NCBI GenBank assembly: GCA_018713255.1
Contig: DVFL01000014.1
Span: 1 to 64,000 of the forward strand
Source of the DNA: Candidatus Cottocaccamicrobium excrementipullorum
GTDB taxonomy: Bacteria > Bacillota > Clostridia > Lachnospirales > Lachnospiraceae
Direction of reading: 5' to 3'
Length of the DNA stretch: 64,000 nt
The position numbers and the translations under genes were made by a program. The stretch's first letter is position 1. Each line of letters opens with the position of its first letter. Below the pieces are notes generated by a model, which saw only the letters and a list, made by a program, of their open reading frames with translations, searched no databases and was not told the DNA's origin. This document shows, one piece after another, positions 1-64,000 of this stretch.

Positions 1-25
1 ATGAAGAGGGCAACGAAGCATTACA

Positions 26-568
26 TTGTTGTTATTCAGCCTATCGAAATACCTTAATGAAGGTGGCCGTTGGGCTCCGCCGGGTGGCCGCTGGCAAACG
101 CACCAGTGGCCGCCGTGCGGCGCAAATTGCACCCAGACCTTGATTTTGCTGTGGTGCATGATTTTTGTCCGGATGCAGCTGGAACGTCTTCCTTATATGG
201 TTTTTATCTTCGCAGGGTTTCAGGGCATTCTGGGAGTTCTTTTGCTGTACTGGGTCCGGATGGCCTGGAAGGAGAGCAGTCTTCTGGAAAAGCGGGAGAG
301 GCTGGCTCTGCTGGAGAAAGAGAATGCTGCGGTGTATGCCCATTATCAAGAGATGGGACAGGCTTATGCCAGTCTCCATAAGCTTCAGCACGATTTTAAC
401 AATCTGATGAACACCGCCTCTTTCTTAGCTGGTGAGGGTGAGATTAAGAAGGCGGAGCAGATGTTCGCCGATGTGGAGTCTATGCTTAAGGAGGCTCAGG
501 ATGACCGGAGCGCCCAGACTGTCCAGAGCCTTCCAAGTGACCTGGATTTCCAGAATGGGGAAGGGTGA
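26..568 (+). CDS. Membrane-anchored sensor kinase-like protein carrying an H-box (LQHDFNN) but no ATPase domain; the real start may be ATG 158
   Basis: TM segment CMIFVRMQLERLPYMVFIFAGFQGILGVLLLYW followed by a coiled coil and LHKLQHDFNNLMNTASF, resembling the AgrC/HPK10 H-box. ORF stops before any N-box. Residues before M45 derive from a GC-rich palindromic segment. Confidence 0.55.
   Translation: MLLFSLSKYLNEGGRWAPPGGRWQTHQWPPCGANCTQTLILLWCMIFVRMQLERLPYMVFIFAGFQGILGVLLLYWVRMAWKESSLLEKRERLALLEKENAAVYAHYQEMGQAYASLHKLQHDFNNLMNTASFLAGEGEIKKAEQMFADVESMLKEAQDDRSAQTVQSLPSDLDFQNGEG
61..135. repeat. GC-rich palindromic element (candidate dispersed repeat)
   Basis: GGCCGCTGG (86-94) pairs with CCAGTGGCC (103-111), followed by CGCCG/CGGCG (111-122). 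Composition is sharply more GC-rich than both flanks. Confidence 0.4.
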
Positions 569-573
569 GGAAA

Positions 574-1464
574 ATGACCAATAAGAGTTTTCAGAGGCTT
601 CGGTTTCAATATATTAGTTTGGTAACGGGACAGATCATTGTTCTGGTGTGTATTTATCTTTCCTTGAATCCATCGACCAGTTTTCCGATTTTTTTGTGCA
701 GCCTTGGAGTGACGGCCCTGACCATCTGTTTTAACGGGCTTTTTCTGTTTCTTCTTTGGCTCCGTAACAAACGAGAAGCTCTGACCAGGCAGATCCATGA
801 GTACGAGTTCTGGGAGGGGATTAACAGGAAACGGGAGATTTCGGAGAAGGAGATCGAAAAGGATCGGGAAGAATTGCTTAAGGGCCTGTGGACACAGCTG
901 AAAGCGGCCAGGCTGGGAGCTGCTAGGCTGGAAACGGCTAGGCAGGGAGCAGTCAGACAGGAACCAGCCAGGCAGGGAGAAGTTTCAGCTTCTGTCAGGG
1001 AAGGGAGAAGCAAAGAGGAAGGGAAATTGTTGGAGAAATTTTCCTGGGATTCTCGGCTGTGCGGAAATATGATTGCGGATATTGTGCTGAAGGAGAAGAT
1101 GCGGGAATGTGCAGCAAAGGAGATTGATTTTCAAGTCCAGGCGGAGCTGCCGGAGGGGCTGAAGATGAAAGATTATCATCTGTGCAGTCTGCTGACGAAT
1201 CTTTTGGACAATGCGGTGGAGGCCTGTCAGGAACTTCCGAAAGGGATGGGAGTTATTGAATTTAAAACTTCCCTTCAGGCCTCCTATCTGCTCATCCATC
1301 TGGAAAATACAGCCGATATCCATCATGTGGACAGGCCTAAACGGATCGGTCATGGCTGGGGAAGGGAGATTATTCAGGAGATTGTTCATGATTATCATGG
1401 GGAGATCAGCGCTGCCTTTCAAAAGGGAAGATTTTTGACGGATATTGTGATTGAGGTGCTGTGA
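574..1464 (+). CDS. GHKL-domain ATPase protein (sensor histidine kinase-like), membrane-anchored
   Basis: N-terminal TM segments; C-terminal LCSLLTNLLDNAVEACQ N-box and GHGWGREIIQEIVHDYHGEI. ORF track opens at GTG 565; ATG 574 is equally likely. Confidence 0.65.
   Translation: MTNKSFQRLRFQYISLVTGQIIVLVCIYLSLNPSTSFPIFLCSLGVTALTICFNGLFLFLLWLRNKREALTRQIHEYEFWEGINRKREISEKEIEKDREELLKGLWTQLKAARLGAARLETARQGAVRQEPARQGEVSASVREGRSKEEGKLLEKFSWDSRLCGNMIADIVLKEKMRECAAKEIDFQVQAELPEGLKMKDYHLCSLLTNLLDNAVEACQELPKGMGVIEFKTSLQASYLLIHLENTADIHHVDRPKRIGHGWGREIIQEIVHDYHGEISAAFQKGRFLTDIVIEVL
907..981 (+). repeat. Five degenerate 15-bp tandem repeats encoding an (A-R-L/Q-G/E-x) pentapeptide linker
   Basis: gccaggctgggagct / gctaggctggaaacg / gctaggcagggagca / gtcagacaggaacca / gccaggcagggagaa, read directly. 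Confidence 0.85.
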
Positions 1465-1470
1465 AAATGG

Positions 1471-1516
1471 AAATCCTGCATTTGTCTGGAAGATGGATAA
1501 ATGCAGGATTTTTTAT
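1471..1516 (+). terminator. Rho-independent terminator
   Basis: AAATCCTGCATTT ... AAATGCAGGATTT perfect 13-bp stem followed by T-run. Confidence 0.85.
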
Positions 1517-1576
1517 GAAAAAATGAAAAACATTATTAGAAAAAAGGAATAAAAAATGCAAAAACAGGGAAAAGAA

Positions 1577-1605
1577 TTGCGAAAAAGATTGGGCCGTGTT
1601 AAAAT
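1577..1605 (+). promoter_or_regulatory. Sigma-A-like promoter for the ATPase cassette
   Basis: TTGCGA-N17-TAAAAT, then aaaggaggtc RBS before ATG 1628. Confidence 0.55.
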
Positions 1606-1627
1606 AAGGTAAAGGAGGTCAAGGATC

Positions 1628-3019
1628 ATGGCAAGAATTGTAAGATTGTCTTCGCTGTCCATTTCTAATATCAAAAATGTTAGAAATGGACGAATTATTA
1701 TGCCAAATACTAGTCGCAAGCAATTATCTTATAAGAATGCAGAAGTACTGGGATTGTATGGTCAAAATGGATCTGGAAAAACAGCGGTTATTGATACACT
1801 TTACTATTTACAAAGTATTATGATTGGGAAAGAGATCGAAGCGGAAATCGCGGATTATATTGATGCCAATAGTGATCAGGCTGAAATTGCCGTAGATTTT
1901 AATATTTTTGCGGAAGATGTTATATATGAAGCTGGATATAGGGTTGTCTTACGGAGGAGTGAACGTGGTGCGGAAATTTTTCGTGAAACCTTAAGCTGTG
2001 CGGTAAATAAAGGAACATCTAGAAGCAATAAGACTGTTTTTATGGATTATTATCGATTGGATAAAGACAATATATTTGTTCCTAAAAAGAGATTAGATGA
2101 GATTGTTGAAGCGAATGCAGAGAATAAAACTGACCTTATTGTAGCTCGAAAGATGGCGGAAAGGAGCAACTGCTCATATATTTTTGGTGAAAGCAGCAGG
2201 GAAATTTTTTGCAGGAATTATGATAACAATTTCAAACATTATGCAGAAGTAATCAAGGCCCTGTTTAAATTTGCACTGACAGATTTGTTCGTGATTCGTA
2301 ATACGCATTCAGGTGTAATATCAGCTAATTTTTTATTACCTATGGCATTTAAAGTTGAACAGAATGAAAAAGGAATGAAAGGGGACTTTGCTATCCCATT
2401 AACAAAGCCGGTTGTGTTAGATGAAGAAAGAAAAAGGCTTTTAGATACTATTGTTGAACAGATTAATATGGTTCTATTTACGATTATTCCTGGGATGAAG
2501 ATCTCTGTTCATGATTATGGAGTACAGATGCTGGACTCAGGGGAAAATGGTTATCGAGTAGAACTGGTTTCTCTTCGTGAGAACATGCCGCCGATTCCGA
2601 TACGTATGGAATCAGAAGGAATTATTAAAATTATCTCTATTTTAAATGCATTAATTCAGGCATTTGGAAATCCGTCAATTTGTCTCGCAATTGATAAATT
2701 AGACGCAGGAATTTTTGAGTACATGCTTGGAGAGTTGCTTGATATTTTTAATCATAATGCAAAGGGACAGCTAATATTTACTTCTCACAATCTTCGCGCT
2801 TTGGAGATGTTGGATAAGGATAGTATTATGTTTTCTACAACAAACCCAGACAGAAGATATATTCGAATGAAGAATGTGAAGGCTTCCAATAATCTTAGAG
2901 ATACTTATCTTAGAGGAATTACCCTTGGCGGCCAGGATGAGGTGATTTATGAAGAAACGGACAGTTTAAGGATTGCGCGTGCATTTAGAAAGGCGGGAAG
3001 AGCAATACAGCATGAATGA
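1628..3019 (+). CDS. AAA15/OLD-like family ATPase (COG1106-type)
   Basis: Walker A GLYGQNGSGKT, ABC-signature-like ESEGIIKIISIL, Walker B-like LAIDKLDAGIFEYMLGELL, switch-like FTSHN. Confidence 0.8.
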   Translation: MARIVRLSSLSISNIKNVRNGRIIMPNTSRKQLSYKNAEVLGLYGQNGSGKTAVIDTLYYLQSIMIGKEIEAEIADYIDANSDQAEIAVDFNIFAEDVIYEAGYRVVLRRSERGAEIFRETLSCAVNKGTSRSNKTVFMDYYRLDKDNIFVPKKRLDEIVEANAENKTDLIVARKMAERSNCSYIFGESSREIFCRNYDNNFKHYAEVIKALFKFALTDLFVIRNTHSGVISANFLLPMAFKVEQNEKGMKGDFAIPLTKPVVLDEERKRLLDTIVEQINMVLFTIIPGMKISVHDYGVQMLDSGENGYRVELVSLRENMPPIPIRMESEGIIKIISILNALIQAFGNPSICLAIDKLDAGIFEYMLGELLDIFNHNAKGQLIFTSHNLRALEMLDKDSIMFSTTNPDRRYIRMKNVKASNNLRDTYLRGITLGGQDEVIYEETDSLRIARAFRKAGRAIQHE

Positions 3020-3491
3020 AAATATTCATATCTCTGATGCGGATGGTGTGTATATTTCTGAGAATGATGTCATTGGAGCCGAGGTGGATGATATACAGTA
3101 TTATGAGGATCATATTGCTGCAAGAAATGTATATGCTGTCATAGAGCGCAATAAACGAAAAGGGGATATTTTATACAAACTTAGAAAAACAAAAAAGGTT
3201 CATGGCATATCATATCGAATTTATTTTAATTCCTGTAACTTGAAACATGTGCTGTATGGAGAACTTAGAAACTATTCTGACGAGGAAAAACAGATCTTAT
3301 CCGATGATTTTGCAGACAGATATGATGGAAAAGCAGGCGAATTTGTAGAATTTATATCGGATTTATCTATAGCAGTTCCAGGAACATATCAGAAAACATG
3401 GGATTATATTGAACAGAATAGTAATTCGTTAAATCGGCATTCGAATATGCATCTGATATTTGAAAAAGCACAAATGCCTGGATTGCAATGA
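3012..3491 (+). CDS. Small partner protein of the AAA15 ATPase (RloB/Toprim-like, uncertain), possibly N-terminally truncated
   Basis: ATGAATGA overlap with the ATPase stop; DADGVYI acidic motif near the N-terminus, RIYFNSCNLKHVLYGEL and NSLNRHSNMHLIFE. Family assignment is inference. Confidence 0.5.
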   Translation: MNENIHISDADGVYISENDVIGAEVDDIQYYEDHIAARNVYAVIERNKRKGDILYKLRKTKKVHGISYRIYFNSCNLKHVLYGELRNYSDEEKQILSDDFADRYDGKAGEFVEFISDLSIAVPGTYQKTWDYIEQNSNSLNRHSNMHLIFEKAQMPGLQ

Positions 3492-3549
3492 GCTAAAATA
3501 TCGCAGCCCATTTGAAGGGGCGGAGAGTAATTAGCAGAAGGAGCACAAA

Positions 3550-3933
3550 ATGAATGTAAAGCAGATTCACCACGTAGCCATTATTGTATCTGACTATCCT
3601 AAATCCAAGGATTTTTATGTGAATAAGCTTGGATTTCCCATTATTCGGGAGAATTACCGGCCTGGGCGGGGAGACTGGAAGCTGGATCTTCGAGTAAATG
3701 ATCACACGGAACTGGAGATTTTCGGTGTTACTAATCCGCCGCCCCGGGTCACCGGTCCCGAAGCCGCAGGCCTGCGCCACCTGGCTTTCTATACGGACGA
3801 TATCGAAGAAACGGTAAAAGAGCTGGAGGAGAAGGGCATTGAAGTGGAGCCGATTCGGGTGGATGAATATTCCGGCGGCAGGTTTACTTTCTTTAAAGAT
3901 CCGGATGGACTTCCGTTGGAGCTGCATGAGTAA
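3550..3933 (+). CDS. VOC family (glyoxalase I-like) protein
   Basis: IHHVAIIVSDYPKSKDFYVNKLGF ... LRHLAFYTDDIEETVKELEEKG ... FFKDPDGLPLELHE. Confidence 0.9.
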   Translation: MNVKQIHHVAIIVSDYPKSKDFYVNKLGFPIIRENYRPGRGDWKLDLRVNDHTELEIFGVTNPPPRVTGPEAAGLRHLAFYTDDIEETVKELEEKGIEVEPIRVDEYSGGRFTFFKDPDGLPLELHE

Positions 3934-3946
3934 GGGGCATAAAGGA

Positions 3947-3997
3947 AGTAAGCCTCTAAGCCATAAAGATAGGGAGTGTATGATTTAGGGGCTTACT
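3947..3997. terminator. Long-loop inverted repeat between convergent genes (candidate bidirectional terminator)
   Basis: AGTAAGCCTCTAA ... TTAGGGGCTTACT, 13-bp stem with one wobble; no clear T-run. Confidence 0.4.
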
Positions 3998-4012
3998 TGA
4001 TGATGGAATAAA

Positions 4013-5449
4013 TTAGCTGTTCAAAAATCCTTGATATTCGTTAAGTTTGGTCTCTTCTGTTTTCATCATCTGAACGGTCAGCTGATTATTGCCAAAATGC
4101 AGCTTAAAGTGAACCGAAGCGATGGACTCATCGATCAGCCAGCACAGGAGGTAAAATGTCTCTGGATCTACCCATGCGCCGGAAGCAGCACATTTTTGTT
4201 CATATCCAGGGAAAATGGATTCCTCCAGGTGCCCAAGACCAAAGGGAAGAATGTATTCTTTGCCATCCAAAATGTATTCCAGCTGGCCTTTATCCTGTCC
4301 GAAGAAAGAAACTCCCATTTCTCGAAAATTGGAAGGATTGATCAGAAGGGGATAGCGCTTCCCGCTTATCTGATACGAAGGCGTAATTGAGGAAGAGAGA
4401 ATTGGGATGGTAAGAGTCTTCTTATATTCATCCAAAGCCTGCCGGGCTTCCTCTTCTTGGGAAATAGGGCCGGGTTGCAAGTTAGGAAGAAGGTCTTCGT
4501 GAACTGCCCGGTAAATGATATTGGTGGCTCCGTTCATTCCCTGGGTATCGGCGGTGATAACGACTGCCACATCATGATGGGGATAGCATAATAGTAACTG
4601 ATCACCCATGCCGCAGCAAGCGTAACCGTCGTAAGGAAGAAGCCAGAACTGCAGACCGTAGCCTTCACGATCAGAACGATTCACCACAGGAGAAGAATGG
4701 AAGGTGGTGGCGCGGCGGATATAATCCTCTGGATAGAGCTGTCGGCCTCCTTCTGTGTGATAATGTTCCAAATCTTTTCCGTGATTCATGAGGAGAAGTC
4801 CTACCCGAAGCAGGTCTTCCGGACGGGCCATGAGTCCGCTGCCTCCAATGGAGGTGCCGAACGGATCAGAAAGAATGTAGGATTCCTCGCTGAATCCGAT
4901 TTCTCGAAGAACCCGGTCTTTTAAAAAGGAGAGAATATTTTGGCCGGTAATTTTTTCCACAAGAGCGCAAAGGGTATGGCTGGCGGAAGTATCATACATG
5001 AAAATAGTACCTGGTCTGCGAGCCGGAGGGGTCTGAAAGAAGCTTTTTACCCAGTTTTCGGTAGTGCTGGTTTTATTGTATGTGGTTTTTAAATGACAGC
5101 TTCGCATTTCCAGCATCTGTTCAATAGTCATGGAAGTCAGCCAGGGATGAGGAATGCCGGGCAGGTATTCGGGAAAATACTTGCAAATTGGATCGGAAAG
5201 GGAGATTTTCCCATCGTGTTCCAACAGTCCGATGGCAAGGGAGGTGAAGCTTTTAGTAACGGAGTACATTCGGTGAAGTGTGTTTCGGGTAAAGGGTTTG
5301 TAGTATACTTCTTCTGCCAGTTTTCCGTGTCTGGCAATCAGTACGCTGTGTACTGGAATCTTATTTCTTTCCAAATTAAGCAGCATGGTGTGAATTGCCT
5401 TGGAAGGAATTCCTAGTTCTTCGGGATGGCAGGTTTGCAGCTGATTCAT
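4013..5449 (-). CDS. Serine hydrolase, class C beta-lactamase/penicillin-binding-protein-like
   Basis: SVTKS (SxxK) motif and ILIARHGKLAEEVYYKPF-type N-terminus. Confidence 0.85.
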   Translation of the reverse strand: MNQLQTCHPEELGIPSKAIHTMLLNLERNKIPVHSVLIARHGKLAEEVYYKPFTRNTLHRMYSVTKSFTSLAIGLLEHDGKISLSDPICKYFPEYLPGIPHPWLTSMTIEQMLEMRSCHLKTTYNKTSTTENWVKSFFQTPPARRPGTIFMYDTSASHTLCALVEKITGQNILSFLKDRVLREIGFSEESYILSDPFGTSIGGSGLMARPEDLLRVGLLLMNHGKDLEHYHTEGGRQLYPEDYIRRATTFHSSPVVNRSDREGYGLQFWLLPYDGYACCGMGDQLLLCYPHHDVAVVITADTQGMNGATNIIYRAVHEDLLPNLQPGPISQEEEARQALDEYKKTLTIPILSSSITPSYQISGKRYPLLINPSNFREMGVSFFGQDKGQLEYILDGKEYILPFGLGHLEESIFPGYEQKCAASGAWVDPETFYLLCWLIDESIASVHFKLHFGNNQLTVQMMKTEETKLNEYQGFLNS

Positions 5450-5487
5450 AAGATCCTCCTTTTTTGTACATGCTTTTTTATTGGCAG

Positions 5488-7089
5488 TTATTGTGCATTG
5501 AGAGAGTCAACAATGGCCTGAGACCATTCCGCTCCGCCTTCGTTTTCAAAACGAGCATAACCATCTTCAATGGATAATCCTTGTACGACACAGGCGGCAA
5601 TAATAGAATTTTTTAAGCTGGTAAGATCTCCGTTATATTGACTCATGGCTTCTGTAGTTACTGGGAATGGAGCCATTGTGCAGTTGGCGTAAAATATTTC
5701 TGAAGACTCCTTATTTTCCTCACCTAAGGTGTCAGCTCCGGGGTCATCTTTCATAGGCAGGATACTTCCTTGTTGGGAGGTGATAATGGTGCCGTATTGT
5801 ACTCCGGGCTGAGAGCGCATTTCCAGCATATGAAATTCTCCATCTTTATAGGTATTCCCGCAGACAGTTTCTGCTGCGGTTGACCAGTGAACTCCTTCTA
5901 CACCGTAGATCCACAAAGTCTGCATATCGCCATTATCGAAAATGTTCTCCAGGAAATATTTAAATACTCCTTCTGGATTATCACAGCTTGAGGTAATGGC
6001 ATAGACGGGAGCATTTCTTTCCCAATACTGTCCAACCTCGGCAATCGGGGGAATAGCAACCAGTTCTCCGTCAAGGCCATTGACCTCCAATGCGTTATGA
6101 AGAGAATCTCCCCATCCTCCTGCCCAGTAGGTGAATACACCGAATTGTCCTTCGCCAAACTTTGTCCGGCAGTTGCTGGTGGCGTTAGTCAAAGTTTCTT
6201 TGTCGACCCATCCGTTATTGTAAGCTTCCTGCATTCTCTGGATGGCTTCTTTCATCGCGTCTTCGGTAAATCCATCTTTCCATACGCCATTTTCATCCTG
6301 GTAAAATGAAGGGAAGGCATCTTGATAGAATTCTGGAAGATAATTGGTATACGGGGCCTCATTTCCAATAAAGCCGGCTGCAGAAACGCCTACGGTATTT
6401 CCATCAATTCCATCTCCGTCAGGATCGCCATGGGAAAAGGCATCTAAGACGGCGCAGTATTCCTCATAGTTGGTGGGAACTGAAAGGCCGCAGTTATCCA
6501 GCCATTGCTGACGAATATAGGTAACGCATCCGCCGCCGCTGGCCAAAGACAAACCATATAGTTTTCCATCCAGCAGATTGCTTTCTACCACATCTTTTCT
6601 CACGTCCGGATCTTTCATCATGGAGGAATTTTCCCAGGCTTCAGTCATGTCCCACAGGGCGCCTTCAGCAGCATAGCCGGAATAGTAGGAAGAGCCAAGA
6701 ATAATGACATCCGGCCAATTTTCAGGGCCGCTGGCAAAAGTCTGTCCTACTACGTCGTAGTAAGCATCATGATCCGGCTGAATGATTTCTAAATCAATTC
6801 CGGTTAGTTCTTCCCATCTCTGTACCCATTCTTCCTGACCGTCAGCTTTGGTAGCTTGGAAGGTTCCGTCTACCATAATAGTGATTTTTTCGGGTTTTTC
6901 TACTTCATTGTCTTCAGAAGATTCTGAGGTTTTTTCTGTAGCCTGGACCGAGGTACCGGCGTCTGTTGAGTTGTTGGTGGTTGCAGATGAAGAATTGGTT
7001 TCTGAGGTAGAAGTTCCTTGGCAGCCAGATAATAAGAGGGATAAAGAAACAGCCGTTGCTGCTGCCAGAGATGTTTTTCGGATTTTCAT
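5488..7089 (-). CDS. ABC transporter extracellular solute-binding lipoprotein (paralog of 22164-23789)
   Basis: Lipobox LLSGC; WxxxTGIDLEIIQPDH; DPDGDGIDGNT EF-hand-like loop. Confidence 0.9.
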   Translation of the reverse strand: MKIRKTSLAAATAVSLSLLLSGCQGTSTSETNSSSATTNNSTDAGTSVQATEKTSESSEDNEVEKPEKITIMVDGTFQATKADGQEEWVQRWEELTGIDLEIIQPDHDAYYDVVGQTFASGPENWPDVIILGSSYYSGYAAEGALWDMTEAWENSSMMKDPDVRKDVVESNLLDGKLYGLSLASGGGCVTYIRQQWLDNCGLSVPTNYEEYCAVLDAFSHGDPDGDGIDGNTVGVSAAGFIGNEAPYTNYLPEFYQDAFPSFYQDENGVWKDGFTEDAMKEAIQRMQEAYNNGWVDKETLTNATSNCRTKFGEGQFGVFTYWAGGWGDSLHNALEVNGLDGELVAIPPIAEVGQYWERNAPVYAITSSCDNPEGVFKYFLENIFDNGDMQTLWIYGVEGVHWSTAAETVCGNTYKDGEFHMLEMRSQPGVQYGTIITSQQGSILPMKDDPGADTLGEENKESSEIFYANCTMAPFPVTTEAMSQYNGDLTSLKNSIIAACVVQGLSIEDGYARFENEGGAEWSQAIVDSLNAQ

Positions 7090-7241
7090 ATGATGCCTCC
7101 TTTTTTGTAATGTTGTAATGTAGGATTAGCCTGTCGACGGGTAATTCCTTTTGCTTGGATAAATCCATGGTAGCATGAAAGTTTACTGTCAGCAAGAAAC
7201 GTAATTTGCTTTTGCACTGCATAATTTTGGAAAAGCAGGAG

Positions 7242-7310
7242 AACAAAATTTGTGTCAACTGAACAAAAATTTTGTTTTTGAGCGAAATAAACTGATTAAT
7301 TTAACAAAAT
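7242..7310. promoter_or_regulatory. Cluster of AACAAAA boxes in a divergent promoter region
   Basis: AACAAAATTTGT (7242), AACAAAAATTTTGTT palindrome (7262-7276), AACAAAAT (7303). Confidence 0.4.
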
Positions 7311-7342
7311 GGAATTGACTTGAAAGAAATAAAGTTGGTAAA

Positions 7343-9661
7343 ATGGTAGTAGCTTTACGGGAGGTTGCGGCAAAAAAAATGAAATGGCTGAATGAAAAAA
7401 TGGAAAAATCAAACAAAGGTTTTACGGTTCGTCTGATGGCATCTTACAGTTTGATTCTATTTGTGATTTTATGTATGGGAGTCTTTTTTTGCTATTTTAG
7501 TGTGAGACGAATGAAGCAGGAGGTACGTGAGCAGAATCAAATCGCTTTCTCCCATTCTGTAGAGCAGATGGAGGCAGATCTCAGCTTTTTAACCACATTT
7601 GCTCAGCAGATTTCCAATAATTCCAAATTAGTGCGTCTAGCGAACCTTCCTGATAATAATTGTCGAGATTTTTATCTGCTGGCTTATGAAGTGAGAGAAT
7701 GGCTTTCCTCTCTGCTGCCCAGTCATTCCATGATTCCTATGGATTCTTATTTCATTCATCTGAGAAATACGGATTATATTCTTTCCTTTAACAAGGTGGA
7801 TGATCTGTGGCATCATTACACTAATCGGCTTTTGAAGAAAGAAGATTATCAACGGTGGAAAATGGAAATCGAGGATGAGAAAAAGCAGGGGGTTTTAATC
7901 CCGATCAGATCGTTTGCAGGGACCTATACTAGAGATCCAGACAATTTTTATTATGTAATTTCTATGGATGGGTTTTCTTTTCACAGAATTCCGGCAGATA
8001 TATGTTTTGAGTTAGACGCAGAGAAGATCAAGGACATTTTTTCTGGTTTGAATTTGTATGATGATGGTTTCATTCTTGGGGTGAATTCAGAAGGACAGAT
8101 GATGTTTACTGTCCAAGAGAAGGGGGCAAAAATTGGATCAGAATATGACGGCTCGTTTTTTCAGGGACTTTTTTATGATGAAAATGGCTTTTCTTCTTAT
8201 GAGTCAGAGGCATCAGGGCAAACTATGTTGGTAACACACTGCGGATTGGAACGGGGAAAGTGGAATTATTATTTAGTCCAGCCTTCCGATCAGATTTTGC
8301 ATCCGGTAACGGCGTATCAGCGTATGGTGATGGCTGGAATGGCTGCGGCGATTTTACTGGGTTTTTTAATGATTGCTGTTTTATCCAGAAGAAACAGTCG
8401 GCCTTTTGCGGCCATTAAAGGTGAATTAAGTCGTTCACAAAAGGAGCAGCAGGAACTGCTTGAATTGGCGAAACAGCAGGAGCCTTTAGTGCGAAATTCT
8501 TATATTCGGCAGGTGATACAGGGAAACATTGGCAGTGAAAGGGAGATGGAATACGTACGGGATTATTTGGGATTTTCCAGACAGGGAGAGCAGAAGTATT
8601 ATGTGCTTTACTGTAATATTTATGGGGAAAATTCCATAGGAACAGGAGAGAATGGTTTTTCCGGAAGGCAGCTTGAGATGGAGGCGGAATTTAAAAAATA
8701 TTTTCCGGATCTTAAGGCGGTATGTAGTTTTCAAGAACATTCTTTCGCATTGCTTTTGACTGCGTTGCCGAAAGAAAACGGAGAAAAGATTAAACAGCGT
8801 ATTGCCGAGGAGTTTATCGATCTTCATGATGATCTTTTGGAAAAGGAATCTTTATGGATATTTGGAGGCGTAGGCAGCTGTGTTGCACAAATTGAGTTTG
8901 CTTGGAAGTCCTATCAGCAAGCCAAAGAAGCCATTCATTATACTACTCAGGATCAGGTGATCTGCAGCTATTCTTCTGTTACGCCAAACTCTCAAGGATA
9001 TTATTATCCCGGTGAATTGGCAGCACAGCTAACAGGATTTATTGAAGCGGGAAACCAGCGCCAGATCCGGGAATTGTTTAAGGTCATTCAAAAGGAAAAT
9101 TTGGAGAAACGTATTCTCTCTTCTAGGCAGATGAATTGGCTTCTTTCGGATATTCGGAATACGCTGTTGAAATCCAGATTCAGTCTGAGGGAAGAGGAGA
9201 GGGTAAAAGAAGGTCTTGAAACACTAGATGAAAAACTGGATGAGCTTCCATCATTGAAATTGTGGGAAGATCTGGCATTGGAATTGGCAAAAATGTGGGA
9301 ATCTAATGCATCGGAAAATTATTTAATTAATCAGATTAAACATTATATGGAGGAAAATTATAGCGATCCCTCTCTTTGCTTGACGAAAATTTCAGATGAA
9401 TTCTCCATTTCTGAGTGCTATTTTTCTTATTTATTTAAAAAGACTACAGGTGAAAATTTTTCTTCTTATCTTGAACATCTGAGAATGGGAAAAGCCATCG
9501 AGCTTTTAAAGACTACGAATATTAAGATTTCTCAGATTTTTGCTCAGCTTGGATACAATAATATTACTAGTTTCCGCAGAGCTTTTAAAAAGAACTATGG
9601 CGTGTCTCCCAATCAAGTAAGAGAAGGAATGAATTTGAGTCCAGAAGGACAAAGCGAATAA
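7343..9661 (+). CDS. Membrane-bound AraC-family two-component-like regulator (YesN-like sensor + C-terminal HTH_18)
   Basis: N-terminal TM plus extracytoplasmic region, second TM at MVMAGMAAAILLGFLMIAVL; C-terminal FSISECYFSYLFKKTTGENFSSYLEHLRMGKAIELLKTTNIKISQIFAQLGYNNITSFRRAFKKNYGVSPNQVR. Confidence 0.88.
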   Translation: MVVALREVAAKKMKWLNEKMEKSNKGFTVRLMASYSLILFVILCMGVFFCYFSVRRMKQEVREQNQIAFSHSVEQMEADLSFLTTFAQQISNNSKLVRLANLPDNNCRDFYLLAYEVREWLSSLLPSHSMIPMDSYFIHLRNTDYILSFNKVDDLWHHYTNRLLKKEDYQRWKMEIEDEKKQGVLIPIRSFAGTYTRDPDNFYYVISMDGFSFHRIPADICFELDAEKIKDIFSGLNLYDDGFILGVNSEGQMMFTVQEKGAKIGSEYDGSFFQGLFYDENGFSSYESEASGQTMLVTHCGLERGKWNYYLVQPSDQILHPVTAYQRMVMAGMAAAILLGFLMIAVLSRRNSRPFAAIKGELSRSQKEQQELLELAKQQEPLVRNSYIRQVIQGNIGSEREMEYVRDYLGFSRQGEQKYYVLYCNIYGENSIGTGENGFSGRQLEMEAEFKKYFPDLKAVCSFQEHSFALLLTALPKENGEKIKQRIAEEFIDLHDDLLEKESLWIFGGVGSCVAQIEFAWKSYQQAKEAIHYTTQDQVICSYSSVTPNSQGYYYPGELAAQLTGFIEAGNQRQIRELFKVIQKENLEKRILSSRQMNWLLSDIRNTLLKSRFSLREEERVKEGLETLDEKLDELPSLKLWEDLALELAKMWESNASENYLINQIKHYMEENYSDPSLCLTKISDEFSISECYFSYLFKKTTGENFSSYLEHLRMGKAIELLKTTNIKISQIFAQLGYNNITSFRRAFKKNYGVSPNQVREGMNLSPEGQSE

Positions 9662-9664
9662 ACA

Positions 9665-9712
9665 GAATCCCCTTTTGCAAGAACTTTACGTTCTGGACAG
9701 AGGGGATTTTTA
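9665..9712 (+). terminator. Rho-independent terminator
   Basis: AATCCCC ... GGGGATTTTT. Confidence 0.6.
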
Positions 9713-9766
9713 TAGTTGATGGGCTCTTGGAGTTAGATGGCTTTTTCTTCTGCTGATAGATAGCCA

Positions 9767-9795
9767 TTGAAACCTTCCCAAGATACTCCTATAAT
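9767..9795 (+). promoter_or_regulatory. Sigma-A-like promoter
   Basis: TTGAAA-N17-TATAAT. Confidence 0.6.
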
Positions 9796-9836
9796 GAAGA
9801 ACGTTAATCCATTTCTTAAATCAAAAGGAGGACATC

Positions 9837-11888
9837 ATGATCCACAGACAATCTCTGGTTACTCGCCACAACCTAGTCTTAACTCAGATACACCGCGATT
9901 CTCCCCTGTCCATCGGCAATGGAGAATTCGTGTTTACGGCAGATATAACAGGGCTGCAGACTTTATACCATGAATACGAAGAAACCTTCCCTCTCTGCAC
10001 TATGGCCAATTTCGGCTGGCATGTAAAGACAGACCAGGGAAGAGTGTATACCTTAAAGGACTTGCCCATGACGGAGTATCACAGTCAGGGCAGAACCTTT
10101 TTCTATCCCGTAAAGAAAACACCGGAAAATGCGCGGGTGTATGACTGGCTTCGGGAAAACCCCCATAAAGTCAACTTGTTCCGTCTTGGGTTTGTGCTGG
10201 ACGGGAGAGAAATAAAGCCGGAGCAGCTGACCCAGATCAGTCAGGAGCTGGATTTGTACCGGGGAGTGCTGACCAGCGCATTTTGTGTGGAAGGAAAGCA
10301 GGTAAAGGTGCAGACTGTCTGCAGCAGCCAGGTGAATGAAATCGCCTGCCATATCAAAATGGAAGAAGGATTGGAAAAGCGTCTGGGTTTGGCGCTGGAG
10401 TTCCCCTATGGTTCCCCGGCAATCAGCGGTTCGGACTGGGAAAGCCCGGAAAAGCACGAAAGCCTGTTAACCTCTCTTGGGAAGAACCATTGGCTGATTC
10501 ACCGGACAATGGATGATCTGGAATACCAGGCGGCGGTGGATCTGGAGAATGGAACATTAGTTCAGAGGGAGAAGCATCGCTTTGAGGTCATCTGTTCAGG
10601 CGAAAGCCTCAGGATTGGGGTGATGGTGGTTCCAGGCACAGAATCTTCCTCCATAAAATTTCCCATGAAAACCTTCAGAGACTGCGCCCATGAGGCAGAA
10701 ACATTCTGGAAAACTTTTTGGGAGACTACGGGGTTAATGGATTTTAGCAGGGTAAAGGATAATCGGGCCAAGGAGCTGGAGCGGCGGGAGATCTTGTCTT
10801 TATATCTGCTGCGGCTGCAGTGCGCCGGCTCCCTGCCTCCGGCGGAAACAGGCTTAACCTGCAACAGCTGGTACGGCAAGTTTCATCTGGAAATGCATTT
10901 TTGGCACAGTGGGTTCTGGCCTCTTTATTCCCAGGGAAAGCTTTTGGAGAATTCTCTTCCCTGGTATCGGGCCCATGTGCAGGAAGCCAGGGAAAACAGC
11001 AGGAGAAATGGATACAAGGGGGCCAGATGGCCCAAAATGACCGGCCCGGAAGGGGTGGATTCGCCATCAAAGATCGCTCCGCTGCTAATCTGGCAGCAGC
11101 CTCATTTGATTTTCATGCTGGAGCTTTTGTACCGGTGCAGCCCGGAGAAGAGGATTCTGGAGGAGTATTTTGATCTGGTGTGGGAGACGGCGGAGTTTAT
11201 GGTGGATTTTGCTCAGTGGAATCCGGAGACAAAAGCATATGATCTGAACCCGCCTCTGATTCCTGTTCAGGAGAAACATGATCCCATGGTGACGAAGAAT
11301 CCTGCCTTTGAGCTGGTATACTGGAAGGAAACCCTGGAGATCGCCGCAGCATGGGCTGGACGGCTTAACCGGGAGTATCCCGAAGAATGGAAGCAGGTAG
11401 GGGAAAAGATGGCGGCGCCGGCAGCAGAGGGAGGCGTTTATTTAGCTCATGCCAATGCTCCGGATACCTTTACTCATTATGCCAAGGATCATCCCTCCAT
11501 GCTTATGGCCTATGGGTTGTTAAAGGGGGAGGAGCTTGATCGGGAAATGGTGAAAAGAACCCTGGAGAAAGTTTTGGAAACCTGGGATTTTTCCACGGCC
11601 TGGGGATGGGATTTTGCGGTGATGGCTATGACGGCGGCGAAGCTTGGGGATAAGGAACTGGCCGTTGATCTGTTATTAAAACCTGCCCAGAAAAATGAGT
11701 ATGTGTTAAATGGGCACAATAGGCAGGGATACCGGAAGGATCTGCCTTTGTACCTGCCGGGAAACGGCTCTTTTCTTTACGGCCTGGCGGTGATCGGGGG
11801 AGAAGGAGAGGAGAGCAGCGGCGGAAATCATGGATTCCCGGAGGGATGGGAGGTGGAGATGGAAGGGATTCAAAAGGGCTATTGTTAA
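9837..11888 (+). CDS. Six-hairpin-type glycosidase-like protein (GH65/GH95-like)
   Basis: SIGNGEFVFTADITGLQTL, CNSWYGKFHLEMHFWHSGFWPLYSQGK; aromatic-rich helical architecture. Confidence 0.65.
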   Translation: MIHRQSLVTRHNLVLTQIHRDSPLSIGNGEFVFTADITGLQTLYHEYEETFPLCTMANFGWHVKTDQGRVYTLKDLPMTEYHSQGRTFFYPVKKTPENARVYDWLRENPHKVNLFRLGFVLDGREIKPEQLTQISQELDLYRGVLTSAFCVEGKQVKVQTVCSSQVNEIACHIKMEEGLEKRLGLALEFPYGSPAISGSDWESPEKHESLLTSLGKNHWLIHRTMDDLEYQAAVDLENGTLVQREKHRFEVICSGESLRIGVMVVPGTESSSIKFPMKTFRDCAHEAETFWKTFWETTGLMDFSRVKDNRAKELERREILSLYLLRLQCAGSLPPAETGLTCNSWYGKFHLEMHFWHSGFWPLYSQGKLLENSLPWYRAHVQEARENSRRNGYKGARWPKMTGPEGVDSPSKIAPLLIWQQPHLIFMLELLYRCSPEKRILEEYFDLVWETAEFMVDFAQWNPETKAYDLNPPLIPVQEKHDPMVTKNPAFELVYWKETLEIAAAWAGRLNREYPEEWKQVGEKMAAPAAEGGVYLAHANAPDTFTHYAKDHPSMLMAYGLLKGEELDREMVKRTLEKVLETWDFSTAWGWDFAVMAMTAAKLGDKELAVDLLLKPAQKNEYVLNGHNRQGYRKDLPLYLPGNGSFLYGLAVIGGEGEESSGGNHGFPEGWEVEMEGIQKGYC

Positions 11889-11951
11889 AGTAGTTCGGCC
11901 TCTTCTTCTTAACTTATGCCATAATACAAGCATAACAAAAGAAGGAGAGGG

Positions 11952-12896
11952 TTGCACATGAAATTTGAGAAGACACGGCAGGAAACGGACATCAGGGAGT
12001 TTATCCATCATCTTACGCTGGAGAGAAATCTTTCGGATAATACCATTAAAGCGTATTACAGCGATCTTTCCGGGCTGATGAATTGGATGGAAATGGATCA
12101 TAAGGAGGAATTGAACAGCGCAGCGCTGTCTGGATATTTTTTTCATCTGCAGATGGAGCGGAAGATGGCGGCCAGATCCATTCGGAGAAAGTACGTTTCC
12201 ATTCAGCAGTATTGTGTTTTTCTGAATCAGAAGTATTCCACGGGGGAGCGTTTTTTTAATTTTTCTTCCCGGCGGTTCCAGCTGCCGAAAACCTTGCCCA
12301 AGACTTTGACCAATGAAGAGATTAAGCGGCTGATTTCTTCGGTGAACGAGGAATATCAAGAAGCTTCTTCTGACCACGCGAGAAAGCTTTGCATTCGAAA
12401 TATGTGCATCATTGAGCTTTTGTTCTGCCTGGGGCTCAGAGTGGGGGAGATCAGCGCCATGAATCTGGAGGATTACCGGCAGGACGAGCATGCGGTGCTG
12501 ATTCACGGGAAAGGAAACAAGGAGAGGATTTTGTATATCCCATCGCCGGCGGTGATTCAGAAGATGGACAGATGGCTGAGCCTCAGGGCGGAAAGCCAGG
12601 CGGACAGTTCTGCCGTGTTCATCAGCAGGAGAGGCACCAGGCTGAGCATTTACAGCATTGAAAATGTGTTCTATAAATACAGAAACCGGGCCCGGATCAA
12701 TCCCAGCGCTACGCCCCATTATCTGCGGCACAGCTTCGCCACCCAGCTGTTAAATAATGGAGCCGGAATCCGGGATGTGCAGGAGCTGTTAGGCCACAGC
12801 AGCCTGATGACCACCCAGATCTATACGGAAGTTTCCATGTCCAGAAAGATTGAGGTAATGATGAAATATAATGGAAGGAACCGGATTGAGGTGTAG
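11952..12896 (+). CDS. Tyrosine recombinase, XerC/XerD-like
   Basis: SAM-like N-domain; LGLRVGEIS (R), [12 protein letters not shown] (HxxR), [13 protein letters not shown] (H...Y). Confidence 0.9.
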
Positions 12897-12912
12897 GTTT
12901 TAGGGAGAATGA

Positions 12913-12955
12913 TTGGAAGCAGTCAAGTTTGTGATTGCTTCCATTTTTTTTTTTG
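12913..12955 (+). terminator. Rho-independent terminator
   Basis: TTGGAAGCA ... TGCTTCCA followed by a long T-run. Confidence 0.8.
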
Positions 12956-13076
12956 CCAAAACCCAATATTGTACAGACTTTTCTCACGATCTGAAATTCC
13001 TTCCCGGGAAGGTATCCCATAAAATGACGGTAACAGGCGTGATAAACATAAGATTAATGGATAAGGAGTTTAAATC

Positions 13077-14126
13077 ATGAGTAAAGTTGCGTTGATTACA
13101 GGCATTACTGGTCAGGACGGTTCTTATCTGGCGGAGTTTCTGCTGGAGAAAGGGTATGAGGTCCACGGCATTACCCGCCGGGCATCCATTTCCAATACGG
13201 CCCGCATCGATCATCTGATCGAAGCAGGCTCCATTACCCTTCATGACGGAGATTTGTCCGATTCTTCTTCTTTGATCAGAATCATCAACCTGGTGCAGCC
13301 TGATGAAATTTACAACCTGGCGGCCCAGAGCCATGTGCAGGTTTCTTTTGATGTGCCGGAGTATTCCGGAGATGTGGACGCCATCGGCGTTCTTAGGATT
13401 CTAGAGGCGGTGCGGATTTTGGGCCTGACGAAGAAAACCAAGATTTATCAGGCTTCTACTTCTGAGCTTTATGGCAAGGTGGAGGAGGTTCCCCAGAGGG
13501 AGACCACGCCTTTCCACCCCTACAGTCCATACGCAGTGGCCAAGCAGTATGGTTTCTGGATTACCAAGGAGTACCGGGAAGCTTACGGGATGTTTGCGGT
13601 AAATGGAATTCTGTTTAATCATGAGTCGGAGCGCCGGGGCGAGAATTTCGTTACCCGGAAAATCACCCTGGCGGCGGGACGGATCGCGGAAGGCCTTCAG
13701 GATCATCTGGAGTTAGGCAACATGGACAGCTTAAGAGACTGGGGCTACGCCAAGGATTATGTGGAGTGCATGTGGCTGATCATGCAGCAGGATAAGCCGG
13801 AGGATTTCGTCATCGCCACCGGAGTACAGCATACGGTTCGTGATTTTACGGAGAAGGCTTTTGCAGCCAACGGCATCACCATCCGCTGGGAGGGAAAAGG
13901 TCTGGAGGAGAAAGGCTATGACGCGTCCACGGGAAAAATGCTGGTTTGTGTAAATCCTGCCTGGTTCAGACCTACAGATGTGGATAATCTGTGGGGCGAT
14001 CCCACCAAGGCGAAGACGGTTCTTGGCTGGAATCCGCAGAAAACCTCTTATGAGCAGCTGGTGGAGATTATGGCCAAGCATGACCGGGAGCTGGCGAAAC
14101 GGGAAAAGGCCATGAAGCAGGCTTAG
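13077..14126 (+). CDS. gmd: GDP-mannose 4,6-dehydratase
   Basis: [31 protein letters not shown]; YxxxK-type [26 protein letters not shown]. Confidence 0.95.
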
Positions 14127-14208
14127 GGCCGCAGGGGCAGGAACAGCCGTTCCTGGGGCAGCGCTGCCAATAACAGTCAGCGGCAAAAAGAAAGGAAGAG
14201 AGAAGATC

Positions 14209-15153
14209 ATGATGGAGAAGAATGCGAAAATCTACGTTGCCGGCCATCGGGGAATGGTAGGTTCTGCCATTGTCCGGGAGCTTGAGCGTCAGGGATATAC
14301 CAATATTATTACTCGTACCCACAAGGAGCTGGATCTGTGCCGTCAGGAGGCGGTGGAGGCTTTCTTTGCTCAGGAGAAGCCGGAGTATGTATTTTTAGCG
14401 GCGGCCAAGGTGGGAGGCATTATGGCCAATCAGGATGCCCTGGCGGACTTTATGTACGACAATATGATCCTGGAAATGAACGTGATTCATTCTGCATGGC
14501 AGAACGGCTGCAAGAAGCTGGAGTTTTTAGGTTCCTCCTGCATTTATCCCAGGATGGCGCCTCAGCCCATGCCGGAGAGCTGCCTTTTGACTTCTGAGCT
14601 GGAGAAAACCAATGAGGCTTATGCTCTGGCGAAAATTTCTGGCCTGAAATACTGTGAATTCCTGAACCGTCAGTATGGAACGGATTATATCAGCGTGATG
14701 CCCACCAATCTTTACGGGCCCAATGACAATTATCATCCCACCCACAGCCATGTGCTTCCGGCCTTAATCCGCCGGTTCCATGAAGCGAAGGAAGCCGGCC
14801 TTGATACCGTTACCTGCTGGGGAGACGGCTCGCCTTTAAGAGAGTTCTTATATGTGGATGACTTGGCCAATCTCTGCGTGTTCCTGATGAACAATTATTC
14901 CGGCAATGAAACGGTAAACGCGGGAACGGGAAAAGAGCTGTCCATCAAAGAGCTGACGGAGCTGGTGGCCAAGGTAGTAGGATATACAGGAAAAATTCAG
15001 TGGGATACTTCCAAGCCCAACGGAACCCCTCGAAAGCTTCTGGATGTGTCCAAGGCGGCGAAATTAGGCTGGACTTACAAGACGGAGCTGGAGGACGGCA
15101 TCCGTCTGGCTTATGAGGATTTTCTGAATAATCCCATGCGGGCGGAGCGGTAA
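14209..15153 (+). CDS. fcl: GDP-L-fucose synthase
   Basis: [63 protein letters not shown]. Confidence 0.95.
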
Positions 15154-15172
15154 GGTTACAGGAGAAAAAGGA

Positions 15173-16492
15173 ATGAATATTGTACTATTGTCCGGAGGTT
15201 CGGGAAAACGGCTTTGGCCTTTATCCAATGACATCCGGTCGAAACAGTTTATTAAAATTTTCAAAAATGAAGAGGGCGCTTACGAATCCATGGTGCAGCG
15301 GGTATACCGTCAGATCAAGAAGGCGGACCCGGAGGCAGCGGTAACTATTGCCACTTCCAAGGCTCAGGTTTCCGCCATCCACAATCAGCTGGGAGAGAAT
15401 GTGGGGATTTCCGTAGAGCCCTGCCGTCGGGATACGTTCCCGGCCATTGTGCTGGCTTCTGCTTATCTCGCGGATGTTCAGGGGGTTGACCTTTCTGAGC
15501 CGGTGGTGGTGTGCCCTGTGGATCCTTATGTAGAGGATGATTATTTCTTTGCCCTGAAAAGACTGGGAGAGCAGGCGAAAAAGGGGGAGGCCAATCTGGT
15601 GCTCATGGGCATTGAGCCCACTTACCCCTCTGAAAAGTACGGCTACATTATTCCAGAAGACGGCGGGGCAGTGAGCAAGGTTTCTACCTTTAAAGAGAAG
15701 CCGGATGAAGCCACCGCCAGAGCTTACATCGAACAAGGGGCTTTGTGGAACGGAGGTGTATTTGCCTACCAGCTAGGATACCTTCTGAAAAAGGCCCATG
15801 AGATGATCCAGTTTGCGGACTACCAGGATCTTTACCAGAAATACAGCTCTCTGCCCAAAATTTCCTTTGATTACGCGGTGGTGGAAAAGGAAGAGAAGAT
15901 TCAGGTGATGCGCTTTTCTGGGGAATGGAAGGATCTGGGAACCTGGAATACATTGACGGAGGCCATGGAGGAGAATACCGTAGGCGACGCCATGTTAAAT
16001 GACACCTGCACCAATGTGCATGTGGTCAATGAGCTGAAGGTACCGGTTCTGGCCATGGGGCTTCATGATGTAGTGATTTCCGCGTCCCCGGAGGGAATTC
16101 TGGTGTCGGACAAGGGACAGTCCAGCTATATCAAACCTTATGTGGATTCCATTGACCAGCAGATCATGTTCGCGGAAAAAAGCTGGGGAAGCTTCCGGGT
16201 GCTGGACGTGGAGGAGGAAAGCCTGACCATTAAGGTCACCTTAAATCCGGGTCATAAGATGAACTACCATAGCCACAGAAACCGAGACGAGGTATGGATC
16301 GTGATTTCCGGCCGGGGACGGACACTTCTGGATGGAATGTACCGGAAGGTATCTCCGGGAGATGTGATTGTCATGCCTGCAGGCTGCCGCCACACGGTGT
16401 TTGCGGACACGGAATTGAAAATGGTGGAAGTTCAGATCGGACGGGAGATTTCTGTTCTGGACAAGCAGAAGTATCCCATGACAGAAGCGTAA
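15173..16492 (+). CDS. manC: Mannose-1-phosphate guanylyltransferase with C-terminal cupin
   Basis: LSGGSGKRLWPLSNDIRSKQF; FKEKPD; C-terminal HSHRNRDEVWIVISGRGRTLLDG. Confidence 0.93.
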   Translation: MNIVLLSGGSGKRLWPLSNDIRSKQFIKIFKNEEGAYESMVQRVYRQIKKADPEAAVTIATSKAQVSAIHNQLGENVGISVEPCRRDTFPAIVLASAYLADVQGVDLSEPVVVCPVDPYVEDDYFFALKRLGEQAKKGEANLVLMGIEPTYPSEKYGYIIPEDGGAVSKVSTFKEKPDEATARAYIEQGALWNGGVFAYQLGYLLKKAHEMIQFADYQDLYQKYSSLPKISFDYAVVEKEEKIQVMRFSGEWKDLGTWNTLTEAMEENTVGDAMLNDTCTNVHVVNELKVPVLAMGLHDVVISASPEGILVSDKGQSSYIKPYVDSIDQQIMFAEKSWGSFRVLDVEEESLTIKVTLNPGHKMNYHSHRNRDEVWIVISGRGRTLLDGMYRKVSPGDVIVMPAGCRHTVFADTELKMVEVQIGREISVLDKQKYPMTEA

Positions 16493-16520
16493 ACAGGAAG
16501 GGAGCAAAAGGAAACAGGCC

Positions 16521-18257
16521 ATGAATGACAGCATCATGAGACAGTACGAACGTTGGGTGAGGGAAGCATCAGAAGATCCGAAAATTGCAGAAGAACTGAG
16601 GGCTTTGGCCGGGAAAGAAGAGGAGATCAACGACAGGTTTTACCGGGACCTGGCATTCGGCACCGGAGGACTTCGAGGCGTGATGGGGGCGGGCACCAAC
16701 CGGATGAACATTTACACCGTGGCCAAGGCTTCCCAGGGACTGGCGGATTATGTGAGGAACCAGTCAGGCTGCGGGGGGACAGGGCCTGAGGGAACACCGT
16801 CTGAAGGAACAGAGGTCAGAATCGCTGTTTCTTATGACAGCCGGCTGAACTCCGCCCAGTTTGCCAGGAAAGCCTGCCAGGTGTTTGCGGCCAACGGCAT
16901 TGAGGCTTATCTATTTCCCAGGCTCATGCCCACCCCCTGCCTTTCTTTTGCGGTGCGCAGCCTTCAATGCAGCGCCGGCGTGATGATCACTGCTTCCCAC
17001 AATCCCTCAAAATACAATGGATACAAGGTGTATGGCCCGGACGGATGCCAGATTACCACCAGGGCGGCAAAGGCTATTCTGGAAGAAATCCAGAAGCTGG
17101 ACCTGTTTCAGGATATCCGCCAGATGGACTTCGAAGCGGGAATCCAGAAGGGCATGATCCGCCGCATCCCGGAAGAGATTTACCGGGACTATGTGGAGGC
17201 GGTGAAAAGCCAGTCTGTCCTTTACGGAAAGCAAGTTGACCGGAGCGCAGCCATTGTGTACTCTCCCTTAAACGGCACCGGACTTCAGCCGGTGATGGAT
17301 ACCCTTAAAGAGGCAGGATATACCAATGTTTCCGTAGTAAAAGAACAGGAAAAACCTGACGGCGCATTCCCCACCTGCCCTTATCCGAATCCAGAAATTC
17401 CAGAGGCTATGGAGCTGGGAATCCAGGAGGCGAAAAGGCTGGGGGCGGAGCTGTTTCTGGCCACCGACCCGGACTGCGACCGGGTGGGAGCGGCAGTGAA
17501 AAACCACCAGGGAGAATATACCCTTCTTTCCGGCAATGAAACGGGGATGCTTCTTCTTGATTATCTCTGCGCCCGCCGCCAGGAAGCCGGAACCATGCCT
17601 GAGGATCCGGTGTGCATGAAAACCATTGTGACCATTGATATGGCGGAGCGGATCGCGGCCCACTATGGAGTCAGAACCATTAATGTGCTTACCGGATTTA
17701 AATACATCGGAGAGCAGATCGGACTTCTGGAGGCAGAGGGCAAGGAAGATTCCTTTGTGTTCGGCCTGGAGGAAAGCTATGGTTACCTGTCCGGAACTTA
17801 TGTGCGGGATAAAGACGGAGTGAACGCCGTATTCCTGGTCTGCGAGATGTTTGCCTATTATAAAACCCAAGGAATCAGCCTTTTAGACCGGCTTGAGGAG
17901 CTGTACCGTCAGTACGGATACTGCCTCAACACCCTTCATTCCTACGAATTCCAGGGCCAGGCCGGGGCGGCTAAGATGGAAAAAATCATGGAGCGCTTCA
18001 GAGGCGGAATGAAACAGATCGGCAAAAAGCCGGTGAAGACCTGCCTGGATTATGCCCAGGGCCTGGATGGACTCCCAAAGTCCAATGTTCTGAAATTTCT
18101 GCTGGAGGATCACTGCTCTGTGGTGATCCGGCCCTCAGGAACAGAGCCGAAGATGAAGGTTTACTTCTCTGTCAGCGCCAAAGATCGGGAGATGGCAGCG
18201 GAAGCGGAGCGGGAAATGGCGAAGGATGTGGAAGAGATGGTGGATGGGGCGGAATAA
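16521..18257 (+). CDS. Phosphoglucomutase/phosphomannomutase (alpha-D-phosphohexomutase)
   Basis: GTGGLRGVMGAGTNRMN; GVMITASHNPSKYNGYKVYG; ATDPDCDRVG; RPSGTEPKMKVYFSV. Confidence 0.93.
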   Translation: MNDSIMRQYERWVREASEDPKIAEELRALAGKEEEINDRFYRDLAFGTGGLRGVMGAGTNRMNIYTVAKASQGLADYVRNQSGCGGTGPEGTPSEGTEVRIAVSYDSRLNSAQFARKACQVFAANGIEAYLFPRLMPTPCLSFAVRSLQCSAGVMITASHNPSKYNGYKVYGPDGCQITTRAAKAILEEIQKLDLFQDIRQMDFEAGIQKGMIRRIPEEIYRDYVEAVKSQSVLYGKQVDRSAAIVYSPLNGTGLQPVMDTLKEAGYTNVSVVKEQEKPDGAFPTCPYPNPEIPEAMELGIQEAKRLGAELFLATDPDCDRVGAAVKNHQGEYTLLSGNETGMLLLDYLCARRQEAGTMPEDPVCMKTIVTIDMAERIAAHYGVRTINVLTGFKYIGEQIGLLEAEGKEDSFVFGLEESYGYLSGTYVRDKDGVNAVFLVCEMFAYYKTQGISLLDRLEELYRQYGYCLNTLHSYEFQGQAGAAKMEKIMERFRGGMKQIGKKPVKTCLDYAQGLDGLPKSNVLKFLLEDHCSVVIRPSGTEPKMKVYFSVSAKDREMAAEAEREMAKDVEEMVDGAE

Positions 18258-18281
18258 GAACTGAACAGGAAAATATCCGCC

Positions 18282-18310
18282 TTGCAACAGAAATATACGT
18301 ATGATATAAT
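18282..18310 (+). promoter_or_regulatory. Sigma-A-like promoter
   Basis: TTGCAA-N17-TATAAT. Confidence 0.6.
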
Positions 18311-18385
18311 CTAGCTGCGATTGAAGAATATACGCCCTTTTCTGAAGCCGGCAGAATGGGATTGTATTAATCATTTAGAGGACAG

Positions 18386-18416
18386 AAAAAGGGGGCCTGA
18401 CATTGGCTCCCTTTTT
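18386..18416 (+). terminator. Terminator-like hairpin in the leader of the HD-MBL gene (candidate attenuator, or terminator of the upstream operon)
   Basis: AAAAAGGGGGCC-TGACATT-GGCTCCCTTTTT, 12-bp stem with one wobble, T5. Confidence 0.6.
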
Positions 18417-18458
18417 CCGTATGATGACAGATAGACTGCGATAGCTGGAGGACTGAAC

Positions 18459-19703
18459 ATGAACTTAGAACAATATTTTGAAATCATGCACCTGGCGGAA
18501 AAGATGAAAAATAACACAAGGCATTCCTGGACTTCCCAGGGCAGGCATGAGAGCGTGGCGGAACATAGCTGGCGCCTCGGGATCATGGCCTATTTTATGA
18601 AGGATTCTTTTCCGGCGATGAATATGGATAAAGTTATTCTCATGTGCTTGTTTCATGATATGGGTGAGGCCTTCACCGGAGATATTCCTGCCTTCGTCAA
18701 AACGGAGAAGGACAGCTGTGTGGAAGAGGACAGAATAGAGGAGTGGCTTCATACCCTTCCAGAACCTTATGGCAGAGAGCTTAAGGACTTATTTCATGAA
18801 ATGAAAGCCCAGGAGACAGAGGAAGCTAAGCTGTACAAGGCTTTGGATAAAATGGAAGCAGTGATCCAGCACAATGAGGCGGATATCCGCACGTGGCTTC
18901 CTCTGGAGTACGACCTTCAGCTGACTTACGGGAAGAAGGAAACAGAATTTTCGGAAGTGACAAGAAGGCTGAAAGAATATGTGGATCAGGACACAAGGCA
19001 GAAAATTCAAAATGCCCGGACAGCAGGCTATGTGAAGGAAGAAGTTCAACCCCTTACCGATGATTCATGGGGGCAAGACCAGATGCAAATAATCCGGCTT
19101 GTGCTGGGAGCCTGCTTTACTAACTGTTATCTGGTATATCATCCGCGGACCAGGAACTGTATGATTATTGATCCGGCAGATGAAGGGGAGAAGATTATTT
19201 CCTGTATTGAAAAGAACCATCTCCATCCTGTATACATCGTGATCACCCATGGACATACGGATCATGTTCTGGCAGCGGCAGAGCTGGCAGAGCGATACCA
19301 TGCATTGGTGGCGGTGAGCAAAATTGATGCATGGAGACTGATGGATGAGGATCTGATCAATGACCGCCCTTATGTAGATAAACCGTATCGGCCGGTGCAT
19401 CCCTCCATTTTATTGAGCGAAGGGGATGAATTATGGCTGGATGACATTCGGTTCACCATCATGATTTTACCCGGTCATACGCCAGGTTCCATGGCCCTTC
19501 GCACGGATCAGGGGATTTTTACCGGGGATACCATGCTGGCAGGAGGCCATGGAAAAACCAGTCTTTATGGCGGCGATGAAGAGGCGATGAAGAAATCTAT
19601 CCAGCGATTAAAAGAGCTGGATGGGGATTACCGGATTTATCCCGGACATAAGGAAATGACTACCTTGGAGGCAGAACGCAAGAAATCCCCTTCCATTTCC
19701 TGA
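18459..19703 (+). CDS. Fusion protein: N-terminal HD phosphohydrolase (YfbR/HDDC2-like) + C-terminal metallo-beta-lactamase-fold hydrolase
   Basis: RHESVAEHSWR and FHDMGEAFTGDI (HD); THGHTDHVLAA, LPGHTPGS, FTGDTM, YPGHK (MBL). Confidence 0.9.
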   Translation: MNLEQYFEIMHLAEKMKNNTRHSWTSQGRHESVAEHSWRLGIMAYFMKDSFPAMNMDKVILMCLFHDMGEAFTGDIPAFVKTEKDSCVEEDRIEEWLHTLPEPYGRELKDLFHEMKAQETEEAKLYKALDKMEAVIQHNEADIRTWLPLEYDLQLTYGKKETEFSEVTRRLKEYVDQDTRQKIQNARTAGYVKEEVQPLTDDSWGQDQMQIIRLVLGACFTNCYLVYHPRTRNCMIIDPADEGEKIISCIEKNHLHPVYIVITHGHTDHVLAAAELAERYHALVAVSKIDAWRLMDEDLINDRPYVDKPYRPVHPSILLSEGDELWLDDIRFTIMILPGHTPGSMALRTDQGIFTGDTMLAGGHGKTSLYGGDEEAMKKSIQRLKELDGDYRIYPGHKEMTTLEAERKKSPSIS

Positions 19704-19761
19704 CAAATGTGGTATGATAAACTTATCGTGAAGAGAATACGCAAAAAGGAGGACATTCATC

Positions 19762-20925
19762 ATGAATAATTTCAAGTATTCCATTCCCACTACCATTTAT
19801 TTTGGCAAGGATCAGTTAGGCCATCTTTCTGAGCTGAAGGAAAGGGGCAGCAAAGTGCTTTTGGTTTACGGAGGCGGAAGCATTAAGCGGAGCGGCCTCT
19901 ATGATGCTGCCATGAAGGTTTTGCAGGAGGCGGGATTAACGGTAACGGAGCTTTCCGGTGTTGAGCCTAACCCTAGAATTGAGTCGGTGCGGAAAGGCGT
20001 GGAGCTGTGCAAGGCTGATGCCATCGAGATGGTGCTGGCCATAGGCGGAGGTTCGGTGATTGACTGCGCCAAGGTGGTGGCGGCAGGAGCCTGCTACGAA
20101 GGAGACGCTTGGGATCTGGTGCTGGACGGCAGCAAGATTAAGGCTGCTCTTCCTGTATACTCTGTGCTTACCCTTTCAGCAACGGGAAGCGAGATGGATG
20201 AGTTCGCGGTTATCAGCGATATGACGAAAAACGAGAAGTGGGGAACGGGAAGCCCTCTGGTAAAGCCGGTAATGTCCATCCTGGATCCTACTTATACGTA
20301 TTCTGTTTCTAAGAAGCAGACGGCGGCAGGAACAGCAGATATGATGAGTCATACCTTTGAAAATTATTTTACGAATGTAAAGGGAGCAACGCTCCAGGGA
20401 CATTTGTGCGAGGCAGTATTAAAGACCTGCATCCAGTATGGTCCCATTGCGTTAAATGATCCGGAGAATTATGAGGCTCGGGCCAATCTGATGTGGGCGG
20501 GGAGCCTGGCGATTAATGGACTGTTAAGTGATGGTGCAGAGGTGGCATGGTGCGTGCATCCTATGGAGCATGAGCTTTCTGCCTTCTATGACATTACCCA
20601 TGGACAGGGACTGGCGATTCTTACCCCTGTATGGATGCGTTTTGTGCTGAAGAAAGATCCTTCGAAGACGGCTCAGCTGGCCGCTTACGGACGGAATGTA
20701 TGGGGATTGACAGGAGAGGACAAAACAGTGGCCGAAGAAGCCATTGACAAGACGGCAGAGTTCTTCTTTAAGACCATGGAGATGCCGGAAAATCTCCGGG
20801 CAGTGGGAATTACGGAAAAGACCCATTTTGAGGAGATGGCAGCTAAGGCAGAAGCAGGAAGCCATGGAAGCTTCGTTCCCTTGACTAAGGAAGATATTAT
20901 TTCAATTTTTGAGGCGGCTTTTTAA
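19762..20925 (+). CDS. Iron-containing alcohol dehydrogenase (NADH-dependent butanol dehydrogenase-like)
   Basis: IGGGSVIDCAKVVA; LSATGSEMDEFAVI; HPMEHELSAFYDITHGQGLAIL. Confidence 0.93.
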   Translation: MNNFKYSIPTTIYFGKDQLGHLSELKERGSKVLLVYGGGSIKRSGLYDAAMKVLQEAGLTVTELSGVEPNPRIESVRKGVELCKADAIEMVLAIGGGSVIDCAKVVAAGACYEGDAWDLVLDGSKIKAALPVYSVLTLSATGSEMDEFAVISDMTKNEKWGTGSPLVKPVMSILDPTYTYSVSKKQTAAGTADMMSHTFENYFTNVKGATLQGHLCEAVLKTCIQYGPIALNDPENYEARANLMWAGSLAINGLLSDGAEVAWCVHPMEHELSAFYDITHGQGLAILTPVWMRFVLKKDPSKTAQLAAYGRNVWGLTGEDKTVAEEAIDKTAEFFFKTMEMPENLRAVGITEKTHFEEMAAKAEAGSHGSFVPLTKEDIISIFEAAF

Positions 20926-20990
20926 AGGCCGGATGCCAGGCATTCAGTAAAATGTGAGAAGAGAAAACAAACCAGAAGAGCTGGAGATGC

Positions 20991-21866
20991 TTATGGACCC
21001 AGTCTCACCCCTTTCCGATACTGCGCCGGCGTAATCTGAAATGTATGTTTGAACACGTGAATAAAGCTGGACACGCTTTGGTATCCGCATTGCCGGGCGA
21101 TATCTTCTACAGAATCTTTCCCTGCCTTCAGTTTCTGGCAGGCTAAGTCCATGCGGCAGTTGGTGAGATGCTGGTGGAAGGACATCTGACAGATCTCTTT
21201 AAATTTCCGGTGGTAATAATATTTGCTGATGCCAAGCATTTTTCCCATGGATTCTAAGGTCAGTGCTTCTGCACAGTGCTCCTGGATATAGTGGCTGGAG
21301 AACAGGATTTCCTGGCGCAGATGGCTGCCTTCCGCCGGAGCAGCGGCGGAGACGGACTGGCCGGCACGGTCCATTTCTCTGGCGATCAAGGTAATCATCT
21401 TTAAAAATTCGGAGGCGATGAGAATATCCTGATATGCATCTTCTCCGTCATACAGGTCATAAATTGCAGAAAGACATTGACGGATGGCGGCGTAATGCTC
21501 CATGTTGGTGCGGACCACAAAGATGGAGGCTGTCGATTCCAGCAGGCCGTTAAAGGCCTGGAATTGGTGCAGCCATCCGGTGTCTACTAGCAGGGTGTAG
21601 TGGGAGCCTCCTTCCTGTCCGGGGAGGGGACCGACACAGTGCAAAACGCCGGAGCCAATAAAGAGAACTTCCTGGGCTTCAGCTACATAAGCGCCCTGCT
21701 CTCCGGTACACCGGTAGGGTTTCTGGAGGGGCAGGGTGATTTCCATGGCATTATGGTAATGCATGGGATAAGTATTGCGGTTTTTTGCAGAGAAAAACAG
21801 CTGAAAATGCTGGTTGACGGAATAGGTGACAAATTCGTAGCCGTTTACCACTTTATTTACTGCCAT
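20991..21866 (-). CDS. AraC-family regulator with N-terminal cupin-like sensor
   Basis: YPMHYHNAMEITLPL; LGISKYYYHRKFKEICQMSFHQHLTNCRMDLACQKLKAGKDSVEDIARQCGYQSVSSFIHVFKHTFQITPAQYRK. Confidence 0.9.
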   Translation of the reverse strand: MAVNKVVNGYEFVTYSVNQHFQLFFSAKNRNTYPMHYHNAMEITLPLQKPYRCTGEQGAYVAEAQEVLFIGSGVLHCVGPLPGQEGGSHYTLLVDTGWLHQFQAFNGLLESTASIFVVRTNMEHYAAIRQCLSAIYDLYDGEDAYQDILIASEFLKMITLIAREMDRAGQSVSAAAPAEGSHLRQEILFSSHYIQEHCAEALTLESMGKMLGISKYYYHRKFKEICQMSFHQHLTNCRMDLACQKLKAGKDSVEDIARQCGYQSVSSFIHVFKHTFQITPAQYRKGVRLGP

Positions 21867-21941
21867 AATGTTTCCTTTCTTTTTATTCAGGCTGTTTTGA
21901 TTAGCTCTTCTTGAAAAAATTTTTCAGCAAACTGTTGTATC

Positions 21942-21981
21942 ATCTCAGGGCGGCAAGATCCTTGTGCCCTGAGATTTTTTT
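21942..21981 (+). terminator. Perfect 10-bp hairpin plus T7 in a divergent intergenic region
   Basis: ATCTCAGGGC-N14-GCCCTGAGAT-TTTTTT. Confidence 0.75.
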
Positions 21982-22163
21982 GCTTTAATCATAGCAAAAA
22001 TCAGAAAAAAGAGCAATATTCAACAATCAATCAGCAAGATTAAAAATTGAAGAAAAAATGGGGAAATTCTATAATAAAACCATCACAGACAAGCAGACGC
22101 CTCGAGGAAATCTGAACTGTCATAACCAGCATTTTAATGAAGTAAAAAGAGGGAGTTATTCTT

Positions 22164-23789
22164 ATGAGAAAGAAAAAATATGCTGCCAGAGTCATGGCGG
22201 CGGTATTGGCGGGAGTTATGGTGCTGCCGGGCTGCGGCGGCCAGTCATCAGGTGAGACAGATGCAGCGGGGACTGCAGCAGAAGGAGTTAAAGAGCCAGG
22301 AGGAGAAACTCAGGATCAAGGAGAGACTGGGACAAGTGAGCAGGCGGAAAATTCAGCTGAAGAGACAGTGGAAAAGCCGGAGAAAATTACCTTTATGGTA
22401 GACGGAACTTTGGTTAGCAAGGCCAATGGCCAGGATGAATGGGTGAAGCGCTGGGAAGAGCTGACAGGAATCGAGCTGGAGATCATTCAGCCGGATCACA
22501 CGGCTTATTATGATGTCCTGGGGCAGACCATTGCCAGCGGGCCGGAAAACTGGCCGGATGTGCTGATCACCACTTCCCAGTATTATACCAATTACGCCAA
22601 AGAAGGGGTTTTATGGGATATGACCCAGGCCTGGGAGAATTCTTCGGTGAAAAAGTCTGGAAGAATCGTGAATGAAAACGTGGTGGACAGCTTGTATATT
22701 GATGATCATCTTTACGGCCTTGCAACGGGTCCAGGGATGGGATGCATTACTTATATTAAGAAGCAATGGCTGGATAATGTGGGCCTTGATGTCCCCACCA
22801 ACTATGAGGAATATCTGGAGGTCCTGGATGCTTTTACCAACGGAGATCCAGATAGAAATGGAGTGGATGGAGATACCTTCGGCGTATCTGCTGCAGGCTT
22901 TATTAATGCAGAGGCGCCATACATTCAGTATCTGCCGGAGTTCTGGCAGGATGCTTATCCCACCTTCTATCAGAAGGAGGACGGAACCTGGGTGGATGGA
23001 TTCACGGAAGACAGCATGAAAGAGGCCATTGTGCGGTTAAAGGAGGCCTATGATGCCGGGTATATTGAAAAGGAAACTTTAACCAACGCTACTTCCGACT
23101 GCCGGAATAAATTCCTGGAGGATAAGTTCGGCGTGTTTACTTACTGGCCAGGTTCATGGCAGAAGCGGCTGACTGAGGGACTGGAAGCCAACGGCCATGA
23201 CGGGGAGCTGATTCCCATTGCTCCTATTGCAGAAGTAGGCGCTTACATCGACCGGACGCCGGTGGCCCTGTGCATTACCAGCGCCTGCGATAACCCAGAA
23301 GGCGTGTTTAAATATTTCCTGGAAACCGCTCTGGATGGCGGAGAGGTTCAGGAGCTGTGGACCTATGGCGTGGAAGGAGTTCATTGGTCTACGGCGGCGG
23401 AAGAGGTCTGCGGAGTGCAGTATGAGGAAGGTCAGTTCCATATGCTGGAAAGCCGCGAGGCGCCGGGAACCCAGTATACCAAGGCATTTTTTGCCGGAGA
23501 CAATCCTCTCGCCCGGTTCGAAGAGGGAAAGGATAAGGGAGCAGGTTCCTTTGATCCCATGATTTTGGAGAGCAATGAATTGTTTAATGCCAACAGCCGT
23601 CCTGCGCAGCTTCCGGTTTCCACTGATGAGATGGCTCAGTATAACGGAGATTTAACTACCCTGAAATATTCCATTATTGCAGACTGCATTACCCAGGGAA
23701 TTTCCGTGGAAGAGGGAATGAAGCGTTTTGAAGAGGAAGGCGGAGCAGAATGGTCCAAGCTGATTTTGGATTCTCTCAACCAGCAGTAA
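22164..23789 (+). CDS. ABC transporter extracellular solute-binding lipoprotein (paralog of 5488-7089)
   Basis: Lipobox MVLPGC; EKPEKITFMVDGTLVSKANGQDEWVKRWEELTGIELEIIQPDH; DPDRNGVDGDT loop. Confidence 0.92.
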   Translation: MRKKKYAARVMAAVLAGVMVLPGCGGQSSGETDAAGTAAEGVKEPGGETQDQGETGTSEQAENSAEETVEKPEKITFMVDGTLVSKANGQDEWVKRWEELTGIELEIIQPDHTAYYDVLGQTIASGPENWPDVLITTSQYYTNYAKEGVLWDMTQAWENSSVKKSGRIVNENVVDSLYIDDHLYGLATGPGMGCITYIKKQWLDNVGLDVPTNYEEYLEVLDAFTNGDPDRNGVDGDTFGVSAAGFINAEAPYIQYLPEFWQDAYPTFYQKEDGTWVDGFTEDSMKEAIVRLKEAYDAGYIEKETLTNATSDCRNKFLEDKFGVFTYWPGSWQKRLTEGLEANGHDGELIPIAPIAEVGAYIDRTPVALCITSACDNPEGVFKYFLETALDGGEVQELWTYGVEGVHWSTAAEEVCGVQYEEGQFHMLESREAPGTQYTKAFFAGDNPLARFEEGKDKGAGSFDPMILESNELFNANSRPAQLPVSTDEMAQYNGDLTTLKYSIIADCITQGISVEEGMKRFEEEGGAEWSKLILDSLNQQ

Positions 23790-23847
23790 GCCTTTCCTTC
23801 TGGTTCTGAACTGCAAAGTGATTCCATTAAACAGAGGAGAGACAATC

Positions 23848-25440
23848 ATGATTACCATCACGAATCCTGTTCTTACTGGATTTCATCCGGATCCTTCTAT
23901 GATTTGCGTAGGAGAAGATTACTATATTGCCGTATCCACCTTTGAGTGGTTTCCGGGAGTGGAAATTTACCATTCCCGGAATTTAAGGGACTGGGAATTG
24001 GCGGCAAGACCTTTGGAGAGAACCTCCCAGCTGAATATGGCTGGGGAGGCTTCCTCTAAGGGCGTTTGGGCGCCTTGCCTGTCCTGGTGGGAGGGAACCT
24101 TCTACCTGATTTATTCAGATATGAAAAATACCGGGGTCTTTTACGATGTGCACAATTACCTGGTGACGGCCACCGATATCCAGGGGCCGTGGTCGGAACC
24201 GGTGTATTTAAATTCCAGCGGCTTTGATCCCTCTTTGTTTCATGACCAGGATGGCCGAAAGTGGTTTGTGAACATGTACTCGGATTTCCGCACCTGGAAG
24301 ATCAGGTTTGCAGGCATTGTGCTGCAGGAATATTCAGAGAAGGAAAAACGGCTGGTAGGCCAGCCCAAAACGATTTTTCAGGGAACTGTGGCCAGAACCA
24401 CAGAGGGCCCCCATTTATATCAGAGAAATGGATGGTATTATCTGTTCTGCGCTGAAGGGGGTACAGGGGTTCGCCATCAGGAAACTGTATTAAGAAGCCG
24501 GAGCATTACCGGACCTTACGAATTAAGTCCTTTTACGCCATTGATCACCTCCTGGCCTTACGGGGAAAATCCCATAAAACGGGCCGGACATGGCAGTCTT
24601 GTGGAGGGAAATAACGGGGAGTGGTATCTGGCTCATCTCTGCGGAAGACCAGTGGAAGGCCGGCACTGTATTTTAGGAAGGGAAACGGCTATTCAGAAAG
24701 TAGTCTGGGAAAATGACTGGCCTAGACTTGCAGGGGGAACCAGCGAACCTCAGGCTCAGGTGCAGGTGAATTATCCGGATGCGCCCAGGTCTGAAGGGTA
24801 TTTTGGAAGCTGGAGAGATGATTTTTCCGGGAAGGAATGGGACCGGCATTTTCAGACCTTAAGGGTTCCCATGGGCCAAAAGGCTTCCCTGGAGGAACGG
24901 CCGGGCTGGCTTCGGATGTACGGCCGGGAATCTCTGGAATCTTTCTACGAGCAGAGCCTTCTGGGATTCAGACAGCAGCATTTTTATGTGGAAGCGGAAA
25001 CAAAGGTGGAGTTTCAGCCGGTAAGTCATCAGCAGATGGCCGGTCTCACGTATTTCTATAATGGAAGCTGTTTTTATTACCTTTACGTCACAAGGGATGA
25101 AGAAAAGGGACGGGTCCTTACCATAATGCGCAAGCTGCCGGAAGAATTTGACATGCCCATAGGGGTAGGAAGGAGTCTTCCTGAGGATGGACCGGTTTGG
25201 CTTCGCCTTACGGTGAAGGAAAAAGACGCACAGTTTTCTTATTCTCTGGACGGGCATGTTTATGAAAAGATTGGTCCGGTGCTGGATGCAAGAAAAATGT
25301 CAGATGAGGAAGGGCCGGGAAGATTTACCGGAGCGTTCTTCTGCATCTGCTGCCAGGATATTTCTGGGAGAAAGCAGGCTGCAGATTTTGATTTCGTGGA
25401 GTACCGAATACTGGATAATGAACAGGAAGAAAAATCATGA
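23848..25440 (+). CDS. GH43 family glycoside hydrolase (beta-xylosidase/arabinofuranosidase-like)
   Basis: NPVLTGFHPDPSMICVGEDYYIAVSTFEWFPGVEIYHSRNLRDW; C-terminal concanavalin-like domain. ORF track opens upstream at 23818. Confidence 0.92.
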   Translation: MITITNPVLTGFHPDPSMICVGEDYYIAVSTFEWFPGVEIYHSRNLRDWELAARPLERTSQLNMAGEASSKGVWAPCLSWWEGTFYLIYSDMKNTGVFYDVHNYLVTATDIQGPWSEPVYLNSSGFDPSLFHDQDGRKWFVNMYSDFRTWKIRFAGIVLQEYSEKEKRLVGQPKTIFQGTVARTTEGPHLYQRNGWYYLFCAEGGTGVRHQETVLRSRSITGPYELSPFTPLITSWPYGENPIKRAGHGSLVEGNNGEWYLAHLCGRPVEGRHCILGRETAIQKVVWENDWPRLAGGTSEPQAQVQVNYPDAPRSEGYFGSWRDDFSGKEWDRHFQTLRVPMGQKASLEERPGWLRMYGRESLESFYEQSLLGFRQQHFYVEAETKVEFQPVSHQQMAGLTYFYNGSCFYYLYVTRDEEKGRVLTIMRKLPEEFDMPIGVGRSLPEDGPVWLRLTVKEKDAQFSYSLDGHVYEKIGPVLDARKMSDEEGPGRFTGAFFCICCQDISGRKQAADFDFVEYRILDNEQEEKS

Positions 25441-26864
25441 ATCAGATGGAAAAACAGGGAGTAAATCCTTATCTTCCCTCCTGGGAATATGTTCCCGATG
25501 CGGAACCCCATATTTTTGAGGGACGGCTTTACATTTACGGTTCTCATGACCGGTTTAATGGATATGCTTATTGTCAGAACGACTATGTATGCTGGTCAGC
25601 TTCGCCGGAGGATTTATCTGACTGGCGGTATGAAGGGGTAATTTATTCCCGAAAGGCAGATCCCAGAAACGAGGATGGAGATGGCTGCCTTTATGCTCCT
25701 GATGTGGCCAGAGGGCCGGACGGGCGGTATTATCTGTTTTATGTGCTGGACAATCAGCCGGTGATTTCTGTGGCGGTGTGCAGCAGTCCTGCAGGAACTT
25801 ATGAGTTTTACGGCTATGTCCGGGATAAGGACGGCGGAATCCTGGGAGAACGGCCGGGAGACGAAGGACAGTTTGACCCGGCGGTCTTGGTGGATGATGA
25901 TCAGATCTGGCTTTACAGCGGCTACTGCGGCATGTATCATCCTCAGCGGAAGGGGCCGATGGTGATGGCCCTGGAGCCGGATATGCTTACTCTGAAGACG
26001 GAGCCGAAAACCTTGATTCCAAGCGCCCCTTGGAGTCAGGGAACAGGTTTTGAGAACCATGCCTTTTTTGAAGCCTCGTCTATGCGCAAGATTAAAGGAA
26101 ACTATTATTTTATCTACTCCTCTCAGCAGAAGCATGAGCTCTGCTATGCCATAAGTTCCCGGCCGGACAGGGATTTTACTTACGGCGGAGTAATCATCAG
26201 CAACTGTGACCATGGGATTGACAGCTATAAGCCGGCAGAGTTTACCACGGCTTATGGGGGAAATAATCATGGCAGTCTGATTGAGGCGGGGGAAAATTAT
26301 TATATCTTTTATCATCGCCATACAAACGGCATGAATTACTGCCGGCAGGGCTGCATAGAACCGGTGGAGATTAAGGATGACGGAAGAATCAGCCAGGTGG
26401 AGTTAACTACCAGCGGGCCTAACGGAAAGCCCTTAATCGGTGAGGGAACGTATGGGGCCTGGCTGGCCTGCTGCTTGTTCTGCCGGGAGCCTTCTCTTCT
26501 TACTGCTCCGCCGGGCGGCTGGATGGACGACCGTTTTCCTAAGATTACCCAGGAGGGGAAGGACGGAGAGGAAAATCCTGGTTATATAACCAACATGCGG
26601 GATGGGGCGGTAGCCGGATTTAAATATTTTTCCTGCAGCCGGATTTGCCGGATAGGGGTTACTGTCCGTGGGAAGGCAGAAGGGAAAATGGAGGTGCTGA
26701 CTGCTCTTGATCAGTCACCGGCGGGAGAAATTTCTCTGGGAAAGTCCAACGAGTGGAAAACTTATGAAGCGGAAGTGCAGATCCCTGACGGAGTCTGGAG
26801 CTTATACTTCCGTTATCGAGGAAAGGGATATGTGAGCATGGCTTCCTTTTCTCTGATGAAATAA
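25437..26864 (+). CDS. GH43 family glycoside hydrolase with C-terminal carbohydrate-binding-like domain
   Basis: WEYVPDAEPHIFEGRLYIYGSHD; overlaps the preceding GH43 by 4 nt (ATGA). Confidence 0.9.
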   Translation: MNQMEKQGVNPYLPSWEYVPDAEPHIFEGRLYIYGSHDRFNGYAYCQNDYVCWSASPEDLSDWRYEGVIYSRKADPRNEDGDGCLYAPDVARGPDGRYYLFYVLDNQPVISVAVCSSPAGTYEFYGYVRDKDGGILGERPGDEGQFDPAVLVDDDQIWLYSGYCGMYHPQRKGPMVMALEPDMLTLKTEPKTLIPSAPWSQGTGFENHAFFEASSMRKIKGNYYFIYSSQQKHELCYAISSRPDRDFTYGGVIISNCDHGIDSYKPAEFTTAYGGNNHGSLIEAGENYYIFYHRHTNGMNYCRQGCIEPVEIKDDGRISQVELTTSGPNGKPLIGEGTYGAWLACCLFCREPSLLTAPPGGWMDDRFPKITQEGKDGEENPGYITNMRDGAVAGFKYFSCSRICRIGVTVRGKAEGKMEVLTALDQSPAGEISLGKSNEWKTYEAEVQIPDGVWSLYFRYRGKGYVSMASFSLMK

Positions 26865-26902
26865 ACAGACGAAAATTTGTTGCAGTGTTTGGAAAATCAT
26901 GA

Positions 26903-26943
26903 AAAAGCATCTGTTATGGAAAAACATGACAGGTGCTTTTTTG
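26903..26943 (+). terminator. Rho-independent terminator
   Basis: AAAAGCATCTGTTATG-gaaaa-CATGACAGGTGCTTTTTT, strong stem with wobbles, T-run. Confidence 0.85.
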
Positions 26944-27119
26944 CGAGGAAAAAAGCTTCCAGAAATTACCCCCTTCATCTGGGGATTGTTTCCTTGCATT
27001 CAGGTCTATTTAATGCTAGACTATTAAACGCGCGTCAGATAAAACATTTTATTGATGCTTTTTAAAACAAAACAGATACATATTTTTAACTTTTTTACAA
27101 TAGGAAAATTGAGGAAACG

Positions 27120-28268
27120 ATGAAAATTCTTTTTGTAGGCAATTACGACATGGCGGGAAGTTATCTTGCTTCTCGAATGTACCGGGAGGGAAATGAGATC
27201 AGCTGGCTGACCCAGAGTCAGGAGGAAGAGCTTTGGGGAGATAAGATTCGGGGAAAAGTTTATCGGAGAACAATCACCGATAAAACCTGCAGCCGGATTT
27301 TATTGGGAGAAGCCATTGATTGTGTGATTTTTCTGACGGCAGAGTACCGGGAAGGATATTTGGGAAGTGATGAAGAGTACGGCAGTCTTTTGTCGGTTTT
27401 ATCCCCTGTACTCCATGCCGCCGCTTCAGTTAAGGTGGGGAAGATTTGCTTTTTATCTTCAGAAAATGTGGAAAACGAAGGATTGCTGCCTCCTATATTT
27501 GAAGAGCTGCGGGCCGGAGAGCGGATCATCACTTCATTCTGCCGGGAGAAGGGAATTTCTTCGCTGATTCTCCGGCTGGGCTGTGTTTTTGGAGAAGGCA
27601 CGCTGAAGGAAGCTGGATATTTAGGCAAGATTCTTCAATCGATGAAGACGGAAAAGAAGGTTTTCTGTCCTTTTACCGAGACTTCCAGCTTTGATGTTCT
27701 TTGTGCATCCGACCTGGCTGACGGAGCTTTCCGTCTTTTAACGATGAATGCTTCAGGAATGTATGAGGTGATTACTGGTTATCCGGTTTCGGCAAAGACC
27801 TTGTATTCCATGGCGGCGGAGGCTGCAGGATTTCAGGGGAAGATTGAGTTTGGCCAGAAAGAACATGTTTGTGATCCTGAAGGAGGCCAAAGGATTCGGA
27901 TGGCCTGCGGGTGGATGCCCTTTTATCTGTTTGAAGAAAAAGGAATGGATTTTCTGAAGAAAAATCTTCAGCAGGAAGCTTTGGCGGAGAACGCAGAAAA
28001 GAAGAAAAATAAAAGAAAGTCTTACTCTTTTTTCTATGAGACGGGGCAGAATCTTCTGTTGTTTGTCATCATGTGTCTGGCGTCGTCCTTTTCTGTGGAC
28101 TGGAGTGATTTACGATTTGTGGATGTACGTCTTTTGTACGTGATCCTTGTCGCCATTTCTTTTGGCATGCGTCAGGGGCTTTTGGCCACTGGACTTGCGA
28201 TTATCTCTTCCCTGAGACCATTGATCCCTGGAATCTGGTTACTGTTCTGGCAGTATCTCTGCTTTTAG
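27120..28268 (+). CDS. NAD-dependent epimerase/dehydratase-like protein with C-terminal TM segments, apparently 3'-truncated
   Basis: MKILFVGNYDMAGSYLASRMY; ICFLSSENVENE; TM helices LLLFVIMCLASSFSVDW and LLYVILVAISFGMRQGLLATGLAI; ends in non-family-like SLRPLIPGIWLLFWQYLCF. Confidence 0.65.
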   Translation: MKILFVGNYDMAGSYLASRMYREGNEISWLTQSQEEELWGDKIRGKVYRRTITDKTCSRILLGEAIDCVIFLTAEYREGYLGSDEEYGSLLSVLSPVLHAAASVKVGKICFLSSENVENEGLLPPIFEELRAGERIITSFCREKGISSLILRLGCVFGEGTLKEAGYLGKILQSMKTEKKVFCPFTETSSFDVLCASDLADGAFRLLTMNASGMYEVITGYPVSAKTLYSMAAEAAGFQGKIEFGQKEHVCDPEGGQRIRMACGWMPFYLFEEKGMDFLKKNLQQEALAENAEKKKNKRKSYSFFYETGQNLLLFVIMCLASSFSVDWSDLRFVDVRLLYVILVAISFGMRQGLLATGLAIISSLRPLIPGIWLLFWQYLCF

Positions 28269-28309
28269 GGCTGGGAATTTTTCTGGTTTACCGCAGATGT
28301 TTTATTGGA

Positions 28310-28837
28310 GTGGTGTACGATCATTCCTTTAATATTTCTCTTGTGGTGATGACTATTTTAACTGCAGTGATTATTGTTACCATTAGTTCAAATATTATGC
28401 TGTCTCTTGGTATGGTAGGCGCGTTAAGTATTGTTCGGTACAGAACGGCAGTAAAGAGTCCTTTGGATTTGATGTTTATGTTTTGGGCAATTACCACAGG
28501 AATTGCGGCTGGAGCGACCTACTATTATATTGCAGCCATTTCCTTTTGCTTTGTGGCCCTGACTTTTTGGGTTCTTAAAGGAATCAAGGGAGGCCGGGAT
28601 ACCTATATGTTGGTGGTGAACTATCAGTCGGAGCAGAAAGCGGAAGAGGAAATCCGCCGCCTTCTGACTCCTTATAAAACCAGGATTCGTTCCAAGATCG
28701 TCCGGGGAAGTCAAACGGAACTGACCATGGAGATTCTGATGAAGAATGAGAACATGAATATAACCGATGCTGTTTCAGCTGTTCAGGGAGTAAATGATGT
28801 TACCCTGGTGCAGTACAGGGGAAGCTATGAAGCGTAA
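28310..28837 (+). CDS. DUF4956-type membrane protein, apparently missing its native start (coding-like sequence continues upstream in frame to about 28210)
   Basis: SFNISLVVMTILTAVIIVTISSNIMLSLGMVGALSIVRYRTAVKSPLDLMFMFWAI; upstream in-frame PETIDPWNLVTVLAVSLLLGLGIFLVYRRCFIGV without ATG. Confidence 0.65.
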   Translation: MVYDHSFNISLVVMTILTAVIIVTISSNIMLSLGMVGALSIVRYRTAVKSPLDLMFMFWAITTGIAAGATYYYIAAISFCFVALTFWVLKGIKGGRDTYMLVVNYQSEQKAEEEIRRLLTPYKTRIRSKIVRGSQTELTMEILMKNENMNITDAVSAVQGVNDVTLVQYRGSYEA

Positions 28838-30236
28838 AGGAATAGCCGTTTTTCTGATCCTGCTGCTGGCTGGAGCTGTTTTTGGGGCTTGGAGAATGGA
28901 GCCATGGGTACATGAGGAAACTTTTTCCTTAGAGATCGGCCCGAAGCCGGAGACAAATCCTTTAAAAGGATGGGCGCCCTGGAGCACAGAGGAAGGGGGA
29001 GATTTCCCTTCCAAGCTGGCCTTTGTCCTAGTTTCCTGGCGTGAACTGGAGCCGGAAAAGGGAGAGTATGCTTTTGAACAGGTGGAGAAAGAAAATAATA
29101 TGGATCAGCTGAGAGCGCAGGGGGTACGATTTATTCTCCGGGTGGTTTGCGATTATCCCGGGGAAGATCTTCACCTGAATATTCCAGACTGGCTCTATGA
29201 AGAAACGCAGGGGAATGGGACTTGGTACGACAGTGAATATGGAAAGGGATATTCCCCGGACTATGAAGACCCTGTTTTTCTGGAAGCTCATGGAACGTTA
29301 ATGGAAGCGATGGGAGAACGATATAACCAGGATCCTTATCTGGCTTATCTTCAGCTGGGAAGCTTAGGCCACTGGGGAGAATGGCATGTGGACGAAGGGG
29401 TGGGCATTGCGCCCTTTCCGGCAGAGAAGGTGACGGATCAATACATTCTTCAGTATGTCCAAGCCTTTCCTGAGAAAAAACTTCTCCTTAGACGGCCCTA
29501 TGCCCTGGGCGCTGAAGCGGAAATGGGGCTTTACAATGATTCCTTTGGCCAGGAAGAGTCCCATGAGGAATGGCTGGACTGGATTGAGGAGGGCTATCGT
29601 TCAAGTGAGAATGGGGAACAGCTGGATGGGATGCCGGAATTCTGGAAGAAGGCCCCCTCAGGGGGAGAGTTTGCCTCAGGCAGAGAGATATGGGAGTACG
29701 GGTTAGAAGCTTATGATTCCACCATGGATCTTCTCAGAAAGAGCCATACCTCATTTATTGGTCCCAGGGGATTTGGCGGCCAGAGGCTGGAGGAATCAGA
29801 GCTGGAGGAAGAGGAGCAGAAACTGGTGAAGGAAAGAATCCAGCAAATGAGCCGGGAAATGGGATACTGCTTTGCTCTTTCTGGAGGGAAAATCCGCCAG
29901 ACTCTTTTTAAGCCGGAGTTAGAGGTAACACTTTGGGGAGAAAATCTTGGAATTGCCCCCATTTATGAGAACTGGCCTTTGGTGCTTAAACTTGTGGATG
30001 AAGACGGACAGGTGGTTTGGGAAGAGCAGACAGACGGGCAGATTACCAGCTGGCTTCCTGGGGGGTGGCAGGTTGCAAAAAGTTTGTCCGGCAGTGAAAA
30101 TCTGCCGAAAGGAACATACCGGCTGCTGGTGGGGATTGAAGATCCCATTACCGGGGAGCCGGGAATTCAGTTTGCCAATGAAAAAGAGGTTCAGAACTGC
30201 CTCTATGAGGCCGCAGTATTTGAAAAACAGTTTTAA
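28827..30236 (+). CDS. DUF4832/DUF4874-type secreted or anchored protein (TIM-barrel glycosidase-like)
   Basis: MKRKGIAVFLILLLAGAVFG signal/TM; NPLKGWAPW, VLVSWRELEPEKGEYAFE, LAYLQLGSLGHWGEWH. Confidence 0.75.
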   Translation: MKRKGIAVFLILLLAGAVFGAWRMEPWVHEETFSLEIGPKPETNPLKGWAPWSTEEGGDFPSKLAFVLVSWRELEPEKGEYAFEQVEKENNMDQLRAQGVRFILRVVCDYPGEDLHLNIPDWLYEETQGNGTWYDSEYGKGYSPDYEDPVFLEAHGTLMEAMGERYNQDPYLAYLQLGSLGHWGEWHVDEGVGIAPFPAEKVTDQYILQYVQAFPEKKLLLRRPYALGAEAEMGLYNDSFGQEESHEEWLDWIEEGYRSSENGEQLDGMPEFWKKAPSGGEFASGREIWEYGLEAYDSTMDLLRKSHTSFIGPRGFGGQRLEESELEEEEQKLVKERIQQMSREMGYCFALSGGKIRQTLFKPELEVTLWGENLGIAPIYENWPLVLKLVDEDGQVVWEEQTDGQITSWLPGGWQVAKSLSGSENLPKGTYRLLVGIEDPITGEPGIQFANEKEVQNCLYEAAVFEKQF

Positions 30237-30278
30237 TGTTGTATAATCGTTAAAAATGCATCAAGAAAGAAAAAGGAT

Positions 30279-30307
30279 TTGACAGATGTAACACCTGGCG
30301 ATATGAT
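30279..30307 (+). promoter_or_regulatory. Sigma-A-like promoter
   Basis: TTGACA-N17-TATGAT. Confidence 0.65.
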
Positions 30308-30355
30308 AAGGAACGTAACAAGTGTCTGCAGACTGATGCAGAAGGGGAGAAAAAG

Positions 30356-31306
30356 ATGAAAACGACATTATTGATTATGGCAGCTGGAATCGGCAGCCGG
30401 TTTGGCGGCGGGATTAAACAGCTGGAACCGGTAGGACTTCATGGGGAGATCATTATGGACTATTCCATTCATGATGCCTTAAAGGCCGGATTTAACAAAC
30501 TGATCTTCGTAATCCGCAGGGATATCGAAGAAGAATTCCGGGAGGTGATCGGCAACCGGATTGAAAAATTATGCCGTGAACTGAATGTGGAAGTAGACTA
30601 TGGATTTCAGGCTCTGGAGGATCTTCCAGCAGGCTTCCAGGCACCGGAAGGACGGACGAAGCCTTGGGGAACAGGACAGGCAGTGCTGGCGGCCAAGAAC
30701 CTGATTCACGAGCCTTTTATGGTAATCAATGCAGACGACTATTATGGGAAGGAAGCTTTCCAGAAGATCCATGATTATTTGGAAAATGTTCCAGATGCTT
30801 ATAGCTTCTGCATGGCCGGCTTTGTGCTTAAGAATACTTTGAGCGAGAACGGCGGGGTAACGAGAGGAATCTGCAAGGTGGACGAAAAGGGATACCTTAC
30901 CGATGTGGAGGAGACCTCCAATATAGTTAAGACGAAAGAAATCGGAGCAGATGGAAAGGTGATGGCAGGCGCTGCGGCAGATGGCCGTCCTGTGGATCCG
31001 GATTCTTATGTTTCCATGAATATGTGGGGATTTACCCCTGAGTTTATGTCCCTTTTGGAGGAGGGGTTCGTGGATTTCCTGAACAATGAGGCGAAGGAGA
31101 ATCCTCTCAAGGCGGAATATCTGGTGCCGGTGTATATTGGCCGTCTCCTTCGGGAGGGCAAGGTATCCGTTAAGGTCCTGGAGACTAAGGACACCTGGTT
31201 CGGCGTTACCTACAAGGAAGACAAGGCCTTTGTTGCAGAAAGCTTCAGAAAGCTGATCCAGGACGGAGTTTATCAAGAAGAATTATTTTGTGATTTAGAA
31301 AAGTAG
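30356..31306 (+). CDS. Sugar-1-phosphate nucleotidyltransferase family protein
   Basis: LLIMAAGIGSRFGGGIKQLEPVG; PWGTGQAVLAAKNLI; VINADDYYG. Confidence 0.88.
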   Translation: MKTTLLIMAAGIGSRFGGGIKQLEPVGLHGEIIMDYSIHDALKAGFNKLIFVIRRDIEEEFREVIGNRIEKLCRELNVEVDYGFQALEDLPAGFQAPEGRTKPWGTGQAVLAAKNLIHEPFMVINADDYYGKEAFQKIHDYLENVPDAYSFCMAGFVLKNTLSENGGVTRGICKVDEKGYLTDVEETSNIVKTKEIGADGKVMAGAAADGRPVDPDSYVSMNMWGFTPEFMSLLEEGFVDFLNNEAKENPLKAEYLVPVYIGRLLREGKVSVKVLETKDTWFGVTYKEDKAFVAESFRKLIQDGVYQEELFCDLEK

Positions 31307-31311
31307 TAAAA

Positions 31312-31338
31312 AGGGCTGCCTTATGGCAGTCTTTTTTT
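31312..31338 (+). terminator. Rho-independent terminator
   Basis: GGGCTGCC-ttat-GGCAGTC then T-run. Confidence 0.75.
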
Positions 31339-31442
31339 GATGAAAGGGGATAATGTGTTAAAAAATAAAGAATATAAATTTTTTTGTAAATAAATAAAAT
31401 GTTTTTAATTGAATATTTGACAAAAAGTGCTATACTGAATTT

Positions 31443-31550
31443 AACGTGGGCGCGCAGGGAAACAGATGGCGCTGCGTCCACATTAAGGGCTATCCGCCCC
31501 CAGCGAACTTTGAAGGAAGGAAACGGAGCGGCAATGGCAGGGGGATTAAC
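31443..31550 (+). promoter_or_regulatory. GC-rich potentially structured 5' leader with possible RBS-sequestering pairing
   Basis: Follows a TATACT -10 box (31431-31436). CCCCCAGC (31497-31504) can pair with GCAGGGGG (31537-31544), which contains the RBS of ATG 31551. Confidence 0.4.
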
Positions 31551-34500
31551 ATGCTGAATCGAGAGGAAACAATTAAACAGATAAAAGAGTGCATGAATGA
31601 ATTAGATGCTTCAGCGGTATGCGCTCTTTTTTTGATTTCTGTGGAAAAAGAAGAGGGACAGGGAGAGGAGAAGGATCTGTCCTGCAGTCAGATGATTGAC
31701 AGCGCTGCCAGCGTATTGTCCCGATTTTTCTGGATCAGAGATATTTTAGGATATTTGGGAGAAAATCGTTTTGCCGCTTTTTTAACCGGTCATCTGACGG
31801 AAAAAATGATTTGGGATAAAGCCGAAACCTTAAACCAAGCGCTGGAACTTGCAGCAGAAGGAAATCAAAGGGGGAGAATCAGCAGCTTTATTGGCGTGTA
31901 TTTGTTTCAGGCCGGAGGAGAATCTTTTTCCAACGTGCTGCGCAAGGCGGAGTATGCCCTTTCTCTGGCTCCTAAAGAGGGACAGGAAAATATTTATCTT
32001 TGCACCGCTTTGGGGGAGGAGAGAAATGTTCCTCTTCCTCCCTCGCTCCATTCTTCTCAGCTGCTGCTTAATTATGTTGATGAAGGGGTGCGCCTGCTGG
32101 AAGTAGGGCAGGAGATCAAAACCATTTACGTCAGCCCTGGCTTTTTTTGCAGATTGAATTTAGAGGTGGAAAAAGGGGAAAATCATGTGCAGATTCATCC
32201 AGGAGACCGGAAATTGTATGAAGAAAGTCTGCGCAAGGCGGCCAGTCAGAAAAATCCTGTAGAATGTACTTACCGGTTTTTGCGGGACGGAGGGAAATGG
32301 ATTTCCTGCAGCATACAGCTGCTGCAGGTGGCCTCTTTAGAGGGAAGCCATATTGTGCTGGAGATTTCCCATAATACTGCGGGATTAGAGCAGCTTAAAA
32401 GCCAGTTGGATGAAAAGAGGGAATGGCTTCGGTTTGCGGCTCATCAAACGGAGTATCAGCTTTGGGAGGCGGATTTGAAAACCAAAACCTTTCGGATGCT
32501 CTATACGAAAAATCTGAAGAAAGGCCGTCAGACGGTATATGAAAATTTTCCTGAGTCCTTAGTTGCAGGAGGACGGATCCATATCAATTCGGCGGAGCGG
32601 TTCCGCAGATTTGTAGAAGGAATGTACAGCGGGAAAACTGACGCCTCAGAAAACTTTATGGTTCAGCATCGTCAGAGCAGCTGTTATGGCTGGGCTGCGC
32701 TGACTTACCATATTCTCTATGATGAAGACGGGCATCCAGATAAAGCCATTGGCATTACGGAGGATCTTTCCTATTTTCCCCATCAGCAGTCCAGGGTAAT
32801 CCAGAGGAGAGTAATGCCTCCGGAGCTTTATCCTCATCTCTATTGTTTTGTTCAGGCTGATCTGACGGCGGATCGGGTGGAGAAATTCCAGATGGAGGGC
32901 AGAGAACAGTTAAATCCTATCCGGCAGCAGACTTATGATGAGGCCATTAATCACAGATTGGTAAGCCTTTTTTCGGCAGAAGACCGGATCAGACTGCAGC
33001 AGAAGTTTAAACGGGAGAACCTCCTTCAGGCGTTTCGTCATGGCCGCTGCTGGTTTTATGAAACATGCAGGCTGATTGGGGAAAATGGGGTGATCCGGTG
33101 GATTTCTGCAGGGGTTAACCTCAGCAGCGATCCGGAAACCAAGGATGTTTGCCTGTTTGCATATTTAAGCGGCCGGGAGGACCGGCACCAATGGGAAAAT
33201 GCTCTTGCAAGCAGCGGAGAGACGGACCCGGTTACCGGAATTTATCTTCAGAAAACAGCGGAGGCGCTGATCCGTTATCTTTTGTCCAGGAAAACCCAAG
33301 GCCCCTGCGCTTTAGCGGAAATTTTTCTGGAAGGCGGAGAGGAGCTGTTTGATGAAGAGGAAAAGGGAAAGAAGGCAGATATTTTTACGGCCCTTCATGT
33401 GTTCCTGGATACGGACTGTGTGGTGGGGCAGAAAAGCGACAACAGCATTTTTGTATTCTTTCCTGATCCTCATTCAAAAGATCAGCTCCGCTATCGTCTG
33501 GAAAATGCCTTTTACTATGCCAGGGTTTCCTTAAGCGGCATGAAAGAACTAAGATTTCTTCGCTTTGCTGCAGGCGTAGCCTGGAGTAGACGTGACAGGG
33601 CTTCTTATGAGGAACTGGTTTCTGCTGCTTCCAGGCTTTGCAGGATGCATACGGGAGAAGGAGAAGATTCTGTTTCATTTTCCAGCAGCCACTGTTTAAC
33701 GGGAATGGAACTAAATGATCCTTCGCCGGAAAATCTGCAGGAGACTGCCGTGGACAATAAAGGGGAGATGACGGGTGAAGAAAAGGACATCGCCCTGGAA
33801 TGTATGGGGGAGATGCTGAAATCAGATAATGGGGAGTCCATCATCTACGATGTGCTGAAAAAATTAGGACGGTATTATCTGGCTGATCGGATGTATATTT
33901 TGATTCTCGCTGAGGAAGGAAGAACCCTTGTGATGCTCAAGGAATGGCTGGGGAACGGGAAATGCAGTATTCAGCAGTCCATTACCGGCAAGCCCACAAA
34001 GCGTTTCCCGGTGATTTCCAGATGCGCCAGGAGTGAGTCGCCCATTATGTTGTCCTTGAACCGGGAGATAGACAGCGGCAGGGGGTGGGGAATTCCCTGG
34101 CGGTATGCGGTTTTCCCGATGGGAAAGGTAAATGACTCCAAATGGCTTTTATGTGTTGAGAATCCCCGCAGAAGCATTGATCACACGGCGCTTTTTGATA
34201 CCCTGATTCCCTGCCTGAGAAGAGTGAATGGAGCACCGGTTCCCATTCCGGAAAAAACTCCTCTGGAGCGTTATTTCTCCCTTCCTAATTTGAAGGCTTG
34301 CTTAAATGAAATTTATTCTCTGAATTCGGACAGTCTAAGCTCTCTGGGGGTTTTTGCTGTGGATATTCCGGATTTTGCAGAAATTAAAGATCAGATGGGG
34401 TATGAATACGGGCAGAACTTTTTGCTTCGGATCTCTGAGGTGCTGATCAGCGTGTTTGGAAGCCGGCTTTTGTTTCATACCCAGGAAGCAGAATTTATTG

Positions 34501-35504
34501 TGCTGTGTCCGGACATTACTTATGAAGCTTTCTTGAATCGGTGCACGAAGGTAAGGCTGCAGATCGGACGAAGATACTCTGGGCAGTTCAGAGATGGATG
34601 TTCCTGGGCAGACCAAAATTTTGCCGGTCAGGATTTAATGAATAAAGCGCGTTCCATTATGAGATGTTCTGGATATTATGAACCGGGCGTTCTGGATTTT
34701 CGCACCTCGGGAAGCCAAAGAGAGAAGCCTCAGCAAACGATGGAGGAGGCAGGAAAAAGGGAGACGGCTACCATTTATCTGCAGCCAAAGGTGGATATGC
34801 GTACCGGCAGGCTGGTGGGAGCGGAAGCTTTGGCGCGGGTTTTGGATGAGCAGGGAAATCTGATGCCCCATATGCGGGTAATTGAGTCCATGGAGAAGGA
34901 AGGAACCATTCAGAAGCTGGACTATTTTGTCCTGGACAAGACCCTGGAAACCTTGAGCCGGTGGCAGGAGAAAGGTTATGAGTTGGTAAATATCTCTTCG
35001 AATTTCTCCCGGAATACCTTGGTTAATCCTTCCTCGTTAGCTTCAGTGCTGGCCATCTTAAGCCATTATCCCCATATCCCCCAGAGTTTAATTGAACTTG
35101 AGATCACGGAGACGGCGGGAAATTTTGAGAATAATACCTTTTCAGAGCTGATTCAGCGGTTTGGAAATTATGGACTTCAGTTTTCCCTGGATGATTTCGG
35201 CTCCAGTTATTCTAATATGTCCATGCTGGCCAATCTCCGTTTTCATTCGGTGAAGCTTGACCGCAGCATGATCAGCAATATTGCCGTGAATCCGGTTTCG
35301 AGAATGATTGTGAAGGATATTGCAAAAATCTGCGCCAGCTGCGGAATGCTCTGCATTGCAGAAGGAGTGGAAACGGAAGCCCAGGTAAAGGCGCTTTTGG
35401 ATAATGGGTGCTTTTATGCCCAGGGATATTATTACGGACGTCCTATGACGGTGCAGAAGTTTGAAGAAACGTATTTTCAAAAGGAAAGAGCAGGAGGAAA
35501 ATAG
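31551..35504 (+). CDS. Multidomain signalling protein: degenerate GGDEF-like, PAS and GAF-like regions plus C-terminal EAL c-di-GMP phosphodiesterase
   Basis: EALAR, SNFSRNTL, LEITETAG, DDFGSSYSN, KLDRSM, IAEGVETEAQ, AQGYYYGRPM. GGDEF positions are degenerate (LGENRFAAF, GQKSDNSIFVFF). ORF track opens at GTG 31446; ATG 31551 preferred. Confidence 0.85.
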   Translation: MLNREETIKQIKECMNELDASAVCALFLISVEKEEGQGEEKDLSCSQMIDSAASVLSRFFWIRDILGYLGENRFAAFLTGHLTEKMIWDKAETLNQALELAAEGNQRGRISSFIGVYLFQAGGESFSNVLRKAEYALSLAPKEGQENIYLCTALGEERNVPLPPSLHSSQLLLNYVDEGVRLLEVGQEIKTIYVSPGFFCRLNLEVEKGENHVQIHPGDRKLYEESLRKAASQKNPVECTYRFLRDGGKWISCSIQLLQVASLEGSHIVLEISHNTAGLEQLKSQLDEKREWLRFAAHQTEYQLWEADLKTKTFRMLYTKNLKKGRQTVYENFPESLVAGGRIHINSAERFRRFVEGMYSGKTDASENFMVQHRQSSCYGWAALTYHILYDEDGHPDKAIGITEDLSYFPHQQSRVIQRRVMPPELYPHLYCFVQADLTADRVEKFQMEGREQLNPIRQQTYDEAINHRLVSLFSAEDRIRLQQKFKRENLLQAFRHGRCWFYETCRLIGENGVIRWISAGVNLSSDPETKDVCLFAYLSGREDRHQWENALASSGETDPVTGIYLQKTAEALIRYLLSRKTQGPCALAEIFLEGGEELFDEEEKGKKADIFTALHVFLDTDCVVGQKSDNSIFVFFPDPHSKDQLRYRLENAFYYARVSLSGMKELRFLRFAAGVAWSRRDRASYEELVSAASRLCRMHTGEGEDSVSFSSSHCLTGMELNDPSPENLQETAVDNKGEMTGEEKDIALECMGEMLKSDNGESIIYDVLKKLGRYYLADRMYILILAEEGRTLVMLKEWLGNGKCSIQQSITGKPTKRFPVISRCARSESPIMLSLNREIDSGRGWGIPWRYAVFPMGKVNDSKWLLCVENPRRSIDHTALFDTLIPCLRRVNGAPVPIPEKTPLERYFSLPNLKACLNEIYSLNSDSLSSLGVFAVDIPDFAEIKDQMGYEYGQNFLLRISEVLISVFGSRLLFHTQEAEFIVLCPDITYEAFLNRCTKVRLQIGRRYSGQFRDGCSWADQNFAGQDLMNKARSIMRCSGYYEPGVLDFRTSGSQREKPQQTMEEAGKRETATIYLQPKVDMRTGRLVGAEALARVLDEQGNLMPHMRVIESMEKEGTIQKLDYFVLDKTLETLSRWQEKGYELVNISSNFSRNTLVNPSSLASVLAILSHYPHIPQSLIELEITETAGNFENNTFSELIQRFGNYGLQFSLDDFGSSYSNMSMLANLRFHSVKLDRSMISNIAVNPVSRMIVKDIAKICASCGMLCIAEGVETEAQVKALLDNGCFYAQGYYYGRPMTVQKFEETYFQKERAGGK

Positions 35505-38024
35505 ATGATTTACACAGGAGAAAGAGCGGAGGAATCCTTTATTGTAGGAATCGGCGCCTCTGCAGGAGGGCTGGAGGCACTGCAGCAGTTTTTCAGCTTT
35601 ATGTCGCCGGACAGCGGGCTGAGTTTTGTGGTGGTTCAGCATCTCGCTCCAGATTACAAAAGCCTTATGGCGGATATTTTAGGAAAATATACGGAAATGA
35701 GAGTGCTCCAGGCAGAAGATGGAATGAAGGTGGAGCCGAATCAGGTCTATTTGATTCCGCCGAAAAAGAATATTATTCTTCGTCAGGGAAAATTGTTTCT
35801 CAGCGAATATGTGCAGGGGCTTTTAAATCATCCTATTGATATTTTCTTTACCTCTCTTGCAGAAGAAATGAAAGAGCGTTCCATCGGCGTGATTCTTTCG
35901 GGGACAGGTTCAGACGGAACCAACGGGGTGAAGGTCATCAAGGAAAAGGGAGGACTGACCATCGTCCAGGACCCAGGCAGCGCTAAGTTTGACGGAATGC
36001 CTAAAAGTGCAATCAGTACCGGTTTAGCAGACTACATTTTATCTCCAAAGGATATTGCGGGGGAGATTCTGCATTATGTGAAATATCAGGTGGTAATTGA
36101 ACCAGATAAGGACGGACTCTTGTTTACTGACGAGGAAAGTCTTGCGCATATTTATCAGGCCATGAAGAAGGCCAGAGGAATTGATTTTACTCATTATAAA
36201 CGGTCTACGGTGCTGCGGCGGATTGAGCGCCGCATGGTGGTTACCCACAGCGAGTCTCTTTCGGAATATGCAGGATTTTTAGAAAATAATCCAGAAGAAA
36301 TTAATGTTCTGGTAAAAGAGATTTTAATTGGCGTCACGAATTTCTTCCGTGATTCCTCATTTTTCGAGACATTGAAAACGAAAGCTCTTTATCCTATTAT
36401 TCAGGGAGCTAAGGAGGATGAGGCGATTCGGGTTTGGAGCGCCGGATGTTCCACCGGAGAGGAAGCCTATTCGCTGGCCATTCTTTTCCATGAAATTTTA
36501 GAAGAGTTTCATTTAAGACGAGATATTAAAATTTTCGCCACGGATATTGACGTACAGGCAATAGAACAGGCGGGAAGAGGCGTTTATTCAGAGAATATTG
36601 TAGATGACGTTTCGGCGGAACGTCTGGCAAAGTATTTTATCAAGCGGAACGATCAATATGTCATTTCCAAAGAAATCCGCAAGATGATTATCTTCGCTCC
36701 CCACAATATGCTGTCAGATCCTCCCTTTGGCAAACTGGATCTGATCAGCTGCCGCAATGTAATGATTTATTTTCAGCCTGTTCTCCAGAGAAGTCTTTTT
36801 GCTATTTTCCATTCGGCATTGAAAAACGGGGGATATTTATTTTTAGGAAAAAGCGAGACGGCCAATGAATATTCAGATGTCTTTAAGCCGGCCTGCAGCG
36901 TGGAGAAAATTTATATACATAATAGTGCGGGAAAAATGGACAATACTGTGGCTCCGGCTTTCAGCATTCCAAGTTTTCAGCCCTCGGTGCCTGCGGTGGT
37001 TAATATGCAGAATATGGATAATCGGGAATACAAATTAGAGAGCATATATACCCGGTTTATGGAAAAGTATATGCCTGCCTCTCTGGTGCTGGATGAGTCT
37101 AATGAGGTACTGCACTTTTTTGGCAGCTATATTGATTTTGTATCCATTGCCCCGGGAAAGGCCTCGTTTAATCTGTTCCATATTTTGAATAAGGATTTAA
37201 GTCTTGCGGCTTCCACTGCCTTAAGCCGGTGCCGTGCAGAGAATAAGACGGTGACTTATACTGGAATTACGGTGGATACGCCTTCCGGACGGCGTCAGAT
37301 TGATTTAAGTGTTCATCCTATTCCCATGCCGGAAAAGAATGGGGGAGCGCTTACGGCGATGATGTTTTTAGATTGTGAAAAACGGCAGCAGGAAGAAGGA
37401 GAAATCCAGGAGAAGTACGATATTAACACCACAGCGGCACGGCGGATTACAGATCTTGAGCAGGAGCTTCAGGAATCTCAGAATGATCTGCACAGAACCA
37501 TCGGTGAGCTGGAAACAGTCAATGAAGAGCTTCAGGCGGCTAATGAGGAGCTGCTGACGGCCAACGAGGAACTGCAAAGCTCTAATGAGGAGCTTCAATC
37601 AGTAAATGAGGAACTTTATACGGTAAATACGGAATTTCAGCAGAAGGTGGAGGAGCTGACCACCATGACCAATGATTTGTCCAACTTCCTGTCCTCAACG
37701 ATGATTGGAATTCTTTTTGTAGATGGAAAATTAAATATCCGAAAATTTACGGAGTATATTGGCCGGGAGTTCCAGCTGATGGATCACGATATTGGACGTT
37801 CCATTCAGATATTTGCCCACAGCTTCCCTGATGAGAAGATTGTTGAAGATGCCCAGAACGTACTGAAAACCCTTGCGCCGGTGGACCGGGAAGTGGTGGC
37901 CACCAATGGACAGTATTATACCATGAGAATCGCCCCTTACCGGACCACGGAAAACAGCATTAAAGGCCTGGTTATAACGATTATTGACAGTTTAGGAGCA
38001 GACCGCCAATCAACGGCCAAATAA
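35505..38024 (+). CDS. CheB methylesterase-CheR methyltransferase-PAS fusion protein
   Basis: CheB GASAGGLEAL, VQHLAPD, GTGSDGTNGV; CheR NFFRDSSFF, WSAGCSTGEEAYSLAI, ATDIDVQAI, CRNVMIYF; NEEL heptads, PAS. Confidence 0.93.
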   Translation: MIYTGERAEESFIVGIGASAGGLEALQQFFSFMSPDSGLSFVVVQHLAPDYKSLMADILGKYTEMRVLQAEDGMKVEPNQVYLIPPKKNIILRQGKLFLSEYVQGLLNHPIDIFFTSLAEEMKERSIGVILSGTGSDGTNGVKVIKEKGGLTIVQDPGSAKFDGMPKSAISTGLADYILSPKDIAGEILHYVKYQVVIEPDKDGLLFTDEESLAHIYQAMKKARGIDFTHYKRSTVLRRIERRMVVTHSESLSEYAGFLENNPEEINVLVKEILIGVTNFFRDSSFFETLKTKALYPIIQGAKEDEAIRVWSAGCSTGEEAYSLAILFHEILEEFHLRRDIKIFATDIDVQAIEQAGRGVYSENIVDDVSAERLAKYFIKRNDQYVISKEIRKMIIFAPHNMLSDPPFGKLDLISCRNVMIYFQPVLQRSLFAIFHSALKNGGYLFLGKSETANEYSDVFKPACSVEKIYIHNSAGKMDNTVAPAFSIPSFQPSVPAVVNMQNMDNREYKLESIYTRFMEKYMPASLVLDESNEVLHFFGSYIDFVSIAPGKASFNLFHILNKDLSLAASTALSRCRAENKTVTYTGITVDTPSGRRQIDLSVHPIPMPEKNGGALTAMMFLDCEKRQQEEGEIQEKYDINTTAARRITDLEQELQESQNDLHRTIGELETVNEELQAANEELLTANEELQSSNEELQSVNEELYTVNTEFQQKVEELTTMTNDLSNFLSSTMIGILFVDGKLNIRKFTEYIGREFQLMDHDIGRSIQIFAHSFPDEKIVEDAQNVLKTLAPVDREVVATNGQYYTMRIAPYRTTENSIKGLVITIIDSLGADRQSTAK
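37512..37637 (+). repeat. Six heptad-encoding (21-bp) degenerate repeats (xxxNEEL signalling coiled coil)
   Basis: ETVNEEL-QAANEEL-LTANEEL-QSSNEEL-QSVNEEL-YTVNTEF. Confidence 0.9.
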
Positions 38025-38068
38025 CCCTTTGGGAAAAGAGAAGGCATTCATGAAAACGCCTGAATGAG

Positions 38069-38116
38069 AAAAGCCCTTTCCGCACAAACAAAACTGTTTT
38101 GTGGAAAAGGGCTTTT
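38069..38116. terminator. Bidirectional terminator
   Basis: AAAAGCCCTTTCC ... GGAAAAGGGCTTTT. Confidence 0.8.
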
Positions 38117-38153
38117 AACAGCTCTGGCTGAAATCAACAGACAGAGATAAAAT

Positions 38154-38384
38154 TTAATTTTCAGCTTCAGCATTTATTCCGGCTAAAAATTCATCGGCAG
38201 TCTTGCCTGAAGCAATAAAGGCATCGATTACCTTCTGCTTTGCAGCCTCATCTGCTCTGGCTACAGCAGCCTTGCGGTCCTTTTTTAATGCGGCAATCTG
38301 TTCCTGTAAATCGGCGATTTTTTGATCAATTATCTGGATTTCTTCGGATGGATTAATAACGTTTTTTCTTCTACCACGCGGCAT
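38154..38384 (-). CDS. Small coiled-coil protein of unknown function
   Basis: 76 aa MPRGRRKNVINPSEEIQIIDQKIADLQEQIAALKKDRKAAVARADE; ggaggac RBS on the minus strand. Confidence 0.75.
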   Translation of the reverse strand: MPRGRRKNVINPSEEIQIIDQKIADLQEQIAALKKDRKAAVARADEAAKQKVIDAFIASGKTADEFLAGINAEAEN

Positions 38385-38540
38385 GAGATGTCCTCCTTTA
38401 CATTACTACGATTTATGCCTTACACCTTTGAGTATATCATTCTGTGGTAAGTATTTCAAGGCAATTTCCATTGAATGGTAAATTTCCTTGATTTCCAGAC
38501 CGAATATGTTGTAAGATTCTTGTGTCAGGGAGGATAAGTT

Positions 38541-39752
38541 ATGTTGTTGCGTGTACCATATTATTATAAAGAATTTAAGTGCATTGCCGGCGACTGCAAA
38601 GACAGCTGCTGCGTTGGGTGGGAAATTGATATTGATGAGGATACTTTCGCTTATTACCGGGGGCTTGAAGGTCCCTTTGGCGATCGTCTCCGGGCCAGTA
38701 TGGCCAGGGGGGAGGAGAATACTTTTGTCCTGAATCAGGGAAGATGTCCATTTTTAAATCAGCAGAATTTATGCGATATTTGTCTGGAATTGGGAGAAGA
38801 AGCTTTGTGCCAGGTGTGCACAGAATATCCGAGATTTGTGACGGAATATGGGGAGGTTACAGAAAAAAGTCTGGCTCTGTCTTGCGAAGTAGTGGGGGGA
38901 TTAGTGTTTGGCCGAAGGGATCCGATTTACTGTGAAGAGATTTTTCAGCAGGATTGTTATGGTGAGGAAGCAGAGGAAGAGGAGAACCTTCCGTTTATTC
39001 CGCAGATTGAACAGGCCAGAGATCTTGCCATTGACTTGATTCAGGACAGAACCCGCCCCATTGAAGCCAGAATCTGCCGTATGCTTAAGTTTGCCCAGGA
39101 ATTTCAGGAAGCCCTGGTTACGGAGAAAAGTGAACAGATGGAAAAGGTTCTGGACCAGTGGAAAAAGGGAAGCTGCTGGGAAAAGGATGAAGAAAAAACG
39201 GAGTGCAAATCAGCCGAGGAAGAGAAGAAGAGAGCGGCGGAGTTTGCCTTCCAGTCTTTTTTCCAGCGGATTCGTTTCTTCAAGGAGATGGAGGTTTTAG
39301 ACCGGGAATGGGAAGAGGCCAGAGATCAGGTGGAGAGTGTGGTGAAGGAAGCTGGAAGTGAAGGATATCTTGCCTTGCAGCAGGAGTTTATGGAAACTCT
39401 TCGCCGGCAGGACAGAGAGTACGAATATGAGCATCTCTGTGTGTATTTCCTTTTCCGCTATGCCATCCAGACGGTTTACGACTGGAATTTTTGGGGGCAC
39501 GGAGCGGCTGCTGCCGCCTGCTTTCTGATGATTCGGGATATGGATATGGCTCGCTTTGTCCGCCAGGGAGGAAAATATACTCTGGAGGACAGAATTGATG
39601 TGGCCAGGATTTTTTCTAAAGAGGCGGAGCATTCAGAAGAAAATCTGGAATATCTTCTGGAAGGAGCTTACTACGAAACCTTTATGAAGATGGACAATCT
39701 TCTGCGGCAGGTTGCCGGAAAGGAGGATGGATGGTCTGGGAGTATATCCTGA
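38541..39752 (+). CDS. Flagellin lysine-N-methylase (FliB)-like protein
   Basis: YYYKEFKCIAGDCKDSCCVGWEIDID, CPFLNQQNLCDICLELGEEALCQVCTEYPRF Cys-rich signature. Confidence 0.88.
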   Translation: MLLRVPYYYKEFKCIAGDCKDSCCVGWEIDIDEDTFAYYRGLEGPFGDRLRASMARGEENTFVLNQGRCPFLNQQNLCDICLELGEEALCQVCTEYPRFVTEYGEVTEKSLALSCEVVGGLVFGRRDPIYCEEIFQQDCYGEEAEEEENLPFIPQIEQARDLAIDLIQDRTRPIEARICRMLKFAQEFQEALVTEKSEQMEKVLDQWKKGSCWEKDEEKTECKSAEEEKKRAAEFAFQSFFQRIRFFKEMEVLDREWEEARDQVESVVKEAGSEGYLALQQEFMETLRRQDREYEYEHLCVYFLFRYAIQTVYDWNFWGHGAAAAACFLMIRDMDMARFVRQGGKYTLEDRIDVARIFSKEAEHSEENLEYLLEGAYYETFMKMDNLLRQVAGKEDGWSGSIS

Positions 39753-40312
39753 GGGATTTCCGGGAACCTTTATCTTTTCTTCCCCAGGGCGTTTTGGCGT
39801 CCCTGGGGCTGGTTTGCGCCGGCATTGCCTGGGACTGGCTGGTGCAGCTTTTGCTGCAGCGTTTTTTTCCGGGGAGAAAAAGGCGGCGTGCGTTAGGATG
39901 CAGGAAAGAAATCTGGGGAAAGATATTTCTTCTGCTCCTTTATGGATATGTGATCATTCAGATTTCCCTTTTGTCCAGGAAACCTGGATCGCGGAACGAG
40001 ATGAATCTGGTGCTTTTTGGTACCTGGGGAGTCAGTCCTCAGTCCAGGGCATATGTGATTGAAAATATTATGATGTTCATTCCCTTTGGCTTTTTGATGC
40101 CGTGGCTGATTTCTGGGCTGAGAGCGGGAGTCTGGTGCAGTCTTGTCGGGCTGTGCTGCAGTGGAGTGATTGAGATTGCCCAGAAGATCACGGGAAGGGG
40201 ATACTTCCAGGTGGATGATTTAGCGATGAATACTTTGGGCGCGCTGTTTGGCTGGATGTGCTGGAAGGTTTTTGACTGCCTTTGGAAAAGGGGAGGGAAA
40301 GAAAAAAGCTGA
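39731..40312 (+). CDS. VanZ-like family membrane protein
   Basis: NLVLFGTWG...YVIENIMMFIPFGFLMPWL...CSGVIEIAQKITGRGYFQVDDLAMNTLGALFG. Confidence 0.88.
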   Translation: MVWEYILRDFREPLSFLPQGVLASLGLVCAGIAWDWLVQLLLQRFFPGRKRRRALGCRKEIWGKIFLLLLYGYVIIQISLLSRKPGSRNEMNLVLFGTWGVSPQSRAYVIENIMMFIPFGFLMPWLISGLRAGVWCSLVGLCCSGVIEIAQKITGRGYFQVDDLAMNTLGALFGWMCWKVFDCLWKRGGKEKS

Positions 40313-40366
40313 CCGAGAACTGGCTGCCGGAAACTTCCGGCAGCCAGGACTGGTCAGCTTTTTTAT
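40304..40366. terminator. Bidirectional terminator between convergent genes
   Basis: AAAAAGCTGACC ... TGGCTGCCGGAAACTTCCGGCAGCCA ... GGTCAGCTTTTTT. Confidence 0.9.
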
Positions 40367-40367
40367 T

Positions 40368-41747
40368 CTATTCTGTCCGCTGATCTAAAGCGATGTATTC
40401 CTTCTTCTCTAAGGGAAGGAGACTTTGATATGCAGGACGGATGATTTTATCAACGTTGATTAATTCTTCCATGCGGTGAGCGCTCCAGCCAACGATTCTG
40501 GCAATGGCGAAGATTGGAGTAAACAGCTCAGTGGGGATATCCAGCATGCTGTAAACGAATCCGCTGTAGAAGTCCACATTGGCGCTGACGCCTTTGTAAA
40601 TAGCCCGTTCCCCGGCGATGATTTTCGGCGCCAGGTTTTCCACCATGGAATACAGGGCAAAGTCTTTTTCCCGATGCTTCTCTTTGGCGAGCTTTTCCAC
40701 GAACCCTTTGAAAATCAGGGCACGGGGATCGGAAATGGAATAAACAGCGTGGCCCATGCCGTAGATCAGGCCCTTCCGATCAAAGGCTTCCCGATGGAGA
40801 AGCTTCTCCAGATAAGCGGTTACTTCCTCCTCATCGCTCCAGTCTGTTAAGTGTTCTTTCATGTCGGCCATCATTTCCACAACCTTAATGTTGGCGCCGC
40901 CGTGTTTCGGTCCCTTTAAGGAAGAAAGAGCAGCTGCAATCACGGAGTAAGTGTCTGAGCCGGCGGAGGTTACCACGCGGGTAGTAAAGGTGGAGTTATT
41001 GCCGCCGCCGTGCTCCATATGAAGTACAAGGGCCAGATCCAGAACTCTTGCTTCCAGATCGGAATATTTCATATCAGGACGAAGCATCCGAAGAATATTC
41101 TCTGCAGTGGACAGGTTGGGATCAGGACGGTGAATATACAAGCTGTCGTCACATTCATAATGATTGTAAGCCTGATAGCCGTAAACTGCCAGCATAGGGA
41201 AGGTGCTGATTAACATCATGCACTGACGCAGAACGTTGGAAAGAGAGGTGTCTGCTGCATGTTCATCATAAGAGGCCAGAGTCAGTACGCTTTTGGTGAT
41301 GGAATTCATAATGTCTTTTCCGGGAGCTTTCATAATTACGTCCCGAACAAAATTAGTGGGAAGAAAGCTGCTTTTATTCAGCGCGTCATGGAATTTTGCC
41401 AGCTGTGATGAAGTGGGAAGTTCTCCGAATAAAAGAAGGTAGGCGATTTCTTCGAAGCCGAAATGCTTTGTGGAGGAGTTAAGGAAGCCCTGAACCAGGT
41501 CGTTAATATCATAGCCCCGATACAGCAGGCGGCCATCGCAGGGTACCATTTTGCCGTCTACCTCTTTTTTGGACTGAACCAGGGAAATATTGGTCAGGCC
41601 TGCCAGAACACCGGCGCCGTTTTTATCCCGAAGACCTCGTTTTACACCGTAGGTGTTGAATAATTCGGGATCAATGCGGTCGTTTTCCAGACATAGATCT
41701 AAATGGGACTTTGCGAATTCGTCTACATATTTTCTGTTATCTGCCAT
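40368..41747 (-). CDS. Citrate synthase family protein
   Basis: LLYRGYDINDLV; HMEHGGGNNSTF; GPKHGGANIKV; GMGHAVYSISDPRA. Confidence 0.93.
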   Translation of the reverse strand: MADNRKYVDEFAKSHLDLCLENDRIDPELFNTYGVKRGLRDKNGAGVLAGLTNISLVQSKKEVDGKMVPCDGRLLYRGYDINDLVQGFLNSSTKHFGFEEIAYLLLFGELPTSSQLAKFHDALNKSSFLPTNFVRDVIMKAPGKDIMNSITKSVLTLASYDEHAADTSLSNVLRQCMMLISTFPMLAVYGYQAYNHYECDDSLYIHRPDPNLSTAENILRMLRPDMKYSDLEARVLDLALVLHMEHGGGNNSTFTTRVVTSAGSDTYSVIAAALSSLKGPKHGGANIKVVEMMADMKEHLTDWSDEEEVTAYLEKLLHREAFDRKGLIYGMGHAVYSISDPRALIFKGFVEKLAKEKHREKDFALYSMVENLAPKIIAGERAIYKGVSANVDFYSGFVYSMLDIPTELFTPIFAIARIVGWSAHRMEELINVDKIIRPAYQSLLPLEKKEYIALDQRTE

Positions 41748-41904
41748 AAGTTACCTCCTTAAATAAGTAATAGATCGCCTCGTCCTGAGACAAACTGGCA
41801 TAGAATAGGGGCCTTGTTTGCCTTAAATTCAGGGATAACGATGGGATTGTCAGCAAAAACAATGAAAATTTGCATTTTCCGTACTTATAGTTATACACTT
41901 TTTA

Positions 41905-41943
41905 TTGACGAAAGTCAACCTTTATCAAAGCACAATGGTTGAC
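41905..41943. promoter_or_regulatory. Candidate operator: nested inverted repeats upstream of the MarR gene
   Basis: TTGAC-GAAA-GTCAA (41905-41918); GTCAACC (41914-41920) is inverted as GGTTGAC (41937-41943). Confidence 0.55.
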
Positions 41944-41967
41944 TAATGAAGAAAATCAACGTATAAT
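41939..41967 (+). promoter_or_regulatory. Near-consensus sigma-A promoter
   Basis: TTGACT-N17-TATAAT. Confidence 0.8.
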
Positions 41968-42013
41968 GAACTTTAGAAAGCAGCGTGGTAAGCAAGACGG
42001 AGGAAAGAAATTT

Positions 42014-42496
42014 ATGGAGCGGTGGACGAATGAGGACGGTATTCAGAAATTATTTGAAATTTTTCTGGCATCACAGAAATTAATTCTGAATTCTCTGGAT
42101 TATCATGGGATGCGGTTCACCCGGTATCAGTTTTGCCTGATGATGGAGCTGTCCAGGGGAAGAAGTCTTACGATGTCCCAGGCGGCGGCCAGCATCGGAT
42201 GTTCTAAAGAGCAGGCTACCCGTCTGGTTTCCGCCTTGGTGGAGAGCGGTTACATTGAACGTTTTCACAGTGAAACGAACCGGAAGCTGGTGATTATTCG
42301 TCTGACCGAGGCGGGAGAAGAATTAATCCGCCACGAAAAGGCGATTGCCAGAGAGAAAATGAAGGAAGATCTCAATGGATTAGATGCAAAGGAGCGGGAT
42401 ATTTTCTTTAAAACCCTTGAACAGTTTACTGCTGTGCTTAAGCGTTTGGAAGAGCTGGAGGAGAAACGGCAGGAAGGGGAGGAGATTCACCGCTGA
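42014..42496 (+). CDS. MarR-family transcriptional regulator
   Basis: LTMSQAAASIGCSKEQATRLVSALVESGYIERFHSETNRKLVIIRLTEAGEEL. ATG 42014 follows ggaggaaag RBS; the ORF-track start at 41939 lies inside the promoter. Confidence 0.88.
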   Translation: MERWTNEDGIQKLFEIFLASQKLILNSLDYHGMRFTRYQFCLMMELSRGRSLTMSQAAASIGCSKEQATRLVSALVESGYIERFHSETNRKLVIIRLTEAGEELIRHEKAIAREKMKEDLNGLDAKERDIFFKTLEQFTAVLKRLEELEEKRQEGEEIHR

Positions 42497-42562
42497 GAGA
42501 ATGGGCGGAAAGATAAGGTATTTGGCAGATGGCCCTGCTCGGAACAGAAATTGATGAAGAAA

Positions 42563-42618
42563 ATGAAAATGGAGTGCTTAGCGCCTCGTCACCAGGCTGC
42601 ATCGCACTCCATTTTCAT
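42563..42618. repeat. Perfect 15-bp inverted repeat (long hairpin)
   Basis: ATGAAAATGGAGTGC (42563-42577) / GCACTCCATTTTCAT (42604-42618). Confidence 0.85.
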
Positions 42619-42948
42619 GGATTCACAAATTCTAATTGCCAGTTAGGTTTGTAAAATTGAAGTTGTCTGCGGAAAGAAATCCTTCAAAGGGGTGTGATGG
42701 ATGTAATGCAGTTGGAATTTCATAAAATAAAATCATTCTTTTCCGTCCTTTGAAGGATGCTTTCTCGTAGAGCATCTTCATCCGTTCAATAAATTAATGC
42801 ACCAGGTTCGAATTTTATTGCATCAGTTAAAAAATTTTTTTTAAAAAGTTTTCCGGCGCTTTTCCGGTGCTTGAAAGCGCTGGAAAACTGTGCTATGATG
42901 GGGAATGTTACTTTGCGGGAATGTCTGCTGATGAGGAGGAAGATGCAG

Positions 42949-43905
42949 ATGAAATGGAAAAAATTTACCCTGACCACCACGGTAGCTGCAGAGGATCTGA
43001 TCAGCAGCATGTTGGATGAGATCGGGATTGAAGGAATTGAGATTGAGGACAAGGTGCCTCTCACGGAGAAGGAGACCAAGGGGATGTTTATCGATATTCT
43101 CCCAGACCTTGGCCCTGATGACGGAACGGCCAGAGTAAGCTTTTACTTAGATGAAGAAGAAAATGTGGAGGAAATGCTGGCTAAGGTAAATGAAGGACTG
43201 GATGAGCTCGCCGATTTTGTGGATCTGGGAGCTCGGACCATCGAGGCTTCAGAGACGGAAGACAAGGATTGGATCAATAACTGGAAGCAGTATTTTAAGC
43301 CCTTTACCGTAGACAATATTTTGATTAAGCCCACCTGGGAAGAGATTCCTCCGGAGCATGAAGGAAAGCTGCTGATTCAGATTGATCCCGGCACAGCCTT
43401 TGGAACCGGCATGCATGAAACGACTCAGCTGTGCATCCGTCAGCTTCAGAAGTATGTAAATGAGGAAAGTCTGGTGCTGGACGTGGGAACGGGAAGCGGC
43501 ATTCTGGGAATTGCGGCCTTAAAACTGGGAGCCAAAGAAGTATGGGGAACGGATCTGGATGAGAACGCCATCACTGCAGTAGGAGAGAATCTGGCATCTA
43601 ACCAGATTTCACCGGACCGGTTCCATGTGCTTCAGGGAAATATTATTGACGATCCTGCTGTTAAGGACTGGGCAGGCTATGACAAGTATGATCTGGTAAC
43701 CGCCAATATTCTGGCGCCGGTGATTATTCTCCTTCAGAAGGAAATTCCTGTCCATCTGAAAAAGGGAGGAATATTCATTACTTCAGGCATTATTAACACC
43801 AAGGAAAAAGAGGTGCTGGATGCTTTTGCCGCCAACGACCAGCTGGAAGTGGTAGAAGTCAACCATCAAGGAGACTGGGTGAACGTAACGGCCAGAAAGC
43901 GTTAA
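42949..43905 (+). CDS. prmA: Ribosomal protein L11 methyltransferase
   Basis: IQIDPGTAFGTGMHETTQLC, LDVGTGSGILGIAALKLGA, NILAPVII. Confidence 0.95.
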   Translation: MKWKKFTLTTTVAAEDLISSMLDEIGIEGIEIEDKVPLTEKETKGMFIDILPDLGPDDGTARVSFYLDEEENVEEMLAKVNEGLDELADFVDLGARTIEASETEDKDWINNWKQYFKPFTVDNILIKPTWEEIPPEHEGKLLIQIDPGTAFGTGMHETTQLCIRQLQKYVNEESLVLDVGTGSGILGIAALKLGAKEVWGTDLDENAITAVGENLASNQISPDRFHVLQGNIIDDPAVKDWAGYDKYDLVTANILAPVIILLQKEIPVHLKKGGIFITSGIINTKEKEVLDAFAANDQLEVVEVNHQGDWVNVTARKR

Positions 43906-43937
43906 GAATATCCGGCAGCTAAAGGTAAGGAGAAAGG

Positions 43938-44696
43938 ATGCATCATTTTTTTACGGCTCCAGAAGAGATTTGCCGGGAGCAGGGACAAGTGCGGATTACA
44001 GGCACGGATGTTAATCATATTCGGAACGTGCTGAGAATGGGAGCGGGCCAGGAAATTCTGGTCAGCGATGGAACGGGAAAGGATTACCGGTGCAGAATCT
44101 GCAGCATGGACAAGGAACAGGTGGAAGCGCAGATTCTGGAGGAGTGTCCGGGCAGGGAACTGGGAGCGAAGATTACCTTGTACCAGGGCCTTCCCAAAAG
44201 TGATAAAATGGAGCTGATTATTCAGAAGGCGGTGGAGCTTGGCGCTGCCCGGATTGTGCCGGTGGCTACCCGGAACGCAGTGGTCCGCCTGGAGGGCAAG
44301 AAAGAAGAAGGGAAAATCAAACGGTGGCGGGCCATTGCAGAGAGCGCGGCTAAACAGTCCATGAGAAGCATGATCCCTGAGGTTACCTCAGTGATGAGAT
44401 TTGAAGAGGCGGTGAGCGAGGCAGAGGGAAGTCTGGGATTTTTTGCCTATGAGAACCAAAAGGGCATGAAGGAGACGGAGGCTTTGCTGAGTCAGATAAA
44501 GGCTGGAAGAGACGTGAGCGTTTTTATCGGTCCCGAAGGAGGATTTGATCCGGAAGAGGCCGCCTGTGCCCGGGAGAGGGGATTAAGCCCTGTGTCCTTG
44601 GGAAAGCGGATTCTTAGAACTGAAACGGCAGGTTTGGCCCTTCTTTCTATGATTATGCTCCGGCTGGAAGTGGAAGAGGAACGGAAAGATGGATAA
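43938..44696 (+). CDS. rsmE: 16S rRNA (uracil(1498)-N(3))-methyltransferase
   Basis: HHFFTAPEEI; GLPKSDKMELIIQKAVELGA; FIGPEGGFDPEE; LGKRILRTETAGLALL. Confidence 0.94.
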   Translation: MHHFFTAPEEICREQGQVRITGTDVNHIRNVLRMGAGQEILVSDGTGKDYRCRICSMDKEQVEAQILEECPGRELGAKITLYQGLPKSDKMELIIQKAVELGAARIVPVATRNAVVRLEGKKEEGKIKRWRAIAESAAKQSMRSMIPEVTSVMRFEEAVSEAEGSLGFFAYENQKGMKETEALLSQIKAGRDVSVFIGPEGGFDPEEAACARERGLSPVSLGKRILRTETAGLALLSMIMLRLEVEEERKDG

Positions 44697-45852
44697 AATG
44701 GAAGTATATTTAGATAACTCCGCCACCACCAGGGTAATGGACAGCGTGGCGGAACTGATGGTTAAGGTGATGCGGGAGGATTACGGCAATCCTTCCTCCA
44801 AACACCGGATGGGGATGAAAGCAGAACAGTATATCAAAGAAGCCAGAGCTGCCATTGCCAAAACGCTGAAGGTGCAGGATAAGGAAATCATTTTTACCTC
44901 AGGGGGAACGGAATCCAACAATATGGCCTTAATCGGTGCTGCAATGGCCAACCAGAGGGCAGGGCGGCATATAATCACCACCAGGATCGAGCATGCGTCG
45001 GTTTATCAGCCCTTAGCGTTTCTGGAAAGCCAGGGATTTTCAGTAACTTACCTGGGAGTGGATCAAGACGGACATATTTCCCTGAAAGAGCTGGAAGAGA
45101 GTCTTCGGCCTGATACTATCCTTGTTTCTATCATGTATGTGAACAATGAAATCGGCGCAGTGGAGCCGGTGGAGGAGATCGGGAGAATCATCAAGGAGAA
45201 AAATCCGGGAACCTTATTCCATGTGGATGGGATTCAGGCTTATGGAAAATATGAGATCCGGCCTAAACGCCAGCATATTGACCTGCTCAGCGTCAGCGGC
45301 CATAAGATTCACGGCCCAAAGGGCGTGGGATTTTTGTATATTCAGGAAAAGGCCAAGGTGCGCCCCATTCTCTTTGGCGGCGGGCAGCAGCGGGATATGC
45401 GTTCCGGCACGGAGAATGTTCCGGGAGCGGCAGGCCTTGGCCTGGCGGCAAAAGAGATTTACCAGAATCTGGGAGAACGGATCAGCCATATGAGAGAGCT
45501 GAAAGATTATTTTATTGATCAGGTGGAAAAACTTCCTGGAGTGGTGGTCAACAGCCGCAAAGGAGAAGAAGGAGCTCCGCAGATTATCAGCGTCAGCTTT
45601 CAGGGGGTGCGCAGCGAAGTGCTGCTTCATGCCTTGGAGGATAAAGGAATTTATGTGTCCAGCGGTTCCGCCTGTTCTTCTAATCATCCGGCGATCAGCG
45701 GCACGTTGAAAGCGGTGGGAGTGAAGAAAGAGCTGCTGGATTCTACTCTGCGGTTCAGTCTGGGCATGGAGAACACCAGAGAAGAGCTGGATTATACTGT
45801 GGAGGCGCTGAAGGAGCTGCTTCCGGTGCTTCGCCGGTATCAGAGAGGATAA
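44689..45852 (+). CDS. Cysteine desulfurase (NifS/IscS-like)
   Basis: VYLDNSATTRV; FTSGGTESNNMALIGAA; SVSGHKIHGPKGVGFLY; SSGSACSS. Confidence 0.95.
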   Translation: MDKMEVYLDNSATTRVMDSVAELMVKVMREDYGNPSSKHRMGMKAEQYIKEARAAIAKTLKVQDKEIIFTSGGTESNNMALIGAAMANQRAGRHIITTRIEHASVYQPLAFLESQGFSVTYLGVDQDGHISLKELEESLRPDTILVSIMYVNNEIGAVEPVEEIGRIIKEKNPGTLFHVDGIQAYGKYEIRPKRQHIDLLSVSGHKIHGPKGVGFLYIQEKAKVRPILFGGGQQRDMRSGTENVPGAAGLGLAAKEIYQNLGERISHMRELKDYFIDQVEKLPGVVVNSRKGEEGAPQIISVSFQGVRSEVLLHALEDKGIYVSSGSACSSNHPAISGTLKAVGVKKELLDSTLRFSLGMENTREELDYTVEALKELLPVLRRYQRG

Positions 45853-45884
45853 GCTTAGGTTCATGAAAAAGTGAAAGGAAAAAT

Positions 45885-47066
45885 ATGAAGTATCATTCGT
45901 TTTTAATTAAATATGCGGAAATAGGAATCAAGGGAAAGAACCGGTATATGTTCGAGGACGCCCTGGTAAAGCAGATCCGTTTTGCCTTAAGCCAGGTGGA
46001 CGGTGAATTTGAAGTGAGCAAGGAGTCCGGACGGATTTATGCCAAGGCCAATGGAGAGTATGACTACGAGGATGCGGTAGAAGCGCTTAAGCGGGTATTC
46101 GGCATTTCCGGAATCTGCCCCATGGTACAGGTGGAGGATCTGGGATTTGAAGAGCTGAAGCGTCAGGTAATCGAATATGTGAATCAGGAATATCCGGAAA
46201 AGAATTTTACCTTCAAGGTAAATGCCAGAAGAGCCAATAAGCAGTATCCCTTAACTTCTGAAGAGATTAACCGGGATCTGGGAGAGGCGCTGCTGGAGGC
46301 TTTCCCCGGACTTTCCGTGGATGTTCATCATCCTCAGGTTATGGTTCATGTAGAAATTCGCAGCCGAATCAATCTGTATTCCCAGATTATTCCCGGTCCG
46401 GGAGGAATGCCGGTGGGAACCAACGGCAGGGCGATGCTGCTTTTATCCGGCGGTATCGACAGTCCGGTGGCAGGATATATGATTGCTAAGCGTGGCGTAG
46501 TGATTGAAGCAGTGTATTTCCATGCTCCCCCTTATACCAGTGACCGTGCGAAGCAGAAGGTGGTAGATCTGGCGAAGTTAGTGTCCCGATACGCCGGACC
46601 CATTAAGCTTCATGTGGTGAATTTTACAGAGATCCAGCTGTATATTTACGACAAGTGCCCTCATGAGGAGCTGACCATTATTATGCGTCGGTATATGATG
46701 CGGATTGCCCAGATCATTGCCCAGAAGGAGAAATGCCAGGGATTGATTACCGGCGAAAGCATCGGTCAGGTGGCCTCTCAGACGGTACAGTCTCTGGCGG
46801 CTACCAATGAAGTGTGCACCATGCCTGTGTTCCGGCCGGTAATCGGTTTTGACAAGCAGGAAATTGTGGATATTTCTGAGAAGATCGGCACCTTTGAGAC
46901 CTCCATTCAGCCCTTTGAGGATTGCTGCACCATTTTTGTGGCCAAGCATCCGGTGACAAAACCGAACATCAATATGATTCATCGGTCCGAAGAAAAGCTG
47001 GCGGAGAAAATTGAGGAGATGGTAAACACGGCGGTGGAAACGGCGGAAGTGGTGATCTGCCAGTAG
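45885..47066 (+). CDS. thiI: tRNA 4-thiouridine sulfurtransferase
   Basis: KYAEIGIKGKNRYMFE; LLLSGGIDSPVAGYMIAKRG; GESIGQVASQTVQSL. Confidence 0.95.
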   Translation: MKYHSFLIKYAEIGIKGKNRYMFEDALVKQIRFALSQVDGEFEVSKESGRIYAKANGEYDYEDAVEALKRVFGISGICPMVQVEDLGFEELKRQVIEYVNQEYPEKNFTFKVNARRANKQYPLTSEEINRDLGEALLEAFPGLSVDVHHPQVMVHVEIRSRINLYSQIIPGPGGMPVGTNGRAMLLLSGGIDSPVAGYMIAKRGVVIEAVYFHAPPYTSDRAKQKVVDLAKLVSRYAGPIKLHVVNFTEIQLYIYDKCPHEELTIIMRRYMMRIAQIIAQKEKCQGLITGESIGQVASQTVQSLAATNEVCTMPVFRPVIGFDKQEIVDISEKIGTFETSIQPFEDCCTIFVAKHPVTKPNINMIHRSEEKLAEKIEEMVNTAVETAEVVICQ

Positions 47067-47128
47067 CCTTGATAGGCAGCCGCCACGTAACCGTTCGGCG
47101 TCCGGCATGCTTGTGGGGATGGGAGATG

Positions 47129-47180
47129 AAAAAGGGCAATAGAAAAAGCTGCCAGATCAGCAGCCTCCTATCGCCCTTTT
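47129..47180. terminator. Bidirectional terminator
   Basis: AAAAGGGCAATAG ... CTATCGCCCTTTT. Confidence 0.75.
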
Positions 47181-47207
47181 CCTTACAGATGACGATTCCC
47201 TCAGGAA

Positions 47208-47441
47208 TCAGTCGATGATGTATGGGGAAAGCGTATTGAGAATCTCATCGATTCCGCTTTCTGCATGGATGTTCAGATCAATCGGCTTGGACAAATCCAG
47301 GCTGAAAATCCCCATGATGGACTTGGCATCGATCACATATCTTCCGGATACCAGGTCGAAATCAACGTCGAATTTGGTTAAATCGTTTACGAAAGACTTT
47401 ACCTTATCGATGGAATTTAAGGAAATACGAACAGTCTTCAT
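47208..47441 (-). CDS. HPr-like protein lacking the active-site histidine
   Basis: KSIMGIFSLDLSKPIDLNIHAESG matches the HPr Ser46 region; the His15 region reads SIDKVKS instead of GIHARPA. Confidence 0.8.
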   Translation of the reverse strand: MKTVRISLNSIDKVKSFVNDLTKFDVDFDLVSGRYVIDAKSIMGIFSLDLSKPIDLNIHAESGIDEILNTLSPYIID

Positions 47442-47586
47442 GTGAATAGCCTCCTTAGGTTATTTTGGTAATGTAAGTATGGAATGTCAGATTCCAGCAG
47501 AGTGGTTAATCTTCTGCTGCTTCCATACTACAAAGATGAGGGCTAAAAGTCAATAGTGAGTTTGCATAAAAGATTGGAGAATTTGT

Positions 47587-48984
47587 ATGAGAAGACGGGC
47601 ATCCCTTCATAATCTTGGCTGCAAGGTAAATGCCTATGAAACAGAGGCCATGGAGCAGATGCTGAGGGAGGCGGGATATGAGATTGTTCCCTTCGGTCAG
47701 CCGGCGGATGTGTGCATTATCAACACCTGCTCTGTCACCAATGTGGCGGATAAAAAATCCCGGCAGATGCTTCACCGGGCTCGGGCCAAAAATCCTGATG
47801 CCGTGGTGGTGGCGGCAGGATGCTATGTCCAGGCGGCCGCCCAGAAGCTTCAGCAGGATGGCGCAGTGGATATTATTATCGGAAACAACCGAAAGAAAGA
47901 ACTGATAGAGATTCTTGAAGCGTATTTTCAGGAGCATGGTTTGTTGGCAGAGAAGGAAGCAGCGGAAAGCTATGTGACGGACATCGGAAAAGAGCAGGAT
48001 TATGAGGAGCTTCACATCAGCCAGGTGGCGGAGCATACCAGAGCGTTTATCAAAGTGCAGGACGGGTGCAACCAGTTCTGCAGCTACTGCATTATCCCTT
48101 ATACCAGGGGGAGAGTGAGGAGCCGGCGTCCAGAAGCTGTGGAAGAAGAAGTGAGAGAGCTGGCAAAAAAAGGCTATGGAGAAGTGGTGCTTACAGGAAT
48201 TCATTTAAGCTCCTACGGCATAGATTTTTTGCGTAAGGAGGGAGGAGAGGCGGACTGGGTGGAGAAGGACTTAGGCAGACCAGGAGCGCCTCTCCTGGAT
48301 TTGATCCGCCGGATTCATCAGATTCCTGAGGTGAAGCGAATTCGCCTGGGTTCTTTAGAACCAAGAGTGGTGACAGAGGAATTTGCCCGAGAAGCGGCGT
48401 CCCTGCCCAAGCTCTGCCCCCATTTTCATTTGTCTCTCCAGAGCGGATGTGAAGAAACCTTAAAGCGGATGAACCGCCATTATACGCCGGAGGAATATTT
48501 GGAGTGCTGCAGGCGGCTTCGGCGGCATTTTCATGATCCGGCCATTACCACAGATGTGATTGTAGGATTTCCTGGAGAAACCGAAGAGGAATTCCAGGAA
48601 AGCCGGGATTTTCTAAAACAGGTGCAGTTTTATGAGATGCATGTGTTTAAGTTTTCCAGAAGAGGGGGCACCAGGGCCGACCGGATGGAAAATCAGGTTC
48701 CGGAAGAGATAAAGACCAGAAGAAGTGAAGAGCTGTTGGCGCTTGAGAAAGAAATGTCTGAGGCTTACCGGGAAAAATTTCTGGGGAAGGAAAATCAGGT
48801 GCTGCTGGAAGAGCCGGTGCAGATCGGCGGCCGGATGTATATGACCGGGTACACCAGAGAATATATTCGGATGGCCATCAGCTTTGAAGAGCTGGAACGG
48901 CGGGGCATTTCCCCGGAAAAAGGAATCATTATTTCCGGCCGGGCAGGGGGCATGATGAGCCCTGATCTGGTAGAATTTTTATAA
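47587..48984 (+). CDS. mtaB: tRNA t6A37 methylthiotransferase (radical SAM)
   Basis: HNLGCKVNAYETEAMEQML; IINTCSVTNVADKKSRQ; CNQFCSYCIIPYTRGRVRSR. Confidence 0.94.
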   Translation: MRRRASLHNLGCKVNAYETEAMEQMLREAGYEIVPFGQPADVCIINTCSVTNVADKKSRQMLHRARAKNPDAVVVAAGCYVQAAAQKLQQDGAVDIIIGNNRKKELIEILEAYFQEHGLLAEKEAAESYVTDIGKEQDYEELHISQVAEHTRAFIKVQDGCNQFCSYCIIPYTRGRVRSRRPEAVEEEVRELAKKGYGEVVLTGIHLSSYGIDFLRKEGGEADWVEKDLGRPGAPLLDLIRRIHQIPEVKRIRLGSLEPRVVTEEFAREAASLPKLCPHFHLSLQSGCEETLKRMNRHYTPEEYLECCRRLRRHFHDPAITTDVIVGFPGETEEEFQESRDFLKQVQFYEMHVFKFSRRGGTRADRMENQVPEEIKTRRSEELLALEKEMSEAYREKFLGKENQVLLEEPVQIGGRMYMTGYTREYIRMAISFEELERRGISPEKGIIISGRAGGMMSPDLVEFL

Positions 48985-49157
48985 CGTTTCTGGACCGGCA
49001 AAGATTTGCCCTGTTGGGGACCTTATCTTTCTGCCGGGCCTTTAGCAGGATAAGAAGCATTGGATGGGGATCTGATGTGAGAATTTATGAAAATATGTTC
49101 TTGCCGAAACAGTATTTATGGTTTAGAATAAGATAGAATAGTGATAAGGACGTGATG

Positions 49158-49421
49158 AAGATGGGCGATATGCATGACACGCAGTTTATAACTCTCCAGG
49201 AGAATACGGCCAACGCCGCTCAGGTTCTGGAACAGGTTTATATTGCCCTGACGGAGAAAGGGTATAACCCTGTAAATCAGATTGTTGGTTATATTATGTC
49301 AGGAGATCCCACGTATATTACCAGCCACAAGAACGCCAGAAGCCTGATTATGAAGGTGGAACGTGATGAGCTTCTGGAAGAGCTGATGGCGGTATATATC
49401 GAGACGAAACTGAAAAAATAA
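49158..49421 (+). CDS. IreB family regulatory protein
   Basis: [41 protein letters not shown]; gene order with ruvX. Confidence 0.93.
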
Positions 49422-49570
49422 TCAGACTTCCCGGCTGAATTGCCGGCGAAGGACGAATACCGTGATAAGAGGCTTTCGCAAGAGGCTGGAAGCTGCATAA
49501 GAAAAGACACAAATCAGTTGGCGTTGAGCCAACTGGTTTTGTTGTGGGAAAATTTCAACGGGAGATGGGA

Positions 49571-50032
49571 ATGCGAATACTGGGATTGGATTACGGATCA
49601 AAGACAGTAGGAGTGGCGGTCAGCGACCCTCTGGGAATTACCGCTCAGGGAGTGGAGACAATTTCGCGGAAAAATGAAGATAAGCTGCGCCAGACCTGCG
49701 CCAGGATTCAGGAATTGATCCAGGAATATGAGATTACAGCGTTGGTTTTAGGGTATCCTAAGAATATGAACAACACCGAAGGGGAACGGGCCAGAAAAAC
49801 GGAAGAGTTCCAGGCGATGCTGATGAGGCGTACTGGTCTTCCGGTGATTCTCTGGGACGAGCGGCTGAGCACCCGTTCGGCTGAGCGTATTTTGATGGAA
49901 AGCGGTGTCAGACGAGAGAATCGAAAAGCGGTAATTGACAAGATTGCAGCTGTCTTCATCCTGCAGAGCTATTTGGACAGCCTGGCGATCAGGCGGAATG
50001 AACGAGGAGAAGAAAAGGATAATGAGCAGTGA
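49571..50032 (+). CDS. ruvX: Putative pre-16S rRNA nuclease / Holliday junction resolvase-like (YqgF)
   Basis: [42 protein letters not shown]. Confidence 0.94.
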
Positions 50033-50300
50033 AGAGAAGATCACCCTTCAGACGGAGGAGGGGGAGTTTCTGGATTTTTTCGTGGTAGAAGAGACGAGAC
50101 TGGCAGGGGTGAATTATCTGCTGGTAACGGATGAAGAGGACGAGAATGAAGACGGAGAGTGCTACATTCTGCGGGATACTTCTGCTCCGGAGGATGCGGA
50201 GGCTGCCTATGAATTTGTAGAAGACGAACAAGAGTTAGAAAATTTATTTCAGATTTTTGCCCAGCTGTTGGACGATGCGGACGTGGAGCTGCAAAAGTAA
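50022..50300 (+). CDS. DUF1292 family protein
   Basis: [31 protein letters not shown] acidic protein following ireB-ruvX. Confidence 0.85.
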
Positions 50301-50306
50301 CCTTCA

Positions 50307-50353
50307 TTGCCGCCAGACCATATTCGGTCAGCCCCGAAAGTCTGGCGGCGCAC
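50307..50353 (+). terminator. Hairpin downstream of the ireB-ruvX-DUF1292 operon
   Basis: TGCCGCCAGAC ... GTCTGGCGGCG; weak T-run. Confidence 0.55.
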
Positions 50354-50396
50354 TTTTACAGCAGCTTAGTTGGGCAGAATAAACGGAGGTAAGAGA

Positions 50397-52067
50397 TTGA
50401 AAGGAAAAGACAACAAAAATGAGACCGTGAAAATTATTCCTCTCGGAGGAATGGAACAAATTGGAATGAACATTACTGCGTTTGAATGTCAGGACAGCAT
50501 TATCATCGTGGACTGTGGACTGGCATTCCCCAGTGACGATATGCTGGGAATCGACCTGGTGATCCCGGACGTTACGTACTTGAAGCAGAATATCCATAAA
50601 GTAAAGGGCTTTGTGATCACCCATGGACATGAGGATCATATCGGCGCACTTCCCTATATCCTGAAGGAAGTGAACGTGCCGGTGTATGGAACTAAGCTGA
50701 CCATCGCCCTGATTGAAAATAAGCTGAAGGAGCACAACCTGCTGAAATCCACCAAGCGCAAGGTGATCCGTCACGGACAGTCGGTGAATCTTGGGTGCTT
50801 CAGAGTAGAATTTATTAAAACGAACCACAGTATTACCGATGCTTCCGCCCTGGCGATTTTCTCTCCGGCGGGCACCATTATTCATACAGGAGACTTTAAA
50901 ATTGATTATACGCCGGTATTCGGCGATCCCATTGATCTTCAGCGGTTTGCGGAGCTGGGAAAGAAAGGCGTTCTGGCGCTTCTCTGCGACAGCACCAACG
51001 CTACCCGTCCTGGATTTACCCCCTCAGAGCGGACGGTGGGAAAAACCTTTGATACGATTTTTGCAGATCATCAGAATAAGCGGATTATTGTGGCAACCTT
51101 TGCTTCCAATGTGGACCGGGTGCAGCAGATTATTTATTCCGCCTACAAATACGGCCGCAAAGCCGTGGTGGAAGGCCGCAGCATGGTGAATGTAATCAGC
51201 ACGGCCAGCGAGCTGGGCTATATTAAGATTCCTGAGGGAACGTTGATTGATATTGATCAGCTGAAGAATTATCCTCCGGAAAAGACGGTGTTAATTACCA
51301 CAGGAAGCCAGGGCGAGTCCATGGCGGCTCTTTCCAGAATGGCTTCTTCCATTCACAAGAAAGTTTCCATTACGCCAAATGACGTGATTATTTTAAGTTC
51401 CAATCCCATCCCCGGCAATGAAAAAGCCGTGGCAAAGGTCATTAATGAGCTGTCCATGAAGGGAGCAGAGGTAATCTCCCAGGATACTCATGTGTCCGGC
51501 CATGCCTGCCAGGAGGAGATTAAGCTGATTTATTCTCTGGTTAAGCCTAAATATTCCGTTCCGGTTCACGGTGAATTCAGCCATCGGGCGGCTCAGGCTT
51601 CCATGGCTCAGGCTGTGGGAATTCCCAAGGATCATATTATGATGATTAATTCAGGAGATGTGCTGGAACTGGGACAGGAAAAAGGCCAGGTGACGGGACA
51701 TGTAACGGCAGGAGCGATTATGGTGGACGGCCTTGGCGTCGGCGATGTGGGAAATATTGTGCTGAGAGACCGGCAGAATCTGGCACAGAACGGCATCATT
51801 GTGGTGGTGCTGACCTTGGAGAAGTACAGCAACCAGCTGTTAGCAGGACCGGATATCGTTTCCCGGGGATTTGTCTATGTGCGGGAGTCTGAAGATCTTC
51901 TGGAAGAGGCAAGGCGAGTGGTGGACGATGCCGTTTCCGACTGTCTTGACCGCCATGTCAGCGACTGGGGCAAGATCAAAAACGAAATCAAAGACAGCCT
52001 CAGTGATTTCCTGTGGAAGCGGATGAAGAGAAGTCCGATGATTCTTCCAATTATCATGGAAGTATAA
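50397..52067 (+). CDS. Ribonuclease J family protein (TTG start preferred)
   Basis: PLGGMEQIGMNITAFE; THGHEDHIGALPYIL; RBS cggaggtaagagaTTG. Confidence 0.94.
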   Translation: MKGKDNKNETVKIIPLGGMEQIGMNITAFECQDSIIIVDCGLAFPSDDMLGIDLVIPDVTYLKQNIHKVKGFVITHGHEDHIGALPYILKEVNVPVYGTKLTIALIENKLKEHNLLKSTKRKVIRHGQSVNLGCFRVEFIKTNHSITDASALAIFSPAGTIIHTGDFKIDYTPVFGDPIDLQRFAELGKKGVLALLCDSTNATRPGFTPSERTVGKTFDTIFADHQNKRIIVATFASNVDRVQQIIYSAYKYGRKAVVEGRSMVNVISTASELGYIKIPEGTLIDIDQLKNYPPEKTVLITTGSQGESMAALSRMASSIHKKVSITPNDVIILSSNPIPGNEKAVAKVINELSMKGAEVISQDTHVSGHACQEEIKLIYSLVKPKYSVPVHGEFSHRAAQASMAQAVGIPKDHIMMINSGDVLELGQEKGQVTGHVTAGAIMVDGLGVGDVGNIVLRDRQNLAQNGIIVVVLTLEKYSNQLLAGPDIVSRGFVYVRESEDLLEEARRVVDDAVSDCLDRHVSDWGKIKNEIKDSLSDFLWKRMKRSPMILPIIMEV

Positions 52068-52102
52068 GGGATTAAACACGAACCTGAAGAAGGAGGGATA
52101 CC

Positions 52103-52573
52103 GTGAGCAATACAACTAATGAAATTAACCGGGTAACGGGAGTGATCATCCGGGTATCCCTCCGCCTGATTATCTATGCCCTCATCGTTCTGCTTTTGTA
52201 TGAAGGGGTGATGACGGGCTATACCTTCGGCTATTCCATTTTTGCAGGGAAGGCCGTGTCGCCGGAACCGGGAATTACCATGAGCGTGACGGTGGAAGAG
52301 GGAGACAGCTTAAGCCAGGTAGGGCAGATGCTGAAGGAAGATGGCCTGATTGAAAATGAATATGTATTCATCATTCAGGCTTATTTTTATGATTATGAGA
52401 TTTATCCCGGAACCTACTCTCTGAGTACCGCCCAGACCTCCAAGGAAATGCTGGAGGAGATGAGCGTGCCTCCTGCTGCTGAGACAGAGACTTCCAGCGG
52501 AGAAACGGATTCTGAACGGGAGGCCGGCTCAGAAGAAGAGATTGGTCAGGAGACGGAAGGAGGGGCACAGTGA
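52103..52573 (+). CDS. Short MltG/YceG-like membrane protein (N-terminal and LysM-like region only)
   Basis: TM then VTVEEGDSLSQVGQMLKEDGLIENEYVFIIQAYFYDYEIYPGTYSLSTAQTSKEML; ends without the catalytic YceG region. Confidence 0.75.
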   Translation: MSNTTNEINRVTGVIIRVSLRLIIYALIVLLLYEGVMTGYTFGYSIFAGKAVSPEPGITMSVTVEEGDSLSQVGQMLKEDGLIENEYVFIIQAYFYDYEIYPGTYSLSTAQTSKEMLEEMSVPPAAETETSSGETDSEREAGSEEEIGQETEGGAQ

Positions 52574-53229
52574 CGGGAGAAGAAAAGCGCATTACAGATT
52601 ATATCCTTTCTTTGGAGCCGGATCTGGATCCTGTTTTGGAACAGATTGAACGAGAAGCCAGAGAAAACTTTGTGCCCATTATTCGAAGGGAGACAGGGGC
52701 CCTGTTAAAAACCCTGGTAGCGGGAGTCAGACCACGCCGGATTTTGGAAATAGGGACGGCGGTAGGGTATTCGGCTCTTCTAATGGCGTCGGTGATGGAT
52801 GCGGAATGTGAGATCACCACCATCGAAAAATACGAAAAACGAATCCCTGAAGCCCGAAAGAATTTTGCCAGGGCAGGAAGGGAGCACCAGATTACGCTGA
52901 TTCCTGGAGACGCAGGAGAGATCATGGCTGGCCTTGAGGAAGCATCTTACCAGTTTATTTTTATGGATGCAGCTAAGGGACAGTATATTCATTGGCTGCC
53001 TGAAGTTCTGAGGCTTCTTTCTCCCGGGGGAATGCTGGTTTCTGACAACGTGCTGCAGCATGGGGATATTATTCAGTCCAGATTTGCAGTGGAGAGGAGA
53101 AACCGGACCATTCACAGCCGGATGAGAGAATATTTATATGTGCTGAAGCACACAGAAGGGCTGGAAACAGCGGTGGTTCCCATTGGGGACGGCGTGACCA
53201 TCAGCGTAAAAAGGAAAGGAAAAATATGA
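52570..53229 (+). CDS. trmR: O-methyltransferase, TrmR-like (tRNA 5-hydroxyuridine methyltransferase)
   Basis: RRILEIGTAVGYSALLMA; FIFMDAAKGQYIHWLPEVLRLLSPGGMLVSDNVL; neighbour of a U32 peptidase. Confidence 0.85.
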   Translation: MTGEEKRITDYILSLEPDLDPVLEQIEREARENFVPIIRRETGALLKTLVAGVRPRRILEIGTAVGYSALLMASVMDAECEITTIEKYEKRIPEARKNFARAGREHQITLIPGDAGEIMAGLEEASYQFIFMDAAKGQYIHWLPEVLRLLSPGGMLVSDNVLQHGDIIQSRFAVERRNRTIHSRMREYLYVLKHTEGLETAVVPIGDGVTISVKRKGKI

Positions 53230-54470
53230 GAAAAACGGAGCTGCTTATCCCGGCAGGAAGCTTGGACGTGCTCAAGACTGCCGTGGTGTACGGAGCCGAT
53301 GCAGTATATATCGGCGGCGAAGCCTTTGGACTGAGAGCCAAGGCAAAAAATTTTTCAAATGAAGACATCCGGGAAGGAATACAGTTTGCCCACAGCCGCG
53401 GGGTAAAGGTTTATATTACCGCTAATATTTTGGCCCATAACCGGGATCTTAAAGGGGTGGAGGAATATTTTCACCAGCTGAAGGAGATGGAGCCGGACGC
53501 TTTGATTATTTCTGACCCAGGGGTATTCTCCATTGCCCGCCGGGTTCTGCCTCAGGTGGACATTCATATCAGCACCCAGGCAAACAATACTAATTACGAA
53601 ACCTATCGGTTTTGGTGGAATCTGGGCGCGAAGAGGGTGGTGTCGGCCAGGGAGCTTTCTCTGGAAGAGATCCGGCAGATCCGGCAGCAGATTCCTGAGG
53701 AAATGGAGATTGAAAGCTTTATTCATGGAGCAATGTGTATTTCTTACTCGGGCAGGTGTCTTCTCAGCAATTTTCTGGCGGGCAGAGACGCCAACCAGGG
53801 AGCCTGTTCTCACCCTTGCCGCTGGAAATACTCTGTGGTGGAGGAGACCAGACCAGGAGAATACATGCCGGTCTATGAAAACGAGCGGGGAACATTTATT
53901 TTTAATTCCAAAGATCTGTGCATGATTGAACATGTGCCGGAGATGATTGAAGCAGGCATTGACAGCTTTAAGATTGAAGGCCGGATGAAAACGGCTCTTT
54001 ATGTGGCGGCAGTGGCCAGAACTTACCGGAAAGCTATAGATGATTATCTGGAGAGTCCGGAAATCTACCGGAAGAATATGGAATGGTACAAGGCGGAAAT
54101 CGGAAAGTGCACCACCAGGGAGTTTACCACAGGGTTCTATTTTGGAAAGCCCACAGAAGAGATGCAGATTTATCAGAACAGCACATACATTAAAAACTAC
54201 ACTTACCTGGGGACGGCGGGGCAGTCCGATGAAAAGGGGCGTTTTTTGCTGGAACAGAAAAATAAATTTTCCGTTGGCGAGACCATAGAAGTCATGAAGC
54301 CGGATGGCCGGAATCTGGAAGTCCAGGTGAAAGGCATCTGGAATTTGGAGGGAGAACCGCAGATGAGTGCGCCTCATGCCAGACAGATGGTCTGGATCGA
54401 TCTTGGCATCCAAGTTGAACAATATGATATTTTGCGCCGCAGGGAGCCGGAACCGGTGATCACGGCGTAG
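53226..54470 (+). CDS. U32 family peptidase, TrhP-like tRNA hydroxylation protein
   Basis: ELLIPAGSLDVLKTAVVYGADAVYIGGEAFGLRAKAKNFS; FIHGAMCISYSGRCLLSNFLAGRDANQGACSHPCRW. Confidence 0.93.
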   Translation: MRKTELLIPAGSLDVLKTAVVYGADAVYIGGEAFGLRAKAKNFSNEDIREGIQFAHSRGVKVYITANILAHNRDLKGVEEYFHQLKEMEPDALIISDPGVFSIARRVLPQVDIHISTQANNTNYETYRFWWNLGAKRVVSARELSLEEIRQIRQQIPEEMEIESFIHGAMCISYSGRCLLSNFLAGRDANQGACSHPCRWKYSVVEETRPGEYMPVYENERGTFIFNSKDLCMIEHVPEMIEAGIDSFKIEGRMKTALYVAAVARTYRKAIDDYLESPEIYRKNMEWYKAEIGKCTTREFTTGFYFGKPTEEMQIYQNSTYIKNYTYLGTAGQSDEKGRFLLEQKNKFSVGETIEVMKPDGRNLEVQVKGIWNLEGEPQMSAPHARQMVWIDLGIQVEQYDILRRREPEPVITA

Positions 54471-54478
54471 GGGGGAGA

Positions 54479-54530
54479 GGCTGCTGCAGAAAGTGGCTTT
54501 TTGCATGATGCAAAAAAGTCTGCAGCAGCC
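54479..54530. terminator. Nested two-tier hairpin downstream of the U32 gene
   Basis: GGCTGCTGCAGA/TCTGCAGCAGCC (12 bp perfect) enclosing CTTTTTGCAT/ATGCAAAAAAG. Confidence 0.65.
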
Positions 54531-54588
54531 CTTTGGCGTATGGATAAGCCAGGCAGATCAGGATGCGGAAAAAAGGGGAGGTGAAGGA

Positions 54589-55545
54589 ATGTTGTCGGTA
54601 ACATTTGGAATTCTGGCAGGATGCTGCCTGCTGTATTTTGGGGTGATCGCCCTGTATTCAGGCCTGGAGACATCAGCCATCTGGATATGGCTGGTTCTGG
54701 CTCTTGTCTTTTTTCTTTTGTCCAGGGGATTCTGCTTTTACCAAAAAAATCGGGAGAAGGTGCCCTTGTGGCTCCCTGTCTCGGTGATCACTCTCTTAAT
54801 TACCGGCGTGGTGATTTTCCTCATTCTTCAAGGACTGATTTTCGGAGGAATGATGAGGCCGGCGCCGGCTTATCTGGATTACCTCATTGTTTTAGGCGCA
54901 AGAGTGCGGGAGGACGATATCAGCCTGGCATTAAAATCCAGACTGGACAAGGCCATTCGCTTTCTGGAAGAGCATCCGGAGACTACGCTGGTATTGTCGG
55001 GAGGCCAGGGAGAAGGCGAACCATGCACCGAAGCCATGGCCATGGCGGAGTATCTGCGGTATAACGGCGTGGAGCCGGAGCGGATGCTTCTGGAAACTTA
55101 TTCTACCAATACGACGGAGAATATGATCTGCAGCAAGGCGCTGATTGACGATCAGAGAAGGAAAGCCAGAGAGGAAGAAGAAAGGCGGCAGATCCACCGG
55201 AATAAACAGAGAATGGAGATGGACCGCTTTTTGATGGAGCTTGAACCGCTGCGGGTCAGATCTTGGCCCGGCGCAGGCCCGGGACTTGGAACATCCAGAC
55301 TGCCGGAGGAACAAAATCAGGGCCTTCCCTCTGGGGAATCGGAGGAGATTCTTCCGGACAAGCCGCTGCAGATTGGTGTTCTGACCAGCAATTTCCATTT
55401 ATATCGGGCGCTGCAGATTGGCAAGAAGAACGGTTTTGATCAGCTGTACGGTGTGGCGGCCAGCTCGGACCCAGTGTTGTTTGTCCACTACTGTGTTCGG
55501 GAGAGTCTTGCCATATTAAAAGATAAATTTATGGGAAATATGTAA
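54589..55545 (+). CDS. YdcF/DUF218-type membrane protein
   Basis: DYLIVLGARVREDDISLALKSRLDKAIRFLEEHPETTLVLSGGQGEGE; NTTENMICSKALI; LTSNFHLYRALQI. Confidence 0.88.
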   Translation: MLSVTFGILAGCCLLYFGVIALYSGLETSAIWIWLVLALVFFLLSRGFCFYQKNREKVPLWLPVSVITLLITGVVIFLILQGLIFGGMMRPAPAYLDYLIVLGARVREDDISLALKSRLDKAIRFLEEHPETTLVLSGGQGEGEPCTEAMAMAEYLRYNGVEPERMLLETYSTNTTENMICSKALIDDQRRKAREEEERRQIHRNKQRMEMDRFLMELEPLRVRSWPGAGPGLGTSRLPEEQNQGLPSGESEEILPDKPLQIGVLTSNFHLYRALQIGKKNGFDQLYGVAASSDPVLFVHYCVRESLAILKDKFMGNM

Positions 55546-55564
55546 AAAGAAAGGCAGAGAGAAG

Positions 55565-58498
55565 ATGAAAAAATCCGCTTTGGAAAACTTGACAGCTTAT
55601 GAGCTGAAGGAGGAAAGGGAGTTAAAGGAGATGAACTCCTTAGGCGTAGTTCTGCGGCATAAGAAGACGGGGGCAAGAATCTTTCTCATGGAAAATGAGG
55701 ATGAGAACAAGGTGTTCTGCATTGGTTTCCGCACCCCTCCGGATAACAGCACAGGACTTCAGCATATTCTTGAGCACAGCGTGCTCTGCGGCTCTGAAAA
55801 ATTTCCGGTTAAGGATCCGTTTGTGGAGCTGGTGAAAGGGTCGTTAAATACCTTTTTAAATGCTATGACTTACCCGGACAAGACGGTGTATCCAGTGGCA
55901 AGCTGCAACGACAAAGATTTTCAGAATCTGATGGATGTGTATATGGACGCTGTCCTTCACCCGAATATTTACCATGAGCCCAGGATTTTTAAGCAGGAAG
56001 GCTGGCATTATGAATTGGAGAATGAGGATGATCCCCTTACTATCAACGGCGTGGTTTATAATGAGATGAAAGGCGCCTTCTCCTCGCCGGACAGTGTTTT
56101 GGACCGGGCGGTCACCCATGCGCTGTTTCCAGACACTTGCTATGGTTTTGAGTCCGGCGGAGATCCGTCAGAGATTCCCAGCCTGACTTATGAGCAGTTT
56201 CTGGATTATCACAGCCGGTTTTATCATCCCAGCAACAGCTTTATTTTCCTTTATGGAGACATGAACATGGAGGAGAAGCTTAACTGGCTGGATCAGGCTT
56301 ATTTAAGTCATTATGAATACCGGCAGGTGGATTCTTCGATTTCCCTTCAGAAGCCCTTTGCCAAACCGGTGGATCAGGAAATCCCTTATTCTATTACAGA
56401 GGATGAGGATGAGAAAAAGAGCGCTTATCTTTCTGTGAATACGGTGGCGGGAACAGATCTGGATCCTGAACTTTATGTGGCGTTTCAGATTTTGGAATAC
56501 GCTCTTTTGGATGCGCCGGGAGCGCCGCTTAAAAAGGCTCTGATTGATGCAGGCATCGGCAGTGATGTAACGGGAGGATACGAGAGCGGAATTCTCCAGC
56601 CCTATTTCTCCGTTGTGGCCAAAAACGGGGCGATGGAGCAAAAAGGCGAGTTCTTGGCAGTGGTAAAAGGCACCCTTCGGAAGCTGGCAGACCAGGGAAT
56701 TGATCAGAAGAGTCTTCTGGCGGGATTAAATTATTATGAGTTCCGTTACCGGGAAGCGGATTACGGCGCTGCGCCCAAGGGCCTGATCTACGGCTTGTGG
56801 TCCATGGACAGCTGGCTGTATGACGGAGATCCCATGATGCATCTGGAGTACCAGAAAACCTTTGACCGGTTGAAGGAAGCGGTGAAGGAAGGATATTTTG
56901 AACAGCTGATTAAGACTTATCTTCTGGACAATCCTTTCGAGGCGGTAGTGTCCCTGGTTCCGGTGAAGAATCTGACGGCTCAGGAAGATAAGGCTTTAGC
57001 CAAACGGCTGGAGGAGTACAAGAATTCCTTGAGTCAGGAAGAACGCAGGAAACTGGTGGAGCAGACAAGGGATCTTAAGCTGTATCAGGAAACGCCTTCT
57101 TCGCAGGAGGATTTAAAAAAGATTCCTATGCTGAAGCGCCAGGATATTGGAAGAGACTGCGAGAAGATTCCCTGCCGCAAGAAGGAGATCCAAGGGATTA
57201 CGGTGCTGGAAAGTCCCATGTTTACTGCCGGAATCGGTTATCTTACTCTGCTGTTTAATACGAATGGAGTTTTGCAGGAGGATCTTCCATATGTGGGGCT
57301 GCTGAAATCTGTGCTGGGATATGTGGATACAGAACATTACACCTACGGGGATTTGACCAGCGAGATTTATTTAAACAGCGGCGGCATTGATTTTTCCGTG
57401 ACTTCTTATCCTAATTTACAGGATCCGGAGAAGTTTACAGGAGTTTTCGTGGCGCGGATTAAAGTGCTTTATGATAAGATGGATTTTGCCTTCTCCATCT
57501 TGGCGGAGATTTTCACCAGGTCAAAGCTGGAGGATGAGAAGCGGCTGGGCGAAATTTTGGCGGAGTGCAAGTCCAGGGCCAGAATGCGTCTGGAAAATTC
57601 TTCGCATTCTGCGGCGGTGGCCAGGGCAACGTCATACTTCTCCCCCACTTCCAGCTACAACGATTGTACGGGAGGCATTGGCTATTACTTCTTCCTGGAA
57701 AAGGTGTGCAGGGAGTTTGAAGAGCCGGAGAGCAGGAAGGCGCTGGTGGAAAAGCTTCGCCAGGTATGCAGCCGGGTATTTACCCAGGACCGGATGCTGG
57801 TGAGCCTTACAGCGGAAGAGGAGGCCTTTTTACGGCTTCCTGAGTCGTTGAAAATCCTTACCGGCTGTCTCGAGAAAGGCGATGGTCAGGTTTATCCTTA
57901 TGTGTTCACTCCCGGCAACCGGAATGAGGGCTTTAAGACTGCTTCCCAGGTAAATTATGTGGCCAGATGTGGTTCCTTCGCCGGAACCGGCCTGGAATAT
58001 ACGGGAGCTCTGCGGATTCTGAAGGTGATTTTAAATTATGATTATCTCTGGATCAACCTTCGGGTACAGGGAGGGGCCTACGGCTGCATGAGCGGATTCG
58101 GCCGCTCTGGAGAAGGATATCTGGTATCCTATCGGGATCCTAATTTAAAAGAAACGAATGAAGTTTATGAGAAAATCCCGCAGTATCTTAGACAGTTTAC
58201 CGTAGAGGAGCGGGATATGACGAAATACGTTATCGGCGCCATCAGTGAGCTGGATACGCCTCTCACTCCTTCCATTAAGGGAGCCAGAGCGATTTCTGCT
58301 TATCTTTCCGGCGTTACCTACGAGATGCTTCTTAAGGAACGTGAGGAAATCCTGGATGCGGGACAGGAGGATATTCGGAAGCTGGCGGAGATTGTGGAGG
58401 CAGTGTTAAATACGGGAAGCCTTTGCGTTATTGGAAATGAGGAAAAGGTGAAGGCGGAAAGCGCCATGTTCGGCCAGGTGGAAAATCTGTTCCACTGA
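55565..58498 (+). CDS. M16C-family (insulinase/presequence protease-like) metallopeptidase
   Basis: TGLQHILEHSVLCGSEKFPVKDPFVELVKGSLNTFLNAMTYPDKTVYPVAS. Confidence 0.94.
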   Translation: MKKSALENLTAYELKEERELKEMNSLGVVLRHKKTGARIFLMENEDENKVFCIGFRTPPDNSTGLQHILEHSVLCGSEKFPVKDPFVELVKGSLNTFLNAMTYPDKTVYPVASCNDKDFQNLMDVYMDAVLHPNIYHEPRIFKQEGWHYELENEDDPLTINGVVYNEMKGAFSSPDSVLDRAVTHALFPDTCYGFESGGDPSEIPSLTYEQFLDYHSRFYHPSNSFIFLYGDMNMEEKLNWLDQAYLSHYEYRQVDSSISLQKPFAKPVDQEIPYSITEDEDEKKSAYLSVNTVAGTDLDPELYVAFQILEYALLDAPGAPLKKALIDAGIGSDVTGGYESGILQPYFSVVAKNGAMEQKGEFLAVVKGTLRKLADQGIDQKSLLAGLNYYEFRYREADYGAAPKGLIYGLWSMDSWLYDGDPMMHLEYQKTFDRLKEAVKEGYFEQLIKTYLLDNPFEAVVSLVPVKNLTAQEDKALAKRLEEYKNSLSQEERRKLVEQTRDLKLYQETPSSQEDLKKIPMLKRQDIGRDCEKIPCRKKEIQGITVLESPMFTAGIGYLTLLFNTNGVLQEDLPYVGLLKSVLGYVDTEHYTYGDLTSEIYLNSGGIDFSVTSYPNLQDPEKFTGVFVARIKVLYDKMDFAFSILAEIFTRSKLEDEKRLGEILAECKSRARMRLENSSHSAAVARATSYFSPTSSYNDCTGGIGYYFFLEKVCREFEEPESRKALVEKLRQVCSRVFTQDRMLVSLTAEEEAFLRLPESLKILTGCLEKGDGQVYPYVFTPGNRNEGFKTASQVNYVARCGSFAGTGLEYTGALRILKVILNYDYLWINLRVQGGAYGCMSGFGRSGEGYLVSYRDPNLKETNEVYEKIPQYLRQFTVEERDMTKYVIGAISELDTPLTPSIKGARAISAYLSGVTYEMLLKEREEILDAGQEDIRKLAEIVEAVLNTGSLCVIGNEEKVKAESAMFGQVENLFH

Positions 58499-58525
58499 TC
58501 AAAGAGGGAAGAAAGGAAAGAATCC

Positions 58526-59434
58526 ATGGAGAATACACAGAAGAAATCTGGTTTTGTTACCCTGATCGGCCGGCCTAATGTGGGAAAGTCCACGTTGATG
58601 AACCGGCTGATCGGCCAGAAAATCGCCATTACTTCCAGCAAGCCCCAGACCACCAGAAACCGGATTCAGACGGTATATACGGATGAACGGGGACAGATCA
58701 TTTTCCTGGACACTCCAGGAATTCACAAAGCGAAAAATAAGCTTGGGGAATATATGGTCAATGTGGCGGAGCACACGCTGAAAGAGGTAGATGTGGTGTT
58801 ATGGCTGGTGGAACCCACCACCTTTATTGGAGCAGGAGAACGGCATATTGCAGAGCAGCTGAACAAAACGGACAGGCCGGTAATCCTGGTCATTAATAAG
58901 ATTGACACCATTAAAAATCAGGACGAGGTTATTACTTTTATTGCCGCTTACAAGGATATTTGCAATTTCGCGGAGATCGTGCCCTTGTCTGCCTTGAAAG
59001 GAAAGAATACAGAGCTGCTGACAGAGCTGATTTTTAAATATCTGCCCTATGGACCGGAGTATTACGATGAGGATACGGTAACCGATCAGCCCATGCGCCA
59101 GATCGCTGCAGAGTTAATCCGGGAAAAGGCGCTTCGTCTTCTGGACGATGAGGTGCCCCACGGCATCGCTGTTACCATTGAGAAGATGAAGGAGCGGAAG
59201 GATGGGATTATGGACATTGAGGCTACCATTATCTGCGAGCGTGAGTCCCATAAAGGCATTATTATCGGAAAGGGCGGCAGCATGTTGAAGAAAATCGGAA
59301 GTGCCGCCAGAACGGAGATTCAGAATATGATGGATCTCCAGGTAAATTTAAAGCTTTGGGTGAAGGTCCGGAAGGAATGGCGTGACAGCGAGCTTTATAT
59401 GAAGAATTACGGCTATAATCCAAAGGACACATAA
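58526..59434 (+). CDS. era: GTPase Era
   Basis: GRPNVGKSTLMNRLIGQKIAITSSKPQTTRN; DTPGIHK; NKID; KH domain GIIIGKGGSMLKKIG. Confidence 0.96.
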   Translation: MENTQKKSGFVTLIGRPNVGKSTLMNRLIGQKIAITSSKPQTTRNRIQTVYTDERGQIIFLDTPGIHKAKNKLGEYMVNVAEHTLKEVDVVLWLVEPTTFIGAGERHIAEQLNKTDRPVILVINKIDTIKNQDEVITFIAAYKDICNFAEIVPLSALKGKNTELLTELIFKYLPYGPEYYDEDTVTDQPMRQIAAELIREKALRLLDDEVPHGIAVTIEKMKERKDGIMDIEATIICERESHKGIIIGKGGSMLKKIGSAARTEIQNMMDLQVNLKLWVKVRKEWRDSELYMKNYGYNPKDT

Positions 59435-59467
59435 AAAGGCGGTGAGCCGAAGGAAGGGGGAAGTTCC

Positions 59468-60121
59468 ATGGGGGAATCGGTGAGCCTTACCGGCATGGTT
59501 ATCCGGGCCACCGCCTCAGGAGAGGCGGACCGGCGCCTGGTGATTCTTACCCGGGAGAGAGGGAAAATCACCGCTTTCGCAAGAGGAGCCAAGCGGCCGG
59601 GAAGCAGTCTGATGGGAGCCAGCCGTCCTTTTGTCTTCGGCACCTTCCGGCTTTATGAAGGCCGGGAAGCCTACAGTCTTCAGGGGGCAGAAATTTCCAA
59701 TTACTTCCAGGAGATTTCTGCCGACATGGAGGCAGCCTGTTACGGCTCTTATTTTCTTGAAATGGCAGATTATTACGGCCGGGAGAATCTGGAGGCCACG
59801 GCTTTCCTGACGCTGCTTTATCAGTCCCTCAGAGCGCTGCTAAAGCCGGCCATTCCCAATTGTTTGGTGCGGCGGATTTTTGAGCTTAAGGCGATGGTGC
59901 TGAATGGGGAGTATACGGAGCACCCCGACAGGAAGGTCAGTGATTCCGCCAATTACGCCTGGGAGTTTGTGGTGGCTACGCCGCCCCAGTCGTTGTACCA
60001 GTTTACCTTGACGGAAGAAGTGCTGGCAGAGTTTTCTGCCTGCGTGGAGGATAATCTGCGCCGGTATATAGACCGGCATTTTCATTCCCTGGATATTTTA
60101 AAAGCCATGGAAGGCGGATGA
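59468..60121 (+). CDS. recO: DNA repair protein RecO
   Basis: GMVIRATASGEADRRLVILTRERGKITAFARGAKRPGSSLMGASRPF; directly after era. Confidence 0.9.
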   Translation: MGESVSLTGMVIRATASGEADRRLVILTRERGKITAFARGAKRPGSSLMGASRPFVFGTFRLYEGREAYSLQGAEISNYFQEISADMEAACYGSYFLEMADYYGRENLEATAFLTLLYQSLRALLKPAIPNCLVRRIFELKAMVLNGEYTEHPDRKVSDSANYAWEFVVATPPQSLYQFTLTEEVLAEFSACVEDNLRRYIDRHFHSLDILKAMEGG

Positions 60122-60241
60122 AGAAAGCCTTGAATCAGCGCAAATTTAGTATTGAAAAACCCTCTGAAAGCAGGTATGATAGGGTAGATGCAGCCTTTCA
60201 GGAGAAAGGATGTCTAAACCGGGGAGAGGAAGGATTGCCAG

Positions 60242-60916
60242 GTGAGAAAAAGGAAAGAGCTGAGACTTTTGCTGGCTGCTGCGGCAGCAGGTGCAGGAAT
60301 TTGGGGATGCAGCGGTTTGAATCCGCGGTACGATACCTTTGCGCCGGAGGTCAGCAGTATTTACGTGTCAGCAGAGGGAAAGATCCGCAGCGCTACGGTG
60401 GAGCCCTGCCAGGAGGATTATTACAGCCAGACAAAGCTGGAGGAGTTCATTGCCGGAGAGCTGTCGGAGTATAATGAAGAGCAGGGAGCTCCCAGGCTGG
60501 CCCATAATATGGAAGGGGGACAGGTGCTTCCTGTATCCTTAGTTTCCTGCAGCATTGAGGAGGGGAAAGCCGTGGTAATTTACGAGTATGGCCAAAGCAG
60601 CGATTTCGTAAATTTTGCAGAGGCGTATCATGACAGCGCCAATACGGTTTCTGCTCTGGAGACAGGAAGTGTTTCACAGGGGCAGGAAGAAGGCTGGTTT
60701 TCCGGAGAGAATTTAACTGAGCCGGGATCAGACAGTCCGGTTTCTGAGGAGAAGCTGAATGGACTGGAAGAGAAGATGGCGGTGATGGTGGAAAGCGATC
60801 ATCCCATTACTGTGATGACCGGCGGAAAGATCCTTTATATTACTGGAGGTGCAGCGGTTTCCCATGGAAATACAGCTGAACTTCCAGAAGGAAAAAATCT
60901 GATTATTTTTGAATAA
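60242..60916 (+). CDS. Putative lipoprotein of unknown function (GTG start)
   Basis: RKRKELRLLLAAAAAGAGIWGCSG signal plus lipobox-like sequence; ggagaggaagga upstream. Confidence 0.75.
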   Translation: MRKRKELRLLLAAAAAGAGIWGCSGLNPRYDTFAPEVSSIYVSAEGKIRSATVEPCQEDYYSQTKLEEFIAGELSEYNEEQGAPRLAHNMEGGQVLPVSLVSCSIEEGKAVVIYEYGQSSDFVNFAEAYHDSANTVSALETGSVSQGQEEGWFSGENLTEPGSDSPVSEEKLNGLEEKMAVMVESDHPITVMTGGKILYITGGAAVSHGNTAELPEGKNLIIFE

Positions 60917-60994
60917 ACCTGCAGGCGCAATAGGCAGGATGTTTGCACAACCAAAAACAGGGCCTGGCCCTGAAAGAAAGTAGAGGTAGAGGAT

Positions 60995-62383
60995 ATGGAA
61001 AAGACTATGGAGAAAATCGTAGCCCTTGCGAAAAACAGAGGATTCGTTTATCCTGGTTCCGAGATTTACGGGGGACTGGCGAATACCTGGGACTACGGAA
61101 ATCTTGGCGTTGAGCTGAAGAATAATGTGAAAAGGGCCTGGTGGCAGAAGTTTATTCAGGAAAGCCCGTATAATGTAGGGGTGGACTGTGCCATCTTAAT
61201 GAATTCCCAGACCTGGGTGGCCTCCGGTCATGTGGGCGGATTTTCCGATCCTCTCATGGACTGCAAGGCCTGCAAGGAGCGTTTCAGAGCGGACAAGCTG
61301 ATTGAGGATTATATGGCGGAGCACGGCATTGTTCCGGAAAGCAGCGTGGACGGCTGGTCCCAGGAAGAGATGAAGAAATACATTGACGACAACAATATCT
61401 GCTGCCCAAGCTGCGGCAAGCATGATTTTACTGATATTCGTCAGTTTAATCTGATGTTTAAAACCTTCCAGGGAGTAACAGAGGACGCAAAGAATACCGT
61501 ATATCTTCGCCCGGAGACAGCTCAGGGGATTTTTGTTAACTTTAAAAATGTACAGAGAACCTCAAGAAAGAAGGTTCCCTTCGGCATCGGTCAGATCGGA
61601 AAATCCTTCCGAAATGAGATTACGCCAGGAAACTTTACCTTCCGCACCCGGGAGTTTGAGCAGATGGAGCTGGAATTCTTCTGCAAGCCGGATACGGATC
61701 TGGAGTGGTTTGCCTATTGGAAGGAATTCTGCATTAATTGGCTGAAGACACTGGGCATTAAGGATGATGAGATGCGGGTGAGAGATCATTCTCCCGAAGA
61801 ATTAAGCTTTTACAGCAAGGCCACTTCTGATATTGAATTCTTATTCCCCTTCGGATGGGGCGAGCTTTGGGGCATTGCCGACCGGACGGATTATGACTTA
61901 ACCCAGCATCAGAAGACTTCCGGACAGGATTTAACTTATTTTGACGATGAGCTGAAGGAGAGATATATTCCTTATGTCATTGAACCGTCTCTTGGTGCAG
62001 ACCGTGTAACCTTAGCGTTCCTCTGTGCCGCTTATGATGAAGAGGAGATCGGCGAGGGTGATGTAAGAACGGTTCTTCATTTCCATCCCGCCATCGCTCC
62101 CGTGAAGATCGGAGTGCTTCCGCTGTCGAAGAAGTTAAATGAAGGAGCAGAGAAGATCTATCAGGAGCTGTGCAAGTATTATAACTGCGAGTTTGATGAC
62201 AGAGGCGCCATTGGAAAACGCTACAGAAGACAGGATGAGATCGGAACGCCGTTCTGTATTACTTATGACTTTGATTCTCAAGAGGATCATGCCGTTACTG
62301 TCCGGGATCGGGATACCATGGAGCAGGTGCGGATCCCCATTGAAGGGCTGAAGGCATATTTCGAGGATAAGTTCAGATTTTAA
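60995..62383 (+). CDS. glyS: Glycyl-tRNA synthetase (single-chain type)
   Basis: [59 protein letters not shown]. Confidence 0.96.
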
Positions 62384-63246
62384 AACTCCAGTTCCCGGAT
62401 GAAGCGCCGGGCGATGGGGGTGAAGGCCGCTCCCTTTTTCCAGATCAAATACATGGGGGCTTCCAGGGGAGGGGACAGAGGCCGGAAAACTAATCCGCTG
62501 CCAGGTCTGGTATCGGTCAGATGCTGGAAGGTGAGAAGATAGCCCAGGCCTTCCTGGGTGAAAACCGCTCCGTTATAAGACAGGCGGAAGGTTCCTTCCA
62601 GCGTCAGCTCTTCGATCCGGCCGCCGCACCATCTAGGAAGATCGGTGCGCCATCCCTGTCCGGAGCAGAAAAGAGGGAGCCCTTTTAAATCTTCAAATGT
62701 GATGAATTCTTTTTGTGCCAGAGGACTGTGGTCGGGCATTATCAGGCCCCACTTGTCAGACTCTGGCATTTTTACTGCCTGATATTTTTCATAGTCCGGT
62801 TCTTCCACAATCACCGCGAAGTCCAGAATCCCCTTGTCCAGTTTTTCTGTTACCTGTTCAGTATCTCCGCTGGTGATATGGTAATGGAAACCTGGGTAAC
62901 GGGCCTTAAATTGTTTAATCACCCGGGCCAGATAACGGATCTGAAAAGATTCTGCACAGCCGAAAGATAAATCTCCTCCGTAAAGATCATCCATGGATGA
63001 GAATTCCTGAGTGATTTTATCGGCAAGAGAAAGGAGATCTTCTGCTCTTTTTTTCAGAAGAATCCCTTCCTCGGTCAGTTCAAGAGAGAAGCTGCGGCGA
63101 ATGAATAATTTTTTCCCCAGCTCTTCTTCAAGGTGTTTCAGCTGCTTAGACAGGGTGGACTGGGATACATGAAGCCGTTGGGCGGCTCTCGTCATATTTT
63201 CCTCACGGGCGGTTTCCAGAAAATAGCGCAGAGTTCGGATTTCCAT
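62380..63246 (-). CDS. LysR-family transcriptional regulator
   Basis: [50 protein letters not shown]. Confidence 0.94.
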
Positions 63247-63493
63247 AAGTGCTGATTCCTTTCCTGCAGAGCGGCGGATTTGCTTTCAGGGCAGAACGGT
63301 GTGTTCCTCCTGGGCACCGATGCTGGGTATAGTTTATCATGAAATGAAAAAAAATCATATCATATATTGAAAAATTCCCATTAGCGAATTCTTGGTTCAT
63401 TTGTTATAATGCTTGCAAAATCAGGAGAGCAGAGCTGGCAATTATCCGAATGCCAGGATTGCAGAACTCTGAAAGACCTAGGCAAAAGAAAGG

Positions 63494-64000
63494 ATGATGA
63501 ATCAGATGGCATATATGGAAGAATTAACGATGACCCAGGAGTGGGATAAGACTTTCCCCAAAAGCGATAAGATGGAACACAGCAAGGTAACCTTTCATAA
63601 CCGCTATGGAATTACTCTTGCGGCAGATCTTTATCTTCCCAAGGATAAGGAAGGAAAGCTGCCGGCGATTGCGGTATGCGGACCCTTTGGAGCGGTAAAA
63701 GAGCAGGCCTCCGGTCTTTATGCCCAGACCATGGCGGAGAGAGGTTTCCTTACCATTGCTTTTGATCCTTCCTTTACGGGAGAAAGCGGCGGGGAACCCC
63801 GGTATATGGCTTCGCCAGATATTAATACAGAGGATTTTCAGGCGGCAGTGGATTTTTTGTCCCTTCATCCAAGGGTGGATTCGGAGCGGATCGGCATTAT
63901 CGGTATCTGCGGCTGGGGCGGCATGGCGTTAAATGCAGCGGCTCTGGATACCAGAGTTAAAGCGACGGTCGCCTCCACCATGTACGATATGACCCGTGTG
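63494..64000 (+). CDS. Alpha/beta hydrolase (dienelactone-hydrolase-like), runs off the window end
   Basis: Open reading to the window edge (absent from the ORF track): VTFHNRYGITLAADLYLPKDKEGKLPAIAVCGPFGAVKEQ ... GICGWGGMALNAAALDTRVKATVASTMYDM. Confidence 0.85.
   Translation, partial: MMNQMAYMEELTMTQEWDKTFPKSDKMEHSKVTFHNRYGITLAADLYLPKDKEGKLPAIAVCGPFGAVKEQASGLYAQTMAERGFLTIAFDPSFTGESGGEPRYMASPDINTEDFQAAVDFLSLHPRVDSERIGIIGICGWGGMALNAAALDTRVKATVASTMYDMTRV

What the first reader, a model, noticed from the sequence alone, without database searches (positions are those of the whole stretch)
1577..3491. AT-rich two-gene AAA15 ATPase + small partner cassette: candidate defence-like system
Seen: an AT-rich block with its own promoter (TTGCGA-N17-TAAAAT) and a terminator in front, encoding an ATPase (GQNGSGKT, ESEGIIKIISIL, FTSHN) whose stop overlaps the start of a 160-aa partner (ATGAATGA), implying translational coupling. 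Known: AAA15/OLD-type ATPases paired with a small Toprim/RloB/DUF4435-like partner occur in anti-phage systems such as PARIS and the RloAB pairs. Inference: this may be a related or divergent two-gene defence module placed between a signalling locus and a VOC gene.
Basis: partly seen in the sequence, partly recalled or inferred. Interest (0 to 1): 0.68.

Follow-up and report, generated by a model that had tools for sequence, protein, structure and literature searches.

The report
Disarmed ATPase–Toprim-like defence gene pair
The two genes are a worn-out copy of a mobile two-protein module that resembles known anti-phage systems: a 222-base deletion has removed the presumed active site of the small effector and a point mutation has removed the key catalytic residue of the ATPase, and related copies show that the effector is repeatedly lost while the ATPase frame is kept.

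Summary
The small gene, however, is not an intact 160-aa partner. In about 50 relatives the partner starts at the same ATG and is about 225 aa; the window copy lacks 222 bp (74 codons, in frame) just after codon 3. The lost segment is the first half of a Toprim-like domain, including the invariant Glu of VEGxSD. The ATPase also carries E357K, the Walker-B catalytic Glu, its only departure at columns invariant in 59 other ATPases. The partner is not RloB or DUF4435 and matches no Pfam, PADLOC, NCBIfam or PHROGs family above cut-off. A census of 75 places found 17 with the ATPase frame intact and the effector broken or absent, and none the other way round, the decay pattern expected if the ATPase restrains a harmful effector. 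A distant Paenibacillus plasmid with a pseudogenised effector carries the same Walker-B E→K. Best reading: a recently disarmed member of an uncharacterised ATPase–Toprim-like defence module, probably without defence activity here.

The parts
1471..1511 (+). Intrinsic terminator of the upstream GHKL kinase gene (16-nt arms, then TTTTTT)
   Evidence: the repeat finder I1; sequence
1577..1605 (+). Promoter-like match TTGCGA-N17-TAAAAT with TG before the -10; unproven
   Evidence: match density not above shuffles
1611..1618 (+). Ribosome binding site AAAGGAGG
   Evidence: sequence
1628..3019 (+). ABC-type ATPase (AAA_21/AAA_15, AbiLi/AriA-like; Rad50/RecF/PtuA-type head), 463 aa, frame intact
   Evidence: Pfam AAA_21 E 7.5e-9; PADLOC AbiLi E 3.5e-29; AF2 model and Foldseek E to 4e-13
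1656..1692 (+). 16-bp hairpin inside ATPase codons 10-22, strong only in the window copy (z -5.1)
1760..1783 (+). Walker A GQNGSGKT, intact
2609..2620 (+). ABC signature-like ESEG, intact
2696..2698 (+). E357K: Walker-B catalytic Glu replaced by Lys (AAA)
   Evidence: Glu in 59 of 60 distinct ATPases, Lys only here; in the set of 70, Lys also in pART37
2780..2791 (+). TSHN (H-loop/switch), intact
3012..3019 (+). ATGAATGA stop/start overlap, conserved as ATGAGTGA/ATGAATGA in close relatives
3012..3491 (+). Remnant of the Toprim-like effector gene: 159-aa ORF = first 3 codons + residues ~78-225 of a ~225-aa protein
3020..3024 (+). Junction of the 222-bp (74-codon) in-frame deletion; removed beta1-alpha1-beta2-alpha2 including VEGxSD
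   Evidence: DNA alignment A1, breakpoint DNA, AF2 model of a full-length relative
3036..3047 (+). Remaining DxDG motif (DADG) of the Toprim-like domain

Best explanation
Intact relatives encode a two-protein module: an AbiLi/AriA-like ABC ATPase that senses and restrains, and a translationally coupled ~225-aa Toprim-like effector, probably a metal-dependent nuclease, released on phage infection to stop growth (inferred from the PARIS/AbiL analogy). The module moves on plasmids and phages. In this genome it has been disarmed: a 222-bp in-frame deletion removed the first half of the effector's Toprim-like fold with its invariant Glu, and E357K removed the ATPase's Walker-B catalytic Glu (both shown in sequence; loss of activity is inferred). 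The effector probably went first, as in 16 other places, and the ATPase is following. SHOWN: deletion, E357K, patchiness, mobile carriage, 17:0 asymmetry. INFERRED: toxicity of the effector, defence role, order of events here.
For: Deletion; nothing matching the missing segment elsewhere in the own genome. Lost segment = beta1(E)-alpha1-beta2-alpha2; the Glu is present in 51 of 51 full-length partners covering the column, and both Asp of DxDG in 52 of 52. E357K unique among 60 ATPases and the window's only departure at invariant columns. Patchy: partner in 45 and ATPase in 42 of 397 family genomes, almost always adjacent; 13 and 10 of 391 class genomes. On plasmids of Ruminococcus, Lysinibacillus and Paenibacillus, a Clostridioides phage record, and a viral contig within its tail-gene cluster. 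AT-rich relative to flanks in 7 of 7 relatives. Census 17:0. Same E->K in pART37, whose effector is a pseudogene while its sister plasmid keeps both genes. Literature: PARIS ATPase or TOPRIM active-site mutants lose defence (PMC9122126); AAA proteins neutralise TOPRIM_OLD toxins in E. coli (PMC10440598); F. nucleatum AbiLii is toxic (PMC3985639).
Against: Toprim assignment rests on sub-threshold Pfam matches plus the E/DxD pattern; Foldseek of the model was inconclusive (best E 2.4e-3 to an unrelated fold, PARIS chain 8ux9_A at rank 8). No activity is demonstrated for any member. In PARIS, deleting either gene was non-toxic (PMC9122126), so toxicity of this effector alone is not assured. Both window frames are still open and the ATPase shows ordinary dN/dS against relatives (0.03-0.08), so the lesions are recent, or the product is still used.
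Confidence: 0.75

Rival explanations
1. Disarmed effector but useful remnant: the shortened partner (DxDG half plus C-terminus) still binds the ATPase and acts as a decoy, regulator or dominant-negative brake, so the locus is retained by selection.
For: Deletion is in frame, as in G006 and L018; overlap kept; remaining 150 residues ~73% identical to relatives; purifying-type dN/dS for the ATPase.
Against: Other internal deletions are out of frame (G241, G522, G309) and others are stops or 3' truncations, so frame keeping is about what chance gives (3 of 6). E357K suggests the ATPase is failing too. The native stop codon is also gone (7 extra residues).
Confidence: 0.1
2. The pair is a functional divergent defence system as it stands.
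For: Open frames, coupling, family resemblance.
Against: Loss of the invariant effector Glu with half the domain, and loss of the Walker-B Glu; equivalent active-site mutations in PARIS abolish defence (PMC9122126).
Confidence: 0.04
3. Deletion and/or E357K are assembly or sequencing artefacts and the species carries an intact pair.
For: Draft genome of 42 contigs; the junction was not found in another record (viral scan).
Against: Contig 35 is 90 kb; own-genome search found no other copy or loose segment. Comparable lesions occur in complete isolate records (pART37, Lachnospira eligens ATCC 27750 plasmid).
Confidence: 0.08
4. The ATPase has a function of its own unrelated to defence, and the small gene is dispensable, which would also give the 17:0 asymmetry.
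For: ATPase kept in 17 effector-broken places, 15 of them with the Walker-B Glu; dN/dS 0.06-0.16 in two such pairs.
Against: Patchy (11% of the family), mobile, AT-rich, almost always paired; ATPase almost never found without trace of the partner (G345 and the L. eligens plasmid only).
Confidence: 0.12

Closest known systems
AbiL (AbiLi/AbiLii) abortive infection
   Same: ATPase is best matched by PADLOC AbiLi (E 3.5e-29); two-gene order ATPase then small effector; AbiLii is described as a TOPRIM_OLD toxic effector (PMC10440598).
   Different: AbiLii is described as RloB-related (PMC10440598); our partner has no AbiLii/RloB hit and hhalign to a RloB profile is negative. Window effector truncated.
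PARIS (AriA/AriB)
   Same: ABC ATPase (AriA hit E 4.5e-12) plus separate Toprim-type effector gene; plasmid/phage cargo.
   Different: Partner is not DUF4435; no solved-structure sequence match to AriB; Foldseek match only marginal. In PARIS loss of either gene is non-toxic, whereas decay asymmetry here suggests guarding.
RloA/RloB pairs
   Same: AAA15/21-type ATPase with a small partner carrying a VEG-type motif.
   Different: Partner fails the RloB model; RloB is separately common in the same bacterial family (29 of 100 genomes).
OLD / Gabija GajA / Septu-retron PtuA ATPases
   Same: ATPase fold is Rad50/RecF/PtuA-like.
   Different: Not fused to a Toprim domain; no helicase, HNH or RT partner.

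Membership tests
AbiL | AbiLi-type AAA ATPase | tested here: met
   PADLOC PDLC02335 E 3.5e-29
AbiL | AbiLii (RloB-like) partner | tested here: not met
   no AbiLii hit; RloB hhalign probability 0.2
PARIS | AAA_15/AAA_21 ATPase above Pfam cut-off | tested here: met
   AAA_21 36.5 bits, cut-off 27
PARIS | DUF4435 (PF14491) partner above cut-off | tested here: not met
   no DUF4435 hit for 17 full-length partners or for the own genome
RloAB | RloB (PF13707) partner | tested here: not met
Toprim superfamily (intact relatives) | Invariant Glu after beta1 and DxD after beta3 | tested here: met
   E 51/51, D 52/52, D 52/52; topology
Toprim superfamily (intact relatives) | Significant profile or fold match | tested here: inconclusive
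   Pfam Toprim best E 2.7e-4, below cut-off; Foldseek not significant
Toprim superfamily (window copy) | Catalytic Glu and beta1-alpha1-beta2-alpha2 present | tested here: not met
Active ABC ATPase (window copy) | Walker-B catalytic Glu | tested here: not met
   E357K
Anti-phage defence system | Protection against phage | not testable with these tools
   needs plaque assay
Toxin-antitoxin-like pair | Effector toxic alone, neutralised by ATPase | not testable with these tools
   17:0 decay asymmetry is indirect support only

The most novel reading that the evidence does not exclude
The family is a distinct, unmodelled ATPase-Toprim-like system in which the ATPase is an obligate guard of a self-toxic effector. 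Hosts escape its cost by a reproducible route: break the effector first, then make the guard ATPase inert by the same Walker-B Glu-to-Lys change, seen independently in the window and in Paenibacillus pART37.
Probability: 0.3. Interest if true: 0.6.

Novelty: new variant of a known kind. Interest (0 to 1): 0.42.

Why it matters
The window copy is a natural double mutant, useful mainly as a warning: a defence-system caller or a reader would count it as a candidate system although it is very probably inert. The wider result is more useful. A module present in about 11% of sampled genomes of this bacterial family has a partner that current models miss, and its decay pattern (effector lost, ATPase frame kept, 17:0) gives a direct, cheap test of which protein is the toxin and which the guard, a point on which PARIS (not toxin-antitoxin by deletion) and the AAA–TOPRIM_OLD pairs (toxin-antitoxin by assay) currently differ.

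Tried and rejected
(1) Partner as RloB or DUF4435: rejected by profile scans and hhalign. (2) DUF4276: weak (E 1.4e-3, hhalign 7%); not accepted. (3) PADLOC Cas11b hit of the 159-aa protein (E 9.5e-4): weak, in one other member only, treated as chance. (4) In-frame deletion as special: window, G006 and L018 are in frame but G241, G522 and G309 are not, so dropped. (5) Empty site in the genus: the adjacent VOC gene is absent from the 10 other genus genomes and kinase matches are only 31-34% identical, so no empty site could be shown. (6) Missing segment elsewhere in the genome: none. (7) Fold search of the full-length partner: inconclusive in PDB and viral libraries. (8) Same deletion junction in viral contigs: none. 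(11) A regex check used wrong offsets for four loci; redone.

Full report
1. Observation. The block described at 1577-3491 is real. ORF 1628-3019 (463 aa) and ORF 3012-3491 (159 aa) overlap by ATGAATGA. A terminator for the upstream kinase gene lies at 1471-1511 and a good RBS at 1611-1618. The block has GC 0.354 against 0.477 for the window and is its most AT-rich 1.9-kb stretch; GC3 is 0.29/0.26 against 0.54/0.53 in the two neighbouring genes. The promoter match is present but matches of that quality are as frequent in shuffles, so it is unproven.

2. The ATPase. Pfam AAA_21 is above cut-off (36.5 bits against 27). PADLOC's best model is AbiLi (E 3.5e-29), then AriA (4.5e-12). An AlphaFold2 model (mean pLDDT 78) matches Rad50, RecF and retron/Septu PtuA heads. 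Walker A, ESEG and TSHN are intact. At Walker B the window reads IDKLDAG. All ten relatives in the first alignment have DE at this place, and in 60 distinct ATPases the residue is Glu in 59 and Lys only here. Across the columns invariant in the other ATPases (36) this is the window's only departure. In Rad50/SMC/ABC-type ATPases this glutamate is the catalytic base (established knowledge), so loss of hydrolysis is expected but not shown.

3. The partner. Relatives have a ~225-aa protein that starts at the same place, MSEKKVVVFIVEGPSDEAALG…. DNA alignment shows the window lacks exactly 222 bp just after the third codon; the rest is about 73% identical to relatives. Nothing matching the missing 74 codons exists elsewhere in the genome. 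In 52 full-length partners the Glu of VEG is kept in 51 of 51 that cover the column, and both Asp of DxDG in 52 of 52. The predicted order beta-alpha-beta-alpha-beta with E after beta1 and DxD after beta3 is that of a Toprim domain; Pfam Toprim matches are weak (10 of 17 members, best E 2.7e-4) and below cut-off, and Foldseek is inconclusive. I therefore call it Toprim-like. The deletion removes beta1-alpha1-beta2-alpha2, so the remnant cannot form that active site.

4. Distribution. The partner is in 45 and the ATPase (E ≤ 1e-60) in 42 of the same 397 family genomes, almost always side by side. The bacterial family is not named by the tool; relatives' record titles say Lachnospiraceae. In the genus the pair or its remnants are in 3 of 11 genomes. 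Copies lie on plasmids of Ruminococcus albus, Lysinibacillus and Paenibacillus and in a Clostridioides phage record. The closest ATPase relative (84% identity) is on a viral contig directly after the major tail protein gene and a phrog_709 gene. Seven of seven relatives' cassettes are more AT-rich than their flanks. This is an accessory mobile module, not a core function.

5. Decay census. I rebuilt both profiles and classified 75 places, with lesions located by tblastn. ATPase frame intact but effector broken or absent: 17 (window; G006; L018; G028; two loci of G383; G122; G180, whose ATPase is cut by the contig end; G165; G241; G204; G320; G345; G522; G622; Paenibacillus pART37; the Lachnospira eligens ATCC 27750 plasmid). 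ATPase broken but effector intact: 0. Both broken: 2 (G309, G231). Effector remnants without ATPase: 4, one of them (G692) seen only. One (G375) is undecidable at a contig end; the remaining 51 are intact in both genes, several with the ATPase start cut by the edge of the stretch. If lesions fell by gene length the chance of 17 of 17 in the effector would be about 6e-9, and 8e-6 at even odds. The breakpoints differ, so most events are independent. Ascertainment was by both genes, so an intact effector next to a broken ATPase would have been seen. Two cases come from complete isolate records. The best example is a pair of related Paenibacillus plasmids: pY5S7-1 has both genes, pART37 keeps the ATPase (91% identical, dN/dS 0.16) with an effector pseudogene at the same place. 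The asymmetry is what a guard-and-toxin relation predicts; an independent role for the ATPase is the main rival.

6. Parallel Walker-B change. Among 70 distinct ATPases only two lack the Walker-B Glu: the window (AAA) and pART37 (AAG, sister GAG). Both are Glu→Lys and both have a broken effector. pART37 has one further invariant-column change. This was noticed after the fact and rests on two cases; it is suggestive, not proof, of selection against an active guard once the effector is gone.

7. How it most likely works. From published systems: in PARIS the ATPase AriA sequesters the Toprim nuclease AriB and releases it on sensing a phage protein, and AriB cleaves tRNA (PMC12409363, PMC11455837); mutating the ATPase or TOPRIM catalytic residues abolishes defence (PMC9122126); AAA proteins neutralise TOPRIM_OLD toxins in E. 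coli (PMC10440598); one AbiLii is toxic in E. coli (PMC3985639). By analogy, intact members here are ATPase-guarded effectors that arrest infected cells. This is inference; the target of the effector is unknown. The window copy lacks both active sites and is predicted to be inert.

8. Filing. It works like AbiL/PARIS but fails their partner definitions (no AbiLii/RloB, no DUF4435), so it is not filed as a member of either. It is a variant of the known kind 'ABC ATPase + separate Toprim-type effector', with a partner family absent from the libraries searched. Recency: the window ATPase shows the same low dN/dS as its relatives, so the lesions are young relative to family divergence; synonymous sites are near saturation, so no finer dating is possible.

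Noticed in passing
window 1656-1692: Near-perfect 16-bp hairpin within ATPase codons 10-22 (RNA fold z -5.1, no shuffle as stable); of seven relatives only L011 has a shorter version. Could dampen expression or be a by-product of template switching.
   Followed up: partly
window 3470-3491: The effector remnant runs 7 residues (AQMPGLQ) past the usual family end (HLIFEK), so the native stop codon has also been lost.
   Followed up: no
L024:2384-5675: Intact pair inserted in a phage tail-gene cluster directly after the major tail protein and phrog_709 genes: a prophage-cargo example of the module.
   Followed up: partly
L138:3898-5430 and L023:4427-6501: Two syntenic Paenibacillus plasmids, one with the intact pair and one with ATPase E->K and an effector pseudogene: a ready-made natural comparison.
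   Followed up: yes
G383 (L048, L068): One genome carries two diverged copies of the pair, and in both the effector is broken while the ATPase frame is intact.
   Followed up: partly
L061 (G320): Effector with in-frame stops; its ATPase has G361D just after Walker B (IDEFDSD), another possible second-step ATPase lesion.
   Followed up: no
L025:465-1982: HNH endonuclease on a viral contig next to another copy of the pair; its N-terminus looks like an IscB/RRXRR-type protein (from memory, not tested).
   Followed up: no
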